Origin: an uncultured Poribacteria bacterium
GTDB lineage: Bacteria; Poribacteria; WGA-4E; WGA-3G
DNA: 64,000 nucleotides
Reading direction: 5' to 3'
NCBI GenBank assembly: GCA_951828385.1
Contig: OX639973.1
Span: forward strand, 1,488,001 to 1,552,000
Shown: one piece after another, positions 1 to 64,000 of the stretch
Numbering within the stretch: the stretch's first letter is position 1
Layout of the letters: the number at the start of each line of letters is the position of its first letter
The notes under the pieces: model-generated
Told to the model about the DNA's origin: nothing
The model's input: the letters and a program-made list of their open reading frames with translations, nothing else
Databases searched by the model: none
Made by a program: the position numbers and the translations under genes

Positions 1-1128
1 GCAGGCGGAGACTACCTCGCACAGTATGGAGACACTGAAGCCAAACCCCAATTCTATGCCCGGAACCTCTTCCTTGAACATACCGGCAGCCTTGACATCA
101 CCGCGACTTCGCCTGAAATCCGCACGGACAGCGACACGGATAAGGCATACGGAGATGCGAAGGTGGGTGGGTTTTTCACCTATGCGCTGACGAGTGCGCT
201 GGTGCCTACCGCGGATACCAACAGCGACGACTTTCTTTCGTGGGAGGAGGCGTTCGCTGAAACCCAAGCGGGGACGAAACGGCTCTGTGAGAACCATCCG
301 CTGTTGAAAGCGCAAAATATCATCCAGAAGCCTGTTTACGATGGAGACTTGCCAATGCGTGCGGAACTCGTGGATCCTTTTGCGGATATGGTGCTGATCC
401 CCGCTGGCGAGTTTCAGATGGGCAGCAACGAGGGTGCCAACAATGAACAACCTGTGCATACCGTCTATATCGATGCGTTCTATATGGATACGTATGAGGT
501 GACGAATGCACAGTTCAAAAAGTTCGTGGATGCCAACCCGCAGTGGCAAAAAGACCGCATTGACGATAGGTTCCACGACGGCGATCACCTCTTCTACTGG
601 AAGGGGAACAACTATCCGAGTGGGAAAGCCGATCACCCTGTTGTTTTTGTGAGTTGGTATGCGGCGATGGCTTACGCTGAGTGGGCGGGTAAGCGGTTGC
701 CGACGGAGGCTGAATGGGAGAAAGCCGCACGCGGCGGGTTAAAGGGTCAAAAATATCCGTGGGGCAACACGATAAACGCAAACCAAGCAAACTACTATGA
801 TAATGTTAATGATACCACCTCTGTGGGTAGTTATGCACCGAACGGGTATGGTTTGCACGATATGGCGGGGAATGTGTGGGAATGGTGTCTGGATGCGTAC
901 AATAGAGATTTTTATCGTGAATCATCGGCGCGGAATCCCATCTCTGGTGGAAGCATTACTTCTATAACAGATAACTATACTAATAATAAGTATTTCCGCG
1001 TGCTGCGCGGCGGTGCCTGGTACGATAATGCAACTCACGTGCGGTGCGCCCAGCGCCTCTACTATGCGCCCTCGCTTACGAACATCTACTTCTTCGGTTT
1101 TCGTTGTGCGAGGACTGTATCCCCTTAA
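1..1128 (+). CDS. Caspase-like / FGE-sulfatase domain fusion protein (5'-partial)
   Basis: The reading frame is open from base 1, so the start lies outside the window. The first roughly 100 residues resemble the end of a caspase-like (C14) peptidase domain, including GGFFTYAL and an EF-hand-like loop (DTNSDDFLSWEE). From about base 385 a complete FGE-sulfatase (SUMF1-like) domain follows: LIPAGEFQMGS, DAFYMDTYEVTNAQF, GKRLPTEAEWEKAARGG, YPWGN, HDMAGNVWEW, LRGGAW and a terminal GFRCA. The pair of active-site cysteines that true formylglycine-generating enzymes carry just after the RGG(S/A) motif is missing here (GGAWYDNATHVRC), so enzymatic sulfatase activation is unlikely. Such domains are often used as binding or effector modules in bacterial caspase-like proteins. 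The FGE assignment is firm; the caspase assignment rests on a short stretch. Confidence 0.85.
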   Translation, partial: AGGDYLAQYGDTEAKPQFYARNLFLEHTGSLDITATSPEIRTDSDTDKAYGDAKVGGFFTYALTSALVPTADTNSDDFLSWEEAFAETQAGTKRLCENHPLLKAQNIIQKPVYDGDLPMRAELVDPFADMVLIPAGEFQMGSNEGANNEQPVHTVYIDAFYMDTYEVTNAQFKKFVDANPQWQKDRIDDRFHDGDHLFYWKGNNYPSGKADHPVVFVSWYAAMAYAEWAGKRLPTEAEWEKAARGGLKGQKYPWGNTINANQANYYDNVNDTTSVGSYAPNGYGLHDMAGNVWEWCLDAYNRDFYRESSARNPISGGSITSITDNYTNNKYFRVLRGGAWYDNATHVRCAQRLYYAPSLTNIYFFGFRCARTVSP

Positions 1129-1151
1129 ATCTTAACTACTTAACACCTTAT

Positions 1152-1174
1152 TCCCACCTGCGTAGCAGGTGGGA
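1152..1174. repeat. Perfect 10-bp inverted repeat after the FGE gene
   Basis: TCCCACCTGC, a GTA loop, then GCAGGTGGGA. It sits 24 bases past the stop codon but is not followed by a T-run, so it may be a weak terminator or one of the dispersed palindromic repeats of this genome. The rest of the 1129-1345 gap shows no other gene. Confidence 0.6.
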
Positions 1175-1345
1175 CGGCACCCCAAAATGGGTATTACTTA
1201 ACTGATGTTTCAAAACTTTATGTTGAAAATATGATGTTATTCCGTGGCACCTGGGATGTGTGGAGAAATTCCCGCGCCCCACGTGCAGCACGGAAAACCT
1301 AGTGCTGCAAGATGGAACTATTGTTGGAGAATAAGGAGTAGACGC

Positions 1346-2197
1346 ATGCGAACGATGTTGGAGAAAAAGAAACTTCTCTATAAACTCTTTACCTTTTTCT
1401 TACTATTTATGCTCAGCCTTTGCACAGGGTGCAGCCTCAACACCCTCGGAAACGTCGGCAACACCCTCATAGAAGCCGCAAGCGATGTCAATATTTTCAC
1501 CGACGCGGAGGAGCTGCAATTTGGACAGGCGTTCGTCGCACAGCATGAGCAACAAATAAAACTTTATACGGATCCCGTCGTGACGAACTATATCAACGAA
1601 CTCGGGCAATCCCTCGTGCGGCACAGTAAACGGAAGAATATCCGTTACACCTTTAAAGTGGTTGATACGAAAGGGGTGAATGCGTATGCTGTACCGGGCG
1701 GTTTTATTTATGTTCACCTGGATCTCATCCGAGCATCGAAAACTGAGTCGGAACTTGCTGCCGTGATCGGACACGAAATTGGACATATTGTCGGACAGCA
1801 TTCCATGAAACGGCTCACGCAGGTTTACGGCATTGAAATTCTCAAACAATTGATTTTAGATGAAGACGACAGTATACTCAAAAAGGTTGTCGCGGAGGTC
1901 CTCGCGGCAGGTTTGCTTTTCAGATACAGTCGTGACCACGAGCGTGAATCAGATTTTTATGGCGTACAGAATGTCTATGATGCAGGTATCAATCCGGAGG
2001 GTGCCGCCGTGTTCTTTGAGACGCTCCGTGCGATGCGCGGCAGAGAACCCTCATCCTTGGAAAAGTTTTTATCTACGCATCCGGTGCCGAGCGAACGGGT
2101 CTTGAATGTCCGTAAACAGATTTCCGGATTGCCGCCGAAATCCGGGCTTCGGACAGATTCATCACGCTTCCAGCAAATCAAACGACGGATTCAGTAG
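1346..2197 (+). CDS. M48 family metalloprotease lipoprotein (BepA/LoiP-like)
   Basis: Zinc metalloprotease of 283 residues, predicted to be a lipoprotein working in the periplasm. After a basic start (residues 5-13, EKKKLLYK) there is a hydrophobic stretch and a lipobox ending at Cys29 (CTGC). The catalytic motif HEIGH is at residues 143-147 (H143, E144, H147), and the third zinc ligand is the Glu in RDHERESDFYG. The closing THPVPSERV stretch is also usual for M48 proteins. I chose the ATG at 1346 because AGGAG lies 7 bases upstream and the signal peptide begins properly there; a GTG 102 bases further upstream would add a non-signal-like leader. Family members of this kind degrade or refold misassembled outer-membrane proteins; the substrate here is unknown. 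Confidence 0.9.
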   Translation: MRTMLEKKKLLYKLFTFFLLFMLSLCTGCSLNTLGNVGNTLIEAASDVNIFTDAEELQFGQAFVAQHEQQIKLYTDPVVTNYINELGQSLVRHSKRKNIRYTFKVVDTKGVNAYAVPGGFIYVHLDLIRASKTESELAAVIGHEIGHIVGQHSMKRLTQVYGIEILKQLILDEDDSILKKVVAEVLAAGLLFRYSRDHERESDFYGVQNVYDAGINPEGAAVFFETLRAMRGREPSSLEKFLSTHPVPSERVLNVRKQISGLPPKSGLRTDSSRFQQIKRRIQ

Positions 2198-2208
2198 TCA
2201 GAAAAAGA

Positions 2209-2238
2209 TTGACACCCTGCTACCCAAAAAGATATAAT
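2209..2238 (+). promoter_or_regulatory. Consensus sigma70-type promoter of the Uma2 gene
   Basis: TTGACA (2209-2214) and TATAAT (2233-2238) are both perfect matches, separated by 18 bp. The promoter lies 12 bp after the M48 stop codon and about 58 bp before the Uma2 start. Confidence 0.85.
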
Positions 2239-2295
2239 ACTTGTCAGAACTTTAAACCTGTTTTTCTTCTATTTCACTACAATGGAGAAACACCG

Positions 2296-3051
2296 ATGCA
2301 TACCAACACAAATACGCGCAATATATCTTACGCACCCACAGATACGCCAGACTTCTACCCTGAAACGGACGGTGAACCGATGGCAGCCAGCGACCTCCAC
2401 CTCGAAATACTCATCTGGCTTTTGCAAGTGTTGAAAGCACATTTCGCCGACATGCCCGATACTTATGTCTCCGGCGATATTCTCACCTATTACACCGAGG
2501 GCAACCCTCGCGATGTCGTCGCACCCGATGTCCTCGTCTCTTTCGGCATCGGGCAAAAGCGTCGACACACATATAAAGTATGGGAGGAAGGAAAAGTTCC
2601 AGATTTTGTGATGGAATTCTCAAGTAAAACAACCTATCAGAACGACCTCACCGACAAGAAGGCACTCTACGCGGCACTCGGCATTCCGAACTATCTCCTC
2701 TATGATGCCGAGGCACTTTATCTATCTTCACCGCTCATGGGCTTTCAGCTTGTAGAGGGTGTGTATATGCCGATACAACCGGGGGATGATGGGCGTATCC
2801 ATTCAGATGTTATAGGTTTAGATTTCATTATACAAGAAAGCCGTTTGCGGGTTTACGATCCCATTAGGGGCGAGTGGCTGCAAACACCGGCAGAGGCACA
2901 CGCTGCCCGTGCCGAACGCGAAGCCATCGCACGCCAGCAGCAGCGCGCCCGTGCCGAGACCGCTGAAGCCCGTGCCGAGACCGCTGAAGCAGAAGTCGAA
3001 CGCCTCCGAGAACAACTTGCACGCTTACAAGCACGCCGTTCAGAAGAATAG
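2296..3051 (+). CDS. Uma2 family (DUF820) putative restriction-type endonuclease
   Basis: Protein of 251 residues with a PD-(D/E)xK nuclease-fold domain of the Uma2 type: APDVLVSF supplies the Asp, and DFVMEFSSKTT supplies the Glu and Lys of the active site. Residues from about 200 form a charged coiled coil (AEAHAARAERE..., ARAETAE repeated twice as a 21-bp direct repeat, then VERLREQLARLQ). The ATG at 2296 has GGAG ten bases upstream and sits under the consensus promoter at 2209-2238; the longer reading from 2209 would start inside that promoter. The biological role of Uma2 proteins is not established. A second, shorter paralogue lies at 6552-7130. Confidence 0.88.
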   Translation: MHTNTNTRNISYAPTDTPDFYPETDGEPMAASDLHLEILIWLLQVLKAHFADMPDTYVSGDILTYYTEGNPRDVVAPDVLVSFGIGQKRRHTYKVWEEGKVPDFVMEFSSKTTYQNDLTDKKALYAALGIPNYLLYDAEALYLSSPLMGFQLVEGVYMPIQPGDDGRIHSDVIGLDFIIQESRLRVYDPIRGEWLQTPAEAHAARAEREAIARQQQRARAETAEARAETAEAEVERLREQLARLQARRSEE

Positions 3052-3139
3052 AGATATTCCGGACACCCTAATAGACATGATCTCCCAGTTTTGCGGACAC
3101 TCATTCAACCTAATGGATACTGCTATCAATTTTTCGTTA

Positions 3140-4504
3140 ATGCAACATTCCAACAAATACTTCAAAGTAACACTTCACACCGTGTTCGCTTTGTTAATGT
3201 TGGCGCTCATTCCAATATGCAGCGAGGCAGAGGTCTATCCGTATCCTTACGGCAAAGGCAACGAAATCGTCACCCTCAAAGGGCTACCACTGGACCTCAC
3301 ACGGTTTGATCCGATTGCTAACGGATACATCCCACATAAAGGTGGAAACGATTTCATCATGATGGAGCAGTTCGATAAAAACTGCGGTCCCAACAGCGTT
3401 CAGATGCTGCTCTACTACCACAGAAAGCACCGGCGACTCAAGGATATCTGGAAGGCAGGAGGTATCCGAACTGTCGCATTCGGAACATCACCGAGCGAAC
3501 TTCGACAGGCACTCAATGAATCTGGTGTTCCGGCACATTGGTACACCAACAAAACACTCGACGACGTGCGCCGCTACATCAAGGACAATCGCCCACCTAT
3601 TATGCTCCTACGGCTCTCAAATACAGGGTATCACTGGGTAGTCGCCGTCGGCTATGATACGCGTTGGGATGAATTCCTAATCGCGGACCCCAACGGACAC
3701 TTCAAATGGTGGACCGCGGCGCAGCTTAACGCCAATTGGACACTGGAATGGCTACCGGAGTTTGAGACAGCAGGCAAGGAATGGTACGAATTCCAACTCA
3801 ACGCTGGATTGTTTAATCAGATACATCTCAATCCAAATATGGTAGTCGTTCCGTCAGAAGCCCCCGCCTTTGAAACAAGCTACCGTCCTTACTGGTCGGA
3901 CATGCAGACGATTGAAGTCTACGGGGAAACCAAGTTTCGAGGTGGCACGCGCGAGTGGGAAGATACACTCACATTCCAAAACCCACTTCGTATTATACAG
4001 GTCTCGGACATCGAACTGCTGACCTCCACAGGTACAGCAAGCGTAGACGGATGGTCGCGTATGAATGACCGTTCAATTAAACTCTGGGGCAAGATTGAAG
4101 ACGGATGGTTTTTGCGTGGCAGAATGTGGGTGATGGTTCGGACTTTCTACTTCAACGATATTGACACCCCTGCAATCACAAACGTGGCTAAAGCCCCATC
4201 TGTGCTACCCGCAGAGACATCGCTTTTGCCCAACTACCCGAACCCGTTTAACCCAGAGACGTGGATACCCTATCAGTTGGCAGACTCTGTGGATGTCAAC
4301 GTATCCATCTATGCCGCAGATGGAAAGTTGGTCAGGACACTTGCATTAGGACATAAACAGGCAGGCATCTACCACGATAAATCTCGTGCTGCCTATTGGG
4401 ACGGTAAGAACAGGCAGGCCGAACCTGTCGCAAGCGGCATCTATTTCTATACCCTCAAAACAGGTGATTTTACTGCCACACGCAAAATGTTAATGCTGAA
4501 ATAG
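3140..4504 (+). CDS. Secreted C39-like cysteine peptidase with C-terminal FlgD-like/T9SS-type sorting domain
   Basis: Starts with a signal peptide (hydrophobic TVFALLMLALIPICSEA). A C39/papain-like fold follows: Cys in DKNCGPNSVQMLLYYH, His in GYHWVVAVGYD, and the Asp/Asn position in IADPNGHFKWW, the usual order of the catalytic triad. The middle region is unassigned. The last 90 residues match the FlgD-Ig/type A sorting fold: NYPNPFNPETWIPYQL, VNVSIYAADGKLVRTL, YWDGKN, VASGIYFYTL, a basic ATRKMLMLK tail. The protein is therefore probably exported and surface-attached. In-frame ATGs also exist at 3077 and 3113; none has a clear Shine-Dalgarno, and 3140 was chosen because it opens the signal peptide directly. 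Function beyond a probable peptidase is unknown. Confidence 0.8.
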   Translation: MQHSNKYFKVTLHTVFALLMLALIPICSEAEVYPYPYGKGNEIVTLKGLPLDLTRFDPIANGYIPHKGGNDFIMMEQFDKNCGPNSVQMLLYYHRKHRRLKDIWKAGGIRTVAFGTSPSELRQALNESGVPAHWYTNKTLDDVRRYIKDNRPPIMLLRLSNTGYHWVVAVGYDTRWDEFLIADPNGHFKWWTAAQLNANWTLEWLPEFETAGKEWYEFQLNAGLFNQIHLNPNMVVVPSEAPAFETSYRPYWSDMQTIEVYGETKFRGGTREWEDTLTFQNPLRIIQVSDIELLTSTGTASVDGWSRMNDRSIKLWGKIEDGWFLRGRMWVMVRTFYFNDIDTPAITNVAKAPSVLPAETSLLPNYPNPFNPETWIPYQLADSVDVNVSIYAADGKLVRTLALGHKQAGIYHDKSRAAYWDGKNRQAEPVASGIYFYTLKTGDFTATRKMLMLK

Positions 4505-4732
4505 TATCAAATGACCATAGGATAGCTGGAAGGTTGATGTTTATTGACTTCCCAGCGATGGTTTCTCAGTGGGTTGCGTTGGATTCGCTGGCATCTTCAT
4601 TGAAAAATGATGTGCTGAGCGATCCACACGTCTAAAGTATAGCAAAACCGGGAAACGACTGTCAAGCGTATTTTTACACAAGCGGCTCCGGTTTTGCCAA
4701 GTCAAATGGGTTAGGAACAGGAGGTTAGGGTA
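4505..4732. other. Convergent intergenic region with a long-loop inverted repeat
   Basis: Lies between two converging genes. GCAAAACCGG (4642-4651) and CCGGTTTTGC (4688-4697) are perfect inverted copies separated by 36 bases. The loop is too long for a classical terminator. No gene is seen here. Confidence 0.5.
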
Positions 4733-5620
4733 TCATTGGGTTTCTCCTTGCTCTGTCGCGTTATCGTTTGCGGCTGAATTGGCGAGGTTTGCATCTATGG
4801 CTTGGAGTTGGTGCTTGGGAATCAGGTCGAGATATTGAGAAATGACGCGTCTCGAAAGTCGTGTAATCTGTGAGATGTTGTCAATATCAGCGGTTGCCTT
4901 GCGAACGACTTTGACGATCTCATAGTCGCGAATGTATCGGTCAACTGCTTCTTTAGAGTGCTTGGTTTTCGCAGCAATACTCGGGGTGAGATATCCTTGA
5001 AGATAGAGGGTTATGATCTCTTTCTTGTGGGTAATAGCCCCCGATAAATCATGGATATTGCCCCGAGTGGGCAGGATTTCGCCGGTGGTCTTTTGCCACT
5101 CATTGACATAATCACAGACGACAGCATCACAGACATTGAGCAAGACGGCTAAGTCGAGTTGTGTCAATAAGGCCCCTTGGTCATAAGCTTGATGACACCA
5201 GCGAACCAAGCGATTGATCCGCAGTGGTTTCCGTGAGGTAAAACCGTTGCGAAAGGATTCAATATCCTCTGTGGCGAGGTATGTCAGGATGATAGGTTTC
5301 ATACGCGTTTTGATGATGGATTTTCCTCTTTCAGGGTGTTCCTCAATAGGTACAGCCATCCAAACGAGGTGTCCATAACTCAGCAACCGTTCATCAGGGA
5401 GTTGATCCCCCGTGGCGAGTTTCTCCAAAGGGAGGGTAATCACGAAATAGTCTTCAACGGTCGTAAGAATATCATCAACAATAGCGGTAGCCGTGACTTC
5501 GCCCTTGTCATACCCATAGTCGTTGAGAAAGCGATGGATCAGCAGCTGGCGTAGCGATTTATCGTTGATGCGTCTGAACTTCTTCTCGTTGATTTGCGTG
5601 CGCGTCAAAGGTTTGCTCAT
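4733..5620 (-). CDS. DUF1670 family protein, second of a tandem pair
   Basis: Protein of 295 residues related to its upstream neighbour and, by its pattern, to the DUF1670 family. Shared landmarks are RLVRWCHQAYDQGALLTQLDLAVLL (a winged or simple HTH), LPTRGNIHDL, HKKEIITLYLQGYLTPSIAAKTKHSKEAVDRYI (a second HTH) and LSRRVISQYLDL. Two HTH-like segments suggest a DNA-binding role, but I know of no established function. Its ATG overlaps the upstream stop codon by 4 bases (ATGA) and GGGGGA precedes it, so the two genes are translationally coupled. The core arginine/threonine signature of the HTH is less conserved here than in the neighbour, so this copy may be diverging. Confidence 0.75.
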   Translation of the reverse strand: MSKPLTRTQINEKKFRRINDKSLRQLLIHRFLNDYGYDKGEVTATAIVDDILTTVEDYFVITLPLEKLATGDQLPDERLLSYGHLVWMAVPIEEHPERGKSIIKTRMKPIILTYLATEDIESFRNGFTSRKPLRINRLVRWCHQAYDQGALLTQLDLAVLLNVCDAVVCDYVNEWQKTTGEILPTRGNIHDLSGAITHKKEIITLYLQGYLTPSIAAKTKHSKEAVDRYIRDYEIVKVVRKATADIDNISQITRLSRRVISQYLDLIPKHQLQAIDANLANSAANDNATEQGETQ

Positions 5621-6417
5621 GAAAGTTCCCCCTTTTTTGGATCCGCTGGCTCTGGGTGAAGGAGCCCGGTCATTCGGTCCGTGTTCTGGTATTCCTTATA
5701 CAGCGCGAGATACTCGCGTATGAGCCGGTCGGAGAAGTGAGTGATGAGCCGTATCTGTGCGTCAGGAAACTCTTGATGATGCAGCGTCGCGACTTGTGTG
5801 AAATCTTTCAAGTATCGCCAGACAGCGCGTTCAGAGTGGTTCGTCTTTTGCTCAATCTCGGTGAAGGTATACGCCTTGAAATACAACTCCAAGATCTGGG
5901 TTTTATGAGACGTGCCGGGGCCCATGTCGTGTTTTGCCCCGCGCGTCATCACGAAATAGCCGGACTGCTTTAACGCTCGGATGTCGCGTTTGACAGTGGC
6001 GGGACTGGTGGTTAATAACACCGCCAGATCCTCATGACTCAACAAGGCCTCTTGGTCATAAGCCTCTTTAGTCAATCGGAGGATGCGATGGCGTCTGAAT
6101 CCTGCGAGCCCATAAGTGCCTAAGACTTCAAAGTCCTCCTGAATGGCATTGAGTGTCAACCGACAGGAGACTTTTCTCGCTAAAGCGATGTGTTTACCTG
6201 CGGGTTCCTCGGCGGCGACGGCTTCATAACAGATTTGCCCGGATGTCAGTTGCACATCGGCGTGTTGCTCAAAGTAACTTGAAATCTGTTTATAGTAGGC
6301 TTCAGCGACGATAGGCATAAGATTAAAGTCTGCTGAAATCTTCTGAATAATCGCAGCTCTTGCGTTCTTGGATTCGAGTCGTTTGATACCATAGGCGGTA
6401 TCATTTTGGCGTGTCAT
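5617..6417 (-). CDS. DUF1670 family protein, first of a tandem pair
   Basis: Protein of 266 residues with the DUF1670 pattern: ILRLTKEAYDQEALLSHEDLAVLL followed by TSPATVKRDIRALKQSGYF (HTH), MTRGAKHDMGPGTSHKTQILELYF, then YTFTEIEQKTNHSERAVWRYLKDF (second HTH) and SDRLIREYLALYKEY. I placed the start at the ATG at 6417 because a strong GGAGG sits 8 bases upstream; an ATG four codons earlier overlaps that Shine-Dalgarno. It forms an operon with the 4733-5620 gene. The double HTH suggests a transcriptional or element-associated regulator, which is inference only. No transposase or recombinase gene is adjacent. Confidence 0.78.
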   Translation of the reverse strand: MTRQNDTAYGIKRLESKNARAAIIQKISADFNLMPIVAEAYYKQISSYFEQHADVQLTSGQICYEAVAAEEPAGKHIALARKVSCRLTLNAIQEDFEVLGTYGLAGFRRHRILRLTKEAYDQEALLSHEDLAVLLTTSPATVKRDIRALKQSGYFVMTRGAKHDMGPGTSHKTQILELYFKAYTFTEIEQKTNHSERAVWRYLKDFTQVATLHHQEFPDAQIRLITHFSDRLIREYLALYKEYQNTDRMTGLLHPEPADPKKGELS

Positions 6418-6551
6418 AGTGACCTCCATGAGTAGAGTATCGGTGATAAAAATACATCTACTTGTTAGGTTAACGCATACTATTAGTGTAACTCATGGGG
6501 TCATTTGATACAAACTATAAGTGAGCCTGTTAATCTACCGCTTCGGACTCC

Positions 6552-7130
6552 CTATTTGGGCAATTCAAACAATTTCACGACTTCACACGAAAAACCTTCG
6601 ACCACATCTTCACCACTGAGTGTGTCATTACAGGTCAGCAGCTTGATGTCGGTTTCAGAACGATACACCACCACAATCTTCGATCGAGGGGCAACCACCC
6701 ATACCAACTGGGTGCCGGCTTCCAGATACGCAAACGCCTTTTCCTCAACGCGATCAAACATATCTGTTGGTGAGACAACTTCAACCGCCAGGTCTGGGGG
6801 GACCGGCGAAGCCTTGCGCCGTTCTTCTGGAATACGCTCAGTAGAAAGAAAGGCAATGTCCGGTTTGAGCACGCGATCTCCTACCCGAAAGCCTGTCTCT
6901 GCGAAAAACACTGCCCCGAGCTGATGCTCACGCACATACGGACCTAAGCGTAGAAAAACGTTGGCACTAATCAAACCGTGCTCCACTGAAGTCGCTGGCA
7001 TCTGGATCAATTCTCCTTGAACGTATTCATACCCTTCTAACCCATTTTCAAGAAATTCCTCCAACGTCATCGTAACGTTTTCAGGGAGAACTCCTTCTTG
7101 ATCAAAGTGGTGATATTCTAATAAATTCAT
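6552..7130 (-). CDS. Uma2 family (DUF820) putative endonuclease
   Basis: Protein of 192 residues with a complete Uma2 domain: YEYVQGELIQMP, HGLISANVFLRL, VFFAETGFRVG, KPDIAFLS (active-site Asp), LAVEVVSPTD (Glu), EKAFAYLEAGTQLVWVV. The canonical catalytic Lys position is occupied by a DRVEEK segment, as in many members. The ATG at 7130 has GAGG nine bases upstream and gives the usual short N-terminus; an upstream ATG at 7166 lacks a ribosome site. Unlike the 2296-3051 paralogue it has no coiled-coil tail. The 6430-6551 stretch before the DUF1670 operon contains no gene. Confidence 0.88.
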   Translation of the reverse strand: MNLLEYHHFDQEGVLPENVTMTLEEFLENGLEGYEYVQGELIQMPATSVEHGLISANVFLRLGPYVREHQLGAVFFAETGFRVGDRVLKPDIAFLSTERIPEERRKASPVPPDLAVEVVSPTDMFDRVEEKAFAYLEAGTQLVWVVAPRSKIVVVYRSETDIKLLTCNDTLSGEDVVEGFSCEVVKLFELPK

Positions 7131-7211
7131 ATTTCTACGCCTCGGCACTATAGAAAAAGTATTCAAGTCGCTAAACCAGTGTATATAATATAGCCGATTT
7201 TTACCGGGGTG

Positions 7212-8642
7212 TCAAGCGAAAATTTCTTTGTTTGAAAGTCCAGAAACCGTCATCGGCAACCACATCAAAACCGTCGTCCCTTCGCCGAGAGTACTTTCAA
7301 TCTCAACGTTACCCCCATGCTCTTCAAAAATCCGTTTCACATTTGCCAAGCCGAGGCCTGTGCCTCTCGTCTTTTTGGTAAAGAACGGTTCAAACAGATG
7401 CGCTAAATCTTCTGCTGATATTCCGACACCGTTATCAACAACCTTGATGCCAACCCTACCTTCGTCCATAATTGTAGAGACCTTCAACACACCGCCTTGT
7501 GGCATCGCCTCCATCGCATTCAAGACGACATTCATAAACGCTTGCTTCAATTTATCTGAATCAAATGGAATTTCGGGAGTTTCAGGTAACACATCTAACA
7601 CTAACTGAATCTTGTGGTGTGCCAAGTTAGCTGCCATCAATGCCAAGACGGCTTGCAGGATAGGCGTGAGTGGCTGTTGGGTGAGGGTAAGTGCCGCCGG
7701 ACGTGCAAAGTCCATCAGTCCTTTGACAATGGTATCAATACGCTCAATCTCTTCAAGGATATAACGCAGTGATTGTTGATGTTGTTCCTCGGACATCTCC
7801 GGTTTCTGCATTAACATCTGTGCCAACATCCGCATGGATGACAAGGGGTTTCGGATCTCGTGGGCGAAAGAAGCAGACATCTTGCCAGCTGTTGCCAAAC
7901 GTTCCGCTTGAATCAACTGATCTCTTGACTGTTTAAGATCTCTGGTCATCTGGTTAAACGCAGCGGCGAGATCACCGATCTCATCGTGTGTTTTTATCTC
8001 ACACTGCTCATCAAGCTCGCCCGTCGCAACGCGCGCTGTAGAGTCAACTAAAACTTTAATGGGGTTCGTTAAGTTCCTCCCAATGAGGTGGCTGATGAGG
8101 GCAACCAGTCCTATAACAAGTACGGCGATGCTGAGGATATACCATGTCAGCGTCCGTTTCGCCTCCGCAATCGCCTCCATCGGACGCAACACGCAATAAA
8201 ATCGTCCGAGTTTCTGGGGCAAGTAAAAAACTTTATACGGTTTCCCATCAAGTGTAACGTCTCGTATAACAGATTTTCCATCTGGGTTCTCTAAGTGCGG
8301 TTTGACTTCACGCAGCCGCATTTTATCTGCTAAATTCATCCAATCTTGTTCTACATCGGAGAGGTGGTCGAGCGTAGTGGCATTAAGTGTATAATCAGAA
8401 CCAAAAACCATAATTTCAACGCTATAGGTGCGTTTTATTTTTTCCTGGTCTTCCTCAAAATACCGCTCAAAATACCCTGTTTCCCTGATGGTATCAAGCC
8501 ATGCTTCTGTTTCACGCGTAAACTGTTCACTGTACTTCCAAGTGAAGATCTCGATAGCAACCAAAGATAGCACAACAGCGACCACAGCAAAAAGAAGCAT
8601 GAACGGAAGAACAATTTTGGTTTGAATGCTATACCGACGCAT
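7212..8642 (-). CDS. Membrane sensor histidine kinase (HAMP-HisKA-HATPase)
   Basis: Histidine kinase of 476 residues. A first membrane helix (IVLPFMLLFAVVAVVLSLVAIEIF) and a second (LTWYILSIAVLVIGLVALISHLI) flank a periplasmic sensor of about 130 residues with no recognised domain. Then come HAMP (NLTNPIKVLVDSTARVATGEL), the dimerisation/phospho-acceptor helix with FAHEIRNPLSSMRML, the N-box NVVLNAMEAMP, G1 DNGVGIS, F-box LFEPFFTKK and G2 GTGLGLANV. The pattern is NtrB/ZraS-like. No response regulator gene lies beside it, so its partner must be encoded elsewhere, or be the ECF gene on the other strand, for which there is no evidence. Confidence 0.92.
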   Translation of the reverse strand: MRRYSIQTKIVLPFMLLFAVVAVVLSLVAIEIFTWKYSEQFTRETEAWLDTIRETGYFERYFEEDQEKIKRTYSVEIMVFGSDYTLNATTLDHLSDVEQDWMNLADKMRLREVKPHLENPDGKSVIRDVTLDGKPYKVFYLPQKLGRFYCVLRPMEAIAEAKRTLTWYILSIAVLVIGLVALISHLIGRNLTNPIKVLVDSTARVATGELDEQCEIKTHDEIGDLAAAFNQMTRDLKQSRDQLIQAERLATAGKMSASFAHEIRNPLSSMRMLAQMLMQKPEMSEEQHQQSLRYILEEIERIDTIVKGLMDFARPAALTLTQQPLTPILQAVLALMAANLAHHKIQLVLDVLPETPEIPFDSDKLKQAFMNVVLNAMEAMPQGGVLKVSTIMDEGRVGIKVVDNGVGISAEDLAHLFEPFFTKKTRGTGLGLANVKRIFEEHGGNVEIESTLGEGTTVLMWLPMTVSGLSNKEIFA

Positions 8643-8777
8643 CGGAATCCTCTTTTTTTAGATTGCCACTATCAGCAAATTGTAGCAGTTTTTGCCCGTG
8701 GGTTCTCGCCGACAACCTGATACTTGTGCGATAGATTTTATTCTCGATTACACAAAATCTCGATTTTTCTTAAATTA

Positions 8778-8807
8778 TGCACCCTTTTTAGGTATGAATC
8801 GCGTCAC
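8778..8807 (+). promoter_or_regulatory. Candidate ECF-type promoter (TGCACC-N18-CGTCAC)
   Basis: TGCACC (8778-8783), then CGTCAC (8802-8807) 18 nt later, followed by TAATAAT. It resembles the box pair in front of the sigma-propeller gene starting at 47526 (TGCAAC-N18-CGTCAC). It lies 35 nt before the small open frame at 8843. Based on similarity by eye only. Confidence 0.35.
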
Positions 8808-8842
8808 TAATAATTGAAACCTATCTTCATTTCAGGAAAAAT

Positions 8843-8998
8843 ATGCTCGAACAAACCTTATACGATAACTTGACTGAGATTGTTGTTAGTATAATCCAAC
8901 GCGGTCGGCATGTCAACCCTGATTGTTTCCTTACAGGGAAGTCAAAACAAATTTGCATCCCTAAACCAAATATGTTATCATATATGAATGTAAACTAA
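8843..8998 (+). CDS. Possible 51-residue small protein
   Basis: Open frame from ATG 8843 to TAA 8996-8998, with AGGAAAA 5-11 bases before the start. The product begins MLEQTLYDNLTEIVVSII and contains a QRGRHVNPDCFL segment. It matches no family I recognise and has no clear signal peptide. The supporting points are the ribosome site and the ECF-like promoter just upstream. It could equally be a chance frame or a truncated gene in front of the sigma factor. Confidence 0.3.
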   Translation: MLEQTLYDNLTEIVVSIIQRGRHVNPDCFLTGKSKQICIPKPNMLSYMNVN

Positions 8999-9115
8999 AA
9001 TTTGGCACGCTTACTTCTTGTAGGAGTGATTTCTAACCCAACGCTTTATCGGGAGTGTTTAAAACCGAACAAAATTCGCTCAAATGCGTCTAATATATGG
9101 GAAATTAGGAACTTT

Positions 9116-9143
9116 TTGACACACATGGTGTATAAATAATAAT
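9116..9143 (+). promoter_or_regulatory. Probable promoter of the ECF sigma gene
   Basis: TTGACA (9116-9121), then AATAAT (9138-9143) 16 bp later; the -10 matches five of six consensus bases. It lies about 55 bp before the chosen start codon of the sigma gene. Confidence 0.55.
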
Positions 9144-9197
9144 GCCCAATAAGTTGAGACACTCAAAGTTAACTTTGCACCCATGGAGAAAATAGAC

Positions 9198-9845
9198 ATG
9201 ACATATACCCAAAGAATCCCCACTTTTTACACGGATACCGAACTTGAACAGATTGATGAGGATGCACTTGTCAATCAGTTCCAGAACGGCGACACAGAGG
9301 CTTTTAATCCTCTCGTGCTTAAATATCAAAAGAAAATTTACAACCTCATGTATCAACGGGTTCGCGATCAGGAAACAGCAAAAGACCTCTGCCAGGAGGT
9401 TTTTCTGAAAGCCTTCAATGCCCTACCCAACTTCAAAGGTGGTTCAGCATTTTATAGTTGGATTTACCGAATCGCGATTAATTGCAGTATCGACTTTCAG
9501 CGTCAACGTAACCGCAATAAGGTGCTTACGTTTGAAGAATTGCCAGTTGAAGCCGACGAGGTGCTAAGAATGACCGATGCCCATCCATCTCCTGAGCGAC
9601 TTCTCGATGAGAAGGAACTTGGACTTATCATCCGCAAGGCGGTGAAGAAACTTCCACCCGGTCAGCGTCGGGTCTTTAATCTGCGGCACCGACGTGAACT
9701 CGCGATCAAAGAGATCGCGGCACTCCTAAACAGGTCGGAGGGCACGGTTAAAGCACACTTGCACCATGCGCACCGGCAGCTGCAAAGTATGCTGCTACCA
9801 TACTTGCGAAATGAACCGCTGGAATGGAACGGAGAAATTCAGTAG
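9198..9845 (+). CDS. ECF-family RNA polymerase sigma factor (RpoE-like)
   Basis: Stand-alone ECF sigma factor of 215 residues. Region 2 is seen in FNPLVLKYQKKIYNLMYQRV, QETAKDLCQEVFLKAFNAL and SAFYSWIYRIAINCSIDFQRQ; region 4 in LPPGQRRVFNLRHRRELAIKEIAALLNRSEGTVKAHLHHAHRQL. The start is placed at ATG 9198 because GGAG (9185-9188) is correctly spaced there; the ATG at 9183 overlaps that site and has none of its own. No anti-sigma factor follows; the next features are tRNAs. It is different from the sigma domains of the array beyond 34.8 kb, having no C-terminal extension. Confidence 0.92.
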   Translation: MTYTQRIPTFYTDTELEQIDEDALVNQFQNGDTEAFNPLVLKYQKKIYNLMYQRVRDQETAKDLCQEVFLKAFNALPNFKGGSAFYSWIYRIAINCSIDFQRQRNRNKVLTFEELPVEADEVLRMTDAHPSPERLLDEKELGLIIRKAVKKLPPGQRRVFNLRHRRELAIKEIAALLNRSEGTVKAHLHHAHRQLQSMLLPYLRNEPLEWNGEIQ

Positions 9846-10017
9846 CACCAAAATCCATCACAGATGTTTTCCGCAACTGAAAACTGAGAGGTAGGACGCT
9901 GTCCTGTTTCACATTAAAGTTAAATCTGGTTCGTAGTAGGATAATTCTGCGGCGTACTCGCCCAAATGCAACGTGCCTTATTGCACGCCGACTGAAAACT
10001 GAAACTGAATTATTAAC
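9846..10017. other. Intergenic region with degenerate repeats upstream of the tRNA cluster
   Basis: Holds scattered ACTGAAAACTGA-type half-repeats (around 9878 and 9990) and a GGTTCGTAGT-type segment (around 9930) similar to one near 24464. No gene is seen. Confidence 0.45.
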
Positions 10018-10046
10018 TTGACAAAATCCCCAAGATATTGTATAAT
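10018..10046 (+). promoter_or_regulatory. Perfect consensus promoter of the tRNA cluster
   Basis: TTGACA (10018-10023), 17 bp, TATAAT (10041-10046). Transcription would start near 10053, about 28 bases before the first tRNA. A strong promoter of this kind fits stable-RNA genes. Confidence 0.88.
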
Positions 10047-10080
10047 ATATACGGTTAGATAATACGAAGAATCAAACATA

Positions 10081-10168
10081 GGTGGGATGGCTGAGTGGAC
10101 GAAAGCGGCGGTCTTGAAAACCGTTATGGCGAAAGCCATCGTGGGTTCGAATCCTACTCCCACCGCCA
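10081..10168 (+). tRNA. tRNA-Ser (anticodon UGA)
   Basis: Class II tRNA with a long variable arm (TTATGGCGAAAGCCATC). Acceptor GGTGGGA pairs with TCCCACC; the anticodon loop is CTTGAAA; the T-loop GGTTCGAATCC is standard; CCA is encoded at 10166-10168. Confidence 0.95.
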
Positions 10169-10172
10169 TTAT

Positions 10173-10257
10173 GGAGAGGTGCAGGAGTGGTTGAACTGGA
10201 CTGCCTGCTAAGCAGTTATGGCGCAAGCCATCGTGGGTTCGAATCCCACCCTCTCCG
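10173..10257 (+). tRNA. tRNA-Ser (anticodon GCU)
   Basis: Acceptor GGAGAGG pairs with CCTCTCC; anticodon loop CTGCTAA in the stem ACTGC/GCAGT; long variable arm; the 3' CCA is not encoded. It starts 4 bases after tRNA-Ser(UGA), so both are processed from one transcript. Confidence 0.95.
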
Positions 10258-10271
10258 TTTCTAAAACGGTT

Positions 10272-10325
10272 TTGATCAACAACTCGCGCCTTAGCAAAAG
10301 TATCTGTAGACGAGTTGTTGGTCAA
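10272..10325. repeat. 54-bp palindrome-ended element, intergenic copy
   Basis: Ends are inverted copies: TTGATCAACAACTCG at the left and CGAGTTGTTGGTCAA at the right (one mismatch). The whole 54 bp is present in reverse orientation inside rsmG (18379-18432), with 46 of 54 bases identical. Here it lies between tRNA-Ser(GCU) and tRNA-Arg(ACG). Confidence 0.85.
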
Positions 10326-10410
10326 GGTTTTTAGTAACCCGTTGTGGCAGTCGTGCGTCGCTTTCACGCCGCAAACGCTTTTGACTGATAACCGATAGTT
10401 ATTATAATGC

Positions 10411-10484
10411 GCGCCTGTAGCTCAGTGGATTAGAGCATCTGACTACGGATCAGAAGGCCGGGGGTTCGAATCCTCTCAGGCGCT
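10411..10484 (+). tRNA. tRNA-Arg (anticodon ACG)
   Basis: Acceptor GCGCCTG pairs with CAGGCGC; anticodon stem TCTGA/TCAGA with loop CTACGGA; no encoded CCA. The A34 of this tRNA is the standard substrate of TadA, whose gene starts 26 bases downstream. TATAAT at 10402-10407 is probably too close to be its own -10. Confidence 0.95.
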
Positions 10485-10509
10485 TCACAAGCCATTTGTT
10501 GGACTGAAT

Positions 10510-10974
10510 TTGGATAGCGATCTTTTCTGGATGGGACAAGCACTGGCGTTAGCAAAGCAAGCCGCCGAGAACGGGGAAGTACCCGTCGGGGCGATCCTTG
10601 TTAGCAACGATGTCCGTATCGCTGAAGCGTCCAACCTACGTGAGCAGTCTGGCAGCCCTATCGCTCACGCGGAAATGCTCGCCATACAAGCGGCATCCGA
10701 GAAAATCGGTAACTGGCGGTTTGTAGATACAACGCTTTACGTGACCTTAGAACCCTGCCCAATGTGTGCCGGGGCTATTGTGTTAGCACGCATCCCGAAG
10801 GTCGTTTACGGCACGGCAGACCCGAAAGCCGGGGCAGCAGGCACACTCTACAACATCCTCCAAGATGAACGCCTGAACCATCGGGTTGAATTGGTAAGTG
10901 GTGTGTTAGCAGATGAGAGCAGCGCGCTGCTAAAATCTTTTTTTCAGGAACGCCGTCAGAACTGTAAAAAGTGA
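10510..10974 (+). CDS. tadA: tRNA adenosine(34) deaminase
   Basis: Converts A34 to inosine in tRNA-Arg(ACG), so that one tRNA reads CGU, CGC and CGA. Zinc-deaminase motifs are complete: H53-A-E55 (ligand and proton-shuttling Glu) and PCPMC with C83 and C86. The length, 154 residues, is normal. The start is a TTG at 10510, because the usual D-x-x-F-M-x-x-AL helix begins there (DSDLFWMGQALALAKQA); the first ATG (10531) would cut into that helix. The gene directly follows its own substrate tRNA gene and is likely co-transcribed with the cluster. Confidence 0.93.
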   Translation: MDSDLFWMGQALALAKQAAENGEVPVGAILVSNDVRIAEASNLREQSGSPIAHAEMLAIQAASEKIGNWRFVDTTLYVTLEPCPMCAGAIVLARIPKVVYGTADPKAGAAGTLYNILQDERLNHRVELVSGVLADESSALLKSFFQERRQNCKK

Positions 10975-10997
10975 GTCCATCAACGTCTTCAGGTGTC

Positions 10998-11127
10998 GGT
11001 TTTTTAAATTATCAGTTAAGACGCGTGGCTGGTACAATTAACTTTACCGCCGCAAACGATTCTTTAACTGAAAACTGAAAGGATTTTTTTTCAGAAAAAA
11101 ATCCGAACTGACAACTGACAACTAAAT
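10998..11127. repeat. Opposed-arm AGTTATC-type repeat between tadA and tRNA-Ser(CGA)
   Basis: Left part has TTATCAGTTAAGA; right part has CTTTAACTGAAAACTGAAAGG, a GGATTTTTTTTC/GAAAAAAATCC-like hairpin and a tandem CTGACAACTGACAACT. It belongs to the family also seen at 11379, 14211, 23850, 24389, 29768, 30886 and 33931. Confidence 0.65.
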
Positions 11128-11129
11128 AG

Positions 11130-11214
11130 GGAGAGATGCAGGAGTGGTTGAACTGGACAGTCTCGAAAACTGTTGTGGCGCAAGTCACCGTGGGTTCGAA
11201 TCCCACTCTCTCCG
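11130..11214 (+). tRNA. tRNA-Ser (anticodon CGA)
   Basis: Acceptor GGAGAGA pairs with TCTCTCC; anticodon stem ACAGT/ACTGT with loop CTCGAAA; long variable arm; a T-run (TTTTTT) begins directly after the discriminator base, which could help termination. Confidence 0.95.
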
Positions 11215-11260
11215 TTTTTTGATATTTTCGAGTTGAACGATAATGAGGCATTGCAAGGTG

Positions 11261-11287
11261 CTGTAGGAGGGTTTTGTAAACCCGATA
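11261..11287. repeat. Short dispersed repeat (GTAGGAGGG...CCCGATA type)
   Basis: CTGTAGGAGGGTTTTGTAAACCC followed by GATA. Its reverse complement resembles the in-frame segment at 32533-32560 in the surface-protein gene. Confidence 0.5.
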
Positions 11288-11302
11288 AATTTCATAACCT
11301 CT

Positions 11303-11375
11303 GGGGCAGTAGCTCAGTTGGGAGAGTGCATCCCTCGCACGGATGAGGTCACGGGTTCAAATCCCGTCTGCTCCA
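11303..11375 (+). tRNA. tRNA-Ala (anticodon CGC)
   Basis: Acceptor GGGGCAG pairs with CTGCTCC and contains the G3:U70 wobble pair that marks alanine tRNAs. Anticodon stem CATCC/GGATG, loop CTCGCAC. Short variable loop; discriminator A; CCA not encoded. Confidence 0.94.
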
Positions 11376-11378
11376 TAC

Positions 11379-11492
11379 GTGATAGTTAACAGTTAACAGC
11401 TGTCAGTTACAAGAGGTTTTCGATAGTTCCAAAGTCTGTTAACTCAGAACCGAAAGATTTTTTCGCAGAAAAAATCGTACTGACAACTATAA
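11379..11492. repeat. Opposed-arm AGTTAAC-type repeat with central A/T hairpin
   Basis: Left arm GTTAACAGTTAACAGCTG, right part CTGTTAACTCAGAACCG, then GATTTTTT-CGCAG-AAAAAATC, a perfect 8-bp hairpin, followed by GTACTGACAACT. The AAAGATTTTTT...AAATCGTACTG core recurs at about 23929 and 24573. Confidence 0.7.
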
Positions 11493-11495
11493 AAC

Positions 11496-11587
11496 GGAGA
11501 GATGCAGGAGTTGGTTGAACTGGCATGACTGGAAATCATGTGTGCTGTTTTGCAGTACCGTGGGTTCGAATCCCACTCTCTCCGCCA
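11496..11587 (+). tRNA. tRNA-Ser (anticodon GGA)
   Basis: Acceptor GGAGAGA pairs with TCTCTCC; anticodon stem CATGA/TCATG with loop CTGGAAA; long variable arm (GTGCTGTTTTGCAGTAC); CCA encoded at 11585-11587. With the other three it completes the serine isoacceptor set. Confidence 0.95.
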
Positions 11588-11605
11588 GCTTTTATATTTA
11601 ATACC

Positions 11606-11885
11606 TTGGCTATGCTAGGTGGGGAGGTAGCGGTGCCCTGTATCTGCAATCCGCTAAAGCAGGACTGAATCCCCAGTATGCGGCATGTTTCTGTGGGGTC
11701 TGTCCCACGTACGTAGTGTTGAGGGTTGGGTCTTGAGCAACGAGTGCTTGTTAAACCCCGTCAGGTCCGGAAGGAAGCAGCGGTAGATGAGTTATTCGTG
11801 TGACGCAAGGGTGCCTGACCTGAGCTAACGGCGCGGGCAACGCTTGGAGGGGCTTGTCAACTTTGGGTGCATAGCCATTTTTTTT
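11606..11885 (+). ncRNA. ffs: Signal recognition particle RNA, large (Alu-containing) bacterial type
   Basis: The SRP54-binding hairpin is unmistakable (CAGGTCCGGAAGGAAGCAG, 11762-11780). The 5' part carries the Alu-domain signature GGTAGCGGTGCCCTG and GCAATCCGCT, as in Bacillus or Clostridium scRNA, so this is the long form and not the short 4.5S type. The ends pair perfectly: GGCTATGC (11608-11615) with GCATAGCC (11869-11876), followed by a run of eight Ts that would act as terminator. The RNA scaffolds Ffh for co-translational membrane targeting. Its position directly before dnaX is common in bacteria. Ends are estimated to within a few bases. Confidence 0.93.
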
Positions 11886-11989
11886 GCGCAGAGTATCTGG
11901 ACAGACCACATCTCATTCCCAAATTGTGCCAATAAGGCACAATTTGTCTTTGCTTTACACTCTCAAGCCGTACAAGAAAGGATTACGCA

Positions 11990-13762
11990 ATGTCTTACGA
12001 GGTTCTCGCCCAAAAATGGCGACCCCAAAACTTCAATGACGTTGTTGGACAGGCACACGTTACCACAACGCTAAAAAATCAGATTCTGTCTGAACGCGTC
12101 GGGCATGCCTACCTTTTTTGGGGACCCCGTGGGACCGGTAAGACCACCGTCGCGCGTATCCTTGCCAAAGCGGTTAACTGTCCTAACCGTGTTCAAGAAA
12201 CCAAATTTGATACCGTCCAAACCGCGGAACCTTGCAATCAATGCGTATTCTGTAACGACATCTCACAAGGTCGATCCCTTGATGTATTGGAGATGGATGG
12301 TGCATCGAATCGCGGTATCGATACGATTAGAGACCTTCGGGAAAACGTTAAACTCTCTCCAGCCACTTGCCCCTATAAAATCTATATCATAGATGAAGCG
12401 CACATGCTCTCAATAGAGGCCTTCAACGCACTGCTTAAAACGCTTGAAGAACCGCCGCCACATGTCATGTTCATCATGGCTACCACAGAGCACGCCAAAA
12501 TCCCGAAGACGATTAGCTCCCGCTGTCAAGATTTCGATTTCCGACACTTAGAAGATGAAAAAATAATTACACGCTTACAGTTAATTGCCAAAGAAGAAGA
12601 AATCTCAGCAGACCCGGATGTACTCACGCTCATTACCCGTCAATCCGAAGGCTGTCTACGAGACGCTGAAAACCTGTTGGAACGTCTCGTCTCATCTGCT
12701 GGTAAGGATCTCACAACTGACGCTGTTGAACAAATCATCGGACTCGGTTCGAGTGCTCTGCTCCGAAAACTTACAACAGCAATTACAGAAAGAGACCTTT
12801 CAAAAAGTTTAAAAACGCTAAACGACTTAACGAAGCAAGGAACAGATCTGTCGCAATGCTTAGATCAACTGATCGGCTATTTTCGAGATCTACGCCTGTT
12901 AGCAATTGACGACAACTTAAGTGAGTTGATTCAGAGTCCGAAATCAGATGTGTCGGAACTCAAGCAAAAAGCGGAGCAGATGTCGGTCAACCGGCTATCA
13001 CGGATCATCAAGATTTTGATGCACACCGACCGCGATATAAAACAGTATGGCTACCCACAAATTCAGTTAGAAGCCGCGCTGATCCAACTTAATTCACTTG
13101 AAGAGGGTATCCCGCTTCAAAAAATTGTTGACAAGTTGTCCGCCTTAGAGCAGAAATTTGATGCCGCCGGGATTTCCGCCCCTGCACAACGGCAATTTCC
13201 GCCTTCGGAAGTAAATCCGTCAGATCAGCAAACTGCATCACCGCAGACCCCTCTGCGTACAAGCAAAAATATCCTTACCTCCACCGAACCTGATCCCGCA
13301 ATACATTACACAGATTTACCTACGACTGCTGCACCGGATTCAAATGCATCAAACCCATCGTCAACACCACAGGGATCTCGCGATCTTGCAGACCTGCCTC
13401 TATTTTGGGAAACGTTAAAACCAAAATTGCCTATGAAACTCAGATACGGCTTATTAGAAGGCTCCGTGCCGACAGTGAACGGCACAAATATGGTTAAAAT
13501 CGCGTGTTCACCCACACATATCTCAATGGTTACAGACGAAGACAAACAAATCATATCTAACATTCTAATGCAGGAAGTCGGAACATCTGTAAAAATTGAG
13601 TTGGTCGCGTTAGAGACTGTCCCAGAATCGGCATCTGCTCAAGAAGCGACTGAAAAAACGGAACGAAAGACACCAATGATACGGAAAGCTGAAGCACAAG
13701 ACGATCCGCAGCTCAAAACTGCGCTTGATCTTTTTGATGCCACAGTCTTGGAAACCCAATAA
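11990..13762 (+). CDS. dnaX: DNA polymerase III subunit gamma/tau
   Basis: Clamp-loader ATPase of 590 residues. AAA+ motifs: Walker A GPRGTGKT (45-52), zinc module Cys64 with the cluster PCNQCVFC (Cys82, 85, 88), Walker B IYIIDEAH (131-138), sensor 1 ATTEH, and SRC arginine finger region (SSRCQDF). The domain III collar follows to about residue 370, then a Pro/Ser/Thr-rich linker and a tau-like C-terminal domain (from about residue 460). AAGGA is correctly spaced before ATG 11990. First gene of the conserved dnaX-ybaB-recR run. I did not find a clear slippery heptamer for a short gamma form. Confidence 0.96.
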   Translation: MSYEVLAQKWRPQNFNDVVGQAHVTTTLKNQILSERVGHAYLFWGPRGTGKTTVARILAKAVNCPNRVQETKFDTVQTAEPCNQCVFCNDISQGRSLDVLEMDGASNRGIDTIRDLRENVKLSPATCPYKIYIIDEAHMLSIEAFNALLKTLEEPPPHVMFIMATTEHAKIPKTISSRCQDFDFRHLEDEKIITRLQLIAKEEEISADPDVLTLITRQSEGCLRDAENLLERLVSSAGKDLTTDAVEQIIGLGSSALLRKLTTAITERDLSKSLKTLNDLTKQGTDLSQCLDQLIGYFRDLRLLAIDDNLSELIQSPKSDVSELKQKAEQMSVNRLSRIIKILMHTDRDIKQYGYPQIQLEAALIQLNSLEEGIPLQKIVDKLSALEQKFDAAGISAPAQRQFPPSEVNPSDQQTASPQTPLRTSKNILTSTEPDPAIHYTDLPTTAAPDSNASNPSSTPQGSRDLADLPLFWETLKPKLPMKLRYGLLEGSVPTVNGTNMVKIACSPTHISMVTDEDKQIISNILMQEVGTSVKIELVALETVPESASAQEATEKTERKTPMIRKAEAQDDPQLKTALDLFDATVLETQ

Positions 13763-13767
13763 TCGAT

Positions 13768-13787
13768 GCTTTCCAAATTTGGAAAGC
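13768..13787. repeat. 20-bp perfect palindrome after dnaX
   Basis: GCTTTCCAAATTTGGAAAGC, beginning 5 bases past the dnaX stop. No T-run follows, so termination would be weak; ybaB probably remains co-transcribed. Confidence 0.65.
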
Positions 13788-13899
13788 GTATCTTATTAAG
13801 TAAGGAAACTTTTATTGCACCAAGCATGTTTGTGACAAAACAGGAACGAAACAGGGACATACACACGATTCAAAGTCGCTTGGTGATAGGACAACAACT

Positions 13900-14208
13900 A
13901 TGAAGATGAATGACCTGATGAAACAGGCACAACAAATGCAAAAGCGGATGCTGGAAATCCGAGAAGAACTTGCAAACCGAACTGTTGAAGCAACTGTTGG
14001 AGGTGGAATGGTAACCGCCGTTGTCAATGGGCAACAGGAAGTCATCTCACTCCGGATTACCCCAGAAGTCGTTGACCCAGAAGATACCGAAATGCTTGAG
14101 GACCTGGTTGTCGCAGCAGTCAATGAGGCACTGCAACAATCGCAAGAATTGATGTCCGCGGAAATGAGCAAATTGACGGGCGGCCTTAAAATTCCCGGAC
14201 TCCCATAA
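13900..14208 (+). CDS. ybaB: YbaB/EbfC family nucleoid-associated protein
   Basis: Small DNA-binding protein of 102 residues, the usual length. Typical features: N-terminal helix MKMNDLMKQAQQMQKRML, central strands TVEATVGGGMVTAVVNGQQEVISLRI, EDTEMLEDLVVAAVNEAL, and the Gly-rich end (LTGGLKIPGLP). It forms homodimers that coat or bend DNA. Position between dnaX and recR is the classical one. The start at 13900 has only a weak AGGA upstream. Confidence 0.95.
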   Translation: MKMNDLMKQAQQMQKRMLEIREELANRTVEATVGGGMVTAVVNGQQEVISLRITPEVVDPEDTEMLEDLVVAAVNEALQQSQELMSAEMSKLTGGLKIPGLP

Positions 14209-14210
14209 CT

Positions 14211-14325
14211 AAAAAGTTAATGGTTAATAGTTAATGGTTAATGGTTATAAGTTAAGAGGTTTTGATTGCATCACGTGCCCCTCTTAACCAACAACTAATA
14301 ACCAATAACCAACAACCACTTCGCA
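14211..14325. repeat. Opposed-arm GTTAATGGTTA-type repeat between ybaB and recR
   Basis: Left arm is a run of GTTAATGGTTAATAGTTAA-like units ending in AAGAGG. Right arm is CCTCTTAACCAACAAC followed by TAATAACCAATAACC. The two arms are inverted copies around about 25 bases. Confidence 0.75.
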
Positions 14326-14335
14326 CAAAGAATCC

Positions 14336-14950
14336 ATGCAAGAATACCCAAAACCGCTGGCGAAGCTTATCACTGAACTTCAAAAGTTACCGACGATTGG
14401 TCAGAAGACAGCGCAACGTTTAGCGTTTTTTATGCTAAAGTTACCTGACACTGAAACCGCCCAAATCGCAGATGCCATCGCGCAGGTAAAACAACAACTC
14501 TCCTACTGCGATGTGTGTGGCACGATTACCGATACAAATCCGTGCTATATCTGTACCAGTCCGCGCCGCAACCAGCGGATAATTTGTGTCGTTGAAGAAT
14601 CGGATGACCTTTGGGCAATTGAGAGAACTAACGGCTATACAGGGTTATATCATGTACTTGGCGGAGTACTCTCACCGTTAGACGGTACCGGACCCGAAGA
14701 ACTCGGAATTAATAGGCTTTTTCAACGTATCAAGGATTCCGCCGTAAATGCCGAACCGGTGCAAGAGGTAATTCTTGCCACGAATTGGACAACAGAAGGA
14801 CAAGCGACGGCACTCTATCTTACACAACATCTCGAAACGTTTGAAGTCAGTGTCACCCGTATTGCCTACGGTATTCCTGTTGGTGGAGATTTGGAGTACA
14901 TCGACGAGGTAACCCTTGCGAAAGCACTTGAAGGCAGGCGAAAAGCGTAA
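14336..14950 (+). CDS. recR: Recombination mediator protein RecR
   Basis: Works with RecF/RecO to load RecA on gapped DNA. The 204 residues show the N-terminal HhH region (LQKLPTIGQKTAQRLAFFML), the C4 zinc finger (C58-x2-C61, C70-x2-C73), the Toprim domain (ICVVEESDDLWAIERT, YHVLGGVLSPLDG) and the conserved C-terminal IAYGIPVGGDLEYIDEVTL. The length is standard. The stop codon touches the start codon of the next gene (TAAATG), so M28 peptidase translation is probably coupled. Confidence 0.97.
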   Translation: MQEYPKPLAKLITELQKLPTIGQKTAQRLAFFMLKLPDTETAQIADAIAQVKQQLSYCDVCGTITDTNPCYICTSPRRNQRIICVVEESDDLWAIERTNGYTGLYHVLGGVLSPLDGTGPEELGINRLFQRIKDSAVNAEPVQEVILATNWTTEGQATALYLTQHLETFEVSVTRIAYGIPVGGDLEYIDEVTLAKALEGRRKA

Positions 14951-15943
14951 ATGATCAAGCGGTGGTTCCTACTACTTTTAGTGAATCTGTCCTGGGGCGT
15001 GTTTAGTTTCGCGTGTGCGGCACCAGACTCGGACAGCCAAAAAACGGAATTAAGAGACACTACCGATTTCAGTGCAAGCACGGCTCGCCAAGCAAATGCA
15101 GCCTTTGATGCCCAACGGGCGTTTGCAGCATTGAAAAAACAGTGCGAATTCGGTCCACGACCACCCGGTTCAGCAGCGCATCGCGAAACACGAGACTATC
15201 TATTTACAGAACTGCAAAAGTACGCAAACAGCGCAGAACTCCAGCCACATGTATACAAGGCAAAAACTGGCACGCTGCATCTAAACAATATTCTGGCAGA
15301 GTTCGGACCGCGGTCCCCACCCGTTACTGGAAAGGGGCAGAGTGGAGAGACAATGCTACTCGCAGCACATTGGGATACACGTCCCTTCGCCGATCACGAC
15401 CCAAAACCGGAAAATCGGGATAAACCGATCCTCGGTGCCAACGATGGTGCTTCAGGCGTTGCTATCCTCCTTGAAATTGCCAGAGTTTTCAAAGAACACC
15501 CACCGCCGCGGCGAGTTGTTATTGTGCTTTTCGATGGCGAGGATTACGGGAGAACCGCTGACGATATGTTTATCGGTTCCCGGTTTTTTGCCAAAAATCT
15601 TGGAAAATGGAAGCCAGACTACGGCATCTTGTTAGATATGGTGGGCGACAAAGATTTAACACTCCCGATAGAACGCTACTCTTGGACCGCGAATCGTGAG
15701 TTTACTGAGGCTATATGGAATCGAGCATCAAACCTCGGTTTGGGACCTTTTCAACAACGCTTAGGGAAAGCAATTATGGATGATCACGTTCCATTAATCA
15801 AAGTCGGTATCCCGATGGTTAATATAATTGACTTTGATTATCCCTATTGGCATACTATTGAAGATACTGTCGACAAATGTAGCCCCAAAAGCTTAGAAGT
15901 TGTCGCGACGCTTGTTATTAGCATTGTTTACGATGGACTTTAA
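14951..15943 (+). CDS. M28 family metallopeptidase (glutaminyl cyclase-like), secreted
   Basis: Exported zinc hydrolase of 330 residues. Signal peptide: KRWFLLLLVNLSWGVFSFACA; a lipoprotein is possible but the lipobox is poor. Metal ligands are in the expected order: H in LAAHWDTRP, D in GANDGASG, E in FDGEDYG, D in LLDMVGD, H in YWHTIEDT. The HWDTRP, FDGED and YWHTIEDT motifs resemble the glutaminyl-peptide cyclotransferase-like branch of M28. Between two expected strands it carries the short segment SPPVTGKGQ, encoded by a dispersed repeat (15311-15340) that also occurs in the NHL gene. Follows recR without any gap. Confidence 0.92.
   Translation: MIKRWFLLLLVNLSWGVFSFACAAPDSDSQKTELRDTTDFSASTARQANAAFDAQRAFAALKKQCEFGPRPPGSAAHRETRDYLFTELQKYANSAELQPHVYKAKTGTLHLNNILAEFGPRSPPVTGKGQSGETMLLAAHWDTRPFADHDPKPENRDKPILGANDGASGVAILLEIARVFKEHPPPRRVVIVLFDGEDYGRTADDMFIGSRFFAKNLGKWKPDYGILLDMVGDKDLTLPIERYSWTANREFTEAIWNRASNLGLGPFQQRLGKAIMDDHVPLIKVGIPMVNIIDFDYPYWHTIEDTVDKCSPKSLEVVATLVISIVYDGL
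15311..15340. repeat. In-frame SPPVTGKGQ element inside the M28 peptidase gene
   Basis: CCCCACCCGTTACTGGAAAG followed by GGGCAG. Related copies lie at 17956-17987 (before rsmG) and 29944-29973 (in frame in the NHL gene). Ends are inverted (CCCC...GGGG). Confidence 0.7.
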
Positions 15944-15983
15944 AACGTAAGTGTGTATCTCGTCGTCATAGCAGGATAAAAAG

Positions 15984-17861
15984 ATGAACACCTATCACAA
16001 ACATTATGACGTTATTGTAGTTGGCGCAGGGCACGCGGGTTGCGAAGCTGCACTCGCTGCTGCGCGGATGGGCTGCGAAACGCTGATCGTCACAATCAAT
16101 CTGGATACGATTGCCAAGATGTCTTGCAACCCCGCTATCGGTGGACTCGCCAAGGGACACCTCGTTAAAGAGATAGACGCACTCGGCGGTGAGATGGCAA
16201 AAAACATCGACAAGACAGGGATTCAATTTCGACGCTTGAATACCAAAAAGGGACCCGCGGTTCGCTCAAGCCGCGCACAAGCCGATAAAAAATCGTATCA
16301 AGATGAAATGAAACGCGTCTTGGAAGCACAACAAAGGCTTGACATCAAACAGGTATTGGTTGAAGAACTCCTCGTGGAGAATGGGCGGTGCATCGGGATT
16401 CTGAGTCAGACACAAACCGCTTATTTCGGAGAGGCTGTCATTCTGACGACTGGGACTTTTCTCAAAGGCATCATTCATATCGGTGATGTTTCATATAGCG
16501 CAGGCAGGGCAGGCGAATCTTCGGCAGAAAAACTCTCTGAAAGTTTTTTAAGCCTCGGCTTTGAAATTGGAAGACTCAAAACAGGCACGCCGCCACGCGT
16601 CAATGCCCAAACGGTTGACTTTAGCGGGATGGAGATTCAACCCGGTGACGAAAACCCGCTACCTTTCTCATTCTCAACTGAACGGATCACACAGCCGCAA
16701 CTCCCCTGTTACCTAACATATACAAATGAAAAGACACACGATGTCATTCGCGAGAATCTTCACCGTTCTGCAATGTACAGTGGGCGCATCGTAGGGATTG
16801 GGCCCCGCTATTGCCCATCAATTGAGGATAAGGTTGTCCGCTTTTCTGAAAAAACGGAGCATCAAGTCTTCGTAGAGCCAGAGGGACGGGACACCGATGA
16901 AATTTACCTCAACGGTATCTCTGCAAGCCTCCCTGAAGATGTACAGGTAGAGATGGTACATAGCATTAAAGGATTAGAGAACGCTGAGATTATGCGCTTC
17001 GGATACGCCGTGGAATACGATTTCGCGCCAGCGACACAACTACAACCGACCCTTGAGACCAAAAACGTTCCTGGACTCTACTTCGCCGGACAACTCAATG
17101 GCACCACAGGTTATGAGGAAGCCGCCGCACAAGGACTTATCGCAGGTATCAATGCCTCCCTAAAGGTCAAAGGCGAAAAACCGCTGGTTCTGGATAGGGC
17201 ACAGGCATATATAGCCGTACTTATTGATGATCTGGTTACGCTGGACATCCGTGAACCTTACCGTATGTTCACATCTCGTGCTGAATATCGGTTAGCATTG
17301 CGAGAAGACAACGCCGATTTGCGACTTACCGAAATCGGTAGGCAAATCGGGTTGGTTGATGACGACACTTACCACCAGTTCCAAAAGAAAGCAGCAGACA
17401 TACAAACAGAATTGAAACGTTTACAGGAGACACTTCTTAAGCCGACCACAGCGACTGTGGAGAATTTGGCAGATATTCTCAAGACAGGTGAGTTGAAGCA
17501 ACCGACATCCTTGGCAGACCTCTTGAAGCGTCCAGAGCTTCGTTATGAACATATAACACAAATCGCGCCGCCGATTGAGATATTACCACCAGCTGTCCAA
17601 GAACAGGTAGAAATTCAGATTAAATATGATGGATATATCCAGAGACAGCAGCGACAGATTCACCAATTTAAGAGATTGGAAAATTTCCGAATCCCAGATA
17701 CATTCGACTATGCGAACGTTCAAGGACTAAAGACGGAAGCACGAGAGAAACTTACAAAGATTCGTCCTGCCTCTATTGGGCAAGCATCGCGTCTGCCCGG
17801 CGTTTCGCCAGCCGACATTTCAATCTTGACGGTTATCCTTCATCAACACAGGGCACGGTAG
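15984..17861 (+). CDS. mnmG: tRNA uridine-5-carboxymethylaminomethyl modification enzyme MnmG (GidA)
   Basis: FAD-dependent partner of MnmE in modifying U34 of several tRNAs. The 625 residues are of normal length. Seen: FAD-binding YDVIVVGAGHAGCEAALAAARMG near the N-terminus, the MnmG signature MSCNPAIGGLAKGHLVKEID, GPAVRSSRAQADK, LTTGTFLKG, GLKTGTPPR-type RLKTGTPPRV, GLYFAGQLNGTTGYEEAAAQG and the C-terminal helical domain with SRAEYRLALREDNADLRLT. AGGA precedes ATG 15984. Paired with rsmG downstream, a classical gidA-gidB arrangement. Confidence 0.97.
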   Translation: MNTYHKHYDVIVVGAGHAGCEAALAAARMGCETLIVTINLDTIAKMSCNPAIGGLAKGHLVKEIDALGGEMAKNIDKTGIQFRRLNTKKGPAVRSSRAQADKKSYQDEMKRVLEAQQRLDIKQVLVEELLVENGRCIGILSQTQTAYFGEAVILTTGTFLKGIIHIGDVSYSAGRAGESSAEKLSESFLSLGFEIGRLKTGTPPRVNAQTVDFSGMEIQPGDENPLPFSFSTERITQPQLPCYLTYTNEKTHDVIRENLHRSAMYSGRIVGIGPRYCPSIEDKVVRFSEKTEHQVFVEPEGRDTDEIYLNGISASLPEDVQVEMVHSIKGLENAEIMRFGYAVEYDFAPATQLQPTLETKNVPGLYFAGQLNGTTGYEEAAAQGLIAGINASLKVKGEKPLVLDRAQAYIAVLIDDLVTLDIREPYRMFTSRAEYRLALREDNADLRLTEIGRQIGLVDDDTYHQFQKKAADIQTELKRLQETLLKPTTATVENLADILKTGELKQPTSLADLLKRPELRYEHITQIAPPIEILPPAVQEQVEIQIKYDGYIQRQQRQIHQFKRLENFRIPDTFDYANVQGLKTEAREKLTKIRPASIGQASRLPGVSPADISILTVILHQHRAR

Positions 17862-18017
17862 TAGCTCGCGAGTTGAAGTTCGCTCCTACAGGCCGATCGA
17901 GCCACACGTAATATAACAATATCCGTTCGTTCTTGTCTAAAACCCGTTTTGGACAGGGCCCCCACCCGTTACTCGGAAGGGGGACAAAACGGAGCAAAAA
18001 CTCAATATTTAAAAATT
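17862..18017. repeat. Repeat-rich gap between mnmG and rsmG
   Basis: Holds a GTAGCTCGCGAGTTGAAG-type segment (17862-17894) and, at 17956-17987, a GGGCCCCCACCCGTTACTCG element flanked by CCGTTTTG and CAAAACGG inverted repeats. The latter is a relative of the in-frame element at 15311-15340. Confidence 0.65.
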
Positions 18018-18758
18018 TTGGCACAGGATAAGCACGTTTTACTAAAAGAAACTTTCAATAGGCATGGGTTTTCGTTAACCACGCATCAGGCAGTACAGTT
18101 TGACCAGTATCGTAAAGAACTGCTTCGGTGGAATGCGCGTATGAATCTGACCGCAATCACAGATGAGAATGAGATTATTCACAAACATTTTCTCGATTCT
18201 TTAAGCGTTTTGGAACATATAACTCTTAAAAAAGGAGACACTGTGATTGACATCGGGACAGGTGCCGGATTCCCGGGAATTGCACTGAAAATTTACGTGC
18301 CTGACATCCGATTAACGCTTGTTGAAGCATCAAAAAAGAAGGGGAGTTTCCTAAAATTTCTAATCCCGCAACTAAACCTTGACCAAGAAATCGTCTACAG
18401 ATACTCTGACAAAGGCGCGAGTTCTTGGTCAAATCAACAAGTCAACGTTGAAGTCCTTACCGAACGCGCGGAAATTTGTGTGCAAGACCCTGATCGTGTC
18501 GGTGCTTATGATTGGGTTTTCACCCGTTACGTCGCAACTATTCGGGACTCCGCTGTATACTGCCTGCCGTTCCTAAAACCGACCGGAAGGTGGGTGGCTT
18601 ACAAATTTGGGCGGGAAATAATAGACACTGAAATTGATGACAGCGCGGCACACCTGCGCGCGCTCGGTGGGAGCATTGAAACCGTTTTCACAAACCCAAA
18701 GTTCAATCGGAGTTATGTTGTGGTGCGCCGCACTAACACACGAGCATGGGCAAGATAA
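18018..18758 (+). CDS. rsmG: 16S rRNA (guanine(527)-N7)-methyltransferase RsmG (GidB)
   Basis: SAM-dependent methylation of G527 of 16S rRNA. Recognised by QYRKELLRWNARMNLTAITDENEIIHKHFLDSL, motif I DIGTGAGFPGIALKI, LVEASKKKGSFLKFL and RAE followed by YDWVFTRYVATI. The TTG at 18018 is preferred because the family N-terminus begins about there; the frame extends to 17949, but that part is translated repeat DNA. No ribosome site is clear. A stretch of about 18 residues after LIPQLNL (DQEIVYRYSDKGASSWSN) has no counterpart in the E. coli or B. subtilis proteins as I remember them. It is encoded exactly by a 54-bp palindromic repeat (18379-18432). Confidence 0.9.
   Translation: MAQDKHVLLKETFNRHGFSLTTHQAVQFDQYRKELLRWNARMNLTAITDENEIIHKHFLDSLSVLEHITLKKGDTVIDIGTGAGFPGIALKIYVPDIRLTLVEASKKKGSFLKFLIPQLNLDQEIVYRYSDKGASSWSNQQVNVEVLTERAEICVQDPDRVGAYDWVFTRYVATIRDSAVYCLPFLKPTGRWVAYKFGREIIDTEIDDSAAHLRALGGSIETVFTNPKFNRSYVVVRRTNTRAWAR
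18379..18432. repeat. 54-bp palindrome-ended element inserted in frame in rsmG
   Basis: TTGACCAAGAA at the left end and TTCTTGGTCAA at the right end are perfect inverted repeats. It is the same length as the intergenic copy at 10272-10325 and matches its reverse complement at 46 of 54 positions. 54 bp is 18 codons, so the frame is kept. Confidence 0.88.
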
Positions 18759-18876
18759 TGTTTCCTTCGCTTCGTACCAGATATGAAGTGTAAGGTGCCG
18801 GACTTTGTGCGCGGTGACACATTGGACAAGCACTAAAAAACACGACATCCTAAAGAGAACACTAAGGACACGTCCT

Positions 18877-19215
18877 ATGAATTTTGATACAACAATTGGA
18901 GAGGAAAACATTTCCACTCTTCATGTAGAAGGCAAGATCCTTGGAAATGCGACAGATACATTTCGCAAGGAAATGGAGATGCAGCTTCAAACGGGGTACG
19001 ATAAATTAGTCGTTGACTTAACAAACGTCCCGTTAATCGACAGTAGCGCGTTGGGCGCAATAGTGACAACCCTGAAGTCCTGTCAGGAATCGGGCGGGAA
19101 ACTGGTTTTGCTCAACCCGCAGAAAGCAGTTCAAGAAGTTTTGGAGGTAACGCATCTCGCAACCGTTATCGAGATTTATGATACGGAGGAGTCCGCGCGC
19201 GACGCTTTCATGTAA
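18877..19215 (+). CDS. STAS-domain anti-sigma factor antagonist (SpoIIAA/RsbV-like)
   Basis: STAS protein of 112 residues. NISTLHVEGKI, KLVVDLTNVPLIDSSALGAIVTTL with the phosphorylatable Ser in IDSSALG, and GGKLVLLNPQKAVQEVLEVTHL are typical. In its unphosphorylated form such a protein sequesters an RsbW-type kinase. ATG 18877 is preceded by AAGGA at 8 bases. It heads the partner-switching cassette that runs to 24376. Its kinase partner is probably the protein at 23160-23852 and its phosphatase the PP2C protein at 21790-23034; this is inferred from gene order. Confidence 0.92.
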   Translation: MNFDTTIGEENISTLHVEGKILGNATDTFRKEMEMQLQTGYDKLVVDLTNVPLIDSSALGAIVTTLKSCQESGGKLVLLNPQKAVQEVLEVTHLATVIEIYDTEESARDAFM

Positions 19216-19298
19216 CAGAAAAACCGAACCTATCGAGGGCATGCATTGTAGAGCCTCGCTTAACTGAAAGCGCGTGATCCGGCACTATTCTCGGAAAC

Positions 19299-21797
19299 AT
19301 GAAAGACAAAAATCGTACAAAACGTTTTCAGTTTAAGGTCGGGTTACGCGGACAACAAGTCGTGCTTTTTTTGTTAGTAGCACTCATGCCGTTATTCGCG
19401 ATTTCATTGGCGATCAAGGTGTTAGGTGAAAATGCGTTAAAAGGGACCGTTGGTGAAAACCATGTGCTACTTGCACAAGAAAAACTCGCACGCGCTGACA
19501 ATGCCATCTCCGAGAAAATCGCAAAGATCGAAGCGGAACTCCCAAACATCCGACCAGCAGTTGTTAGATCTAACACCGCTGACGGAAAAGAGTCCGTATT
19601 TTTTAATATTTGGGCGCAACTCATGGATAGTATCCGGATCCTTGAAACTTATGCCGGTGATGAAACAGAGGTAACTATTACAAATGCCTCCGGACATGTG
19701 CTCCGATCAAACAATCAGGAGCTCAAATACTATCCACAAAGAGGTGCACCGCGTCGAGTGAACAACATAATCTGGTGGCAGCGAGCCTATAATCACGGTG
19801 TCGGTTACCCGTTCGCCGAAGACATCCGCTATGACGCATCACGGAGCGTACACCTGCTCCCAATCGCGCTCCCTATACGTACGGCTTCTAAAGCCTCCGC
19901 TGCGTCAGGTGAAAAAAATACAGTCGGGGTACTGAGAATTGTGCTTTTACTCCCTGAACTGAAAAATATAGTTGAATCCAGCCTCGAGTTGGAAGAAACG
20001 CACACGCTTTTAACAAACGAATCGGGTAAAATCATTGCCGCTTCACCGAGCAGCGGGTATCGAGTAGATACCTACATAGAGATGAACAACGCAGCAGAAG
20101 AGGCGATTATTGAGGCAAAAAAAGGCAAACAAGGGAAATACTACGATTATGAAGCCGAAGGTGAAACAGATAGCTTCAACGAACCGCGTGTGTATGGTTG
20201 GGCGCGAACCCAACGCTCACCTACAGAACCGTGGAAGGAGCGACAAAACTTCAGCAACTGGATAGTTTTTATTTCACGACCGACTTCCTTTGCTTATGCA
20301 GGGGTTGTAAAATTAAACAACTATATTTTTTATGTTACCATTGTGTCAAGTTGCATCGTTGTACTTATTGCATGGTGGGCAGCGCAGCGGATCGCAACCC
20401 CCATATTGAAAGTAGCAGAAGGGGCGCGTCGCATTGGGCGCGGTGAATTTGATAGTGAAATTGTCGTTGACAGCGATGATGAAGTCGGTGTCTTGGCTGA
20501 AGAGTTCAATGAGATGCGGCGGAATCTGAAAGCCGCGGTTGACAAACTCACCCAAGAGGAGCGAAAACTTACCACCATCGTCGATAACCTCGGTGAAGGT
20601 CTGGTTGTTGTCGAACCCTCGGGGCGCGTGCTCTACGTCAATCCTGTAGCTGAACGGCTACTTAATCTCGGGGAAACCAGTGATTATGAAAACTTTGTTA
20701 CGATTGATACAGAAACCGGAGCAATCCATTGGACAAAAATGGTAGCTGCAACCGACGGTGACCCAATTCGGGACACGAGAGCCGTTGATATGAAAGTTCT
20801 GTCTTCCTCGCAGCGTGAGATGGCACAGCATCAAACCATGATCGTGGAAGTCAATATCAATCGGCATCCATCGAATAGTAACAGTGCGCGCGTGCTACGC
20901 ATCATCGCAAGCCATTTTCCTGATGAGAGCAATAACACCGCTGGCACCGTTTATGTCTTTGATGACATCACAAATGAACACGAAATAGAACAGATGAAAT
21001 CTGAGTTCGTCTCTCTTGTGTCGCATGAATTACGGACACCCCTAACGTCTATCATCGGTTTCATTTCACTCATACTTGATGGGAAAACCGGCGAAATTAA
21101 CCAGAAACAGTATGAAAGCTTAAGTCGCGCACACCGCCAATCCAAACGACTCGCCGCGCTTATCAACGATCTGCTGGACATCTCGCGAATTGAAGCCGGA
21201 CGTATCGAGATGAAGCAGGAACAGGTGCAAATAGACTCGGTAGCACGACGGCGCATCGAAGAACTGCGTCCACAAGCAGATGAAAAAGCAATATCTCTGC
21301 TCTTGGAGGCACCAGTGCATCTAACCACGATGATTGGAGATGCAGACCGCATTGGGCAAATTTTTATTAACCTCATCGGGAACGCCATTAAATTCACACC
21401 CGATAGTGGAAAGGTGACGGTCAGAATCTCAGAATCTTCTGCTGAAGCACCCAATCCCAATGATCGGGCGAAGGTTGATGCCGAGGTATCGGATACCTCC
21501 GCATCAACCTCGAAGGCGACTTCAGAGCAGAACGGGCGCGAAAATGATGGATTCCACGTTGAAGTTATTGACACAGGACCGGGGATACCCGCTGAGGAAC
21601 GAGAAAAGGTCTTTGATAAATTCAGACAACTCGGAAGTGTACAAACACGGCAACAGGGCGGTACCGGCTTAGGACTTTCAATCGCATCTGGAATCGTCGA
21701 AGCGCACGGGGGCAAATTATGGGTCGATACCGGTGATAATGGACACGGATGCAACTTCCAGTTTTTTATTCCGTTGGAAAAGGGCAAAAATGGCTGA
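19299..21797 (+). CDS. Membrane hybrid-type sensor histidine kinase (Cache-like, HAMP, PAS, HisKA, HATPase)
   Basis: Kinase of 832 residues. A first membrane helix (QQVVLFLLVALMPLFAISLAI) is followed by about 300 extracytoplasmic residues of Cache-like layout and a second helix (YIFYVTIVSSCIVVLIAWWA). Then come HAMP (IATPILKVAEGARRIGRGEF), a PAS domain (TTIVDNLGEGLVVVEPSGRV), HisKA with FVSLVSHELRTPLTSIIGF, N-box NLIGNAIKFTP, G1 DTGPGIP, F-box VFDKFRQLGS and G2 GGTGLGLSIA. Between two strands of the ATPase domain lies an extra stretch of about 35 residues (from SSAEAPNPNDRAK to NGREND) containing the translation of a 37-bp palindrome. The stop overlaps the next start by 8 bases, so kinase and response regulator are coupled. 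It has no receiver domain itself. Confidence 0.94.
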   Translation: MKDKNRTKRFQFKVGLRGQQVVLFLLVALMPLFAISLAIKVLGENALKGTVGENHVLLAQEKLARADNAISEKIAKIEAELPNIRPAVVRSNTADGKESVFFNIWAQLMDSIRILETYAGDETEVTITNASGHVLRSNNQELKYYPQRGAPRRVNNIIWWQRAYNHGVGYPFAEDIRYDASRSVHLLPIALPIRTASKASAASGEKNTVGVLRIVLLLPELKNIVESSLELEETHTLLTNESGKIIAASPSSGYRVDTYIEMNNAAEEAIIEAKKGKQGKYYDYEAEGETDSFNEPRVYGWARTQRSPTEPWKERQNFSNWIVFISRPTSFAYAGVVKLNNYIFYVTIVSSCIVVLIAWWAAQRIATPILKVAEGARRIGRGEFDSEIVVDSDDEVGVLAEEFNEMRRNLKAAVDKLTQEERKLTTIVDNLGEGLVVVEPSGRVLYVNPVAERLLNLGETSDYENFVTIDTETGAIHWTKMVAATDGDPIRDTRAVDMKVLSSSQREMAQHQTMIVEVNINRHPSNSNSARVLRIIASHFPDESNNTAGTVYVFDDITNEHEIEQMKSEFVSLVSHELRTPLTSIIGFISLILDGKTGEINQKQYESLSRAHRQSKRLAALINDLLDISRIEAGRIEMKQEQVQIDSVARRRIEELRPQADEKAISLLLEAPVHLTTMIGDADRIGQIFINLIGNAIKFTPDSGKVTVRISESSAEAPNPNDRAKVDAEVSDTSASTSKATSEQNGRENDGFHVEVIDTGPGIPAEEREKVFDKFRQLGSVQTRQQGGTGLGLSIASGIVEAHGGKLWVDTGDNGHGCNFQFFIPLEKGKNG
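21473..21509. repeat. 37-bp palindrome in frame inside the histidine kinase gene
   Basis: Arms of 18 bp (GGTTGATGCCGAGGTATC and GATACCTCCGCATCAACC) with a single G between them; 17 of 18 positions pair. It encodes VDAEVSDTSAST in a surface loop of the ATPase domain. Confidence 0.8.
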
Positions 21798-23034
21798 AAC
21801 GATTTTAGTGGTTGACGACGATCTGGATATACTTGAACTGTTAAAGATGAACTTAGAACCAGAGGGGTACAACGTGCGTACTGCAAGCGATGGCGACAGT
21901 GCGGTGCAAAGCGCATGCACAGATCCGCCGGATCTTATCCTTCTTGATGTAATGATGCCACATAAAAACGGTTTCCAAGTCATTGAAGAACTCAAAGACA
22001 TAGAGGAAACAAAAAGTGTCCCTGTCATTTTAGTCACGGCGCGCGGCCAGACGGAGGATAAAGTCCGGGGTTTGGATACCGGGGCTGACGATTACATCAC
22101 AAAGCCGTTTGATTTACGCGAGGTAACTGCCCGGGTTGAAGCGGTCCTCGGTAGAACCCGACCCATTAAATATATCAATCCACTGATGCGAGCGATGGGC
22201 GAAGGGTTTAGCGAGAAAGGCTTGGAACAACTCGCTGGGCATCTACAAGCCGCCGCCGCAATTCAGAAAAAATTGTTACCCGAACAGGCTCCGAGCATCG
22301 ACGGGTTTGACATTGCAACCCTGTTGCAAAGTTCCACATCTGTCTCTGGTGATTTCTACGATTTCATTCCACTCAGCGAGACACAGATCGGGATTGTACT
22401 CGGTGACGTAAAAGGCAATGGCATCCCAGCGGCATTACTGATGGTGATGATTCGGACGGCACTCCGCTTACTCTGTCATGAGGAAGATACGCCTGCTTTG
22501 ATTCTCAAACGGATTAATGATTTAGTGGCTCGCGATACTGAGGCGGATCTGTTCGCAACAATGATTTACGGCATATTAGACACCGAGACTTCAACCTTTA
22601 CATACTCAAATGGCGGACACTGCTATCCACTTCGCTGGAACACCGCTCGGAATATAGATGTTTTAAAAACAGGCGGTATGTTGATAGGGGCATTTGAGGA
22701 AGCAACCTTCACGACTGGCACCTGTCTCCTCGCACCTGGCGATATTCTCGTGTTCTATACGGATGGTATCACTGAAACGGAAGCTGGCGATGATCCGGGT
22801 TCCGACGAAAATCACGGCGTGTCCGAAAATTCAGAACAGAGTGACGTGTACCCAGACGCAATACCGACCGACACATTCTACGGCGGTGATAGACTTGCTG
22901 TCTGTCTTTCCAAAAACGCGGCACTGTCAGCGTCAGCGTTATGCGAAGCGGTTGTTAACGATTTAGCTCTCTTCAGCGGAAGCACACAAACCCCTGACGA
23001 TAGGGCTTTAATTGTTATAAAACGCGACGTTTAA
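21790..23034 (+). CDS. Response regulator with PP2C-type phosphatase output (RsbU/SpoIIE-like)
   Basis: Protein of 414 residues. The receiver domain (1-120) has the acidic pair in VVDDDLD, phospho-acceptor Asp in LILLDVMMP, Thr in VILVTARG and Lys in ADDYITKPFD. A PP2C phosphatase follows: AAAIQKKLLPEQAP, STSVSGDFYDFIPL, GIVLGDVKGNGIPAALLM (metal-binding Asp), FTYSNGGHCYP, DILVFYTDGITE. Between the last two blocks there is a low-complexity acidic insertion (EAGDDPGSDENHG...). The likely job is to dephosphorylate the STAS antagonists on a signal from the upstream kinase. ATG 21790 overlaps the kinase stop; a frame starting earlier would lie inside the kinase gene. Confidence 0.94.
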   Translation: MAETILVVDDDLDILELLKMNLEPEGYNVRTASDGDSAVQSACTDPPDLILLDVMMPHKNGFQVIEELKDIEETKSVPVILVTARGQTEDKVRGLDTGADDYITKPFDLREVTARVEAVLGRTRPIKYINPLMRAMGEGFSEKGLEQLAGHLQAAAAIQKKLLPEQAPSIDGFDIATLLQSSTSVSGDFYDFIPLSETQIGIVLGDVKGNGIPAALLMVMIRTALRLLCHEEDTPALILKRINDLVARDTEADLFATMIYGILDTETSTFTYSNGGHCYPLRWNTARNIDVLKTGGMLIGAFEEATFTTGTCLLAPGDILVFYTDGITETEAGDDPGSDENHGVSENSEQSDVYPDAIPTDTFYGGDRLAVCLSKNAALSASALCEAVVNDLALFSGSTQTPDDRALIVIKRDV

Positions 23035-23081
23035 ATCAAAACGGGCATGCAGTGTAGCAGCGCCCGCAGAACAAACAATGA

Positions 23082-23138
23082 AAGACGGGGTAATTCTTCA
23101 CCCCCGTCTTGTAGGCCCCCTTGGTAAACATCCAAGGG
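23082..23138 (+). terminator. Two hairpins after the PP2C gene
   Basis: AAGACGGGG (23082-23090) pairs with CCCCGTCTT (23102-23110), and CCCTTGG (23118-23124) with CCAAGGG (23132-23138). Neither is followed by a T-run, so they could attenuate or be repeat DNA. The following gene's ribosome site starts a few bases later. Confidence 0.45.
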
Positions 23139-23159
23139 TATAGAGAAGGAGCTTCAAAC

Positions 23160-23852
23160 GTGGGCGAGAGAACTGAACAGGTTATTACGCTTTCTCTCCC
23201 AAGCTCAATGCAGCATGTTTACCTACTCAGGGCTGTTGTCACTGAAATCTTGAAAGAGACAGATTTCGATGAAGACACCCAAGAGCGGATTAACCTTGCT
23301 ACCATTGAAGCGGGTACAAACGCAATCGAACACGGCGATAGAGAGGATCCGGACAAACCAACAACTTTTCAGTTGATTCTTACTGAAAATGAACTCATCA
23401 TTAACACTGCGAACGAGGAAGCGGAATCCAGACACAAAGAGTCCGAAACTGAACAGGTTATTACGCTTTCTCTCCCAAGCTCAATGCGACATGTTTACCT
23501 ACTTGATGTTGTCGTTACCGAGATCTTGAATAATTTGGATTTCGCTGAGGAGATCCAAGAGCAGATTAACCTTGCTGCCATTGAGGCGGGTACAAACGCA
23601 ATCAAACACGGAAATAAAGAGGATCCAAGCAAAAAGGCAATTATGCAGTTCCTTCTCGATGAAGATAAACTCACAATTGTCATTGAGGATGAAGGCGAAG
23701 GATTCACACGCAAAGAAGTTGCTGACCCCCTTGACCCAGAGAATTTGCTGAAAAGCAGCGGCAGAGGCTTATTCTTGATGGAAGCTTGTATGGACGCTGT
23801 TACTTACGAAGCCAACGGCACTATTATCAAAATGGTTAAATATAAGACATGA
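23160..23852 (+). CDS. RsbW-like anti-sigma factor / serine kinase with internal duplication
   Basis: Protein of 230 residues built of two copies of one GHKL half. Copy 1 begins TEQVITLSLPSSMQHVYLL and copy 2 TEQVITLSLPSSMRHVYLL, 279 bp (93 residues) apart; both keep the N-box (IEAGTNAIEHG and IEAGTNAIKHG). Only copy 2 continues into the G1 box (EDEGEGF) and G2 box (GRGLFLMEACMD). Copy 1 stops before them, so it probably cannot bind ATP alone. The GTG at 23160 is chosen as start because AAGGAG lies 9 bases upstream. The role is to phosphorylate STAS antagonists and/or bind a sigma factor. Confidence 0.9.
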   Translation: MGERTEQVITLSLPSSMQHVYLLRAVVTEILKETDFDEDTQERINLATIEAGTNAIEHGDREDPDKPTTFQLILTENELIINTANEEAESRHKESETEQVITLSLPSSMRHVYLLDVVVTEILNNLDFAEEIQEQINLAAIEAGTNAIKHGNKEDPSKKAIMQFLLDEDKLTIVIEDEGEGFTRKEVADPLDPENLLKSSGRGLFLMEACMDAVTYEANGTIIKMVKYKT

Positions 23853-24000
23853 ATGGTTGTCGGTTGTCGGTTGTCGGTTAAGAGGGAAACGCTCATAATA
23901 AAGGCTTTCTCTTAACCGAAAACCGAAAGATTTTTTGAAAAAAATCGTACTGAAAACTGATAACTATTCCGTAGAAAAACCGCACTGACGACTGACTACT
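23850..24000. repeat. Opposed-arm GGTTGTC-type repeat with A/T hairpin
   Basis: Left arm TGGTTGTCGGTTGTCGGTTG continuing to AAGAGG. Right part TCTCTTAACCGAAAACCG, then AAAGATTTTTTGAAAAAAAT, CGTACTGAAAACTGATAACT and a final CTGACGACTGACTACT. Fills the gap between the RsbW-like gene and the second STAS gene. Confidence 0.72.
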
Positions 24001-24016
24001 ACGCTAAGGAATTATC

Positions 24017-24376
24017 ATGCAAGTCAATGTTCGACACAAAGGCAGTATTACAATCTTAGATATTGAGGGAAAAATTATTGGACCAGATGCCTTGGCTCTC
24101 AAATCCATCATTGATCAACAGATTCAGGCATTCAGCAGCGAGACAGAACAGGGGGAAAATCTTAATTTAATTTTAAATATGGAACGTGTTCAGATGATGG
24201 ATAGCACCGGCTTAGGGATACTCGTCGCTGCTTATACGACTATCCGCCGCACTGACGGACGCGTGGTGCTTCTTAATCTTGGCGGCAACATCAGAAGTCT
24301 TATTGTTATGGCGAAACTGATGACAATTTTTGACTGCTACAATACAGAAGCAGAAGCCATCGGTCATTTCCTATAG
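24017..24376 (+). CDS. STAS-domain anti-sigma factor antagonist, second copy
   Basis: STAS protein of 119 residues: SITILDIEGKIIGPDALAL, LNLILNMERVQMMDSTGLGILVAAY with the phosphorylatable Ser of DSTGLG, GRVVLLNLGGNIRSLIVMAKL. TAAGGA precedes the ATG at good spacing. Only distantly similar to the STAS protein at 18877-19215, so the cassette offers two antagonists to one kinase. Closes the regulatory cassette. Confidence 0.92.
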   Translation: MQVNVRHKGSITILDIEGKIIGPDALALKSIIDQQIQAFSSETEQGENLNLILNMERVQMMDSTGLGILVAAYTTIRRTDGRVVLLNLGGNIRSLIVMAKLMTIFDCYNTEAEAIGHFL

Positions 24377-24388
24377 GTTCAAGCGAAA

Positions 24389-24612
24389 TGACTGTCAGTT
24401 GTCGGTTGTCCGGTAAGAGAAAGACTTGTAACGCTTCAAGATTGAGTTTGTGAGGAAATTAGGTTCGTAGTCGCCCAATTCATTGCGCCTTCATATTGAA
24501 TTAACTCTCAAGTTCAAAGTTGAAAGACTACTTGATATATCAAGTGCCCTCTTAACTGAAAACCGACAATTGAAAGATTTTTTGAAAAAAAATCGTACTG
24601 AAAACCATTAAA
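24389..24612. repeat. Large composite repeat region before the AccD-like gene
   Basis: Begins with CTGTCAGTTGTCGGTTGTC and AAGAGAAAG, contains a GGTTCGTAGTCGCCCAATTC segment (from 24464), and ends with CCTCTTAACTGAAAACCGAC, AAAGATTTTTTGAAAAAAAA and TCGTACTGAAAACC. It looks like one opposed-arm repeat into which another repeat type has landed. No gene is seen. Confidence 0.6.
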
Positions 24613-24616
24613 AAAT

Positions 24617-25339
24617 ATGGAAACAAGCATCTCTACTGACACAGGACAAAGCATCAATTTATGGCATAAATGCACAGTGTGCAAGGAAGTTGTTTTCAGA
24701 GGCGAACTCGAACGCAACCTCTATATCTGCTCACACTGCGGCGCGCTGTTCCCTTTACTTGCCGAGAAACGTCTCGAATACCTCTTCGATGATCCGTCAG
24801 CCGCAAAAATCAGAGCAACCAATGCTGCCGGCCTCACCGCCGAAGGGACGATTTCAGAATATCCGGCTTGCCTCTTCATCGCTGATATAGACGTGATTCC
24901 CGCAGAGATTGATGTGTCCCTGCTGCTAACATCCATTGAAAACGCCTTACAGAAACAAATTCCACTGATCACGATGATCGCATGCCAACCGGAGGGGTAT
25001 AAAGATACTTTGATGGAAACCCCTTATGTGACAATGCAAATGGAACGACTCGCAGAGGCTTCGCTCCCGCATATCACTGTTATGACTGAAACGGAGGTGT
25101 ACCCACTCGCAACGCATCTCCCTATTGGTGAATTGGTGATAGCGGAAGGGACAGTGGCCATCAAAAAACCGATGCCACCGAATCTACAACCCGCACTACA
25201 TGCCCCGGAAGAACAACTGATTACGCAGCCACCAACATTAAAAACAGGCATAGAACCTGATATAAGTGTTGATTGCTATATCCCGCGCGAAGAGCTCCCT
25301 AACGTGTTAGGGCTATTTCTGAAATTTTTTTCGCCGTAG
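24617..25339 (+). CDS. Divergent AccD-like (carboxyltransferase beta) protein with zinc ribbon
   Basis: Protein of 240 residues. The N-terminus has the AccD-type zinc ribbon: WHKCTVCKEVV, then NLYICSHCGALFPLLAEKRLEYLFDD. A shortened crotonase-like region follows (AEGTISEYPACLFIADIDVIPAEI, LITMIACQPEG, VTMQMERLAE), equivalent to blocks of acetyl-CoA carboxylase beta. The product is shorter than a normal AccD (about 280-300 residues), and the Gly-rich substrate-binding motif (SGGARM-like) is replaced by IACQPEGYK. So it is either a degenerate AccD or a protein recruited for another task. No accA lies nearby. No good ribosome site precedes ATG 24617. Confidence 0.65.
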   Translation: METSISTDTGQSINLWHKCTVCKEVVFRGELERNLYICSHCGALFPLLAEKRLEYLFDDPSAAKIRATNAAGLTAEGTISEYPACLFIADIDVIPAEIDVSLLLTSIENALQKQIPLITMIACQPEGYKDTLMETPYVTMQMERLAEASLPHITVMTETEVYPLATHLPIGELVIAEGTVAIKKPMPPNLQPALHAPEEQLITQPPTLKTGIEPDISVDCYIPREELPNVLGLFLKFFSP

Positions 25340-25385
25340 CTGATAGATACCACACCACCTACAATTTCTTAGATGAGGAGTCCCT

Positions 25386-26276
25386 ATGCCTGAAAATCGC
25401 ACGCCAATTACGGACGAAAATTATCGTTTTTATCACGCCTCCTGTCTTGATATGTCGGAATGCAAGGATAACTCTGTTGCTCTAACAATCACCTCACCTC
25501 CGTACTGGAACGCTATTGACTACGATACCCACACCAGTGATAATGAAGCGTGGTATAGGGAGCGAAACTATGACGGGCTTGGCAAAACATACAAGGCTTG
25601 GCTCGCAACACTGAAAAAGGTATTTTCTGAGGTCTATCGGGTCACAATTGATGGCGGGTTCTGTGCTATCGTTATTGGAACAATCCTTCATAAAGGCAAG
25701 CACTATCCAGCACCGTTTGACTTAACAAGCCAATTAAGCGATACCGATTGGAATTTCCACCAAGATATAATATGGAATAAAGTGACCGGGGGGGTCAGAC
25801 GCGCTGGCTCGTTTATCCAACACCAAAAATCTGGATACTACTATCCGAACATAATGACCGAATACATACTCATATTCCGTAAAGGCGATAAACCGAGATA
25901 CGGTTCACAACTTGCACTCCTCATAGACGACGTATTTAAACGTGATATAGCCAACTCGATTTGGCATATCGCACCCGTGCCACCGAAAACGATCGATCAC
26001 CCGTGTCCATTCCCCGATGAACTCGTCCGACGCTTGGTGCTACTCTATTCTGAACGCGGTGATGAAATACTTGACCCGTTTTTGGGAAGCGGACAAACCG
26101 CTCGGGGAGCCTTGAGATTCAAACGCAAATGTGTAGGGTACGAGATAGAATCCAAATATATTGAGCTAACGTGTCAACGTCTGTATGAAGAACCGCGACG
26201 GAAATATCATTTGCTACCGAAGTTTGAAAAACAAGCAGTGAGACCTGAAGATCAACTGGTAATGTTCGATTCGTAA
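25386..26276 (+). CDS. Site-specific DNA methyltransferase (N4-cytosine/N6-adenine, beta class)
   Basis: Amino-methyltransferase of 296 residues. Catalytic motif IV TSPPYWN (36-42) comes first, and the SAM-binding motif I DPFLGSGQTARGAL is near residue 230, so the order is that of the beta class. The SPPY form is more often seen in N4-cytosine enzymes. The TRD is probably the middle (HQDIIWNKVTGG, SFIQHQKSGYYYPN). GAGGAG precedes ATG 25386. The following gene at 26293-26614 would be the natural place for a restriction partner, but it is short and broken. The recognition sequence cannot be told. Confidence 0.9.
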   Translation: MPENRTPITDENYRFYHASCLDMSECKDNSVALTITSPPYWNAIDYDTHTSDNEAWYRERNYDGLGKTYKAWLATLKKVFSEVYRVTIDGGFCAIVIGTILHKGKHYPAPFDLTSQLSDTDWNFHQDIIWNKVTGGVRRAGSFIQHQKSGYYYPNIMTEYILIFRKGDKPRYGSQLALLIDDVFKRDIANSIWHIAPVPPKTIDHPCPFPDELVRRLVLLYSERGDEILDPFLGSGQTARGALRFKRKCVGYEIESKYIELTCQRLYEEPRRKYHLLPKFEKQAVRPEDQLVMFDS

Positions 26277-26292
26277 GTATGAGGGCAAAACA

Positions 26293-26614
26293 GTGGCACA
26301 AAACCGACAAATGTCTTTATTCCGAGAGACGGAAACCGAAAACTATCGAGAAACAGATGGACAAACCACGAGCTTTGAGATAGAGAGGGACTGCTTCAAG
26401 CACTTAAAAGAAAATCTGAGCAGTGAGGCAAAAACGGAATATGAGACAGGGGTTAAGCACCTTGTTGAAAGATATAACACGGCTATCTATGAAAATAGGT
26501 TCACTGTTGAAACCTCCAACGGAATTGGCAGACTCCAGTATGAAAGCCAGCGACGCTGTTGCCCGACAACTCATGAACGAACTTAATATGTTTACGCTAC
26601 GAGATCAGATATGA
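26293..26614 (+). pseudogene. Short frameshifted gene between methyltransferase and galK (possible restriction-gene remnant)
   Basis: A GTG-initiated frame (26293) encodes a hydrophilic helix-rich segment (DCFKHLKENLSSEAKTEYE, GVKHLVERYNTAIYENRF) and then derails into QRRCCPTTHERT. The neighbouring frame continues with a sensible sequence (MKASDAVARQLMNELNMF, TLRDQI) and ends in a TGA that overlaps the galK ATG by 4 bases, a normal operon junction. This suggests one gene with a frameshift near 26520-26540, or the fused ends of a larger gene. I do not recognise the family; a restriction-enzyme origin is inferred only from the neighbour. Confidence 0.45.
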
Positions 26615-27897
26615 AAAAAGACGTTTCCAGCGACGACATGAGGGAGCTAACGACTCTCGGTCCAAAATCGAATCGCATCACCTCGATTAAAAAAAAGTTT
26701 GAAGAGACCTTTGGTCGTCCTCCCGCATTCATCGCATCCGCCCCGGGTAGAGTGAATCTTATCGGTGAACATACAGATTACAACGACGGTTATGTGTTTC
26801 CTGTCGCGATTGATAAATATATCAACATCGCTGCGCGTAAACGACCTGACCGGCGTGTCACGCTATACGCACTGGATGTGGACGATTCTTGGGAATTTAG
26901 CCTTGACACATTGAGTGCCATACCGCCAGAGACACCCACTTGGAGTCATTATTTCATCGGTGTTGCGTCCCTTCTCCAAACATCAGGGAGAGAAATAACT
27001 GGGATAGATGCAGTCATCACAGGAGATGTGCCAATTGGCGCGGGGTTAAGTTCTTCAGCCGCACTCTCGGTCGCTGCCACACTTGCCTTTTTAACCGCGG
27101 GTTCTGAACTCGTAGGGGACGGGTTTCCCGTCCCTGAGGATAACAAGAAAAAATTCGCAGCATTGTGTCAACGCGTAGAACATGAATTCGTTAATGTTAA
27201 GTGTGGTATCATGGATCAGACGATTTCGCTGTTAGGAAAAGAAAACCACGCACTGTTCCTCGATTGTCGTTCGCTTGAATATGAACAGATCCCGCTCAAT
27301 TTGGGAGAGCACGCTATCGCGATTTGTAACACGAAGGTCAAACGCGAACTCGCTGCCTCTGAATACAACAAACGGCGTGCGGAATGCGAAAGAGGCGTGG
27401 ATATTCTGAGTCGGTGGATACCCGGTATATCTTCACTACGTGATATCGCACTAACGAATTTCAAAAAACATGAAGAAGAATTACCGGCATTAACACAAAA
27501 AAGATGTAGGTATGTAATTGAGGAAAATGCACGCGTGTTAGAGGCGGTTTCCGTGCTAAAGGGGCGCAGTCAAAGCGCATCAGAAGAAACAGACGCATCG
27601 CTTATACGATTTGGTAGCCTAATGAACGCCTCACATAACGGGCTACGTGATGATTACGAAGTTAGTTGTAAAGAGTTAGATCTGTTGACCGACATCGCAC
27701 GTAGCATCAGGGGAGTGATCGGGAGTCGTATGACAGGTGCGGGTTTTGGCGGATGCACAGTCAGCATTGTTCATCAAGACGCTTTAGAGATATTCCAGAC
27801 CCGTGTAACAACGGAATATCACGAACAGACCGGCATTGAACCTGAAATTTATCTCTGTAATGTTAGTGACGGCGCACAAGTTTTTCAGCTTTTTTAA
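26611..27897 (+). CDS. galK: Galactokinase (GHMP family)
   Basis: Phosphorylates alpha-D-galactose in the Leloir pathway. Of 428 residues, GRVNLIGEHTDYNDG (46-60) is the galactokinase signature, PIGAGLSSSAALSVA the ATP-binding GHMP motif, CGIMDQ the active-site region and GSRMTGAGFGGCTVSIV motif 3. The product is some 40 residues longer than usual. Part of the excess is the N-terminal leader, and part the segment LVGDGFPVPEDNKKK, whose core is encoded by a palindrome (27116-27134) in a loop after motif 2. The start overlaps the broken upstream gene (ATGA). No other gal genes are in view, but a ROK kinase follows. Confidence 0.92.
   Translation: MKKDVSSDDMRELTTLGPKSNRITSIKKKFEETFGRPPAFIASAPGRVNLIGEHTDYNDGYVFPVAIDKYINIAARKRPDRRVTLYALDVDDSWEFSLDTLSAIPPETPTWSHYFIGVASLLQTSGREITGIDAVITGDVPIGAGLSSSAALSVAATLAFLTAGSELVGDGFPVPEDNKKKFAALCQRVEHEFVNVKCGIMDQTISLLGKENHALFLDCRSLEYEQIPLNLGEHAIAICNTKVKRELAASEYNKRRAECERGVDILSRWIPGISSLRDIALTNFKKHEEELPALTQKRCRYVIEENARVLEAVSVLKGRSQSASEETDASLIRFGSLMNASHNGLRDDYEVSCKELDLLTDIARSIRGVIGSRMTGAGFGGCTVSIVHQDALEIFQTRVTTEYHEQTGIEPEIYLCNVSDGAQVFQLF
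27116..27134. repeat. 19-bp palindrome in frame inside galK
   Basis: GGGACGGG-TTT-CCCGTCCC, perfect 8-bp arms. Encodes part of VGDGFPVPED, which lies between two conserved blocks of galactokinase. Confidence 0.65.
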
Positions 27898-27927
27898 ATA
27901 TTAGGTTCCTGCTCTGATTTGTCCGGA

Positions 27928-29019
27928 ATGAGACTTCAAGTGTCAAACCCACCTAACCGAACCACAAGGAAAGTTAAAAATATCGAAAAAACGGAACATA
28001 GTATCGGCATCGACCTTGGCGGAACGGATATCAAGGCTGGCTTGGTTTCATCAGTAGGTGATATTTCTTGTCGCGTCGTAGTCCCAACAGACGTAGAAAC
28101 AGGGGGCCCTCAGGTAGTCGCATCGCGGATTGCAGAAGCCGTTCGCCAAGTCCTTGTGAAAGTGGAAACGCAAGACGGGAACAGCCATCAGCCGACAGCC
28201 GACAGCCATTCCTGCAAAATTGGAGTTGGACTCGGTTCACCGGGACTTATCATTGCTGAAACGGGTGTCGTCCACTTTTCACCAAACTTTCCGGGATGGA
28301 CCGATATTCCGCTTGTTACTTATGTAAACGCAGCGCTGGCGAAACTTCAACCCCTTAAGAAGTACAAGCCGATATTAAGAGGTATGGACAACGATGTGAA
28401 TGCGATGACTTTAGGTGAACTGCATCACGGTGCTGGTGTCGGATATAATAACCTTGTCGCATTGACACTCGGCACAGGCGTTGGCGGCGGTGTGGTGATT
28501 GACGGCGAGGTTTATCACGGAAGCCAAAATACGGCTGGCGAATTGGGGCATACTGTCGTTGAACCCGATGGACGTTATTGTGGGTGCGGGAATCAGGGGT
28601 GTCTTGAGGCTTATGCGGGTGCGAAAAACATCGTGGAACGTATCCAAGAGAAGATAACAGCTGGACGCAGTACCACTTTAGCCACCGCAACAAATGCCGG
28701 AACAACATTAACGCCGCGGATGATAGCGGAAGCCGCGCAAGCAGGGGACGCACTCGCAATTGAGATTTTTGCTGAAACGGGGCGGTATATAGGCATTGCC
28801 CTCACCTCAATAGCGCATATTCTCAATCCTCAAATCGCGATCATCGGTGGCGGCATTGCGGAAGCGGGTGAGAAACTGCTCTTTGAGCCAATCCGAGCAG
28901 AACTCTCTAAACGTGCAATGGACATACCGGGGCAGGTGAAAATTGTAAAGGCACACCTCGGAAATGACGCTGGCATTGTGGGGGCTGCGATGCTTGCCCT
29001 TGAAGGATCTTTAAAATAA
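27928..29019 (+). CDS. ROK family sugar kinase (glucokinase-like)
   Basis: Protein of 363 residues from ATG 27928. The phosphate-1 motif is GIDLGGTDIKAGLV, the catalytic region DNDVNAMTLGELHHGAG, the glycine-rich ATP segment LGTGVGGGVVIDG, and the ROK zinc motif CGCGNQGCLEAYAG is complete (HTVVEP before it). These fit a glucokinase or related hexose kinase; the exact sugar cannot be read from sequence. The N-terminal 28 residues are a non-family leader. A loop in the first domain (NSHQPTADSHSC) is encoded by a tandem CAGCCGACAGCCGACAGCC half-repeat of the dispersed repeat family, inserted in frame. Follows galK by 31 bases. Confidence 0.9.
   Translation: MRLQVSNPPNRTTRKVKNIEKTEHSIGIDLGGTDIKAGLVSSVGDISCRVVVPTDVETGGPQVVASRIAEAVRQVLVKVETQDGNSHQPTADSHSCKIGVGLGSPGLIIAETGVVHFSPNFPGWTDIPLVTYVNAALAKLQPLKKYKPILRGMDNDVNAMTLGELHHGAGVGYNNLVALTLGTGVGGGVVIDGEVYHGSQNTAGELGHTVVEPDGRYCGCGNQGCLEAYAGAKNIVERIQEKITAGRSTTLATATNAGTTLTPRMIAEAAQAGDALAIEIFAETGRYIGIALTSIAHILNPQIAIIGGGIAEAGEKLLFEPIRAELSKRAMDIPGQVKIVKAHLGNDAGIVGAAMLALEGSLK
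28181..28212. repeat. In-frame half-repeat (CAGCCGACAGCC) in the ROK kinase gene
   Basis: AGCCATCAGCCGACAGCCGA followed by CAGCC, a tandem of near-identical 8-bp units like the arms of the opposed-arm repeats. Confidence 0.5.
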
Positions 29020-29033
29020 AGGAACTTAAAAAA

Positions 29034-29756
29034 ATGAAAAATGAGACATGTTTGCTGAAAACTTTAGGCTCCCGACACAGCCTCCAACCCGCCAAAAATC
29101 CAAGCGATCGGAAAATTGTCGAACCGCATCGGGTATCCGTCTTACAAATTTTAGCGGCACTCTGTTTAGCGTTAATTCCGTTAAGTTGTGCAAAGGTACC
29201 AGATTTCATCAAAGACACTTTCCAACCAGAGATGATTGTCCCTGTCTTTGATCCGGATGCTCACATTATGCCACAGGCAGGCGCTGTCGGTTATGTCGAA
29301 AACGGCATTAAGGCAATGATGATACCGCTCAACGATGTGAAGGCAGTTGATGCGTTCGGTGTCATTATCTATAACGGGACCGACCACTGGATATCCTTCA
29401 AAAAGAAAGATTGTCAGATGCTTGACGGCACCGGGAACGTTACAATGCCTATCAACAAATCGCAGGAATCCTTTTATCTGAAAAAGAATTTTAGACCAAA
29501 TCTGCCACCTGAATTTGCGGCTGAAGTGTTCCGATGGGACAAGTCCATCAGAATACAAGGCGATCCAGCGGTACTGCCCAGAGCAGATATTGAGAAAACA
29601 ACGGTGATGCCGAGGCAACGCGCGAGATTCTTTCTCTACTTCCGCAAACGGAGTATTAAGTATAGCAGCTTACGGATCATCGTGCCGAAAGTCACAAGTG
29701 ATTTCAATAACCAACAAACGACGTTCGTTTTCAAATTTAAGGTACAACGTGGCTAA
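29034..29756 (+). CDS. Probable lipoprotein of unknown function
   Basis: Protein of 240 residues. A basic N-terminal stretch (to about residue 37) leads to a hydrophobic segment, LQILAALCLALIPLSCAK, with a possible lipidated Cys in LSC. The remainder is soluble and strand-rich (MIVPVFDPDAH, DAFGVIIYNGTDHWISFKKK, RQRARFFLYFRKRSIKYSSLRIIV). No family is recognised. AAGGA (29020-29024) lies 9 bases before ATG 29034. The NHL gene that follows is also a lipoprotein, so the pair may form an envelope unit; that is inference. Confidence 0.65.
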   Translation: MKNETCLLKTLGSRHSLQPAKNPSDRKIVEPHRVSVLQILAALCLALIPLSCAKVPDFIKDTFQPEMIVPVFDPDAHIMPQAGAVGYVENGIKAMMIPLNDVKAVDAFGVIIYNGTDHWISFKKKDCQMLDGTGNVTMPINKSQESFYLKKNFRPNLPPEFAAEVFRWDKSIRIQGDPAVLPRADIEKTTVMPRQRARFFLYFRKRSIKYSSLRIIVPKVTSDFNNQQTTFVFKFKVQRG

Positions 29757-29767
29757 TCTGGAGACCC

Positions 29768-29870
29768 CGCTTACCAGTTACCAGTTACCAGTTACCAATT
29801 ATCAGTTATCAGTTACCAGTTACCAGAAGGGAAGCTTCTTTACTGGTTACTGGACACTGACCACTGTTAA
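29768..29870. repeat. Opposed-arm CAGTTACC-type repeat at the 5' end of the NHL gene
   Basis: Left arm: CCAGTTACCAGTTACCAGTT with ACCAATTATCAGTTATC. Centre: GAAGGGAAGCTTC. Right arm: TACTGGTTACTGGACACTG. It is open in the frame of the NHL gene and, if translated, gives SYQLPVTNYQLSVTSYQ. Confidence 0.7.
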
Positions 29871-29877
29871 CTACTCC

Positions 29878-30873
29878 TTGTGTTTTTTTCTTTTTGTCCT
29901 TTGTTTGAGTTGCACCCTCCCCGAAAGTGAAGTTGCGCAGCCGGGATCTCCACCTGTTACAGGGAAGGGACAGATTGAAATTCTCACATCGAATCGTGAA
30001 CGCGAACTGCTGCCTATCGTCGGTATTCGCTACGTCAGAACACTCGGCAGTGCTGGACAAGGGGCAGGCGAATTTCAGATGCCCTTGGGACTCGCAATAG
30101 ACGAAGCAGATAGGATCTACATCGCCGACGCGGGGAACAACCGGGTACAAGTTATTGATGCCACTGGAAATTACATCACGGAATTTGGGGGACGTGGGTG
30201 GCAGACAGGCGAGTTTGATCACCCGTCAGACATAGCGTTGAGTTTCCAACGGAGCTACCGCCACCTCTATGTCGCAGACACGCGGAACAATCGGGTACAA
30301 TACTGCAATTTCGTTGATCAAATCTTTTATCCGCTCAGCCAGAGTATAGAGGACACACTGTTAGACCAGCCTGAAGGCATCGGTATCGGGCGAAATGGCG
30401 AGGTGTATGTTGTAGATACCGGCAATCATCGTTGGATTGAATTCAACGTTACGGGGGTTCCAGTTATAACACGTGGCAGCTTTGGCGGTGGGTCAGAGCA
30501 ACTCTGGAATCCTACAGACCTCGGTGTCGATACCCACGGAAATGTTTACGTCGTTGATACAGGCAACCATCTCATCAAAAAATACGACTTCAGTGGTAAC
30601 CCTATCCGGGCTTGGGGCGGTGAAGGCGACACGCTGGGGCACCTGCGGGAACCGAAGTGCATCGCCTTAGACGACTGGAATTATCTTTACGTAACGGACA
30701 GCGGTAATCGGCGTATCCAAGTCTTCGCACCTGACGGTAAGAGCATCACAGAATTTACCACCCCTACACTTCTTGAACCGATAGGCATCGCAGTCTCGAA
30801 AAGTGGACGCGTCTTTGTGACCGATGCCGAAGCGAATAACATAAAGGTATTCCAAGTCTTCCGTAAGAAATAG
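29878..30873 (+). CDS. NHL-repeat beta-propeller lipoprotein
   Basis: Envelope protein with an NHL propeller of about six blades: PLGLAIDEADRIYIADAGNN, RVQVIDATGNYITEFGGRG, HPSDIALS and HLYVADTRNN, QPEGIGIGRNGEVYVVDTGN, NPTDLGVDTHGNVYVVDTGN, EPKCIALDDWNYLYVTDSGN, EPIGIAVSKSGRVFVTDAEA. A hydrophobic stretch ends in a lipobox-like CLSC. The start is uncertain. The frame is open from a GTG at 29698 inside the preceding gene, but the N-terminal part would then be translated repeat DNA. I suggest the TTG at 29878, which opens the signal peptide directly although without a ribosome site. After the lipobox comes SPPVTGKGQ, the in-frame element shared with the M28 gene. Ligand unknown. Confidence 0.8.
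   Translation: MCFFLFVLCLSCTLPESEVAQPGSPPVTGKGQIEILTSNRERELLPIVGIRYVRTLGSAGQGAGEFQMPLGLAIDEADRIYIADAGNNRVQVIDATGNYITEFGGRGWQTGEFDHPSDIALSFQRSYRHLYVADTRNNRVQYCNFVDQIFYPLSQSIEDTLLDQPEGIGIGRNGEVYVVDTGNHRWIEFNVTGVPVITRGSFGGGSEQLWNPTDLGVDTHGNVYVVDTGNHLIKKYDFSGNPIRAWGGEGDTLGHLREPKCIALDDWNYLYVTDSGNRRIQVFAPDGKSITEFTTPTLLEPIGIAVSKSGRVFVTDAEANNIKVFQVFRKK
29944..29973. repeat. In-frame SPPVTGKGQ element in the NHL gene
   Basis: TCTCCACCTGTTACAGGGAA followed by GGGACAG; encodes the same nine residues in the same frame as the copy at 15311-15340. Confidence 0.68.
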
Positions 30874-30885
30874 CCATCGGAGGAA

Positions 30886-30985
30886 TGGTCATCGGTTATC
30901 AGTTATTGGTCATCGGTTAAAGAGGTTTTTGACTTATTCAAGTTATCTCTTAACTGACAACTGACAACTGACAACTGACAACTGT
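30886..30985. repeat. Opposed-arm repeat before the surface-protein gene
   Basis: Left arm TCATCGGTTATCAGTTATTG and CGGTTAAAGAGG; right arm CTCTTAACTGACAACTGACA continuing as four ACTGACA units up to CTGTCAATG, whose last three bases are the start codon of the next gene. Any ribosome site of that gene must therefore lie within the repeat. Confidence 0.75.
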
Positions 30986-30987
30986 CA

Positions 30988-33900
30988 ATGCGTATCCGAC
31001 TCTTTTTCCTTGTTTCTTTCTGTTTATGTCTACTCCCATGTCTTGGAAGTACGGCACAAGAACCACCTGATGACAAAACTAAAACCCTCGAACTTCCCAC
31101 CTTTTCTGTTCTCCAGAAAACGGAGTCCGTTGAACTGAAAACCGGTGAGCAGGAATTTACGGTGAAGTACCCGCCAATTCTCCCTAACAGCGAACAGTTA
31201 GTAGCGGCGAACGGAAAAGTCCTTGTCCGAAATGTAGACTATCAAATTGATTTCTATCCCGGAAAAATCACTATTATCCCCCTGATAAGGGGGGATAAAG
31301 GGGGATTGCCGGATGCCACAACCGCCCCCTACAAATTAAAGATAACCTATCGCACGCTGCCTTTCGCAATAAAAGAGGTCTATAAACGCGACCTTTACAG
31401 TGAGCAAAATGCGAATGGCAATAAGCCGTCAGCGATCAGCAGTCAGCAAGAGGACTCCGATTTATTAGGAAACCTCTCTGCTGATGGTCTCCAACAGTCC
31501 CCAATAGATGATAGCCAAACATCACAATTAGAAGTCTCCGGTAGCCAAACATTCGGTATCTCGGCTGGAAGTGGGCGTGACATAACACCGAATCAGGAAT
31601 TGCGTGTTAATGTGGAGGGCAATGTCTCCGAGAATATCAGTATCCTTGCGCTGTTATCTGACCAAGATTTACCAATTCAACCCGAAGGCACAACAGAAAA
31701 TATCCAAGACATCGATCAGAAATTAGTGCGTATCACGCATCCGAATATGAGAGGCACATTAGGAGACTTTGAGGGATCACTGGGTGCCTCGGAATTTATC
31801 TTCTTTCCACGTGCGCTCGAAGGTGTACAAGTCGAAGGCGATTTCAAGTGGGGGAAATTTCACCTCATTCCGAGTGCTATCCCGAAAGGACAGTCCACAA
31901 GTTTAGTGCTTCGCGGAGAGGAAGGACGTAGCGAATATCGACTCACCGTTGATGGACAATACGTCATCGTGAAAGCAGGGAGTGAAATTGTCTGGTTGAA
32001 TGGGGAGCGGATGCGGCGCGGCGAAAACAACGATTACGTCATCCGAGAATACGGGGACCCGATCGTCGAATTCAACAGCAAGCACCTCATAACAAGCAAC
32101 GACACGATTCGGATTGACTTTGAATATATCCCTGAAGAACGCGCATATCAACAGAATCTCTACGGACTCAGCAGTGTCTTTACACTGCCCGGAGAACGGA
32201 TAAGCCTCGGTGCCTCGTATGCTGTTGAGGCAGACCTAAATCAACCCGAACAGGCTTTAATCCAACTCAGAGACACGGACCTGGAGGCACTGCGTCAAAA
32301 TATCCTTGACCCAGAGGAAGACGGATCGCTGCTCACAGCACCGCAGAGACATACGGTATGGGGTATAGAAAGTCGTGTGAACATCACTGAAAAAGCGTGG
32401 ATTGAAGGTGAACTCGCTTACAGCAATCTTGATAAAAACACCTATTCCACCGTAGACCGTAAAGAGGTCAGTCAGGCGTGGAAACTGATCGGCTCTGCAG
32501 ACTGGAACTTCGCTACATGGACAGATAAGCAGAATCGGGGTTACAAACCCCTCCTACACACAAATTTTGACATACGGGCAATGGATGCCGATTTTGTGCC
32601 GGTTGGCGCATCAAGTGGTAACCGCTCCCGTTCCCGTTATGAAACGCAATATGCCAAAGAAGGGTTTGATGATGCGTTTCTTTTTGATGCTGCTGGACGC
32701 TCGCAAATTGCCCGAGATGAAAGAGCCGCGAACTTTGACATTCGATTGATACCGACGGATTGGTTAGGCGTTAATGCCGGAGTTGGCAGGAGCGAAGAGA
32801 GAGCACCAGAACGCACCGGAACCGTTCAAGAAGCGACAGACATCATGGGCGGAACAGGGGCGTTGTCTACCGCAAACGCAACTATCCGTGATAATTTCAA
32901 TTGGGGTGTAAACTTCAATCAACGTTCAGGCAGTGGAGGTGTAACCCCTACCCGCAGCCGTAGGGGCGAGGTGACCTTGCAGAAACACCCAAGCAAAAAC
33001 CCCCTACCAACCGGACAAGCGAGAGCGACTGATGAATCAGAAAAAGCACCGTCTAAGGGCGTGCAGCTGCTGAGGAAGTTACCGAATTTCCGTTGGGATG
33101 ATTATCGGAGCAGTTCACGCGTTGAGAGTGAAGATTCAGCACGAACACAATCGCAGCGGAAGTCGCGACAAGAAGGCAACCTCTCCTATCCCCTCGGTCC
33201 GTTCAGAATTATTGGGACATTGGGCAGATTGGAATCAAACGAGGCGCGCAATGCTACACTCAACCGAAAACGGGACCGTGCGATTGGACGTGTCAATCTC
33301 GTCGATTTCAGTTGGGTATCTGTCAACACCAGCTACGAACTTGAGGAGGCTTATGCAAAAGAACCGTTGCTCACTGTGGACGACGCACCGATCGGTCTAT
33401 CCGATTGGCAGCGAAGTACGACGGCGCGGACGTGGAAAGTAGGTCTCTTTTCACAGCAAAAATCTTTTCTCAGTGGCGGGGTAAATCTGACTGCTAATCT
33501 CGCACGACGGATGCTGAAAGCACACACGGATATCGGCGCAGGGACGACGACGCAACTCGCTGATATTAACCTTCAGTTGACCCCACTCAGTCGCGCAATT
33601 GACATAGAACTCACCTACGAGTTAGATAAAAAATTGACCAGCCAACGCCACGAAATCTATACCAACATTCATCCACACACAGGCGTTCTGCTCCAACCCG
33701 GTGAAGGCTATTACGTGAAATTGGATGATCTCCACTATGTAGAAGATCCCGAGGAAGGCACCTACATCAAAATCTACCAAAATGTCGGTGATAAACCGAC
33801 AACGGCGGTAGATGCCGAATTCCGTATCCGTTTTCAACCCCGTCAGTATTTCGCACGGCGTGCCAGAGCGCGGCAACAGCAGCAACGTGAGTCAATGCTG

Positions 33901-34863
33901 AAACGTGATAGCTTGCGTCCAACACCAAATGGTCGTCAGCCATCAGTTATCAGTGGTCAGTTAAGGGATGGATCTATTGAACCAGAGTCCTCTTTAACTG
34001 ATAACCGAAAACTGGTAACTGGTAACTATTTGGCATGGTTTCTGAGCGCGCTCAGAGGTCAAGTGCGATTCTGGCTAACGGAGGAACAGGAGGTAGAAGA
34101 TGCGGTGTCTCTGTATCTGCTCCAAAGCCTACAAGGTTCGGACACACTTTTCGGGCGGTTGAATCAACACCACCGACTTGAGTTTTCACCCTCACCGGCG
34201 TTCAGCCTTGAGTTGAACTTCCGCACTGGTGAGACGCTTAACAAGCGGATTAATAACCAAGAACGCCACAGACTGCATAACACTTGGGATGTCGGTTTCT
34301 CCGTGAATCCTACAAAACGCTTGTCTGTCGGAGCAAATTGGGAACAACGTCGCGAAAACGAAAAATATAGCCAATTCAATTTTGAGGTCCTCGCACAGGG
34401 CACCGATCCTACCGAGGAGATAGGAGATCCTCCCCCCACACCTATATCAGACCTCCGTCAGTTTGAGCAGATAACTGAGCTGAACCTCCGATACGAGTTG
34501 AGTAATACCCTGCGATGGAGCGGTATCGGCGGTTATAAACGGACAACTGACGAAGAGTGGCTTGATGAGGAACCTGAAGCCAAAACACGCACCTTTTCTT
34601 ATGAAAACCGTATCACGTATAGTCTCATCGGCAAAGGACGCATTGATTTCAACTACAAACTCGGCTATGGTAAGAGTAGTGGCAGTATCCCTTTCGCGCA
34701 ATACACTTTCTACGAAGGCATCAGCCACGAAATTCGTACAACAGCGGATTACAGATTACGAAAATTCACCGATCTACTATTTCGACTCAATTACCGTCTA
34801 CTCTCCACGAAGCAGCGCAAACCCGAACACCGCTTAGAGATGACAGTCAGTGCGGAACTTTAA
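30988..34863 (+). CDS. Large exported surface/outer-membrane protein of unknown function
   Basis: 1291 residues with a clear signal peptide (MRIRLFFLVSFCLCLLPCLG). Early strands (KYPPILPNSEQLVAANGKVL, YQIDFYPGKITI) are followed by a block GISAGSGRDITPNQELRVNV and VSENISILALLSDQDLPIQP. The second half alternates polar and hydrophobic residues (INLQLTPLSRAIDIELTYEL, LRYELSNTLRWSGIGGY) and ends in a short strand (RLEMTVSAEL), which is the pattern of an outer-membrane beta-barrel. At least five short segments come from dispersed repeats read in frame (31277, 31421, 32533, 32960, 33931). The stop overlaps the converging sigma-WD40 gene by 4 bases. No ribosome site is visible, since the start codon abuts repeat DNA. 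Confidence 0.8.
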   Translation: MRIRLFFLVSFCLCLLPCLGSTAQEPPDDKTKTLELPTFSVLQKTESVELKTGEQEFTVKYPPILPNSEQLVAANGKVLVRNVDYQIDFYPGKITIIPLIRGDKGGLPDATTAPYKLKITYRTLPFAIKEVYKRDLYSEQNANGNKPSAISSQQEDSDLLGNLSADGLQQSPIDDSQTSQLEVSGSQTFGISAGSGRDITPNQELRVNVEGNVSENISILALLSDQDLPIQPEGTTENIQDIDQKLVRITHPNMRGTLGDFEGSLGASEFIFFPRALEGVQVEGDFKWGKFHLIPSAIPKGQSTSLVLRGEEGRSEYRLTVDGQYVIVKAGSEIVWLNGERMRRGENNDYVIREYGDPIVEFNSKHLITSNDTIRIDFEYIPEERAYQQNLYGLSSVFTLPGERISLGASYAVEADLNQPEQALIQLRDTDLEALRQNILDPEEDGSLLTAPQRHTVWGIESRVNITEKAWIEGELAYSNLDKNTYSTVDRKEVSQAWKLIGSADWNFATWTDKQNRGYKPLLHTNFDIRAMDADFVPVGASSGNRSRSRYETQYAKEGFDDAFLFDAAGRSQIARDERAANFDIRLIPTDWLGVNAGVGRSEERAPERTGTVQEATDIMGGTGALSTANATIRDNFNWGVNFNQRSGSGGVTPTRSRRGEVTLQKHPSKNPLPTGQARATDESEKAPSKGVQLLRKLPNFRWDDYRSSSRVESEDSARTQSQRKSRQEGNLSYPLGPFRIIGTLGRLESNEARNATLNRKRDRAIGRVNLVDFSWVSVNTSYELEEAYAKEPLLTVDDAPIGLSDWQRSTTARTWKVGLFSQQKSFLSGGVNLTANLARRMLKAHTDIGAGTTTQLADINLQLTPLSRAIDIELTYELDKKLTSQRHEIYTNIHPHTGVLLQPGEGYYVKLDDLHYVEDPEEGTYIKIYQNVGDKPTTAVDAEFRIRFQPRQYFARRARARQQQQRESMLKRDSLRPTPNGRQPSVISGQLRDGSIEPESSLTDNRKLVTGNYLAWFLSALRGQVRFWLTEEQEVEDAVSLYLLQSLQGSDTLFGRLNQHHRLEFSPSPAFSLELNFRTGETLNKRINNQERHRLHNTWDVGFSVNPTKRLSVGANWEQRRENEKYSQFNFEVLAQGTDPTEEIGDPPPTPISDLRQFEQITELNLRYELSNTLRWSGIGGYKRTTDEEWLDEEPEAKTRTFSYENRITYSLIGKGRIDFNYKLGYGKSSGSIPFAQYTFYEGISHEIRTTADYRLRKFTDLLFRLNYRLLSTKQRKPEHRLEMTVSAEL
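31277..31310. repeat. In-frame PLIRGDKGGLP element
   Basis: ATCCCCCTGATAAGGGGGGA followed by TAAAGGGGGATTGC; inverted CCCCCT/AGGGGG ends. Encodes PLIRGDKGGLP in the surface protein, a repeat-derived peptide type known from other bacteria with such elements. Confidence 0.6.
31421..31489. repeat. In-frame opposed-arm repeat (CAGTCAGC type)
   Basis: Left arm CGTCAGCGATCAGCAGTCAG with CAAGAGG; right arm CCTCTCTGCTGATGG. Encodes PSAISSQQEDSDLLGNLSAD of the surface protein. Confidence 0.55.
32533..32560. repeat. In-frame NRGYKPLLH element
   Basis: AATCGGGGTTACAAACCCCT followed by CCTACACA; GGGGTT/AACCCC inverted core. Related to the intergenic repeat at 11261-11287. Confidence 0.55.
32960..33007. 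repeat. 48-bp element, in frame in the surface-protein gene
   Basis: Starts GTAGGGGCGAGGTGACC and ends AACCCCCTAC. Encodes RRGEVTLQKHPSKNPL. The same 48-bp element occurs in the WD40-sigma genes at 45501-45548 and 53405-53452, always in the same orientation and frame relative to the coding strand. Confidence 0.88.
33931..34030. repeat. In-frame opposed-arm repeat (CAGTTATCAGTGG type)
   Basis: Left arm GCCATCAGTTATCAGTGGTC and AGTTAAGGGATGG; right arm CCTCTTTAACTGATAACCG and AAAACTGGTAACTGGTAACT. Encodes QPSVISGQLRDGSIEPESS and on to LVTGN in the surface protein. Confidence 0.72.
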
Positions 34864-37784
34864 CGTGGTTCGGTGATGGCTTCATCCCAATCCCACAAAA
34901 AGATTGTGCCGTCTTGCGCCGTGCTAACCAACGTTTCACCGTCAGGCGAAAATTTTAATGTCTCCACTTCCTGCGTATGCCCATCAAGCGCAGCGATTCT
35001 GTCTCCAGTCTTGACATCCCATAATTGGATTGTACCGCTGTTATGCCCATTGACAAGAATTGTGCCATCCGGCGAAAACACCAACGGTACTGGATAATCA
35101 TGGTGTATCCCCCAACCTCGTTTATGCACAGTGCTAACCGAAAAAATTTTATGACCGGTACGCACGTCCCATAAATGGAGTTGACTCTTTGTACCAGCAG
35201 CGAGCAAGGCGCGGTCTGGTGAAAACGCCACTGCCGAAATATGCCCCAGATTCTTTTGTTCCGTCGGTTCTGCAAAGACAGCCAAAGCTTCACCGGTCGC
35301 AACGTCCCACATTCGGATGTGTCCCTCTGTAGTTCCACTAACAAGCCATCTCCCATCGGGTGAAAACGCCAATGCCAAAATTGTTGGCAGATTGCCGCGA
35401 AAACCGAGGTTCGGGGCATCAAGAACCGGAATTACCAATTCATCGCCTGTTTCCGTATTCCACAAACGAATGTCAAGATGAGCAATCGCGACCGTTTTAG
35501 TTCTATCGTCAGGAGAAAAGATGAGTTCTCGGGAACCTCGCTCCAACGTCGCAAGTTCCTCTCCAGTCCAGACATCCGTCAACCGAATGAGATTATCTGG
35601 ATTTCTAATAGAAATCCTACTGAAAATTATAGAACCTTCTGACGCTGCACTGACGAGTTTCGTGCCATCCGGCGAAAACGCTATAGTTGAATACCAGTCC
35701 CGATGTCCACTATTTTGGACAGCGGACTTTTGCGCTGTTTCCACATCCCAAAAGGTAATTTCACCGTTAAATGCGGCACTTGCAAGCGTGGAACTATCCC
35801 GAAAGAAAGTCACTGTTTTCATAGACTGTGTGTGTCCGGTGATACGCTCATCGAGTGGCGTTCCAGCCGCTACATCCCAGAATCGGATTGTGCCGTCCGT
35901 ACTCCCACTGGCGAGTGTGTTACCGTCGGGTGAAAACGCTAACGCAGCAATGCCGTTGAGATGACCGGTAAGCGTCGCGAGCGGTTCTCCCGTGGTGGTA
36001 TCCCACAATTGCACTGTTTTGTCGGTACTGCCGCTGGCAAGCATTTTTCCGTCTGGAGAAAACGCCAGTACGTTTGCCCATCCGGTATGTTTTTGGAGTG
36101 TCATCGAATCCCTATCTCCAGTGGTATCCCACAATCGTACTGTCTTATCTCCGCCACCACTTGCGAGACGCGTGCCATCCGGCGAGAACGCTACTGCTAA
36201 AACCCAATTTTTAAACGGCAGTCTTTGATGCCGAGGTTCATCTAACAGCTGAAGCGGCAAATCTCCGTGTCCTCTGAGCGTGAATAACTTTTTACGGGTT
36301 GCTACGTCCCATAACTGGATCATCCCGCTCCGTTTTCCAATCGCGATTTTATCGCTCGTCATCGCGTAGACACCATTAAAATCCTCAGAACTAAAAAGAC
36401 CAATCCCGAATAGCCCAGTTTTGAGGTGCTTTGTTTTGCCTTTCCCGTTCTCAATATTCAATCGCGTAATTGCAGCATGCCCGGAACGACTCAAACCGAT
36501 AAGCGTTTTCCCATCTGAAGAGAATCGCAATACTGAAGCATCCCCGTACAAATCAATAAGCGGCACTTCGCGCTCGGTAGCGATCTCCCACAATTGGATG
36601 AGCGTCTCCGCAGAAGAAGCGGTAAGAAAACGGCCATCCGGTGAAAATCTGAGGGCTTCACACATTCCGCCGCCAAACAAAGATTTCTCTTCGCCTGTTT
36701 CCATATCGTACAGCCATACCCCGATGTGACTACCGACTGCGAGTAGGGTTCCATCCGGTGAAAACTGAATTGCGGTAATCCCACCTTTTCCGAAACGCGC
36801 TTTTGCCGCTTTAGGCAACTTCCAATGTGCGTGGTTTTGGGTTGTCTCGTCTGATTGTGCGTCTGCAACCGATGCCGAAACATTGTTAGGCTGCCGGTTG
36901 GCGGTATCCCCCTCGCTCGGTGTGCTAACACTCCCAAGTTGCGTCCGAATATCAGGCTTGGTTTCAAGGCTTAGCACAACGGGTGCTTCAATGAGTTCAA
37001 CTGTCATTTCTAATGGTGCATCGAAACTATACGGCTTTTGGAAGCGCGACAGGTATTGATGATTTCCGACACCTAACATCAAAATGACAATTGCTAACGT
37101 AGAAACACCGACTGCCCACGGCACGAACGGTTTGCTACCAGACGGCGCAACCGGTTTCAGACGCGAAATCTCTTGCATGATGTTCTCTGTAAGATTCGGC
37201 GTGATTTGGTAATTTTCCAAAGCCTCTCGTATCATCGGTTCCTCCTTCTTTAAACGGTGGCGCGCACGATAGAGCCGATTCTTAATCGCTGCTACCGAGA
37301 CCCCTAAAAACTCGCTGATCTCCTCATAAGTCATTTCCCCGAGGTAATAGAGCGTAATGACTGTCCGTTCACTCTCCTGAAGTTTTCCGAGCAGCTTCTT
37401 GACGACTTCGCGTTGTGCTTCTATCGCTGTCCGCGTGTTCTCTTCAACGACATATCCAGAATACGTCGCGTTTTCTAATTGTGCGCTGCTCGTCCTTTCC
37501 AAGGACTGCGTCCACAAACGTTTCTTGCGGAGCCACATCTTGCAGTAATTTGCCGCTATCACGTAGAGCCAACTCGCGAAACGCTGCGGTTCTTTCAGCG
37601 TCGAGAGACTCTGATACACTTTCAGGAACGTATCCTGTGTGATATCTTCGGCGACGTGGAAATCTCCGATCTTCCGCCATGCCAGTGCGTGAACGGACTT
37701 TTGGTATTTTCTCACAAGTGCGGAGAACGCCGTATCATCGCCATCAAGCACGCGTTGGATGAGTTGAATATCGTCATTTTTCAT
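34860..37784 (-). CDS. Membrane-anchored ECF sigma factor - WD40 propeller fusion (copy A)
   Basis: 974 residues. ECF sigma region 2 at about 20-90 (ALVRKYQKSVHALAWRKIGD, AEDITQDTFLKVYQSL, FASWLYVIAANYCKMWLRKK) and region 4 at 130-185 (ERTVITLYYLGEMTYEEISE, GVSVAAIKNRLYRARHRL). One membrane helix at about 222-240 (PWAVGVSTLAIVILMLGVG). A conserved juxtamembrane stretch follows (PYSFDAPLEMTVELIEAPVV, KPDIRTQLG), then some 12-14 WD40 repeats (AIQFSPDGTLLAVGSHIGVW, LAFSPDGKMLASGSTDKTVQ, to the closing DGTIFLWDWDE), enough for two propellers. The sigma part would be cytoplasmic and the propeller outside. The ATG at 37784 has AGAGGTG upstream; an upstream in-frame ATG at 37814 lacks support. Ends in overlap with the converging surface-protein gene. 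Confidence 0.92.
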   Translation of the reverse strand: MKNDDIQLIQRVLDGDDTAFSALVRKYQKSVHALAWRKIGDFHVAEDITQDTFLKVYQSLSTLKEPQRFASWLYVIAANYCKMWLRKKRLWTQSLERTSSAQLENATYSGYVVEENTRTAIEAQREVVKKLLGKLQESERTVITLYYLGEMTYEEISEFLGVSVAAIKNRLYRARHRLKKEEPMIREALENYQITPNLTENIMQEISRLKPVAPSGSKPFVPWAVGVSTLAIVILMLGVGNHQYLSRFQKPYSFDAPLEMTVELIEAPVVLSLETKPDIRTQLGSVSTPSEGDTANRQPNNVSASVADAQSDETTQNHAHWKLPKAAKARFGKGGITAIQFSPDGTLLAVGSHIGVWLYDMETGEEKSLFGGGMCEALRFSPDGRFLTASSAETLIQLWEIATEREVPLIDLYGDASVLRFSSDGKTLIGLSRSGHAAITRLNIENGKGKTKHLKTGLFGIGLFSSEDFNGVYAMTSDKIAIGKRSGMIQLWDVATRKKLFTLRGHGDLPLQLLDEPRHQRLPFKNWVLAVAFSPDGTRLASGGGDKTVRLWDTTGDRDSMTLQKHTGWANVLAFSPDGKMLASGSTDKTVQLWDTTTGEPLATLTGHLNGIAALAFSPDGNTLASGSTDGTIRFWDVAAGTPLDERITGHTQSMKTVTFFRDSSTLASAAFNGEITFWDVETAQKSAVQNSGHRDWYSTIAFSPDGTKLVSAASEGSIIFSRISIRNPDNLIRLTDVWTGEELATLERGSRELIFSPDDRTKTVAIAHLDIRLWNTETGDELVIPVLDAPNLGFRGNLPTILALAFSPDGRWLVSGTTEGHIRMWDVATGEALAVFAEPTEQKNLGHISAVAFSPDRALLAAGTKSQLHLWDVRTGHKIFSVSTVHKRGWGIHHDYPVPLVFSPDGTILVNGHNSGTIQLWDVKTGDRIAALDGHTQEVETLKFSPDGETLVSTAQDGTIFLWDWDEAITEPR

Positions 37785-37830
37785 CGGACACCTCTGAAAG
37801 GGAATGTTCATCATTTCATATTAACATATA

Positions 37831-37859
37831 GTGATGCGACTTGAGGTAAAAAAGTCTCA
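37831..37859 (-). promoter_or_regulatory. ECF-type promoter of copy A
   Basis: On the minus strand TGAGAC, 17 nt, CATCAC, 47 nt before the start codon. Same layout as seven other sites in the array. Confidence 0.65.
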
Positions 37860-38038
37860 TAATTCTGCAAACTTTTGATATGCAAGTTCCGCCGAAAAGA
37901 TATGGAGCCACATGTAAAGAGGGCTGAGATTCCGTCTTGTTGAAAAAGAGAGGTAAGGAGGATTTGTAGTTGCTTCTTTCTATGAGTAGAATTATAGCAC
38001 AAATTTAGCGATAGAAGAAGCGTAATAAAAAAGGATAA
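37860..38038. other. Conserved spacer between array units A and B
   Basis: Contains a segment (about 37925-38010, with GAGGTAAGGAGGATTTGTAG and TTATAGCACAAATTTAGCG) repeated closely at 52290-52350 and 55690-55760 and more loosely near 44300-44365. It shows that flanking DNA was duplicated with the genes. No gene is seen. Confidence 0.6.
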
Positions 38039-38075
38039 GGAGGTAAGCACTTGCTATCCACAGGTGGTTACCTCC
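38039..38075 (-). terminator. Terminator of sigma-WD40 copy B
   Basis: GGAGGTAA and TTACCTCC arms extended by CAC/GTG, followed on the minus strand by TTATCCTTTTTT. Lies 20 bases past the copy B stop. Homologous hairpins follow the WD40 copies at 44551, 52464 and 55846. Confidence 0.75.
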
Positions 38076-38094
38076 TTTACAACCTTTTTTACCA

Positions 38095-41028
38095 TTATTC
38101 ACTTTTGGATGACCCCGTGAGGACTTCATTCCAGTCCCACAAAAAGATTGTGCCATCCTGCGCCGTGCTAACCAACATTTCACCGTCAGGCGAAAATTTC
38201 AATGTCTCCACTTGCTGTGCATGCCCATCAAGCGCAGCGATTCTGTCTCCAGTCTTGACATCCCATAATTGGATTGTACCGCTGTTCTGCCCACTGACGA
38301 GAATTGTGCCATCCGGCGAAAACACCAACGATCCTGGATGATCATGGAATGTCGTTCTACCTCGTTTATGCACAGTGTGAATCGAAGAACGTTTATGACC
38401 GGTATGCACATCCCATAAATGTATCTGATTCCTTGTACCCGCAGCGAGCAAGGCGCTGTCTGGTGAAAACGCCAATGCCCGAATAGCCTCCAGATTCTCT
38501 TGTTCCGTCGGTTCTGCAAAGACAGCCAAAGCTTCACCGGTCGCAACGTCCCACATTTGGATTTTCCCCTGATTAGTTCCACTGACGAGCCATGTGCCAT
38601 GTGGCGAAAAGGCCAATGCCAAAATTCTGGGGGTATTGTGAGGAATACCGGCACTCAGGTCAGCGAGAGGGATCGCCTGTTCATCACCAGTACTTGTATT
38701 CCACAAGCGGATTTCACCAAGACCCGTAAACGCCACCGTTTCACCATCAGGAGAAAAGGTCAGTTCTTCGGCTCCCATAGTATATTGCAAGGTTGCCAGT
38801 TCACGACCTGTCTTTACATCCGTCAGGCGAATTAAATGATCTACTGGCCGCGAAGTAGAAATCCCTGCCCCGAAGACAGTAGTCCGTTCTACTCTGACGC
38901 TAACGAGTTTCGTGCCATCCGGTGAAAAGGCTAAAGTCGATAACCAATCTCGATGTCCTGCAGCTTGGACAGTGGACTTTTGCGATGTTTTCACATCCCA
39001 AAAGGTAATTTCACCATTAAATGCGACACTCGCAAGCGTGGAACTATCCTCAAAGAAAGTCGCCGCCTGCATCGACTGCGTGTGTCCCGTGATAGAGTCA
39101 GCCAACGGAGCCGCAGTTTGTGTATTCCAGAACCGGATCATGCCATCTGCACTGCCGCTCACAAGCGTGGTGCTATCGGGTGAAAACGCTAACGTAGTAA
39201 TACCGTTGATATGTCCAGTAAATGTCGCGAGGGGTTCTCCCGTGGTGGTGTTCCACAACTGCACAGTTTTATCGGTACTCCCGCTAGCAAGCATTTTTCC
39301 ATCCGGTGAAAACGCTAACACGTTTGTCCAACCCGTATGTTTTTGGAGTGTCATCCATTTGTCCTCGTCGGTGAGATCCCATAACCGCACTGTCTTATCT
39401 GTGCTTCCGCTGGCGAGGCGCGTGCCATCGGGTGAAAACGCTATCGCTAAAACCTGAGTTTTAAACCGTGATCCGCGAGGCAAAGGTTTATCCAGCGGCT
39501 GAACCGACAAATCTATATGTCCTCTGAGAGTGGATAACACTTTGTAAGTCGCTATGTCCCATAATTCGATCTTCCCATCCGTTCTCCCAATCGCAACTTT
39601 ATCGTCTCTAATTGCGTAGACGCCTCTCCCATCAAACATGTCAGATGATTCACCACGCTTGAAAAACTTTGAAGTCATCTCTTTAGTTTCTACATTCAAA
39701 CTGATGATAAACTGTCCTCCACTACCCACACTGACAAGCGTCTTCCCATCAGAAGAAAACCGTAACGCTGAAGCACTATCATACACATCAGGAAACAAGA
39801 CTTCACGTCCGGTCGCTATCTCCCACAACTGGACTTTCGACCCGTCAGAGTGGAAGTCTCCGCCGCTATTGGCAAGGAAACGGCCATCCGGTGAAAAGGC
39901 AAGGAATCGGCACGTGCCCTTAAACAGGGACTTCTCTTCACCTGTCTCGATATCGTACAGCCATATACCGATGTTACTCCCGACGGCGAGTTGTGTGCCG
40001 TCCGGTGAGAACTGGATCGCATTAATGCCCCCTTTACCAAAACGTGCCTTCGCTTCTTTCGGCAGCTCCCATTGAGAATAGTCTGTATCTGTTTCATCTG
40101 ATTGCGCGTCTGCAACCGATGCCGAAACATTGTTAGGCTGCCGGTTAGCAGTATCGCTTTTGCTCGGCGTGTTGACATTCCCCAGCTGCGTCCGAACATC
40201 CGGTTTAGCTTCAAGGCTCAGCACAATTGGTGCTTCAATGAGTTCAACCGTCATCTCTGAAGTCGCGTCAAAACTATATGGCTTTTGGAAACGCGATAGG
40301 TATTGACTGCCGACACCTAACATTAAAAGAACGACTGCTAACGTGGCAGCAGCTATTGTCCACGGCACCAGCGGTTTACCTCCTGATGGTGCAACCGGTT
40401 TCAGACGCGAGACCTCGCGCATGATATTCTCTGTAAGGTTCGGTGTAATTTGGAAATGGTCGAGTGCTTCTTTAATCATCGGTTCCTCCTCTTTTAAACG
40501 GTTCCGCGCACGCCTGAGACGACTTTTAATAGTGCTCGCCGATACGCCCAAAAATCGACTAATCTCTTCAACTTTCATCTCACCAAGGTAGTAGAGTGTC
40601 ATCACTGTGCGTTCACTCTCTTTCAACGTCGCGAGCAGTTTTTTAACGACTTCGCGCTGTGCCTCAGCTGCGGTTCTACTCCGTTCTTCGGTAACGTGTC
40701 GGGAATAAGCATCTTCCTGTATCATCGTTGTCTCTGTGCCCTCCAACGGTTGTGTTTGTATCCGTTTTTTGCGGAGCCATGTAGCACATAGGTTTGCTGT
40801 AATCACATAGATCCACCCAGAAAACTGGTTCGGATCTTTCAAGGTGTGAAGTCTCTGATACACTTTCAGAAAAGTGTCCTGAGTAATATCTTCAGCGATG
40901 TGGAAATCCCCGATTTTTCGCCAAGCCAGTGTATGAACCGGCTTTTGATATTTATTCACCAGTTCCGCAAAAGCGGTTTCATCGCCAGTGAGAACTCGTC
41001 GAATAATTGCAACATCGTCATTTTTCAT
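38095..41028 (-). CDS. Membrane-anchored ECF sigma factor - WD40 propeller fusion (copy B)
   Basis: 977 residues, same plan as copy A: sigma region 2 (ELVNKYQKPVHTLAWRKIGD, AEDITQDTFLKVYQRL), region 4 (ERTVMTLYYLGEMKVEEISR, STIKSRLRRARNRLKEEEPM), membrane helix (PWTIAAATLAVVLLMLGVG), juxtamembrane block PYSFDATSEMTVELIEAPIV, then the WD40 propellers. In the middle of the propeller it reads FFEDSSTLASVAFNGEITFW, that is, without the 48-bp repeat element found here in copies D and G. GGAGGTG precedes ATG 41028. The most divergent sigma domain among the WD40 copies. Confidence 0.92.
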   Translation of the reverse strand: MKNDDVAIIRRVLTGDETAFAELVNKYQKPVHTLAWRKIGDFHIAEDITQDTFLKVYQRLHTLKDPNQFSGWIYVITANLCATWLRKKRIQTQPLEGTETTMIQEDAYSRHVTEERSRTAAEAQREVVKKLLATLKESERTVMTLYYLGEMKVEEISRFLGVSASTIKSRLRRARNRLKEEEPMIKEALDHFQITPNLTENIMREVSRLKPVAPSGGKPLVPWTIAAATLAVVLLMLGVGSQYLSRFQKPYSFDATSEMTVELIEAPIVLSLEAKPDVRTQLGNVNTPSKSDTANRQPNNVSASVADAQSDETDTDYSQWELPKEAKARFGKGGINAIQFSPDGTQLAVGSNIGIWLYDIETGEEKSLFKGTCRFLAFSPDGRFLANSGGDFHSDGSKVQLWEIATGREVLFPDVYDSASALRFSSDGKTLVSVGSGGQFIISLNVETKEMTSKFFKRGESSDMFDGRGVYAIRDDKVAIGRTDGKIELWDIATYKVLSTLRGHIDLSVQPLDKPLPRGSRFKTQVLAIAFSPDGTRLASGSTDKTVRLWDLTDEDKWMTLQKHTGWTNVLAFSPDGKMLASGSTDKTVQLWNTTTGEPLATFTGHINGITTLAFSPDSTTLVSGSADGMIRFWNTQTAAPLADSITGHTQSMQAATFFEDSSTLASVAFNGEITFWDVKTSQKSTVQAAGHRDWLSTLAFSPDGTKLVSVRVERTTVFGAGISTSRPVDHLIRLTDVKTGRELATLQYTMGAEELTFSPDGETVAFTGLGEIRLWNTSTGDEQAIPLADLSAGIPHNTPRILALAFSPHGTWLVSGTNQGKIQMWDVATGEALAVFAEPTEQENLEAIRALAFSPDSALLAAGTRNQIHLWDVHTGHKRSSIHTVHKRGRTTFHDHPGSLVFSPDGTILVSGQNSGTIQLWDVKTGDRIAALDGHAQQVETLKFSPDGEMLVSTAQDGTIFLWDWNEVLTGSSKSE

Positions 41029-41075
41029 GAGGCACCTCCAGAAAGCGAAAGTTGATTAATGACATATTAACTATA

Positions 41076-41104
41076 GTGACGCAAGATAGCACAAAAGGGT
41101 TGCT
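41076..41104 (-). promoter_or_regulatory. ECF-type promoter of copy B
   Basis: Minus strand AGCAAC, 17 nt, CGTCAC, 48 nt before the start codon. The -35-like box is the most deviant of the set, together with that of copy D. Confidence 0.55.
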
Positions 41105-41156
41105 TAATAGAAAAAAAAGAGGAATTTGAAGAAAAAGAGAGGGATGGCGGTAGGAA

Positions 41157-41178
41157 GGGCGGCATTGTTGCACCGCCC
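41157..41178 (-). terminator. Hairpin after BNR-type copy C
   Basis: GGGCGG and CCGCCC arms around CATTGTTGCA, 22 bases past the stop. An almost identical hairpin follows the other BNR-type copy (49068-49089). It lacks a tight T-run. Confidence 0.5.
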
Positions 41179-41200
41179 AAGTAAGATATACCGATTTCTA

Positions 41201-44158
41201 TCATTCGTCAAGATTAAAGTGCAGCATGCCGTTGTCCTGCGTGCCGACATACACCACATTCCCATCAACAGCAAGCGAGGTCACGCTATTCGGTATCTCT
41301 GGAACAACCTCTTTCCACATGTCGTTTTCCAATTGATGGACACCTGTCCCGGAAACGCCATAAACCGTTGTGCCATCGACCGCCACTTGCCTGATAATGA
41401 GAGGCGTTCCCACTGCATCAGTGATAGCACGCCACTGTTTTCCATTATTTGACGCAGCGACACCCGCATCCGTTGCCACATACACCGTAGAACCCACAAA
41501 CACTATATCATAAAAGGCTTTAACAGGAAACGGCAAGCTTGGTGTGAGATCAATCCAATTGTTTCCTTTATCAAACGAGACGAGGAGGTGGCCATCCCGT
41601 TTTCCGACATAGACGGTATTGCCTGAAACGGCAAGTTTGAGATTTTTCCTTGCTACGTCCAAAGATAATTCAACTGTTTCTTCCTGTTCGGTGTCGTACC
41701 ATTCGGTATCACCGGGTTCCCAGCGGAAGAGTTTAAAGTTGTATTCCATGTAGAAAGTGTCGCCACTAACAGCGAATGTACCACGTAGCCCCATTCTAAT
41801 CAGTTCATTTTGTTTCCGATTATCGGTTTGTACCAAGTATTTGAAGAACTGGTCTGCTCCAGAATATTTTTCTTGCAGCTTTTCAACAAAGAGATTTTGA
41901 GGTAATCGGCGTTTCAACTCCCCCGAGTCAAAAAAAGGCATACCTTGAATTGGTACGAACGTTCTAACATCGGCAGACACACGATAGAGACGAACTTTTT
42001 CTCCGCTTTCTTTATAGTCCACACCCGCATAGATAACACCATCAGACTTGACTATATGATTAACCCGTGGGTTTTGTTCTCTATGGGATTTCGTCATCGG
42101 TATTTCAACCGGAACATTCACCCAAGAGTTACCTCCATCGATAGTTTTTACGACATCTACGCCAACTTTGCCGTAAAGCGTTGAGGGCAGGTTTTGTTCA
42201 TTATTAGGTTCTTTAAACACGATTAGATTATCAATGCTGCTCTCATTTGGTGTAATGTTTACTATCTCCCATGACTTTCCACCATCAGTGGAACGATAGA
42301 GACCGTCCCAGCTACCAATATAAATAGCACCCGTGTTCAACACCACAGCAGGACTATAACTATCCATAAAAGGTGTGGTGCCTGGTAACTGTGGGGGCAA
42401 CCATGTGTTTCCACCATCCGTAGAACGTACCATCCGCCTCTCTATTAATAGGAGTGTTTCACCCGTAGCAATAAGTTTAGCCTCCGGGATAAAACCCTTT
42501 ACTGCCCAAGCGTTTGTCGGGGTTATATCTTTCCATGAAGCCCCAAGGTCATTTGAACGAAATATCCCCCAACCCCGCTGCAGTCCTCGGGACACTTTTC
42601 GCGGATCAAGCACGTCCCAACTGAGTTCCGCCAAAACAAAAAGTCGGTCTTGGGACACTGCGACTGAAGGCACCTCCCCAACAAGCATCGGGAGTTTCAA
42701 GCGTTTCCAACCGTCAGGACTCAAGCGATAGAACCCATTCTCCGTTCCAGCAAAAAGCGTGTTTTGGACTTTAACCAAGGACCTAATGCTCTGTGCCAAT
42801 CCATCATTAATCGCCTTCCACGTTTTACCGACATCCTCGGAACTAAAGACCCCGTTGCCAAAAGCCATATAAAACGCCTGTTCGGTTAAGATTAATGCAA
42901 TGGAATCCCAATATTTATCGCCATCCCATGCGTAAAGTAAATCCCATGTTTTGCCATCATCTGCTGAAGCGAACAATTCACTTGATTGCGTATAATACAG
43001 CGTATCGCTCCACTTCACGATAGGGGTTTGGGCTCCTACGCTGGAATGAGGCAATGTCCAAATGTCAAAGATGTGTTGCCACGTTTCCTCATTGGCAGGC
43101 AATTTGTAGAGCACCCCCGTAGCATGGGTGTAGAGATCGCCCTCGGGTGTCGCAAATAAACTCTGCACAGCACTCCCGCTGGTAGGTTCAGCCTGAATCC
43201 ACTGTTGTTTCGAGACAGAAACATCTTCTCCGTCCGCCTGTGCGGCAGCAAATAGCACATCATCAGGTTGCTGACCGACACCGTCGTTCTGACTCGGCGC
43301 GGCAGTGCTGCCGAGCTGCGTTCGGACATCCGGTTTCGATTCAATATCTAATACGACTGGCGTTTCAATAATATCAACCGTCATTTCTGATGTCGCGTCA
43401 AAACTGTACGGTTTTTGGAAACGGGATAAGTACGCCGTGCCGATACCTAACACCAAAAGCACGACTGCTAACGTAGAAATACCGATTGCCCACGGTGCCA
43501 ACGGTTTACCATTAGGCGGTGCAATCGGGTTCAGACGCGAAATCTCGCGCATAATGTTCTCTGTGAGGTTCGGTGTGATTTGGAAATTCTCTAAAGCCTC
43601 GCGTATCATCGGTTCCTCCTTCTTTAAGCGGTGGCGCGCACGATAAAGACGATTCCGAATCGCCGCCTCCGATACACCTAAAAACTCGCTAATCTCTTCG
43701 TACGTCATTCCCCCGAGGTAATAGAGTGTGATGACCGTTCGGTCACTCTCTTGTAACTTCGCAAGCAACTTCTTGACGACTTCGCGTTGTGTTTCCTCTG
43801 TTATCCGCTCGTTCTCCGCAATGACATATTCCGAATACGTCGCTTTTTCTAACTGCGCCCTGCTCGTCCCTTCCAACGACTGCGTCCACTTCTGATTTTT
43901 CCGGAGCCACGCTTTACACTGGTTTGCGGTTATCACATAAAGCCAACTCGCAAAACGCTGCGGTTCCTTCAGCGTTGAGAGGTTCTGATACGCTTTCAAG
44001 AGGGTATCTTGTGTAATATCCTCAGCGATATGGAAATCTCCAATTTTTCGCCACGCCAGCGCGTGAACGGATCGCTGATATTTTCTCACGAGCGCAGAGA
44101 ACGCCGTATCATCACCATCAAGGGCGCGTTGAATAAGTTGAGCATCGTCATTTTTCAT
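41201..44158 (-). CDS. Membrane-anchored ECF sigma factor - BNR/Asp-box propeller fusion (copy C)
   Basis: 985 residues. The first 300 are like the WD40 copies: region 2 (ALVRKYQRSVHALAWRKIGD, AEDITQDTLLKAYQNL), region 4 (DRTVITLYYLGGMTYEEISE), helix (PWAIGISTLAVVLLVLGIG), then PYSFDATSEMTVDIIETPVV. The outer part is different. It has Asp-box/BNR (Ycf48- or sialidase-like) repeats with S-x-D-x-G-x-x-W cores: ASADDGKTWDLLY, SSEDVGKTWKAIN, RSTDGGNTWLPPQL, RSTDGGKSWEIVN, KTIDGGNSWVNVP, SFDKGNNWIDLTP. So the same signalling base carries another class of propeller. It has no sialidase catalytic residues that I can point to. The start is ATG 44158. Confidence 0.92.
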   Translation of the reverse strand: MKNDDAQLIQRALDGDDTAFSALVRKYQRSVHALAWRKIGDFHIAEDITQDTLLKAYQNLSTLKEPQRFASWLYVITANQCKAWLRKNQKWTQSLEGTSRAQLEKATYSEYVIAENERITEETQREVVKKLLAKLQESDRTVITLYYLGGMTYEEISEFLGVSEAAIRNRLYRARHRLKKEEPMIREALENFQITPNLTENIMREISRLNPIAPPNGKPLAPWAIGISTLAVVLLVLGIGTAYLSRFQKPYSFDATSEMTVDIIETPVVLDIESKPDVRTQLGSTAAPSQNDGVGQQPDDVLFAAAQADGEDVSVSKQQWIQAEPTSGSAVQSLFATPEGDLYTHATGVLYKLPANEETWQHIFDIWTLPHSSVGAQTPIVKWSDTLYYTQSSELFASADDGKTWDLLYAWDGDKYWDSIALILTEQAFYMAFGNGVFSSEDVGKTWKAINDGLAQSIRSLVKVQNTLFAGTENGFYRLSPDGWKRLKLPMLVGEVPSVAVSQDRLFVLAELSWDVLDPRKVSRGLQRGWGIFRSNDLGASWKDITPTNAWAVKGFIPEAKLIATGETLLLIERRMVRSTDGGNTWLPPQLPGTTPFMDSYSPAVVLNTGAIYIGSWDGLYRSTDGGKSWEIVNITPNESSIDNLIVFKEPNNEQNLPSTLYGKVGVDVVKTIDGGNSWVNVPVEIPMTKSHREQNPRVNHIVKSDGVIYAGVDYKESGEKVRLYRVSADVRTFVPIQGMPFFDSGELKRRLPQNLFVEKLQEKYSGADQFFKYLVQTDNRKQNELIRMGLRGTFAVSGDTFYMEYNFKLFRWEPGDTEWYDTEQEETVELSLDVARKNLKLAVSGNTVYVGKRDGHLLVSFDKGNNWIDLTPSLPFPVKAFYDIVFVGSTVYVATDAGVAASNNGKQWRAITDAVGTPLIIRQVAVDGTTVYGVSGTGVHQLENDMWKEVVPEIPNSVTSLAVDGNVVYVGTQDNGMLHFNLDE

Positions 44159-44205
44159 CGGATACCTCTGAAAAGGGAATGTTCATCATTTCACATTGAC
44201 ATATA

Positions 44206-44234
44206 GTGACGCGATAAGCAGAAAAATAATCTCA
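44206..44234 (-). promoter_or_regulatory. ECF-type promoter of copy C
   Basis: Minus strand TGAGAT, 17 nt, CGTCAC, 48 nt before the start codon. Confidence 0.62.
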
Positions 44235-44494
44235 CAATTCTGCAAAAGGTAGGAGCCAATTCATGTAAATCGGGTTGAGATTCCCTCTTGGTGATAACAA
44301 AGGGTAAGGAAACTGGTAATTGTTCGATTTGTTTTTTATCTGTTAGCAGAATTATAGCGTAAATCTGGCTAAAAGTATATAACGTAAGTTTATAGTAGAG
44401 CCTGTAATTATTTGCACACGCGGAAGGAACCGTAGAGGGGTTTTGCTTGGGTGTTTTTCAACGTATGTGTAACAAGCGTATCAAAAAAAAATGA
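44235..44494. other. Spacer between array units C and D with a partial 48-bp-element copy
   Basis: At 44432-44463 GTAGAGGGGTTTTGCTTGGG continues as TGTTTTTCAACG, a truncated relative of the 48-bp element of copies D and G. The rest holds diverged flanking sequence of the array units; no gene is seen. Confidence 0.55.
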
Positions 44495-44531
44495 GGAGGC
44501 AAGCACCTGCAATCCACAGGTAGTTACCTCC
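44495..44531 (-). terminator. Terminator of sigma-WD40 copy D
   Basis: GGAGGCAAGCACCTG and CAGGTAGTTACCTCC pair at 12 of 15 positions, followed on the minus strand by a run of nine Ts. Confidence 0.8.
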
Positions 44532-44550
44532 CTAACAATCTGTTTTACCG

Positions 44551-47526
44551 TTATTCGTTTTTGGGTGACCCTGTGAGGACTTCATCCCAATCCCACAAGA
44601 GAATTGTACCATCTGTGGCAGCACTAACGAGCATTGTGCCATCCGGTGAAAATGCTAACGTGTTTACACCTTTCGTATGCCCATCAAGCACAGCGATTTT
44701 CTCTCCTGTCTTAACGTCCCATAATTGGATTGTACCGGTGTAAAACCCACTAACAAGCACCTCGCCATCCGGCGAAAATACCAACAGTTCCAACAGTTCG
44801 GCAGAACCAGTGGAGGGCCCATCTCGCCTATGCCCAATGCTAATGGCGGGAAGTTTATTAGCCGTATCCACCTCCCATAAATGGATGTGACCCCGCGTTC
44901 CGGCGGCGAGCAAGGCACCGTCTGGCGAAAATGCCAATGCCCGAGCTCTCAGTGCCTTCGACTTTGCAAAGGCAACCAATGCTTCACCGGTTGCAACGTC
45001 CCACATTTGGATTTCTCCGTTTGAAGTGCCACTGACGAGCCATCTACTATCTGGCGAAAACGCCAATGCCCAAACCCAGGGTATATTGTGAGGAATACCA
45101 GCACTCAGATCAGCGAGAGGGATTGCCACTTCATCACCCGTTTCCGTGTTCCACAAGCGAATTTCACCCGGCCCCCTAAATGCAACCGTTTTGCCATCAG
45201 GAGAAAAGGTCAGTTTTTCGGCTCCCATAGTATAGTGCAAGGTTGCCAGTTCACGCCCTGTCTTTACATCCGTCAGGTGAATAAAATGATTTGCCCGATA
45301 AGAACCAACAGGCTGGCCGAAACTTGTGCCTGCCCCGAAGATCGGAGTCCCATCTACTCCTAAACTAACGAGTTTTGTGCCATCGGGTGAAAACGCTAAA
45401 GTTGGGAACCAATCCCGATGTTCCGTCCTGTGGACAGTGGACTTTTTCGATGTTTTCACATCCCACAAGGTAATTACACCATTAAACGCCGCACTTGCAA
45501 GTAGGGGGTTTTTGCTTGGGTGTTTCTTCAAGGTGACCTCGCCCCTACGATCTTCAAAGAAAGTCGCTGCTCTCGTCAACTGCGTGTGTCCAGTGATACG
45601 GTCAGATAGTGGCGCCCGAGTTTGTGTATTCCAGAATCGGATCATGCCATCTGCGCTGCCGCTCACAAGCGTGGTGCCATCGGGTGAAAACGCTAACGCA
45701 GTAATACCGTTGATATGTCCAGTAAATGTCGCGACGGGTTCTCCCGTGGTGGTGTTCCACAACTGCACCGTTTTATCGGTACTCCCACTGGCAAGCATTC
45801 CGCCATCGGGTGAAAACGCTAACACATTTGCCCAACTTGTATGTTTTTCGAGTGTCATCGATGCGTCGGCGTTGGTGAGATCCCATAATCGCACCGTCGT
45901 ATCGTCGCCTCCACTGGCAAGGCGCGTGCCATCGGGTGAAAACGCTAACGCTAAAATCTGATTTTTAGGCCGTCGAGGCACAGGTTCATCCAACGGCTGA
46001 GGCTGCCAATCTGTATGCCCTCTGAGGGTGGGTAACGCTTTGTCTGCCGTTGTGTCCCATAACTGAATCTTCCCATCCGTCCGCCCACCCGCGACCTTAT
46101 CGCGTGTAATTGCGTAAACTCGATTTATCGGACGCAACCAGCCAATTAGCTCAGGACTGAAGAAAAGCTTCACACCTACCTCTCCAGTTTCAATATCCAA
46201 GTTGACAATTACATCTCCTAAACCACCGACACTGACAAGCGTTTTCCCATCTGAAGAAAACCGTAACACTAAAGCGGTATCATGGACCTCAGGGAGTAAC
46301 ACTTCACGTCCGGTCGCTATCTCCCACAACTGGACTTTCGGCGCGTCAGTACCATATTCACCGCCGTTGGCAAGGAAACGACCATCCGGCGAAAAGGCAA
46401 GGAATCGGCACGCGCCTTTAAACAGGGACTTCTCTTCACCTGTCTCCACATCGTACAGCCATATACCGATGTTACTCCCGACTGCCAGTTGTGTCCCATC
46501 CGGTGAAAACTGAATTACGTTAACGCCGCCCTTACCGAAACGCGCTTTCGCCGCTTTGGGCAGCTGCCATTGAGAATAGTCCGTATCCGTTTCATCTGAT
46601 TGCGCCTCCGCAACCGATGCCGACACATTGTTAGGCTGTTGGTTAGCAGTATCGCTCTTGCTCGGCGTGTTCACATTCCCCAACTGCGTCCGAATATCAG
46701 GCTTGGATTCAAGGTTCAGCACCACGGGTGCCTCAATGAGCTCAACTGTCATCTCTGATGCAGCATCGAAACTGTAAGGTTTCTGGAAACGCGATAAGTG
46801 TTGACTGCCAATACCCAACATCAGAAATATGACAGCGATTGTAGATGCAGCGATTGCCCACGGCACTAACGGCTTACTGCCTGATGGCACAACCGGTTTC
46901 AGACGCGAAATCTCGCGCATAACGTTCTCTGTAAGGTTCGGTGTGATTTGGAAATTCTCTAAAGCCTCTCTTATCATCGGTTCCTCCTTCTTTAAACGGT
47001 GGCGCGCACGGCTGAGACGACTTTTAATCGCACCGACCGACACACCCAGAAACTTGCTGATCTCTTCACACGTCATCCCCCCGAAGTAATGGAGTATCAT
47101 GACCGTCCGTTCACTCTCCTGTAACTTCGCAAGCAGCTTTTTGACGACTTCGCGTTGTGCTTCTATCGCTGCCTGCTCGTTCTCTTCAACGACGTATCCA
47201 GAATATGTCGCCTTCTCAAACTGCAGACCACTCGTTGCCTCCAGCGACTGCATCCACAAACGCTTCTTACGAAGCCACGCAATGCAGTGGCGTGTCGCTA
47301 TTACATAGAGCCAGCTCGCAAAACTTTGCGGCTCTTTCAGCATCGCCAATTTCTGGTAGGCTTTCAAGAAAGTATCTTGCGTAATCTCCTCAGCGATATG
47401 GAAATCGCCGACTTTGCGCCACGCCAGGGCGTGAACCGGTTTCTGGTACTTTTTTACCAATTCAGCAAAAGCCGTATCGTCGCCTGAAAGGACGCGTTGA
47501 ATCAATTGACTATCGTCACTTCTCAT
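44551..47526 (-). CDS. Membrane-anchored ECF sigma factor - WD40 propeller fusion (copy D)
   Basis: 991 residues, same plan: region 2 (ELVKKYQKPVHALAWRKVGD, AEEITQDTFLKAYQKL), region 4 (ERTVMILHYFGGMTCEEISK), helix (PWAIAASTIAVIFLMLGIG), PYSFDAASEMTVELIEAPVV, then WD40 repeats. Within one blade the sequence FFED is followed by RRGEVTLKKHPSKNPL and then LASAAFNGVITLWD. The inserted residues are encoded by the 48-bp element at 45501-45548; copies A and B have only SST at this place. The ATG at 47526 follows a GGAGATA stretch. Confidence 0.92.
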   Translation of the reverse strand: MRSDDSQLIQRVLSGDDTAFAELVKKYQKPVHALAWRKVGDFHIAEEITQDTFLKAYQKLAMLKEPQSFASWLYVIATRHCIAWLRKKRLWMQSLEATSGLQFEKATYSGYVVEENEQAAIEAQREVVKKLLAKLQESERTVMILHYFGGMTCEEISKFLGVSVGAIKSRLSRARHRLKKEEPMIREALENFQITPNLTENVMREISRLKPVVPSGSKPLVPWAIAASTIAVIFLMLGIGSQHLSRFQKPYSFDAASEMTVELIEAPVVLNLESKPDIRTQLGNVNTPSKSDTANQQPNNVSASVAEAQSDETDTDYSQWQLPKAAKARFGKGGVNVIQFSPDGTQLAVGSNIGIWLYDVETGEEKSLFKGACRFLAFSPDGRFLANGGEYGTDAPKVQLWEIATGREVLLPEVHDTALVLRFSSDGKTLVSVGGLGDVIVNLDIETGEVGVKLFFSPELIGWLRPINRVYAITRDKVAGGRTDGKIQLWDTTADKALPTLRGHTDWQPQPLDEPVPRRPKNQILALAFSPDGTRLASGGDDTTVRLWDLTNADASMTLEKHTSWANVLAFSPDGGMLASGSTDKTVQLWNTTTGEPVATFTGHINGITALAFSPDGTTLVSGSADGMIRFWNTQTRAPLSDRITGHTQLTRAATFFEDRRGEVTLKKHPSKNPLLASAAFNGVITLWDVKTSKKSTVHRTEHRDWFPTLAFSPDGTKLVSLGVDGTPIFGAGTSFGQPVGSYRANHFIHLTDVKTGRELATLHYTMGAEKLTFSPDGKTVAFRGPGEIRLWNTETGDEVAIPLADLSAGIPHNIPWVWALAFSPDSRWLVSGTSNGEIQMWDVATGEALVAFAKSKALRARALAFSPDGALLAAGTRGHIHLWEVDTANKLPAISIGHRRDGPSTGSAELLELLVFSPDGEVLVSGFYTGTIQLWDVKTGEKIAVLDGHTKGVNTLAFSPDGTMLVSAATDGTILLWDWDEVLTGSPKNE
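45501..45548. repeat. 48-bp palindrome-ended element in WD40 copy D
   Basis: GTAGGGG at one end and CCCCTAC at the other. 16 codons, read as RRGEVTLKKHPSKNPL on the coding (minus) strand. Nearly identical to 53405-53452 and to the reverse complement of 32960-33007. Confidence 0.9.
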
Positions 47527-47571
47527 CAGATATCTCCAGCGGGATGTTTCAGTATTTCACATTGACACATA

Positions 47572-47601
47572 GTGACGCGAGTTAGGCGGAAAACGGTTGC
47601 A
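47572..47601 (-). promoter_or_regulatory. ECF-type promoter of copy D
   Basis: Minus strand TGCAAC, 18 nt, CGTCAC, 46 nt before the start codon; the only copy with an 18-nt spacer. Confidence 0.55.
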
Positions 47602-47645
47602 TAATTCTGCATAAAGGACGGAAAACGTTTGTTTTGGAAACCAAT

Positions 47646-48950
47646 TTATTCTGGAGGCACGTCCCAGAGGAGTATCGTTCCAGAAAAGCGGGAATGTAGG
47701 TTTGTGCTCGCAAGGGTTTTCCCATCAGGTGAGAACATCAACGTGGAAAACCTATTCGTATAGCCTGTCGTTAAGGTGCGTTCATGTTTACCCGTTTGTG
47801 CCGACCACACATCTACTGTCCCGTGGTGGTTCACAGTGATAACGGTTGCACCATCCGCTGATAATACGAATTCCCACAACCCCTCATCCTTATTTTTAAG
47901 TGTAACGACGTGGGAATGTGTATCCATATTCCATATCTCAATGTCGTGAAAACCCGCAACAGCAAGAATTTTACCATCCTTTGAGAATGCAAGTCTCGCT
48001 GGATACCCCTCAAAATTTGCGACCCGCTTTGGAAACGTTAGCACCTGTTTTCCTGTCTCAAGGTCCCAGAGATAGACGTTTCTGGAAGTAGCAATTGCAA
48101 GCCTTTTGCCATCTGGCGTAAAACTGAATGCCCTTACCTCGTTGTTAAGTTTCGGAAGCGTGGCTATTTCTCGGTTGGTGCGTCCAGCTTTGACGCTAAT
48201 CGTTCCGTCTTTGTTCTCGAAGGCAAATGTAACACGGTCGCTATCGGCAAAGGCTTTTACTCTAACACTGGTGCGTGCATCTTTCAGTGGATTAAATTTT
48301 GGCAGTTCAGTGGTGAAAGTCTTTAACCGTCTTCCAGAAGAGACATCCCACATCCAAACCTTAGGGACATCCCATCTCCAAGGTCCACCACCCAGCAGGG
48401 GATGTGAAATCTTGTCAATCAGCCCCTCACCGACGACGGTTTTTCCATCATTCAGAAATGTCAATGTCCAGAGCCAGTCTGGAATCTTGAATGTCGATAA
48501 GAGCTTCTGACTTTCCACATCCCAGATCCGACATTTATTGTCTCCTCCGGCAGTCGCAAGTATTGTCCCATCGGGAGAAAAGGCAACCCGTCCGATGAGA
48601 GCCGTATTCTCTGTAATAAGCGCAATCTCAGCCCCTGTGCTGACATCATAAAGCCAGACACCTGCAGAACTTGCAATCGCCAAACGAGTGCCATCGGATG
48701 ATAGCTGCATATCGGTGAAGGTACCTTTCCCGATCCGCGCTTTGGCACCTTCGGGTAATCCCCATCCGGTATAGTCTCTTTGATTCGCTAAAACCTGATT
48801 TGTCTGCATCAGCAGAACCGCTATCATCCAAGCGATGATTGTCCATGACACTAACAGTTTAGTAGATTTGGTGGTACATAGCATTTTACGTGTCCCCCGC
48901 TGCATGGCATTTGACGTGAATTGAAGATTGCCCAAAGCGTCGCGAATCAT
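47646..48950 (-). CDS. Sigma-less WD40 propeller protein, truncated member of the array (copy E)
   Basis: 434 residues. The N-terminus MIRDALGNLQFTSN corresponds to the segment right after sigma region 4 in the full copies (MIREALENFQITPN), and the bases just upstream still read KKKP before it, like KKEEP in the full genes. The sigma factor has therefore been lost, while the membrane helix (LLVSWTIIAWMIAVLLM) and one propeller (GKGTFTDMQLSSDGTRLAIA to SGTILLWDVPPE) remain. It lacks the PYSFDA juxtamembrane block. TATAAT on the minus strand at 48976-48981 lies 25 bases upstream and may serve as a new -10. It may be a decoy sensor or a decaying gene. Confidence 0.82.
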   Translation of the reverse strand: MIRDALGNLQFTSNAMQRGTRKMLCTTKSTKLLVSWTIIAWMIAVLLMQTNQVLANQRDYTGWGLPEGAKARIGKGTFTDMQLSSDGTRLAIASSAGVWLYDVSTGAEIALITENTALIGRVAFSPDGTILATAGGDNKCRIWDVESQKLLSTFKIPDWLWTLTFLNDGKTVVGEGLIDKISHPLLGGGPWRWDVPKVWMWDVSSGRRLKTFTTELPKFNPLKDARTSVRVKAFADSDRVTFAFENKDGTISVKAGRTNREIATLPKLNNEVRAFSFTPDGKRLAIATSRNVYLWDLETGKQVLTFPKRVANFEGYPARLAFSKDGKILAVAGFHDIEIWNMDTHSHVVTLKNKDEGLWEFVLSADGATVITVNHHGTVDVWSAQTGKHERTLTTGYTNRFSTLMFSPDGKTLASTNLHSRFSGTILLWDVPPE

Positions 48951-49067
48951 AGGTTTCTTCTTGCTTACCTTAAGTATTATACCATAAACGCAGCTAAAAG
49001 CGCATCTGCTCTGGGAAGAGTGTGTAAATATTTGAGTAAATTATTGAGGATTTGAATACGGAGAGAA

Positions 49068-49089
49068 GGGCGGTATTGTAGCACCGCCC
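49068..49089 (-). terminator. Hairpin after BNR-type copy F
   Basis: GGGCGGT and ACCGCCC arms, 22 bases past the stop; the same element as behind copy C. Confidence 0.5.
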
Positions 49090-49111
49090 AAGCAAGATAT
49101 ACAGGTCTCGA

Positions 49112-52100
49112 TTATTCGTCAAGACTGAAATGCAGGATGCCGCTGCCCTGCGTGCCGACGTACAACACGTTCCTATCAACAGCAAACGAAGTCACCCGCT
49201 CTGGCACCTCTGACACGACCTCTTTCCACATGTCGTTTTCGTCTTCCAACCGATAGACACCTGTCTTGGAAACACCATAAACCGTTGTGCCATCAAAAGC
49301 TAAGTGTTCCATAATGAGATTTTTGCCTTCTGCATCGGTGACGATATGCCAATGTCTTCCATCATCTGATGTAAGGATACCTGCGTCTGTTGCTACATAG
49401 ACCGTGGAACCCGCAGACATGATCGCATTGAAAGTTTTAACAGGGAACGGCAGTGCCGGCGTGAGATCAATCCAATTATTCCCCTTATCAAACGAGACAA
49501 CGAGGTGTCCATCCCGTTTGCCGACGTAGACGGTGTTCCCTGAAGCCGCAAGTTTAAGTCCTCTGAATGCTAAGTTCGGAGTCAATTCAACGGTTTCTTC
49601 CTGTTCGGTGTCGTACCATTCAGTATCGCCAGGTTCCCATCGGAAGAATTTATAGTTGTATTCCATATAGAAGGTGTTCCCACTAACAGCAAACGCGCCT
49701 TTACGGAACCCCAATTGTGGATAGATATCTGGTTGTCGAGGGTCCCATTTAGCCATCTGCCTGAAGAACTCATCTGCCCCAGGAGACTTTTTTTGCAACT
49801 GCTCAATGATCGATGCATCTGACAGGTTAGACCCGTCCATTCTCATTCTTCTTATTCGACTCGACTCGAACCTTAATTCCATTGCGTCAAAGATTGGCAT
49901 GCCTTGTATCGGTACAAGCGAATTGTTATCTGTAGATACGCTATATAGCTGTGTCTTTCCTATACCCAGCAAATCCCCACCTTTTGCATAGATTTTACCA
50001 TCAGCTTTGATGATGTGGGTAATACTTGGCGTCCTTTCTCTACGAGGAGCCGTCATCGGTATTTTTATTTCGACAGCTTTCCAAGACTTACCGGCATCGG
50101 TAGTCTTTACGACCTTTTCTTCTTCATATCTCGCGTAGAGCGTCAGAGGCTTATGATCCCCTTTACTGTTTTCTCTATGCGCGATGAGATTACCTATTTG
50201 ACCTGTATCCGGAGTGATATTTACCATGTCCCATGATTTGCCGCCATCAGTGGAACGATGAAGTCCGTCCTCTCCCGAACCGGCATAAAAAACGTTCTCA
50301 TTTACCGCCATCGCATTGTTTACATCAGCATTCATTGTAGGAGATGCCCCCGGTAATTGTGGTGGCAGCCACGTGTTTCCACCATCAGTAGAACGGACCA
50401 TTCCTTGTTCCATCGCCAAAAGTGTGTCGCCAGCAGCAATAAGTTTAACAAAAGGCGGCCATCCTTTTACTGCCCAAGCGTTTGTTGGCGTAATATCGTC
50501 CCACGAATTCCCCAAATCAGTTGAGCGGAATATAGACCAAGCCCGCTGCTCTCCCCTGGAAACTTTACGAGGATCTGTATCAGCCATCCCTGCGACAACA
50601 TAAAGTCTCTCTTCAGTTACTGCAGTTGAACGGATCCGTCCGACGGATACCGGAAACTCCACACGTTGCCAACTGTCAGTACTGAGGCGGTAGAGTCCGT
50701 TGTTGGTTCCGGCAAACAACGTGTCTTGAATATTGACTATAGAACGGATATACCCCATATCCCCTATCATTAACCCATCGTTTATTGCCTGCCATGTCTT
50801 GCCGTTATCTTCAGAACGGTAAATTCCGTTTTCAAAAGCGGCATAAAACGCCTGCTCTGTTAGTATCAAGCCAATAGCATTATAATGTACGTCTGGCAAA
50901 GCGTGTACCAAATCCCATGTTTGACCATCATCCTTTGAAGCAAAAAGTTCGTTAGCTAACATAATGTAGAGGGTATCTTTCCACTTTGCGAGCGGTGCCT
51001 CGGGCGGGCGAGAATTTACCAGTGACCTAAAATCAAAGATGTGTCGTCCCGCTTTTCCATCAGCTTCCAATTTGTAAATTTGCATATCGGCAAAAGCGTA
51101 AAGCGCACCCTCAGATGTCGCAAGTAAACCGTCTGTTCTACTTCCTTTGATCGGTCCTGCCTGAATCCACTGCCGTTTTGGGACAGAAACATCTTCTCCT
51201 TCCGATTGTGCGGCAGCAAATAAGACTTCATCAGGTCGCTGACCGACACCGTCGTTCTGACTCGGCGCGGCAGTGCTGCCGAGCTGCGTTCGGATATCCG
51301 GTTTCGATTCAAGGTCCAATACTACGGGTGCTTCAATGATCTCGACTGTCATCTCTGATGTCGCGTCAAAACTGTACGGTTTTTGGAAACGGGATAAGTA
51401 CTCCGTGCCGACACCTAACATCAAAAATATTACGGCTATTGTGGAAACACCTATTGCCCACGGCACCAACGGTTTGCTACCAGACGGCGCAATCGGTCTC
51501 AGACGCGAAATCTCGCGCATAATATTTTCCGTAAGATGTGGCGTGATTTGGAAGTTGCCTAAAGCCTCTCTAATCATGGGTTCCTCCTTCTTTAACCGCT
51601 GCCTTGCTCGGTGAAGCCGACTCTTAATCGCACCGACCGAGACTCCTAAAAAATTGCTAATCTCTTCGTACGTCATTCCCCCGAGGTAATAGAGCGTGAT
51701 GACCGTTCGGTCACTCTCTTGCAATTTTTCAAGCAGTTTCTTGACGACTTCACGTTGTGCTTCTTCTGTCATCCGCTCGTTCTCCTCAATGATGTGTCCA
51801 GAGTAGGTCGCTTTTTCTAACTGCGCGCTGCTTGTGTCTTCCAACGACTGCATCCACGTCCGCTTCTTCCGGAGCCACGCTTTGCACTGATTCGCGGTGA
51901 TGACATACAACCAACTCGCAAAGGACTGTGGTTCCTTGAGCGTGGAAAGTCGCCGATACGCTTTCAGGAACGCCTCTTGTGTAATATCCTCAGCAATATG
52001 GAAATCTCCGATCTTCCGCCACGCCAACGCATGAACGGATCGCTGATATTTTTTCACAAGCGCGGAAAATGCCGTATCATCGCCGTCAAGCACGCGTTGG

Positions 52101-52126
52101 ATGAGTTGGACATCGTTGTTTTTCAT
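49112..52126 (-). CDS. Membrane-anchored ECF sigma factor - BNR/Asp-box propeller fusion (copy F)
   Basis: 1004 residues. Region 2 (ALVKKYQRSVHALAWRKIGD, AEDITQEAFLKAYRRL), region 4 (DRTVITLYYLGGMTYEEISN), helix (PWAIGVSTIAVIFLMLGVG) and PYSFDATSEMTVEIIEAPVV, then Asp-box repeats: ASKDDGQTWDLVH, RSEDNGKTWQAIN, RSTDLGNSWDDIT, RSTDGGNTWLPPQL, RSTDGGKSWDMVN, KTTDAGKSWKAVE, SFDKGNNWIDLTP. Closely related to copy C over its full length, so the two arose by duplication of a BNR-type gene. GAGGTGTCCG precedes ATG 52126. Confidence 0.92.
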   Translation of the reverse strand: MKNNDVQLIQRVLDGDDTAFSALVKKYQRSVHALAWRKIGDFHIAEDITQEAFLKAYRRLSTLKEPQSFASWLYVITANQCKAWLRKKRTWMQSLEDTSSAQLEKATYSGHIIEENERMTEEAQREVVKKLLEKLQESDRTVITLYYLGGMTYEEISNFLGVSVGAIKSRLHRARQRLKKEEPMIREALGNFQITPHLTENIMREISRLRPIAPSGSKPLVPWAIGVSTIAVIFLMLGVGTEYLSRFQKPYSFDATSEMTVEIIEAPVVLDLESKPDIRTQLGSTAAPSQNDGVGQRPDEVLFAAAQSEGEDVSVPKRQWIQAGPIKGSRTDGLLATSEGALYAFADMQIYKLEADGKAGRHIFDFRSLVNSRPPEAPLAKWKDTLYIMLANELFASKDDGQTWDLVHALPDVHYNAIGLILTEQAFYAAFENGIYRSEDNGKTWQAINDGLMIGDMGYIRSIVNIQDTLFAGTNNGLYRLSTDSWQRVEFPVSVGRIRSTAVTEERLYVVAGMADTDPRKVSRGEQRAWSIFRSTDLGNSWDDITPTNAWAVKGWPPFVKLIAAGDTLLAMEQGMVRSTDGGNTWLPPQLPGASPTMNADVNNAMAVNENVFYAGSGEDGLHRSTDGGKSWDMVNITPDTGQIGNLIAHRENSKGDHKPLTLYARYEEEKVVKTTDAGKSWKAVEIKIPMTAPRRERTPSITHIIKADGKIYAKGGDLLGIGKTQLYSVSTDNNSLVPIQGMPIFDAMELRFESSRIRRMRMDGSNLSDASIIEQLQKKSPGADEFFRQMAKWDPRQPDIYPQLGFRKGAFAVSGNTFYMEYNYKFFRWEPGDTEWYDTEQEETVELTPNLAFRGLKLAASGNTVYVGKRDGHLVVSFDKGNNWIDLTPALPFPVKTFNAIMSAGSTVYVATDAGILTSDDGRHWHIVTDAEGKNLIMEHLAFDGTTVYGVSKTGVYRLEDENDMWKEVVSEVPERVTSFAVDRNVLYVGTQGSGILHFSLDE

Positions 52127-52173
52127 CGGACACCTCTGGACAGGGAATGTTCATTACTTTACATCAACCCTTA

Positions 52174-52202
52174 GTGACGCGACGAGCCATTAAAAAGTTT
52201 CA
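52174..52202 (-). promoter_or_regulatory. ECF-type promoter of copy F
   Basis: Minus strand TGAAAC, 17 nt, CGTCAC, 48 nt before the start codon. The best match of the set to the general ECF pattern (TGAAAC and CGTC). Confidence 0.68.
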
Positions 52203-52406
52203 CAATTCTGAAAATTTTTATTTCACAGGCTTCACAGGAGGATACAGGTTCATCAAAAGAGAGACAAGATTCCATTATGGTGATAACGAGAGGTTAGGAG
52301 GATTTGTAGTTGCTTCTTTCTGTGAGTGGGATTATAGCACAAATTTAGCGGAGAAGCGTAATAGAAATGGGGGAGGTGTGAGGCTAAGGCAAGGGATTAA
52401 GGGGAC
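52203..52406. other. Spacer between array units F and G
   Basis: Contains the conserved flank (GAGGTTAGGAGGATTTGTAG near 52290 and TTATAGCACAAATTTAGCG). No gene is seen. Confidence 0.5.
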
Positions 52407-52444
52407 GGAGGCAAAACACTTGCAATCCGCAAGTGATTACCTCC
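52407..52444 (-). terminator. Terminator-like hairpin of sigma-WD40 copy G
   Basis: GGAGGCAAAACACTTGC and GCAAGTGATTACCTCC arms around AATCC; no strong T-run follows on the minus strand. Confidence 0.6.
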
Positions 52445-52463
52445 GCTATAATCTGTTTTACTG

Positions 52464-55400
52464 TTATTCGCTTTTAGACGAACCCGCGAGGATTTCATCC
52501 CAATCCCACAAGAGAATTGTGCCATCTTCCCCTGTGCTGACGAGCGTTTGACCATCAGGTGAAAATGCTAACGTTTCCACTTTTTGCGTATGCCCATCAA
52601 GAACAATGATTTGATTTCCCGTTGTAACGTCCCACAATTGGATGGCACCGTGGTTAAGTCCGTTCACAAGGATTGTCCCATCTGGTGAAAACACCAACGG
52701 TTCCGGATAACTTTGAAATGTCATATTACCCCGCTTATGCTCAGTGCTAACTGATAGAAGTGTATTGCCAGTATCCACTTCCCATAAACGGATCTGACTA
52801 TGTACCCCGGCAGCGAGCAAGGTGCCATCTGGCGAAAATTCCAACGCAGAAATACCCTCCGGATTCTCTCGCGCCGTCGGCTCTGCAAAGGCAACCAGTG
52901 CCTCACCCGTCGCAACGTCCCACATTTGGATTTTTCCGCCTTGAGTTCCACTGATGAGCCATCTACCATCAGGCGAAAACGCCAATGCTGAAACTATTGG
53001 TATATTGTGAATATCGGCTCCGAAATCCAGATCAGCGAGAGGAATTGCCTGTTCATCACCAGTTTCCGTGTTCCACAAGCGAATTTCACCAAGGCCCGTA
53101 AACGCCACAGTCTTACCATCAGGAGAAAAGGTCAGTGCTTCGGCTCCCATAGTATATTGCAAGGTTGCCAGTTCACGACCTGTCTTTACATCCGTCAGGC
53201 GAATCAAATGATCTGTCCGCCAAGTAGAAAACCCTGCCCCGAAGATCATAGACCCTTCTGCCCCTACACTAACGAGTTTCGTGCCATCCGGTGAAAACGC
53301 CAAAGTCGATAACTTGTCCCGATGCCCTTCAGTCTGAACAGTGGGTTTTTGAGGGGGCTTCACATCCCAAAAGGTAACTTCACCATTAAATGCCACACTC
53401 GCCAGTAGGGGGTTTTTGCTTGGGTGTTTCTTCAAGGTTACCTCGCCCCTACGATCTTCAAAGAAGGTCGCGGCTCTGACCCATTGCGTGTGTCCAGTGA
53501 TACGGTCAGCAAGTGGAGCACCATTTTCTGTATCCCAGAACCGGATCATACCATCTGCACTACCACTTACAAGCGTGGTGCTATCTGGCGAAAACGCTAA
53601 TGCCGTAATACCGTTAATATGGCCAGTAAATGTCGCCAGTAGTTCTCCGGTGCTGGTATCCCACAACTGTACTGTCTTATCGACACTCCCACTGGCAAGC
53701 ATTTTTCCGTCTGGGGAAAATGCTAACACGTTTATCCAATTTGTATGCTTTTGAAGCGTAATCCATTTGTCGCGGTTGTTGATATCCCATAAACGGACAG
53801 TTTTATCTGTGCTTCCACTGGCGAGGCGAGTACCATCAGCTGAAAAAGCCAATACTGAGACTGAGACCTGACTTTTTTGACTTTTTCGACTGTACCTAAA
53901 TACTACTTGATTTTTTTTAACTTGTACTCGATTTTTTTCAACTTGCCCAGACGGTGGTGGTCGACGTACAGATTTATCGGGCGACTGAAGAGACAAATCC
54001 AAATGTCCTCTGAGGGTAAATAACGCTTTGTGAGTCGCTATGTCCCACACCTGAATCTTCCCATCCGTTCTTCCAATCGCAACCTTATCGTGTGCGATAG
54101 CATAGACCCCAGCATCAAGAACATCCGGACCAAACGCATTTAATGTCCCACTTCTGAGATGCCTCATCGTCCCCTCTCCCGTCTCAACATCCGACCGAGT
54201 AATTGTGTCCCCCAAATTACTCAAACTGACAAGTGTTTTCCCATCTGAAGAAAACTGTAATGCTGAGGCAGAATCATACAAATTAGTGAGTAACACCTCC
54301 CGTTGTGTGGCTATCTCCCACAAACGGATCCTTGTTTCTGAAGCCCTACCACTGCCGCCATTTGCGAGGAAGCGACCATCGGGTGAAAATGCAAGAGATT
54401 GGCACATTCCCGTAAATAGGGACTTCTCTTCACCTGTCTCTACATCGTATAGCCACACACCGATGTTACTCCCCACAGCAAGTTGTGTACCATCCGGCGA
54501 AAACTGAATCGCATTAATGCCGCCTTTTCCGAGACGCGCTTTTGCCTCTTTGGGGAGTTCCCATTGTGAGTAGTTTTCAACTGTTTCCTCTGCTTGTGCT
54601 TCAGCGACCAATGCTGAAACCTCGTTAGGCTGCTGATTGGAAGGAGCGTTCTTGCTCGGTGTGTTGGCATTTCCGAATTGCGTCCGCACATCCGGTTTGG
54701 ATTCAAGGTTTAGTACCACTGGTGCTTCAATGAGTTCAACTGTCATCTCTGATACAGCATCAAAACTGTAAGGTTGCTGGAAACGCGATAAGTATTGCGT
54801 CCCGACACCCAACATCAAAAACACGACAACTAACGCTGAAACACCGATAGTTCCCCATGGCACTAACGGTTTACTGCCGGACGGGGTAACGGGTTTCAGA
54901 CGCGCGATTTCTTGCATGATGTTGTCCGTAAGACTCGGTGTGATTTGGAAATTCTCTAAAGCCTCTCGTATCATCGGTTCCTCCTTCTTCAGACGTCGTC
55001 GAGCACGGTAAACGCGAGTTTTAATCGTTCCTACTGATACGCCTAAAAACTCGCTGATCTCCTTATACGTCATTCCCCCGAGGTAATGAAGCGTGATGAC
55101 GGTGCGTTCACTCTCCTGAAGTTTCGCAAGCAACTTCTTGACGACTTCGCGCTGTGCTTCCTCCGTTGTCTGCTCGTTTTCCGCAATAACATATCCCGAA
55201 TACGTCGCTCTTTCTAACGCCGTGCTATTTATATCTTCCAACGACTGCGTTGATAAACGTTTCTTACGAAGCCACATTTTGCAGTAGTTTGCCGCTATCA
55301 CATAGAGCCAACTCGCGAACCGCTGCGGTTCCTTCAGCGTAGAGAGTCGCTGATACGCTTTCAGGAACGTATCCTGTGTGATATCCTCGGCGATATGGAA

Positions 55401-55523
55401 ATCACCGATCTTCCGCCACACCAGCGCATGAACGGATCTCTGATATTTTTTCACAAGCGCAGAGAACGCAGTATCATCGCCATCAAGCACGCGTTGGATG
55501 AGTTGAGCATCGTTGTTTTTCAT
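52464..55523 (-). CDS. Membrane-anchored ECF sigma factor - WD40 propeller fusion (copy G)
   Basis: 1019 residues, the longest copy. Region 2 (ALVKKYQRSVHALVWRKIGD, AEDITQDTFLKAYQRL), region 4 (ERTVITLHYLGGMTYKEISE), helix (PWGTIGVSALVVVFLMLGVG), PYSFDAVSEMTVELIEAPVV, WD40 repeats. Its extra length has two sources: the 48-bp element (53405-53452, RRGEVTLKKHPSKNPL) and a low-complexity insertion around 53870-53950 (QVEKNRVQVKKNQVV, RKSQKSQVS) between two blades, where copies B and D have only about 10 residues. GAGGTATCCG precedes ATG 55523. Confidence 0.92.
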   Translation of the reverse strand: MKNNDAQLIQRVLDGDDTAFSALVKKYQRSVHALVWRKIGDFHIAEDITQDTFLKAYQRLSTLKEPQRFASWLYVIAANYCKMWLRKKRLSTQSLEDINSTALERATYSGYVIAENEQTTEEAQREVVKKLLAKLQESERTVITLHYLGGMTYKEISEFLGVSVGTIKTRVYRARRRLKKEEPMIREALENFQITPSLTDNIMQEIARLKPVTPSGSKPLVPWGTIGVSALVVVFLMLGVGTQYLSRFQQPYSFDAVSEMTVELIEAPVVLNLESKPDVRTQFGNANTPSKNAPSNQQPNEVSALVAEAQAEETVENYSQWELPKEAKARLGKGGINAIQFSPDGTQLAVGSNIGVWLYDVETGEEKSLFTGMCQSLAFSPDGRFLANGGSGRASETRIRLWEIATQREVLLTNLYDSASALQFSSDGKTLVSLSNLGDTITRSDVETGEGTMRHLRSGTLNAFGPDVLDAGVYAIAHDKVAIGRTDGKIQVWDIATHKALFTLRGHLDLSLQSPDKSVRRPPPSGQVEKNRVQVKKNQVVFRYSRKSQKSQVSVSVLAFSADGTRLASGSTDKTVRLWDINNRDKWITLQKHTNWINVLAFSPDGKMLASGSVDKTVQLWDTSTGELLATFTGHINGITALAFSPDSTTLVSGSADGMIRFWDTENGAPLADRITGHTQWVRAATFFEDRRGEVTLKKHPSKNPLLASVAFNGEVTFWDVKPPQKPTVQTEGHRDKLSTLAFSPDGTKLVSVGAEGSMIFGAGFSTWRTDHLIRLTDVKTGRELATLQYTMGAEALTFSPDGKTVAFTGLGEIRLWNTETGDEQAIPLADLDFGADIHNIPIVSALAFSPDGRWLISGTQGGKIQMWDVATGEALVAFAEPTARENPEGISALEFSPDGTLLAAGVHSQIRLWEVDTGNTLLSVSTEHKRGNMTFQSYPEPLVFSPDGTILVNGLNHGAIQLWDVTTGNQIIVLDGHTQKVETLAFSPDGQTLVSTGEDGTILLWDWDEILAGSSKSE
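53405..53452. repeat. 48-bp palindrome-ended element in WD40 copy G
   Basis: Differs from the copy D element at one base by my reading. Same position in the propeller, same frame. Confidence 0.9.
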
Positions 55524-55570
55524 CGGATACCTCTGAAAAGGGAATGTCCATCAATTCATATCAACATTTA

Positions 55571-55599
55571 ATGATGCGACTTGAGATGAAAAGGTCACA
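55571..55599 (-). promoter_or_regulatory. ECF-type promoter of copy G
   Basis: Minus strand TGTGAC, 17 nt, CATCAT, 48 nt before the start codon. Confidence 0.58.
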
Positions 55600-55789
55600 C
55601 AATTCTGCAAACTTTTAATTCCCAAGTTTCGGTTTGCAAGTTTCGCCGAAAGATGCGGGTTCATGCAAAGAAGGTTGAGATTCCGTTCTGCTCTAAAAGA
55701 GAGGTAAGGAGGATTTGTAGTTGCTTCTTGCTGTGAGTGGGATTATAGCACAAATTTAGCGATAGAAGAAGCGTAATGGAAAAGAATAA

Positions 55790-55826
55790 GGAGGTAATCA
55801 CTTGCAATCCGCAAGTGATTACCTCC
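55790..55826 (-). terminator. Perfect 16-bp hairpin after sigma-WD40 copy H
   Basis: GGAGGTAATCACTTGC (55790-55805), loop AATCC, GCAAGTGATTACCTCC (55811-55826). The minus-strand sequence behind it is TTATTCTTTTCC. Confidence 0.75.
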
Positions 55827-55845
55827 GCTACAATCTATTTTACCG

Positions 55846-58749
55846 TTATTCGCTTTTAGAGGAACCCGCGAGGATCTCATCCCAATCCCACAAGAGAATT
55901 GTACCATCCATAGCAGTGCTGACGAGTGTTCGACCATCAGGTGAAAATGCTAACGTTTCCACTTTTTGCGTGTGCCCATCAAGGACAGCAATAGCACTCC
56001 CTGTTGTAACATCCCACAATTGGATGACACCGTGGGCAAGTCCGTTAACAAGGATTGTGCCATCTGGTGAAAACACCAACGGTTCTGGAGGACCATGGAA
56101 TACCCGTTTACCGCGTTGATGCACAGTGCTAACTGAAAAAAGTTTATGACCCGTACTCACGTCCCATAAATGAAGTTGACTATCTGCTCCGGCAGCAAGT
56201 AAGGTAAAATCTTGAGAAAGTGCCAACGCGGAAATAACACCCAGATTTTCCCGCGCCGTCGATTTTATAAAGGTGGGTACGGCTTCACCGGTTGCGACGA
56301 CCCATGCTTGGATATCACCATGTTGCGTTCCACTGACAAGTATTGCGCCATCTGGCGAAAACGCCAATGCAGAAATCGGAGCTATATTGCGAATATCGTT
56401 CTCAACGAGAAGGATTTCTTGTTCATCACCGGTTTCTGTATTCCACAAGTTAATTTCACCAATACTACCAAGTGCCACCGTTTTACCATCAGGAGAAAAG
56501 ATCAGTTCATTGGTGCCTCTACCATACTGCAACGTTGCCAGTTCACGCCCTGTCTTTACATCCATCAGGTGAATCAAAGTTGGCCAAGTGGAAACAAGAT
56601 GACCGAACAATATGCTCGGCTCGGGGAGCGAAGCCCTTTCTGACGCTGCACTAACGAGTTTTGTGCCATCAGGAGAGAACGCTAAAATTGGGAACCAATC
56701 CCCATGTTCTGCAGCTTGGATACTGGACTTTTGCGATGTTTTTGCATCCCAAAAGGTAATTACACGATTAACCGCCACACTCGCCAGTAGGGGCGAGGTC
56801 ACCTCGCCCCTACGATCCTCAAAGAAAGTTGCCGCCTTCATCGACTGCGTGTGTCCAGTGATACGGTCAGCCAGCGGAGCTCCAGTCTCTGTCCGCCAGA
56901 ACCGGATTATGCCATCTATGCTGCTACTTGCAAGCGTTTTCCCATCGGGTGAAAACGCTAACGCAGTAATACCATTAAGATGACCGGTGAGCGTCGCGCG
57001 TGGTTCCCCGGTAGTCGTATCCCACAATTGCACTGTTTTATCTATACTGCCACTGGCAAGCATTTTTCCATCGGGTGAAAACGCTAACACATTTATCCAA
57101 CCTGTATGTTTTTGCAGCGTAACCGATTCACCGTCGGCGGTGAGATCCCATAATCGAACTGTCTTATCTATGTTGCCACTGGCGAGACGGGTACCATCGG
57201 GCGAAAACGTCACTGCTAAAACCGAATCTTTAGCTACGTGTCCTCTGAGCGTGGATAATTTTTTGCGGGTTGTTACGTCCCATAACTGAATTGTCCCGTC
57301 CTTCTTTCCAGTCGCGATTTTATCGTTTGTCATTGCGTAAACACCACTAAAATCCTCCGAACTAAAGAGACCGGTACCGAATAGTCCAGTTTTAAGGTAC
57401 TTTGTTTCCTCTCTTCCATTCTCAATATTCCACCTGCCAATTCCAGGTCCCCAACTACCCATAAGTGTTTTCCCATCTGAGGAGAATCGCAATACGGAGG
57501 CAGCCGCGTACCAGTCAATAAGTGGTTCTTCGCGCTCGGTAGCAATCTCCCACACTTGGATTGACATCTCCGCGGAAGCTCCATCGCTGCTGGCAAGGAA
57601 ACGGCCATCCGGTGAAAATGCAAGCGTATGGCACATTCCCCAAAAGAGAGACTCCTCTTTACCTGTTTCTATATTGTACAGCCACACACCGATATCCGTT
57701 CCCACAGCGAGTTGTGTTCCATCCGGCGCAAACTGCATTGCATTAATACCGCCTTTTCCAAAACGCGCTTTCGCTTCTTTGGGCAGCTGCCATTGAGAAT
57801 AATCTGTATCCATTTCCTCCGATTGTGCGTCTGCAACCGATGCCGAAACATCGTTAGGCTGCTGATTGGCGGTATCGCTTTTGCTCGGCGTGTTGGCATT
57901 TCCCAACTGTCTCCGAACATTCGGTTTGGATTCAATATCCAGCACAACAGGTGCCTCAATCAATTCTACCGTCATCTCTGATGCAGCATCGAAACTGTAA
58001 GGTTTTTGAAAACGTGTTAAGTATTGGCTACCGAGACCTAACGTCAAAAGAACGACTACTAATGTGGAAACACCTATTGCCCATGGAACGAACGGTTTAC
58101 CATTAGGTGGCGCAATCGGTTTCAGACGCGAAATCTCGCGCATGATATTTTCTGTCAAATTCGGTGTGATCTGGAAATTGCCTAAAGCCTCTCGAATCAT
58201 CGGTTCCTCCTCCTTTAAGCGGCGACGCGCTCGGTAGAGACGATTCTTAATCGCAGCTACCGATACGCCTAAAAACTCGCTGATCTCCTCATAATTCATT
58301 CCCCCGAGGTAATGAAGCGTAATGACTGTTCGCTCGCTTTCCTGTAACTTCGCAAGCAACTTTTTGACGATCTCGCGTTGTGTTTCCGCTGTCATACGCT
58401 CGTTCTCTGCAATAACATATCCAGAATACGTCGCTTTTTCTAACTGCGCGCTGTTTGTCTCTTCCAACGATTGTGTCCACAGACGTTTTTTACGAAGCCA
58501 CGTACTACAATGGTTTGCTGCTATTACATAGAGCCAACTCGCGAAACGCTGCGGTTTTTTTAGCGTTGAGAGCCTCTGATGCGCTTTCAGGAACGTATCC
58601 TGTGTGATATCCTCGGCGATATGGAAATCTCCGATCTTTCGCCACGCCAGCGCGTGAACGGATCTCTGATATTTTCTCACAAGCACAGAAAACGCAGTAT
58701 CATCGCCATCAAGAACGCGTTGGATGAGCTGAACATCGTCGTTTTTCAT
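55846..58749 (-). CDS. Membrane-anchored ECF sigma factor - WD40 propeller fusion (copy H)
   Basis: 967 residues from ATG 58749 (GAGGTGTCCG upstream; an ATG five codons earlier overlaps that ribosome site). Region 2 (VLVRKYQRSVHALAWRKIGD, AEDITQDTFLKAHQRL), region 4 (ERTVITLHYLGGMNYEEISE), helix (PWAIGVSTLVVVLLTLGLG), PYSFDAASEMTVELIEAPVV, WD40 repeats. At the site of the 48-bp element it has the short form RRGEVTSPLL, encoded by a 27-bp perfect palindrome (56787-56813). One blade deviates in its WD motif (IQAWVVATGEA in place of IQMWDVATGEA). Confidence 0.92.
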   Translation of the reverse strand: MKNDDVQLIQRVLDGDDTAFSVLVRKYQRSVHALAWRKIGDFHIAEDITQDTFLKAHQRLSTLKKPQRFASWLYVIAANHCSTWLRKKRLWTQSLEETNSAQLEKATYSGYVIAENERMTAETQREIVKKLLAKLQESERTVITLHYLGGMNYEEISEFLGVSVAAIKNRLYRARRRLKEEEPMIREALGNFQITPNLTENIMREISRLKPIAPPNGKPFVPWAIGVSTLVVVLLTLGLGSQYLTRFQKPYSFDAASEMTVELIEAPVVLDIESKPNVRRQLGNANTPSKSDTANQQPNDVSASVADAQSEEMDTDYSQWQLPKEAKARFGKGGINAMQFAPDGTQLAVGTDIGVWLYNIETGKEESLFWGMCHTLAFSPDGRFLASSDGASAEMSIQVWEIATEREEPLIDWYAAASVLRFSSDGKTLMGSWGPGIGRWNIENGREETKYLKTGLFGTGLFSSEDFSGVYAMTNDKIATGKKDGTIQLWDVTTRKKLSTLRGHVAKDSVLAVTFSPDGTRLASGNIDKTVRLWDLTADGESVTLQKHTGWINVLAFSPDGKMLASGSIDKTVQLWDTTTGEPRATLTGHLNGITALAFSPDGKTLASSSIDGIIRFWRTETGAPLADRITGHTQSMKAATFFEDRRGEVTSPLLASVAVNRVITFWDAKTSQKSSIQAAEHGDWFPILAFSPDGTKLVSAASERASLPEPSILFGHLVSTWPTLIHLMDVKTGRELATLQYGRGTNELIFSPDGKTVALGSIGEINLWNTETGDEQEILLVENDIRNIAPISALAFSPDGAILVSGTQHGDIQAWVVATGEAVPTFIKSTARENLGVISALALSQDFTLLAAGADSQLHLWDVSTGHKLFSVSTVHQRGKRVFHGPPEPLVFSPDGTILVNGLAHGVIQLWDVTTGSAIAVLDGHTQKVETLAFSPDGRTLVSTAMDGTILLWDWDEILAGSSKSE
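56787..56813. repeat. 27-bp perfect palindrome (short form of the 48-bp element) in copy H
   Basis: GTAGGGGCGAGGT, one C, ACCTCGCCCCTAC: 13-bp arms with full pairing. It occupies the same position as the 48-bp elements of copies D and G and keeps the frame (9 codons). Confidence 0.88.
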
Positions 58750-58796
58750 CGGACACCTCTGCAAAGGGAATATTCGTCAATTCACATCAACACTTA

Positions 58797-58825
58797 GTGA
58801 CGCTACCTGAGATAAAAAAGTCTCA
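58797..58825 (-). promoter_or_regulatory. ECF-type promoter of copy H
   Basis: Minus strand TGAGAC, 17 nt, CGTCAC, 48 nt before the start codon. Confidence 0.64.
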
Positions 58826-58915
58826 TAATTCTCAAAAAAAGTAGGAGTGGGTTCATGAAAAAGGGTTAAGATTCTATTTTCTTGACAACGAGAGGTGAGG
58901 CTTTTGAAGGATTTA

Positions 58916-60376
58916 TCATTTTGAGTTTTCTGGATGAGATAACACATACGCATAATGTTCACCTTCATCGACCGCCAGACTTATCGGGCGGCTCGCCAGA
59001 AACGGTAAAAATAGACGTATCTCTCCGTTACTCAATTGACTCCTTTTATTTTTCATGCTTTCTTCTCTATAGTATAATCGCAGATAATAATCGCTGATAA
59101 TAGGTATAATAGAAAAGAACCCGTTTGCGGTGACGATGTAAAGTCGATTCCCGGAAATTTGAAAATCTGTGACAGGTCCCATTAATTGTTTTAATCGTTT
59201 GTCTTCAACGTCCATCGTCTCGCTTGATGGCTCTGGGAGGATTTCCTGCCTCTTTCCGTTTGCGACTGCATACGCACGTGCCGGAATGCTGCGAGTGAGG
59301 GTCTTTTGCCCAGTCTCGGTGAGATACTTGCGAAAATCCAACGCCAGGTTATGGTAAACTATAATTGGGCTTGTCGTGAGAGGATCATCCCCGAAAGGAT
59401 CATCAAAGCTGCGGTATGTATCAAAACTGAACAGATCGTATGTTGGGTCTCTCAGCCACTCCACTACCAGAAAAACCGACGATGCACGAACTTTCTCCTG
59501 TTTGCTGCTGCGGAGTTGTAAAAACTGGCGTTCAGACAGGCGTGGTTCCCAGCGTTCTACCAGGAGTGGGTCCCAGAGTTCTTCGGGAAAATTGTTTGAA
59601 GTCGGGAGTGGGATCTGTTCCACTTCAGGGCTGCCGGGTTTCAGGCTTAGCAACCACCAGCGTTTCTCCAGTTCAATAGTTTTGATGAGTCGCGCCTGTC
59701 CGAAATTTTCCAGTTCAATAATTTTGACATGGCGCGCCTGTCCAAAATCTATGGAAAAAACGTATACGGTGTCATTCGCACCCATAACATAGAGGTGAGA
59801 TCCGCTAACATCAAAGTCCCTAATGGCATTTTGATAGGGTAAATGCAAGGTAGATTCAAGCACGGGGTGTAAGGGTTGTTCTATATTAACGAGATACAAC
59901 TGTTTTTTTCCTGAGACAACCACATAGTGTCCAGCGATCAGTGCCTTACCGATGACATCGCCGAACGGGAGGGATGTCAGATAGGACGGACATTTCGGGA
60001 TAGAAACATCAATAACATGCAAGTGCCTTTCGGTCGTGAGGTAGGCATGCTTTCCAGCGAGGATGACAGTATTGTTTGGACCGACACGGTGCGGGAGTTG
60101 GATAGAAGCCGCAAGCGTCGGATGTTCCAAATCTTCGAGCTCTATCACGCTGAAAATGCTGGTCTCTTTGGATTTTGCAGAGGTAACCGTCTTTTGGCTT
60201 TGCTCTGTAGCATTTTTTTCAGACTGCTCAAGACTGTATGCGGGCGCGGATTCTTCGTAGTAGCGTTCAACTGGATTCTGCTCAAGATGCCTCGAACTGC
60301 ACCCTATGTGAATAACAGAAAGTAGTAACATTACTGTCAGAAACGCAAAGATTGATTTAGCAAGAACTTTTAGCAT
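58916..60376 (-). CDS. LVIVD-type beta-propeller lipoprotein (copy 1)
   Basis: 486 residues. Lipoprotein signal AFLTVMLLLSVIHIGCSSR with the Cys in HIGC. The body has LVIVD-like blades: HAYLTTERHLHVIDVSIPKC, HYVVVSGKKQLYLVNIEQPL, SHLYVMGANDTVYVFSIDFG, NRLYIVTANGFFSIIPI, ending HYAYVLSHPENSK. Paralogous to the genes at 60676-62076 and 62500-63903. A 42-bp tandem duplication (59668-59751) repeats FGQARHVKIIELEN as FGQARLIKTIELEK. AGGAG lies 6 bases before the ATG, and all three paralogues share this AGGAGAAAAC ribosome site. The remnant ECF promoter at 60519-60547 points at it. Confidence 0.82.
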   Translation of the reverse strand: MLKVLAKSIFAFLTVMLLLSVIHIGCSSRHLEQNPVERYYEESAPAYSLEQSEKNATEQSQKTVTSAKSKETSIFSVIELEDLEHPTLAASIQLPHRVGPNNTVILAGKHAYLTTERHLHVIDVSIPKCPSYLTSLPFGDVIGKALIAGHYVVVSGKKQLYLVNIEQPLHPVLESTLHLPYQNAIRDFDVSGSHLYVMGANDTVYVFSIDFGQARHVKIIELENFGQARLIKTIELEKRWWLLSLKPGSPEVEQIPLPTSNNFPEELWDPLLVERWEPRLSERQFLQLRSSKQEKVRASSVFLVVEWLRDPTYDLFSFDTYRSFDDPFGDDPLTTSPIIVYHNLALDFRKYLTETGQKTLTRSIPARAYAVANGKRQEILPEPSSETMDVEDKRLKQLMGPVTDFQISGNRLYIVTANGFFSIIPIISDYYLRLYYREESMKNKRSQLSNGEIRLFLPFLASRPISLAVDEGEHYAYVLSHPENSK

Positions 60377-60441
60377 TGTTTTCTCCTATAGGGAAGCATC
60401 GGATTCGCAACACCAAGCGATTACTGCCCTGACAATCTGTC

Positions 60442-60613
60442 TTACTTTTTATTGATGGTGAAGTGAAGCATACCGCTGCCGCGCTGAGGGAATGTTCAGT
60501 ATTTCATATCAACACATAGTGACACCATTTGAGATGAGAAAGTCACACAATTCTGCAAAAAAAGTAGAAGTGGATTCATGAAAAGAGGGTTAAGATTCTA
60601 TATAGAGGAGATG
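60442..60613 (-). pseudogene. Deletion remnant of a BNR-type sigma-propeller gene (promoter plus last codons)
   Basis: On the minus strand, 60610 to about 60488 matches the leader of the sigma-propeller genes (GCAGAATTGTG, the promoter boxes, TGATATGAAATACTGAACAT, then TCCC). Directly after, the frame reads QRGSGMLHFTINKK and stop at 60442-60444, which corresponds to the last residues of copy F (GSGILHFSLDE). About 3 kb of coding sequence is therefore missing between them. The product cannot be functional. Confidence 0.75.
60519..60547 (-). promoter_or_regulatory. ECF-type promoter left by the deleted copy
   Basis: Minus strand TGTGAC, 17 nt, TGTCAC. It now lies about 143 bases before the lipoprotein gene starting at 60376 with no intact terminator in between. 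Confidence 0.5.
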
Positions 60614-60675
60614 ATCTTCAAACTCATCGTCAGGGCGGTATGTCTATAAGCACTTTACCTTGGAGAAAAGGGCTT

Positions 60676-62076
60676 TCACTTTGTATCTTTCGGTGTAGCT
60701 AACACGTAAGCGAAGCCTTTTCCAACTGCCAAACTTATCGGTTCATTTGCCTGAAGCGGAGTGACGGATATAAACTGTGGGTCATCTCCCTGAAAATATT
60801 CTTCTACTGCAATAAGGCTTCTTATGGAAAGGAACCCGTTTGCGCTGACGACGTAAAGCAGACCATCCAAGATTTGAAAGTCCGTGACAGAACCCACTGG
60901 AAGTTCTAATTGTTTGTCGTTGAGGACTATCGTTTCTGGTGGGTATTGCGTGATTTGCTGCATCTCTCCGGCACTGACAGCATACGCAATTTTCGGTTTT
61001 CCACGAGTGAGTGTCATTCCTTCTTTCCTCTTGAGCGGATCATTTCCTTCTTTCGCCTTGAGATGGTGCAGACCTTCTGCACCCACGTAATAGAGTTCTG
61101 CAGCTAAGATCCCACCACCCATACCGATCGAATAGTCCTTACCAAACAAGTACTTGAAGCGCGCGCCGTTCTTTTCCTGTTCATCATAACCTTTTGTATA
61201 TTCTGAGTAAATCAACAGATCACACCGTGCGGATCTCATAGGGTTTTGTATCTGATCAATGACCAGGCAATGCGGCGATGCGCGGACTTTCTGATTTTTG
61301 CTGCTCCGAAGTTGTAAAAACCCGCGTTGAGACCGGAGTGATTCAGAGATACCATTCGGTAGACGTTCTAACATTGATACCTCAATCTGTTGAACATTCG
61401 GACGGTCAGCTTTCGGACTGAACAACCACCAGCGAGGCGACAATTCAACAGCCTTGACGAGTTGCGCGTGTCCACGAGGCGCGTAAAAAATGTAAAGATG
61501 GTCATTTTCTCCCAGAACATAGAGGTGATCATCAAGAACATCAAGGTCTTTGATTGGATGTTGCTGTGGTAAATACCCGGTAGACTCAATCACAGGTTGC
61601 AGTGGCTGTGAAACATCGACAAGATGAAATTTTTCTGGTGTCACGATAACGAGATGGTCTCCAGAAGCAAGCACTTTGCCGATTTTATCAGGAAACTCAA
61701 GAGATGTCAGATAAGACGGACGTTGTGGAAGCGAAACATTAATGACGTGCAGGTGCTTCTCGGTTGTGAGATACGCGTGTTGGCCTGAGAGGACGACGGT
61801 ATTGTTCGGATGGACGCGAAAGGGGAATCGAATAGAAGCCGCGAGCGTCGGATATTCTATATCTTCGATCTCTATAACTGTGAAAATACTCGTCTCTTGC
61901 GGTTTTGTAGAAGGAACTGTCCTTTGATGCTGCTCAAGTGTGTTTTTTTTAGGCTGTTCAAGAACGTCTTGCTGATTCTTATAGAGTGCCCTCGAGCTGC
62001 ACCCGATGCTAACAATAGAAAATAGTAGCGTCACTATCATGAACGAAAAGATTGATTTGGCAATAAATTTTAGCAT
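60676..62076 (-). CDS. LVIVD-type beta-propeller lipoprotein (copy 2)
   Basis: 466 residues. Signal MIVTLLFSIVSIGCSSR with the lipid Cys in SIGC. Blades: HAYLTTEKHLHVINVSLPQR, DHLVIVTPEKFHLVDVSQPL, DHLYVLGENDHLYIFYAPRG, GLLYVVSANGFLSIRSL, ending FAYVLATPKDTK. The middle part (residues 230-340) differs from copies 1 and 3, so that the variable region may be the binding face. Ribosome site AGGAGAAAACC as in its paralogues. Confidence 0.82.
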   Translation of the reverse strand: MLKFIAKSIFSFMIVTLLFSIVSIGCSSRALYKNQQDVLEQPKKNTLEQHQRTVPSTKPQETSIFTVIEIEDIEYPTLAASIRFPFRVHPNNTVVLSGQHAYLTTEKHLHVINVSLPQRPSYLTSLEFPDKIGKVLASGDHLVIVTPEKFHLVDVSQPLQPVIESTGYLPQQHPIKDLDVLDDHLYVLGENDHLYIFYAPRGHAQLVKAVELSPRWWLFSPKADRPNVQQIEVSMLERLPNGISESLRSQRGFLQLRSSKNQKVRASPHCLVIDQIQNPMRSARCDLLIYSEYTKGYDEQEKNGARFKYLFGKDYSIGMGGGILAAELYYVGAEGLHHLKAKEGNDPLKRKEGMTLTRGKPKIAYAVSAGEMQQITQYPPETIVLNDKQLELPVGSVTDFQILDGLLYVVSANGFLSIRSLIAVEEYFQGDDPQFISVTPLQANEPISLAVGKGFAYVLATPKDTK

Positions 62077-62174
62077 GGTTTTCTCCTAATATCGACTACC
62101 TCAGAAACCGCGCCTACGCCTACGGTCCATAAGAGTGCTTGAAGAATCTTAGGATGCGCATCTATTTTTCAACC

Positions 62175-62408
62175 TTACCTGTCTGAACAAGGCGAAGGGT
62201 TTCCGATGGCAACCGACGCCAATGCAATTTCTAAAAAAGCGATTGCCTGTTGCCGAGAAACAGAAGGGAAACCTTCGAGAAAATAGTCAAGGCTCTCGCC
62301 AGCTTTGAGATGATCAATGAGACTTTTGACAGGCACACGGGTGCCTGCAAACACGGGCACGCCGCCGTGAATATCTGGGTCTTGGGTTATGATTTGCTCT
62401 GTGGTCAT
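62175..62408 (-). CDS. DUF433 family protein (antitoxin-like), orphan
   Basis: 77 residues starting MTTEQIITQDPDIHGGVPVF, then AGTRVPVKSLIDHLKAGES and FLEGFPSVSRQQAIAFLEIA. This is the complete DUF433 pattern (a winged-helix domain, VapB-like antitoxin in many annotations). AAGGAGC precedes the ATG at 62408. A frame to 62555 exists but runs into the neighbouring gene. DUF433 genes usually stand next to a DUF5615 PIN-like toxin gene, and none is seen here, so the partner is missing. Confidence 0.88.
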   Translation of the reverse strand: MTTEQIITQDPDIHGGVPVFAGTRVPVKSLIDHLKAGESLDYFLEGFPSVSRQQAIAFLEIALASVAIGNPSPCSDR

Positions 62409-62499
62409 CTTTAAGTTGCTCCTTATCAGAGGTCTCGGTTTCCAGACGCTGATGTGAATTTCTTCCATTTTACCACAAATTCGGAGGACAGTCAATTTT

Positions 62500-63903
62500 T
62501 TATCTTTTTGAATCTTCCGGATGAGATAACACATACGCATAATGTTCACCTTCACCGACCACCAGACTTATCGGGCGACTTGCCTGAAGCGGGGTGGCGG
62601 ATAAAAACAGTGAGGCGGATAAAAACTCGCCTTTACCCCATTTACGCCATCTCTCTTTCATGATCTCTATATCTCTCATGTTCTCTATTATATAAGGATG
62701 AACAATAGGCATAATAGAAAAGAACCCGTTTGCGGTGACGATGTAAAGTCGATCCCCGGAAATTTGAAAATCCGTGACAGGTCCCATTAATTGTTTTAAT
62801 CGTTTGTCTTCAACGTCCATCGTCTCGCTCGATGATGGCTCTGGGGTGATTTCCTGCATCTTTCCGTTTGCGACTGCATACGCACGTACGGCGGGGCTGC
62901 GAGTGAGGGTCTTTTGCCCTGTCGCGGTGAGATACTCGCGAAATTGCCATGCCAAGTCATGGTAACTTATATGTACTGTTGTCGTGGAAGGATCATCAAC
63001 GCGGCGGTATGCATCAAAACTCAACAGGTCGTATGTTGGGTCTCTCAGCCACTCCACTACCAGAAAAATAGACGATGCGCGGACTTTCTGATTTTTGCTG
63101 CTGCGGAGTTGTAAAAATCGGCGTTGAGACAGGAATGGGTCCCAGAGATCTCCGGGAAATGTATTTGAAGTCCACTGTGGGATCTGCTTCACTTCAGGAC
63201 TGCCAGCTTTCAGGCTTAGCAACCAGCAGCGTTTCTCCAGTTCAACAGCTTTGACAAGTTGCGCCCGTCCGCGAGGTGCGTGAAAAATGTAAAGATGGTC
63301 ATTTTCTCCCATAACGTAGAGATGATCATCAAGAACATCAAGGTCTTTGATTGGGTGTCGCTGTGGTAAATGCTCAGTAGATTCAAGTACTGGATGCGAT
63401 GGCTGTGAAACACCAACAATATAAAACTTTTTTCTACTTGCGACAACGAGATAGTCGCCAGCAGCAAGGACTTTGCCGATTTTATCCGAAAACGCGAGAG
63501 ATGTCAGATAAGATGGACGTTGCGGGATAGAAACATCAATAACATGCAAGTGCCTTTCGGTCGTGAGGTATGCGTGTCCGCCTGAGAGAATAACAGTATT
63601 GTTTGGACCGACACGGTAGGGTAGTTGGATAGAAGCAGCAAGGGTCGGATGTTCCAAATCTTCGAGTTCTATAACGGTGAAAATGCTCGTCTCTTTGGGT
63701 TTTGCAGAGGTAGCCGTCTTTTGGCTTTGCTCTGTGGCGTTTTTTTCTGACTGCTCAAGACTGTATGCGGGCGCGGATTCTTCGTAGTAGTGTTCAACTG
63801 GATTCTGCTCAAGATGCCTCGAACTGCAACCGATGTGAATAACAGAAAGTAGTAGCATCACTGTCAGAAACGCAAAGATTGATTCGGCAAAAACTTTTGG
63901 CAT
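62500..63903 (-). CDS. LVIVD-type beta-propeller lipoprotein (copy 3)
   Basis: 467 residues, close to copy 1 at both ends (signal AFLTVMLLLSVIHIGCSSRH; end HYAYVLSHPEDSKR) but like copy 2 in the middle blades (DHLYVMGENDHLYIFHAPRG, RAQLVKAVELEK), as if recombination had mixed the two. It lacks the 42-bp duplication of copy 1. AGGAGAAAACG precedes the ATG. It starts only 46 bases after the stop of the WD40 gene that enters from the window edge, so both may share a transcript. Confidence 0.82.
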   Translation of the reverse strand: MPKVFAESIFAFLTVMLLLSVIHIGCSSRHLEQNPVEHYYEESAPAYSLEQSEKNATEQSQKTATSAKPKETSIFTVIELEDLEHPTLAASIQLPYRVGPNNTVILSGGHAYLTTERHLHVIDVSIPQRPSYLTSLAFSDKIGKVLAAGDYLVVASRKKFYIVGVSQPSHPVLESTEHLPQRHPIKDLDVLDDHLYVMGENDHLYIFHAPRGRAQLVKAVELEKRCWLLSLKAGSPEVKQIPQWTSNTFPGDLWDPFLSQRRFLQLRSSKNQKVRASSIFLVVEWLRDPTYDLLSFDAYRRVDDPSTTTVHISYHDLAWQFREYLTATGQKTLTRSPAVRAYAVANGKMQEITPEPSSSETMDVEDKRLKQLMGPVTDFQISGDRLYIVTANGFFSIMPIVHPYIIENMRDIEIMKERWRKWGKGEFLSASLFLSATPLQASRPISLVVGEGEHYAYVLSHPEDSKR

Positions 63904-63949
63904 CGTTTTCTCCTATGCTGTTCCCGTTGTTTTACGATACGGTCTAACC

Positions 63950-64000
63950 TTAGTGAGTTGCGTTAGGTGTAAGTTCCCATAAGAGCAGCGTGCCATCGTG
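63950..64000 (-). CDS. C-terminal end of a WD40 protein (partial)
   Basis: The last 16 codons of a minus-strand gene that continues beyond the window: HDGTLLLWELTPNATH and stop (TAA). DGTLLLWEL is the closing strand of a WD40 repeat. It ends differently from the sigma fusions (DWDE...), so it may be another propeller class. Confidence 0.6.
   Translation of the reverse strand, partial: HDGTLLLWELTPNATH

Follow-up and report, generated by a model that had tools for sequence, protein, structure and literature searches.

How does a 54-nt palindrome come to lie in frame within rsmG while the gene stays open, and what kind of DNA is it? The question is raised by a 64,000-nt stretch of the genome of an uncultured Poribacteria bacterium (contig OX639973.1), referred to here as the window, for which an initial annotation made from the letters alone had noted the palindrome, a twin among the tRNA genes and a possible role for strong selection. 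Our comparisons of sequences indicate that both palindromes are very probably copies of a short, non-autonomous mobile element that, as far as we searched, is restricted to a single genus of Candidatus Poribacteria.

The rsmG palindrome and its twin are copies of a covarying hairpin

The palindrome lies in frame within rsmG, as the initial annotation had stated, and the proposed twin among the tRNA genes could likewise be confirmed as a 54-bp copy in inverted orientation that matches at 46/54 positions, or 87% over 60 nt (Table 1). The rsmG ORF runs uninterrupted across the element, and the true start of the gene probably lies inside this ORF, near position 18018. The element begins with TTGACC and ends with GGTCAA, and its 15-nt stem arms (TTGACCAAGAAATCG and CGAGTTCTTGGTCAA) enclose a loop of 24 nt. 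Each of the two window copies forms one hairpin with this geometry (stem TTGACC...CG / CG...GGTCAA), and the fold is stabler than that of shuffled sequence on either strand (z -3.1 to -5.0). A large bacterial SRP RNA gene (RF01854) is found just downstream of the tRNA cluster, at window positions 11610-11874.

Table 1. Features of the rsmG element and its twin (window coordinates)
Feature	Position	Strand	Evidence
rsmG (gidB) ORF carrying the element	17949..18758	+	ORF, Pfam GidB E 5.7e-40
54-nt palindromic element inside rsmG	18379..18432	+	sequence, fold, covariance model E 4.4e-17
rsmG element, left stem arm	18379..18393	+	sequence, fold
rsmG element, loop with conserved core TCTACAGATA...AAGGCG	18394..18417	+	sequence
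rsmG element, right stem arm	18418..18432	+	sequence, fold
Intergenic twin between tRNA-Ser(gct) and tRNA-Arg(acg), opposite orientation	10272..10325	-	covariance model E 6.9e-20

In a set of 85 distinct copies, the loop sequence is conserved and substitutions in the stem are paired, with variants that include CCAAGAA/TTCTTGG, CCAACAA/TTGTTGG and CCATCAA/TTGATGG. One stem pair is G-C in 41 of these copies and C-G in 39. Changes on both sides of the stem fill 71 cells in this set, compared with a maximum of 37 in 1000 shuffles, and a second test on 27 copies gave 26 against a shuffle mean of 7.0 (0/500 shuffles). Stem pairing in the 27 copies reaches 97.8%, compared with at most 45% in slid controls. 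The covariation thus indicates that the hairpin shape is maintained, either through selection for mobility or through correction of one arm by the other, two readings that these data do not separate.

Most copies measure 54 nt, with relatives of 51-57 and 75-76 nt, the longest being 76 nt. Subfamilies with other loops have lengths of 53 or 55 nt, and 57-nt and 75-nt forms also occur. Half-matches in the DNA search, considered as possible traces of a larger autonomous element, turned out to be the 75-nt loop variant. The 55-nt subfamily (L252, L256, L258, L275-L277) is flanked by CCCGATTTTT (or CCCGTTTTT) and CGGAAAAA-type sequence and looks as if it were nested in a larger, separate palindromic repeat (GTTTCTGCTCCGATTTTT...).

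The element belongs to a dispersed family within one genus

The genome of origin (6.66 Mb) holds six strong copies according to a DNA search, and a covariance model based on 27 copies marks 15 places in it. The E-values of the further copies in the DNA search (1e-8 to 4e-17), together with 8+9 matches to an arm pattern compared with 0 to the reversed control pattern, exclude chance. Weak matches of 14-20 nt in the same genome (L007-L015) were taken as chance, and a genuine diverged copy lies near L010.

The covariance model found matches in 32/38 examined genomes of the same genus. Some of these genomes hold dozens of copies, and the top genome gives up to 64 model rows, in which both strands are counted so that the copies are fewer. 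Outside the genus, a single weak match was obtained in 41 genomes. A 22-nt core pattern gave 28 exact matches, all in Candidatus Poribacteria, in a collection of 84,980 species with one genome each. The distributions of core and model matches thus identify the host as a poribacterium and, as far as searched, essentially confine the family to one genus. Viral contigs scanned with the 22-nt core pattern gave no match, and viral carriers of the element were rejected on that ground. The literature that we searched on Poribacteria describes no such repeats or MITEs, though absence there is no proof of novelty.

Family copies occur in both orientations and the majority are intergenic. One genome (G008) has two hairpin copies, one of them truncated, less than 80 nt apart (L199 2104-2239) at a place where G001 has a single copy, and the pair may reflect a tandem or nested insertion.

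Filled and empty sites point to the replacement of three base pairs

Comparison of filled and empty sites gave a consistent result at the informative coding sites: the gain is the length of the element minus 3. The 54-nt form adds 51 nt at rsmG, at the first site in rdgB and at L186, as it also does at the intergenic site L053. The 57-nt form adds 54 nt at the second rdgB site, where it replaces exactly GAA between otherwise closely matching flanks, and the 75-nt form adds 72 nt in manB. One intergenic pair (L187) gave +52, not +51. With a gain of length minus 3 there is no ordinary target duplication, and the replacement of 3 bp leaves an element whose length is a multiple of three frame-neutral.

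The sequences next to the element are AACY|AAC in 68/148 copies and GTT|RGTT in 16/148, and both types fit the replacement of GAY within the heptamer-array sequence AACYGAYAAC. The AAC flanks had been considered as a target-site duplication, which we rejected: they are array sequence (AAC-Y-[GAY]-AAC) with GAY replaced, and comparison with empty sites shows the loss of 3 nt. Many loci contain degenerate heptamer arrays of the GTTATCA/TGATAAC type, which are abundant and include window positions 11381-11413, 14226-14258, 23852-23884 and 29771-29825; in rdgB, tlyA and recD2, some of them are translated in frame into QLSVIS-like peptides. The arrays look like a second gene-invading repeat, within which the hairpin is often nested.

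These comparisons suggest a mechanism in which a 54-nt hairpin unit would spread to many places, mostly intergenic and especially in heptamer arrays (AACYGAYAAC), would remove 3 bp at its target and would be moved by an enzyme acting in trans; movement itself we infer from presence and absence between species. We propose more tentatively, with somewhat less than even confidence, that the hairpin integrates by swapping itself for exactly 3 bp under the action of an enzyme, and that protein-coding palindromes thereby arose independently a second time, in a phylum far from Rickettsia.

Candidate movers and an improbable regulatory role

One candidate is a MITE of the usual kind, belonging to a DDE-type insertion sequence whose transposase would act in trans on its terminal inverted repeats. 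Such an element would likewise be non-autonomous and dispersed, and the 15-nt terminal inverted repeats and scattered copies in both orientations are what such a MITE would provide. We regard this explanation as possible though rather doubtful. There is no target-site duplication, the length-minus-3 rule holds at rsmG, both rdgB sites, manB and L186, and the element is almost wholly one hairpin. Among the arm matches listed in five genomes, moreover, there was neither a parent nor any long element bounded by these arms, nearly all of which are paired 37-40 bp apart.

Less likely still is a REP-type element moved by a RAYT through a single-strand, hairpin-recognising, IS200/IS605-like reaction. 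REP elements with RAYTs are palindromes tagged with GTAG/CGTC (PMC3733652). They share with the poribacterial element short hairpins, high copy number, taxon specificity and the presence of some copies within genes, recB being an example. RAYT-like genes (NF047646) are widespread in the genus, and Y1 transposases are present in the genome of origin. The poribacterial element differs from REPs in its length of 54 nt versus 20-40 bp, and a GTAG/CGTC tag is absent at a fixed flank in 148 copies. RAYT genes are present both in genomes that carry the element and in genomes that lack it, and co-distribution lent no support to a RAYT as mover, as no correlation with element copy number emerged: G016 has nine RAYT-model matches and few elements, whereas G005 and G018 have one weak match each and many elements. 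The scanned loci around ten Y1 genes of the genome of origin (L103-L112) contain no copy of the element. RAYT insertion is not known to remove 3 bp from its target, and we count this difference against the explanation. Across the RAYT co-distribution, the Y1 loci and the arm matches listed in five genomes, no linked RAYT, transposase or autonomous partner of the element was found.

We consider it very improbable that the hairpin is a structured RNA or regulatory element under selection that entered genes by accident. Strong stem covariation around a conserved loop, and positions in a tRNA cluster and upstream of genes, would suit such a role; however, the covariation is also expected if one arm corrects the other during replication, neither window copy has an Rfam match, positions vary between species without a fixed orientation, and in L055, L296 and L186 a coding gene holds the element in antisense direction. 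A non-autonomous mobile palindrome seems the best description of the family.

The rsmG insert occupies a predicted-disordered loop

We identified rsmG in 37/40 relatives. An alignment of the homologues places the insert in few members of the genus (G000, G010 and G004, with a decayed and enlarged form in G019) and shows it to be absent from most; of the remaining members of the genus, some have no insert and others show, at this position, a tandem-like addition of 18 nt. The initial annotation had taken as refuting its reading a finding that all relatives carry the same 18 residues with unrelated DNA, but most of them lack the residues altogether. In G019 (L021 1845-1912) the net gain is 102 nt, in frame, with the right half of the hairpin partly duplicated. 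The origin of the empty alleles by precise excision was rejected, as they do not match the product expected between the flanking ATC copies.

The rsmG element encodes the residues LDQEIVYRYSDKGASSWSN where relatives have L-x. The 18 extra residues first described are thus in frame, although the net gain over the nearest empty relatives is 17 residues (51 nt), the 54-nt unit having replaced 3 nt. The insert maps to the single residue 121 of B. subtilis GidB (1xdz). The earlier description of known proteins running here from strand to strand is right in that other RsmG proteins have no residues at this point, but the insert follows a helix (residues 106-118). An AlphaFold2 model of RsmG assigns pLDDT <50 to residues 129-140, between this helix and the strand at 144-147, and the insertion site, variable among relatives, is a loop predicted by this model to be disordered.

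Other carrier genes, reading frames and survivorship

In-frame copies were also identified in rdgB (at two sites), tlyA, manB, recD2, a metallo-hydrolase gene and others. Pfam matches on the carrier proteins include Ham1, FtsJ/S4, PGM_PMM I-III, Lactamase_B_2 and RecD2 domains, and the remaining carriers are long ORFs of unconfirmed identity. The first rdgB site is filled in G000, G004 and G010 and empty in G014; the second contains the 57-nt variant in G005 and G020 and is empty in G014, G010 and G000. The tlyA gene carries the element in four genomes, manB carries the 75-nt variant and has an empty site in L091, and further genomes carry the element in recD2, manB and the metallo-hydrolase gene.

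Only two of the six consensus frames lack a stop codon, one on each strand (open in 82 and 80 of 98 copies), and these read LTKNSSTDTFAKARVLGQ in the sense and LTKNSRLSKSICRRVLGQ in the antisense direction. The majority of coding copies use the sense frame and two genes (L055/L296 and L186) the antisense frame. A third frame is used in rsmG, closed in the consensus by TAA (TGC TAA) and open in the loop of the rsmG copies, where the corresponding codons are GAC AAA. A function common to these peptides is unlikely, since they change with the reading frame, and the added residues are probably functionless in themselves. Survival in genes would follow from three properties: an element of 3n length that replaces 3 bp keeps the frame, the consensus is stop-free in one frame per strand, and the tolerated sites are surface loops.

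Credible coding copies account for 24/138 of those with lengths divisible by three and for 0/40 of those measuring 52, 53, 55 or 76 nt (p 0.0013 with copies taken as independent, orthologous copies being counted more than once). The collection, 178-180 copies in 124 site clusters, was gathered by similarity and is no random sample, which leaves only a rough estimate of the coding fraction, and spurious ORFs were weeded out by eye. Two flagged ORFs of copies with other lengths (L260 and L276) look like a chance ORF and a leader before a purH-like start. The initial annotation had suggested strong selection on insertion length and site. That suggestion is not borne out in this form: most copies are intergenic, lengths of 52, 53, 55 and 76 nt exist without being credibly coding, and the rsmG loop elsewhere tolerates the 18-nt additions and the 102-nt insertion. 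The plain reading of the pattern is survivorship, in which gene-breaking insertions are lost and neither length nor site is chosen.

The closest parallel that we find is provided by the Rickettsia palindromic elements (RPE), the 'protein-coding palindromes' of Ogata et al. (2000, 2002), as reviewed in PMC10969869. RPE are about 150 bp long, and palindromes that survive in conserved proteins are chiefly known from Rickettsia, with the same process in other prokaryotes regarded as 'conceivable' (PMC10969869). Both families consist of dispersed palindromes that lie between genes and in frame within unrelated genes, adding a peptide and leaving the gene intact. The poribacterial element differs in phylum, in its length (54 nt in most copies and 76 at most), in its covarying stems, in its replacement of 3 bp, in lying largely within heptamer arrays, and in having relatives of non-3n length that stay out of genes. 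The 22-nt core, found only in Poribacteria among the species searched, is not shared exactly with Rickettsia, and the likeness that we describe is one of behaviour. By analogy, the best reading is that the element works like RPE. It would provide a second case, in a phylum distant from Rickettsia, of housekeeping proteins extended by small mobile hairpins, here by about 17 amino acids with the reading frame intact in sponge-associated Poribacteria. With its length variants and its replacement of 3 bp, the element opens to test the conditions under which such DNA can enter genes.

History of the insertions

In a tree of RsmG, carriers fall into three subclades, each of which also holds non-carriers. 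The rsmG elements of G010 and G004 are identical at 53/54 positions between flanks that are about 82% identical, whereas those of G000 and G010 differ at 4/54 positions between flanks that are about 96% identical. Simple vertical descent does not explain this patchy distribution together with the near-identity of the G010 and G004 copies. That near-identity despite flank divergence is also compatible with constraint, and the stop codon of the rsmG frame is absent, but the view that the insert serves RsmG as an adaptation, providing a new binding loop, and is no mere tolerated parasite, is the least probable explanation of all, given the differences between G000 and G010 within closely similar flanks, a frame unlike that of all other element-carrying genes, a loop predicted to be disordered and the lack of an insert in most relatives.

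Exchange between species likely lies behind the history of the element, to judge from these patterns. The filled and empty sites, which differ between close species, offer markers for gene exchange among sponge symbionts. The rdgB gene of G004 (L114) itself looks recombinant, its 5' part with the insert resembling, by eye, the clade of G000 and the rest its own clade.
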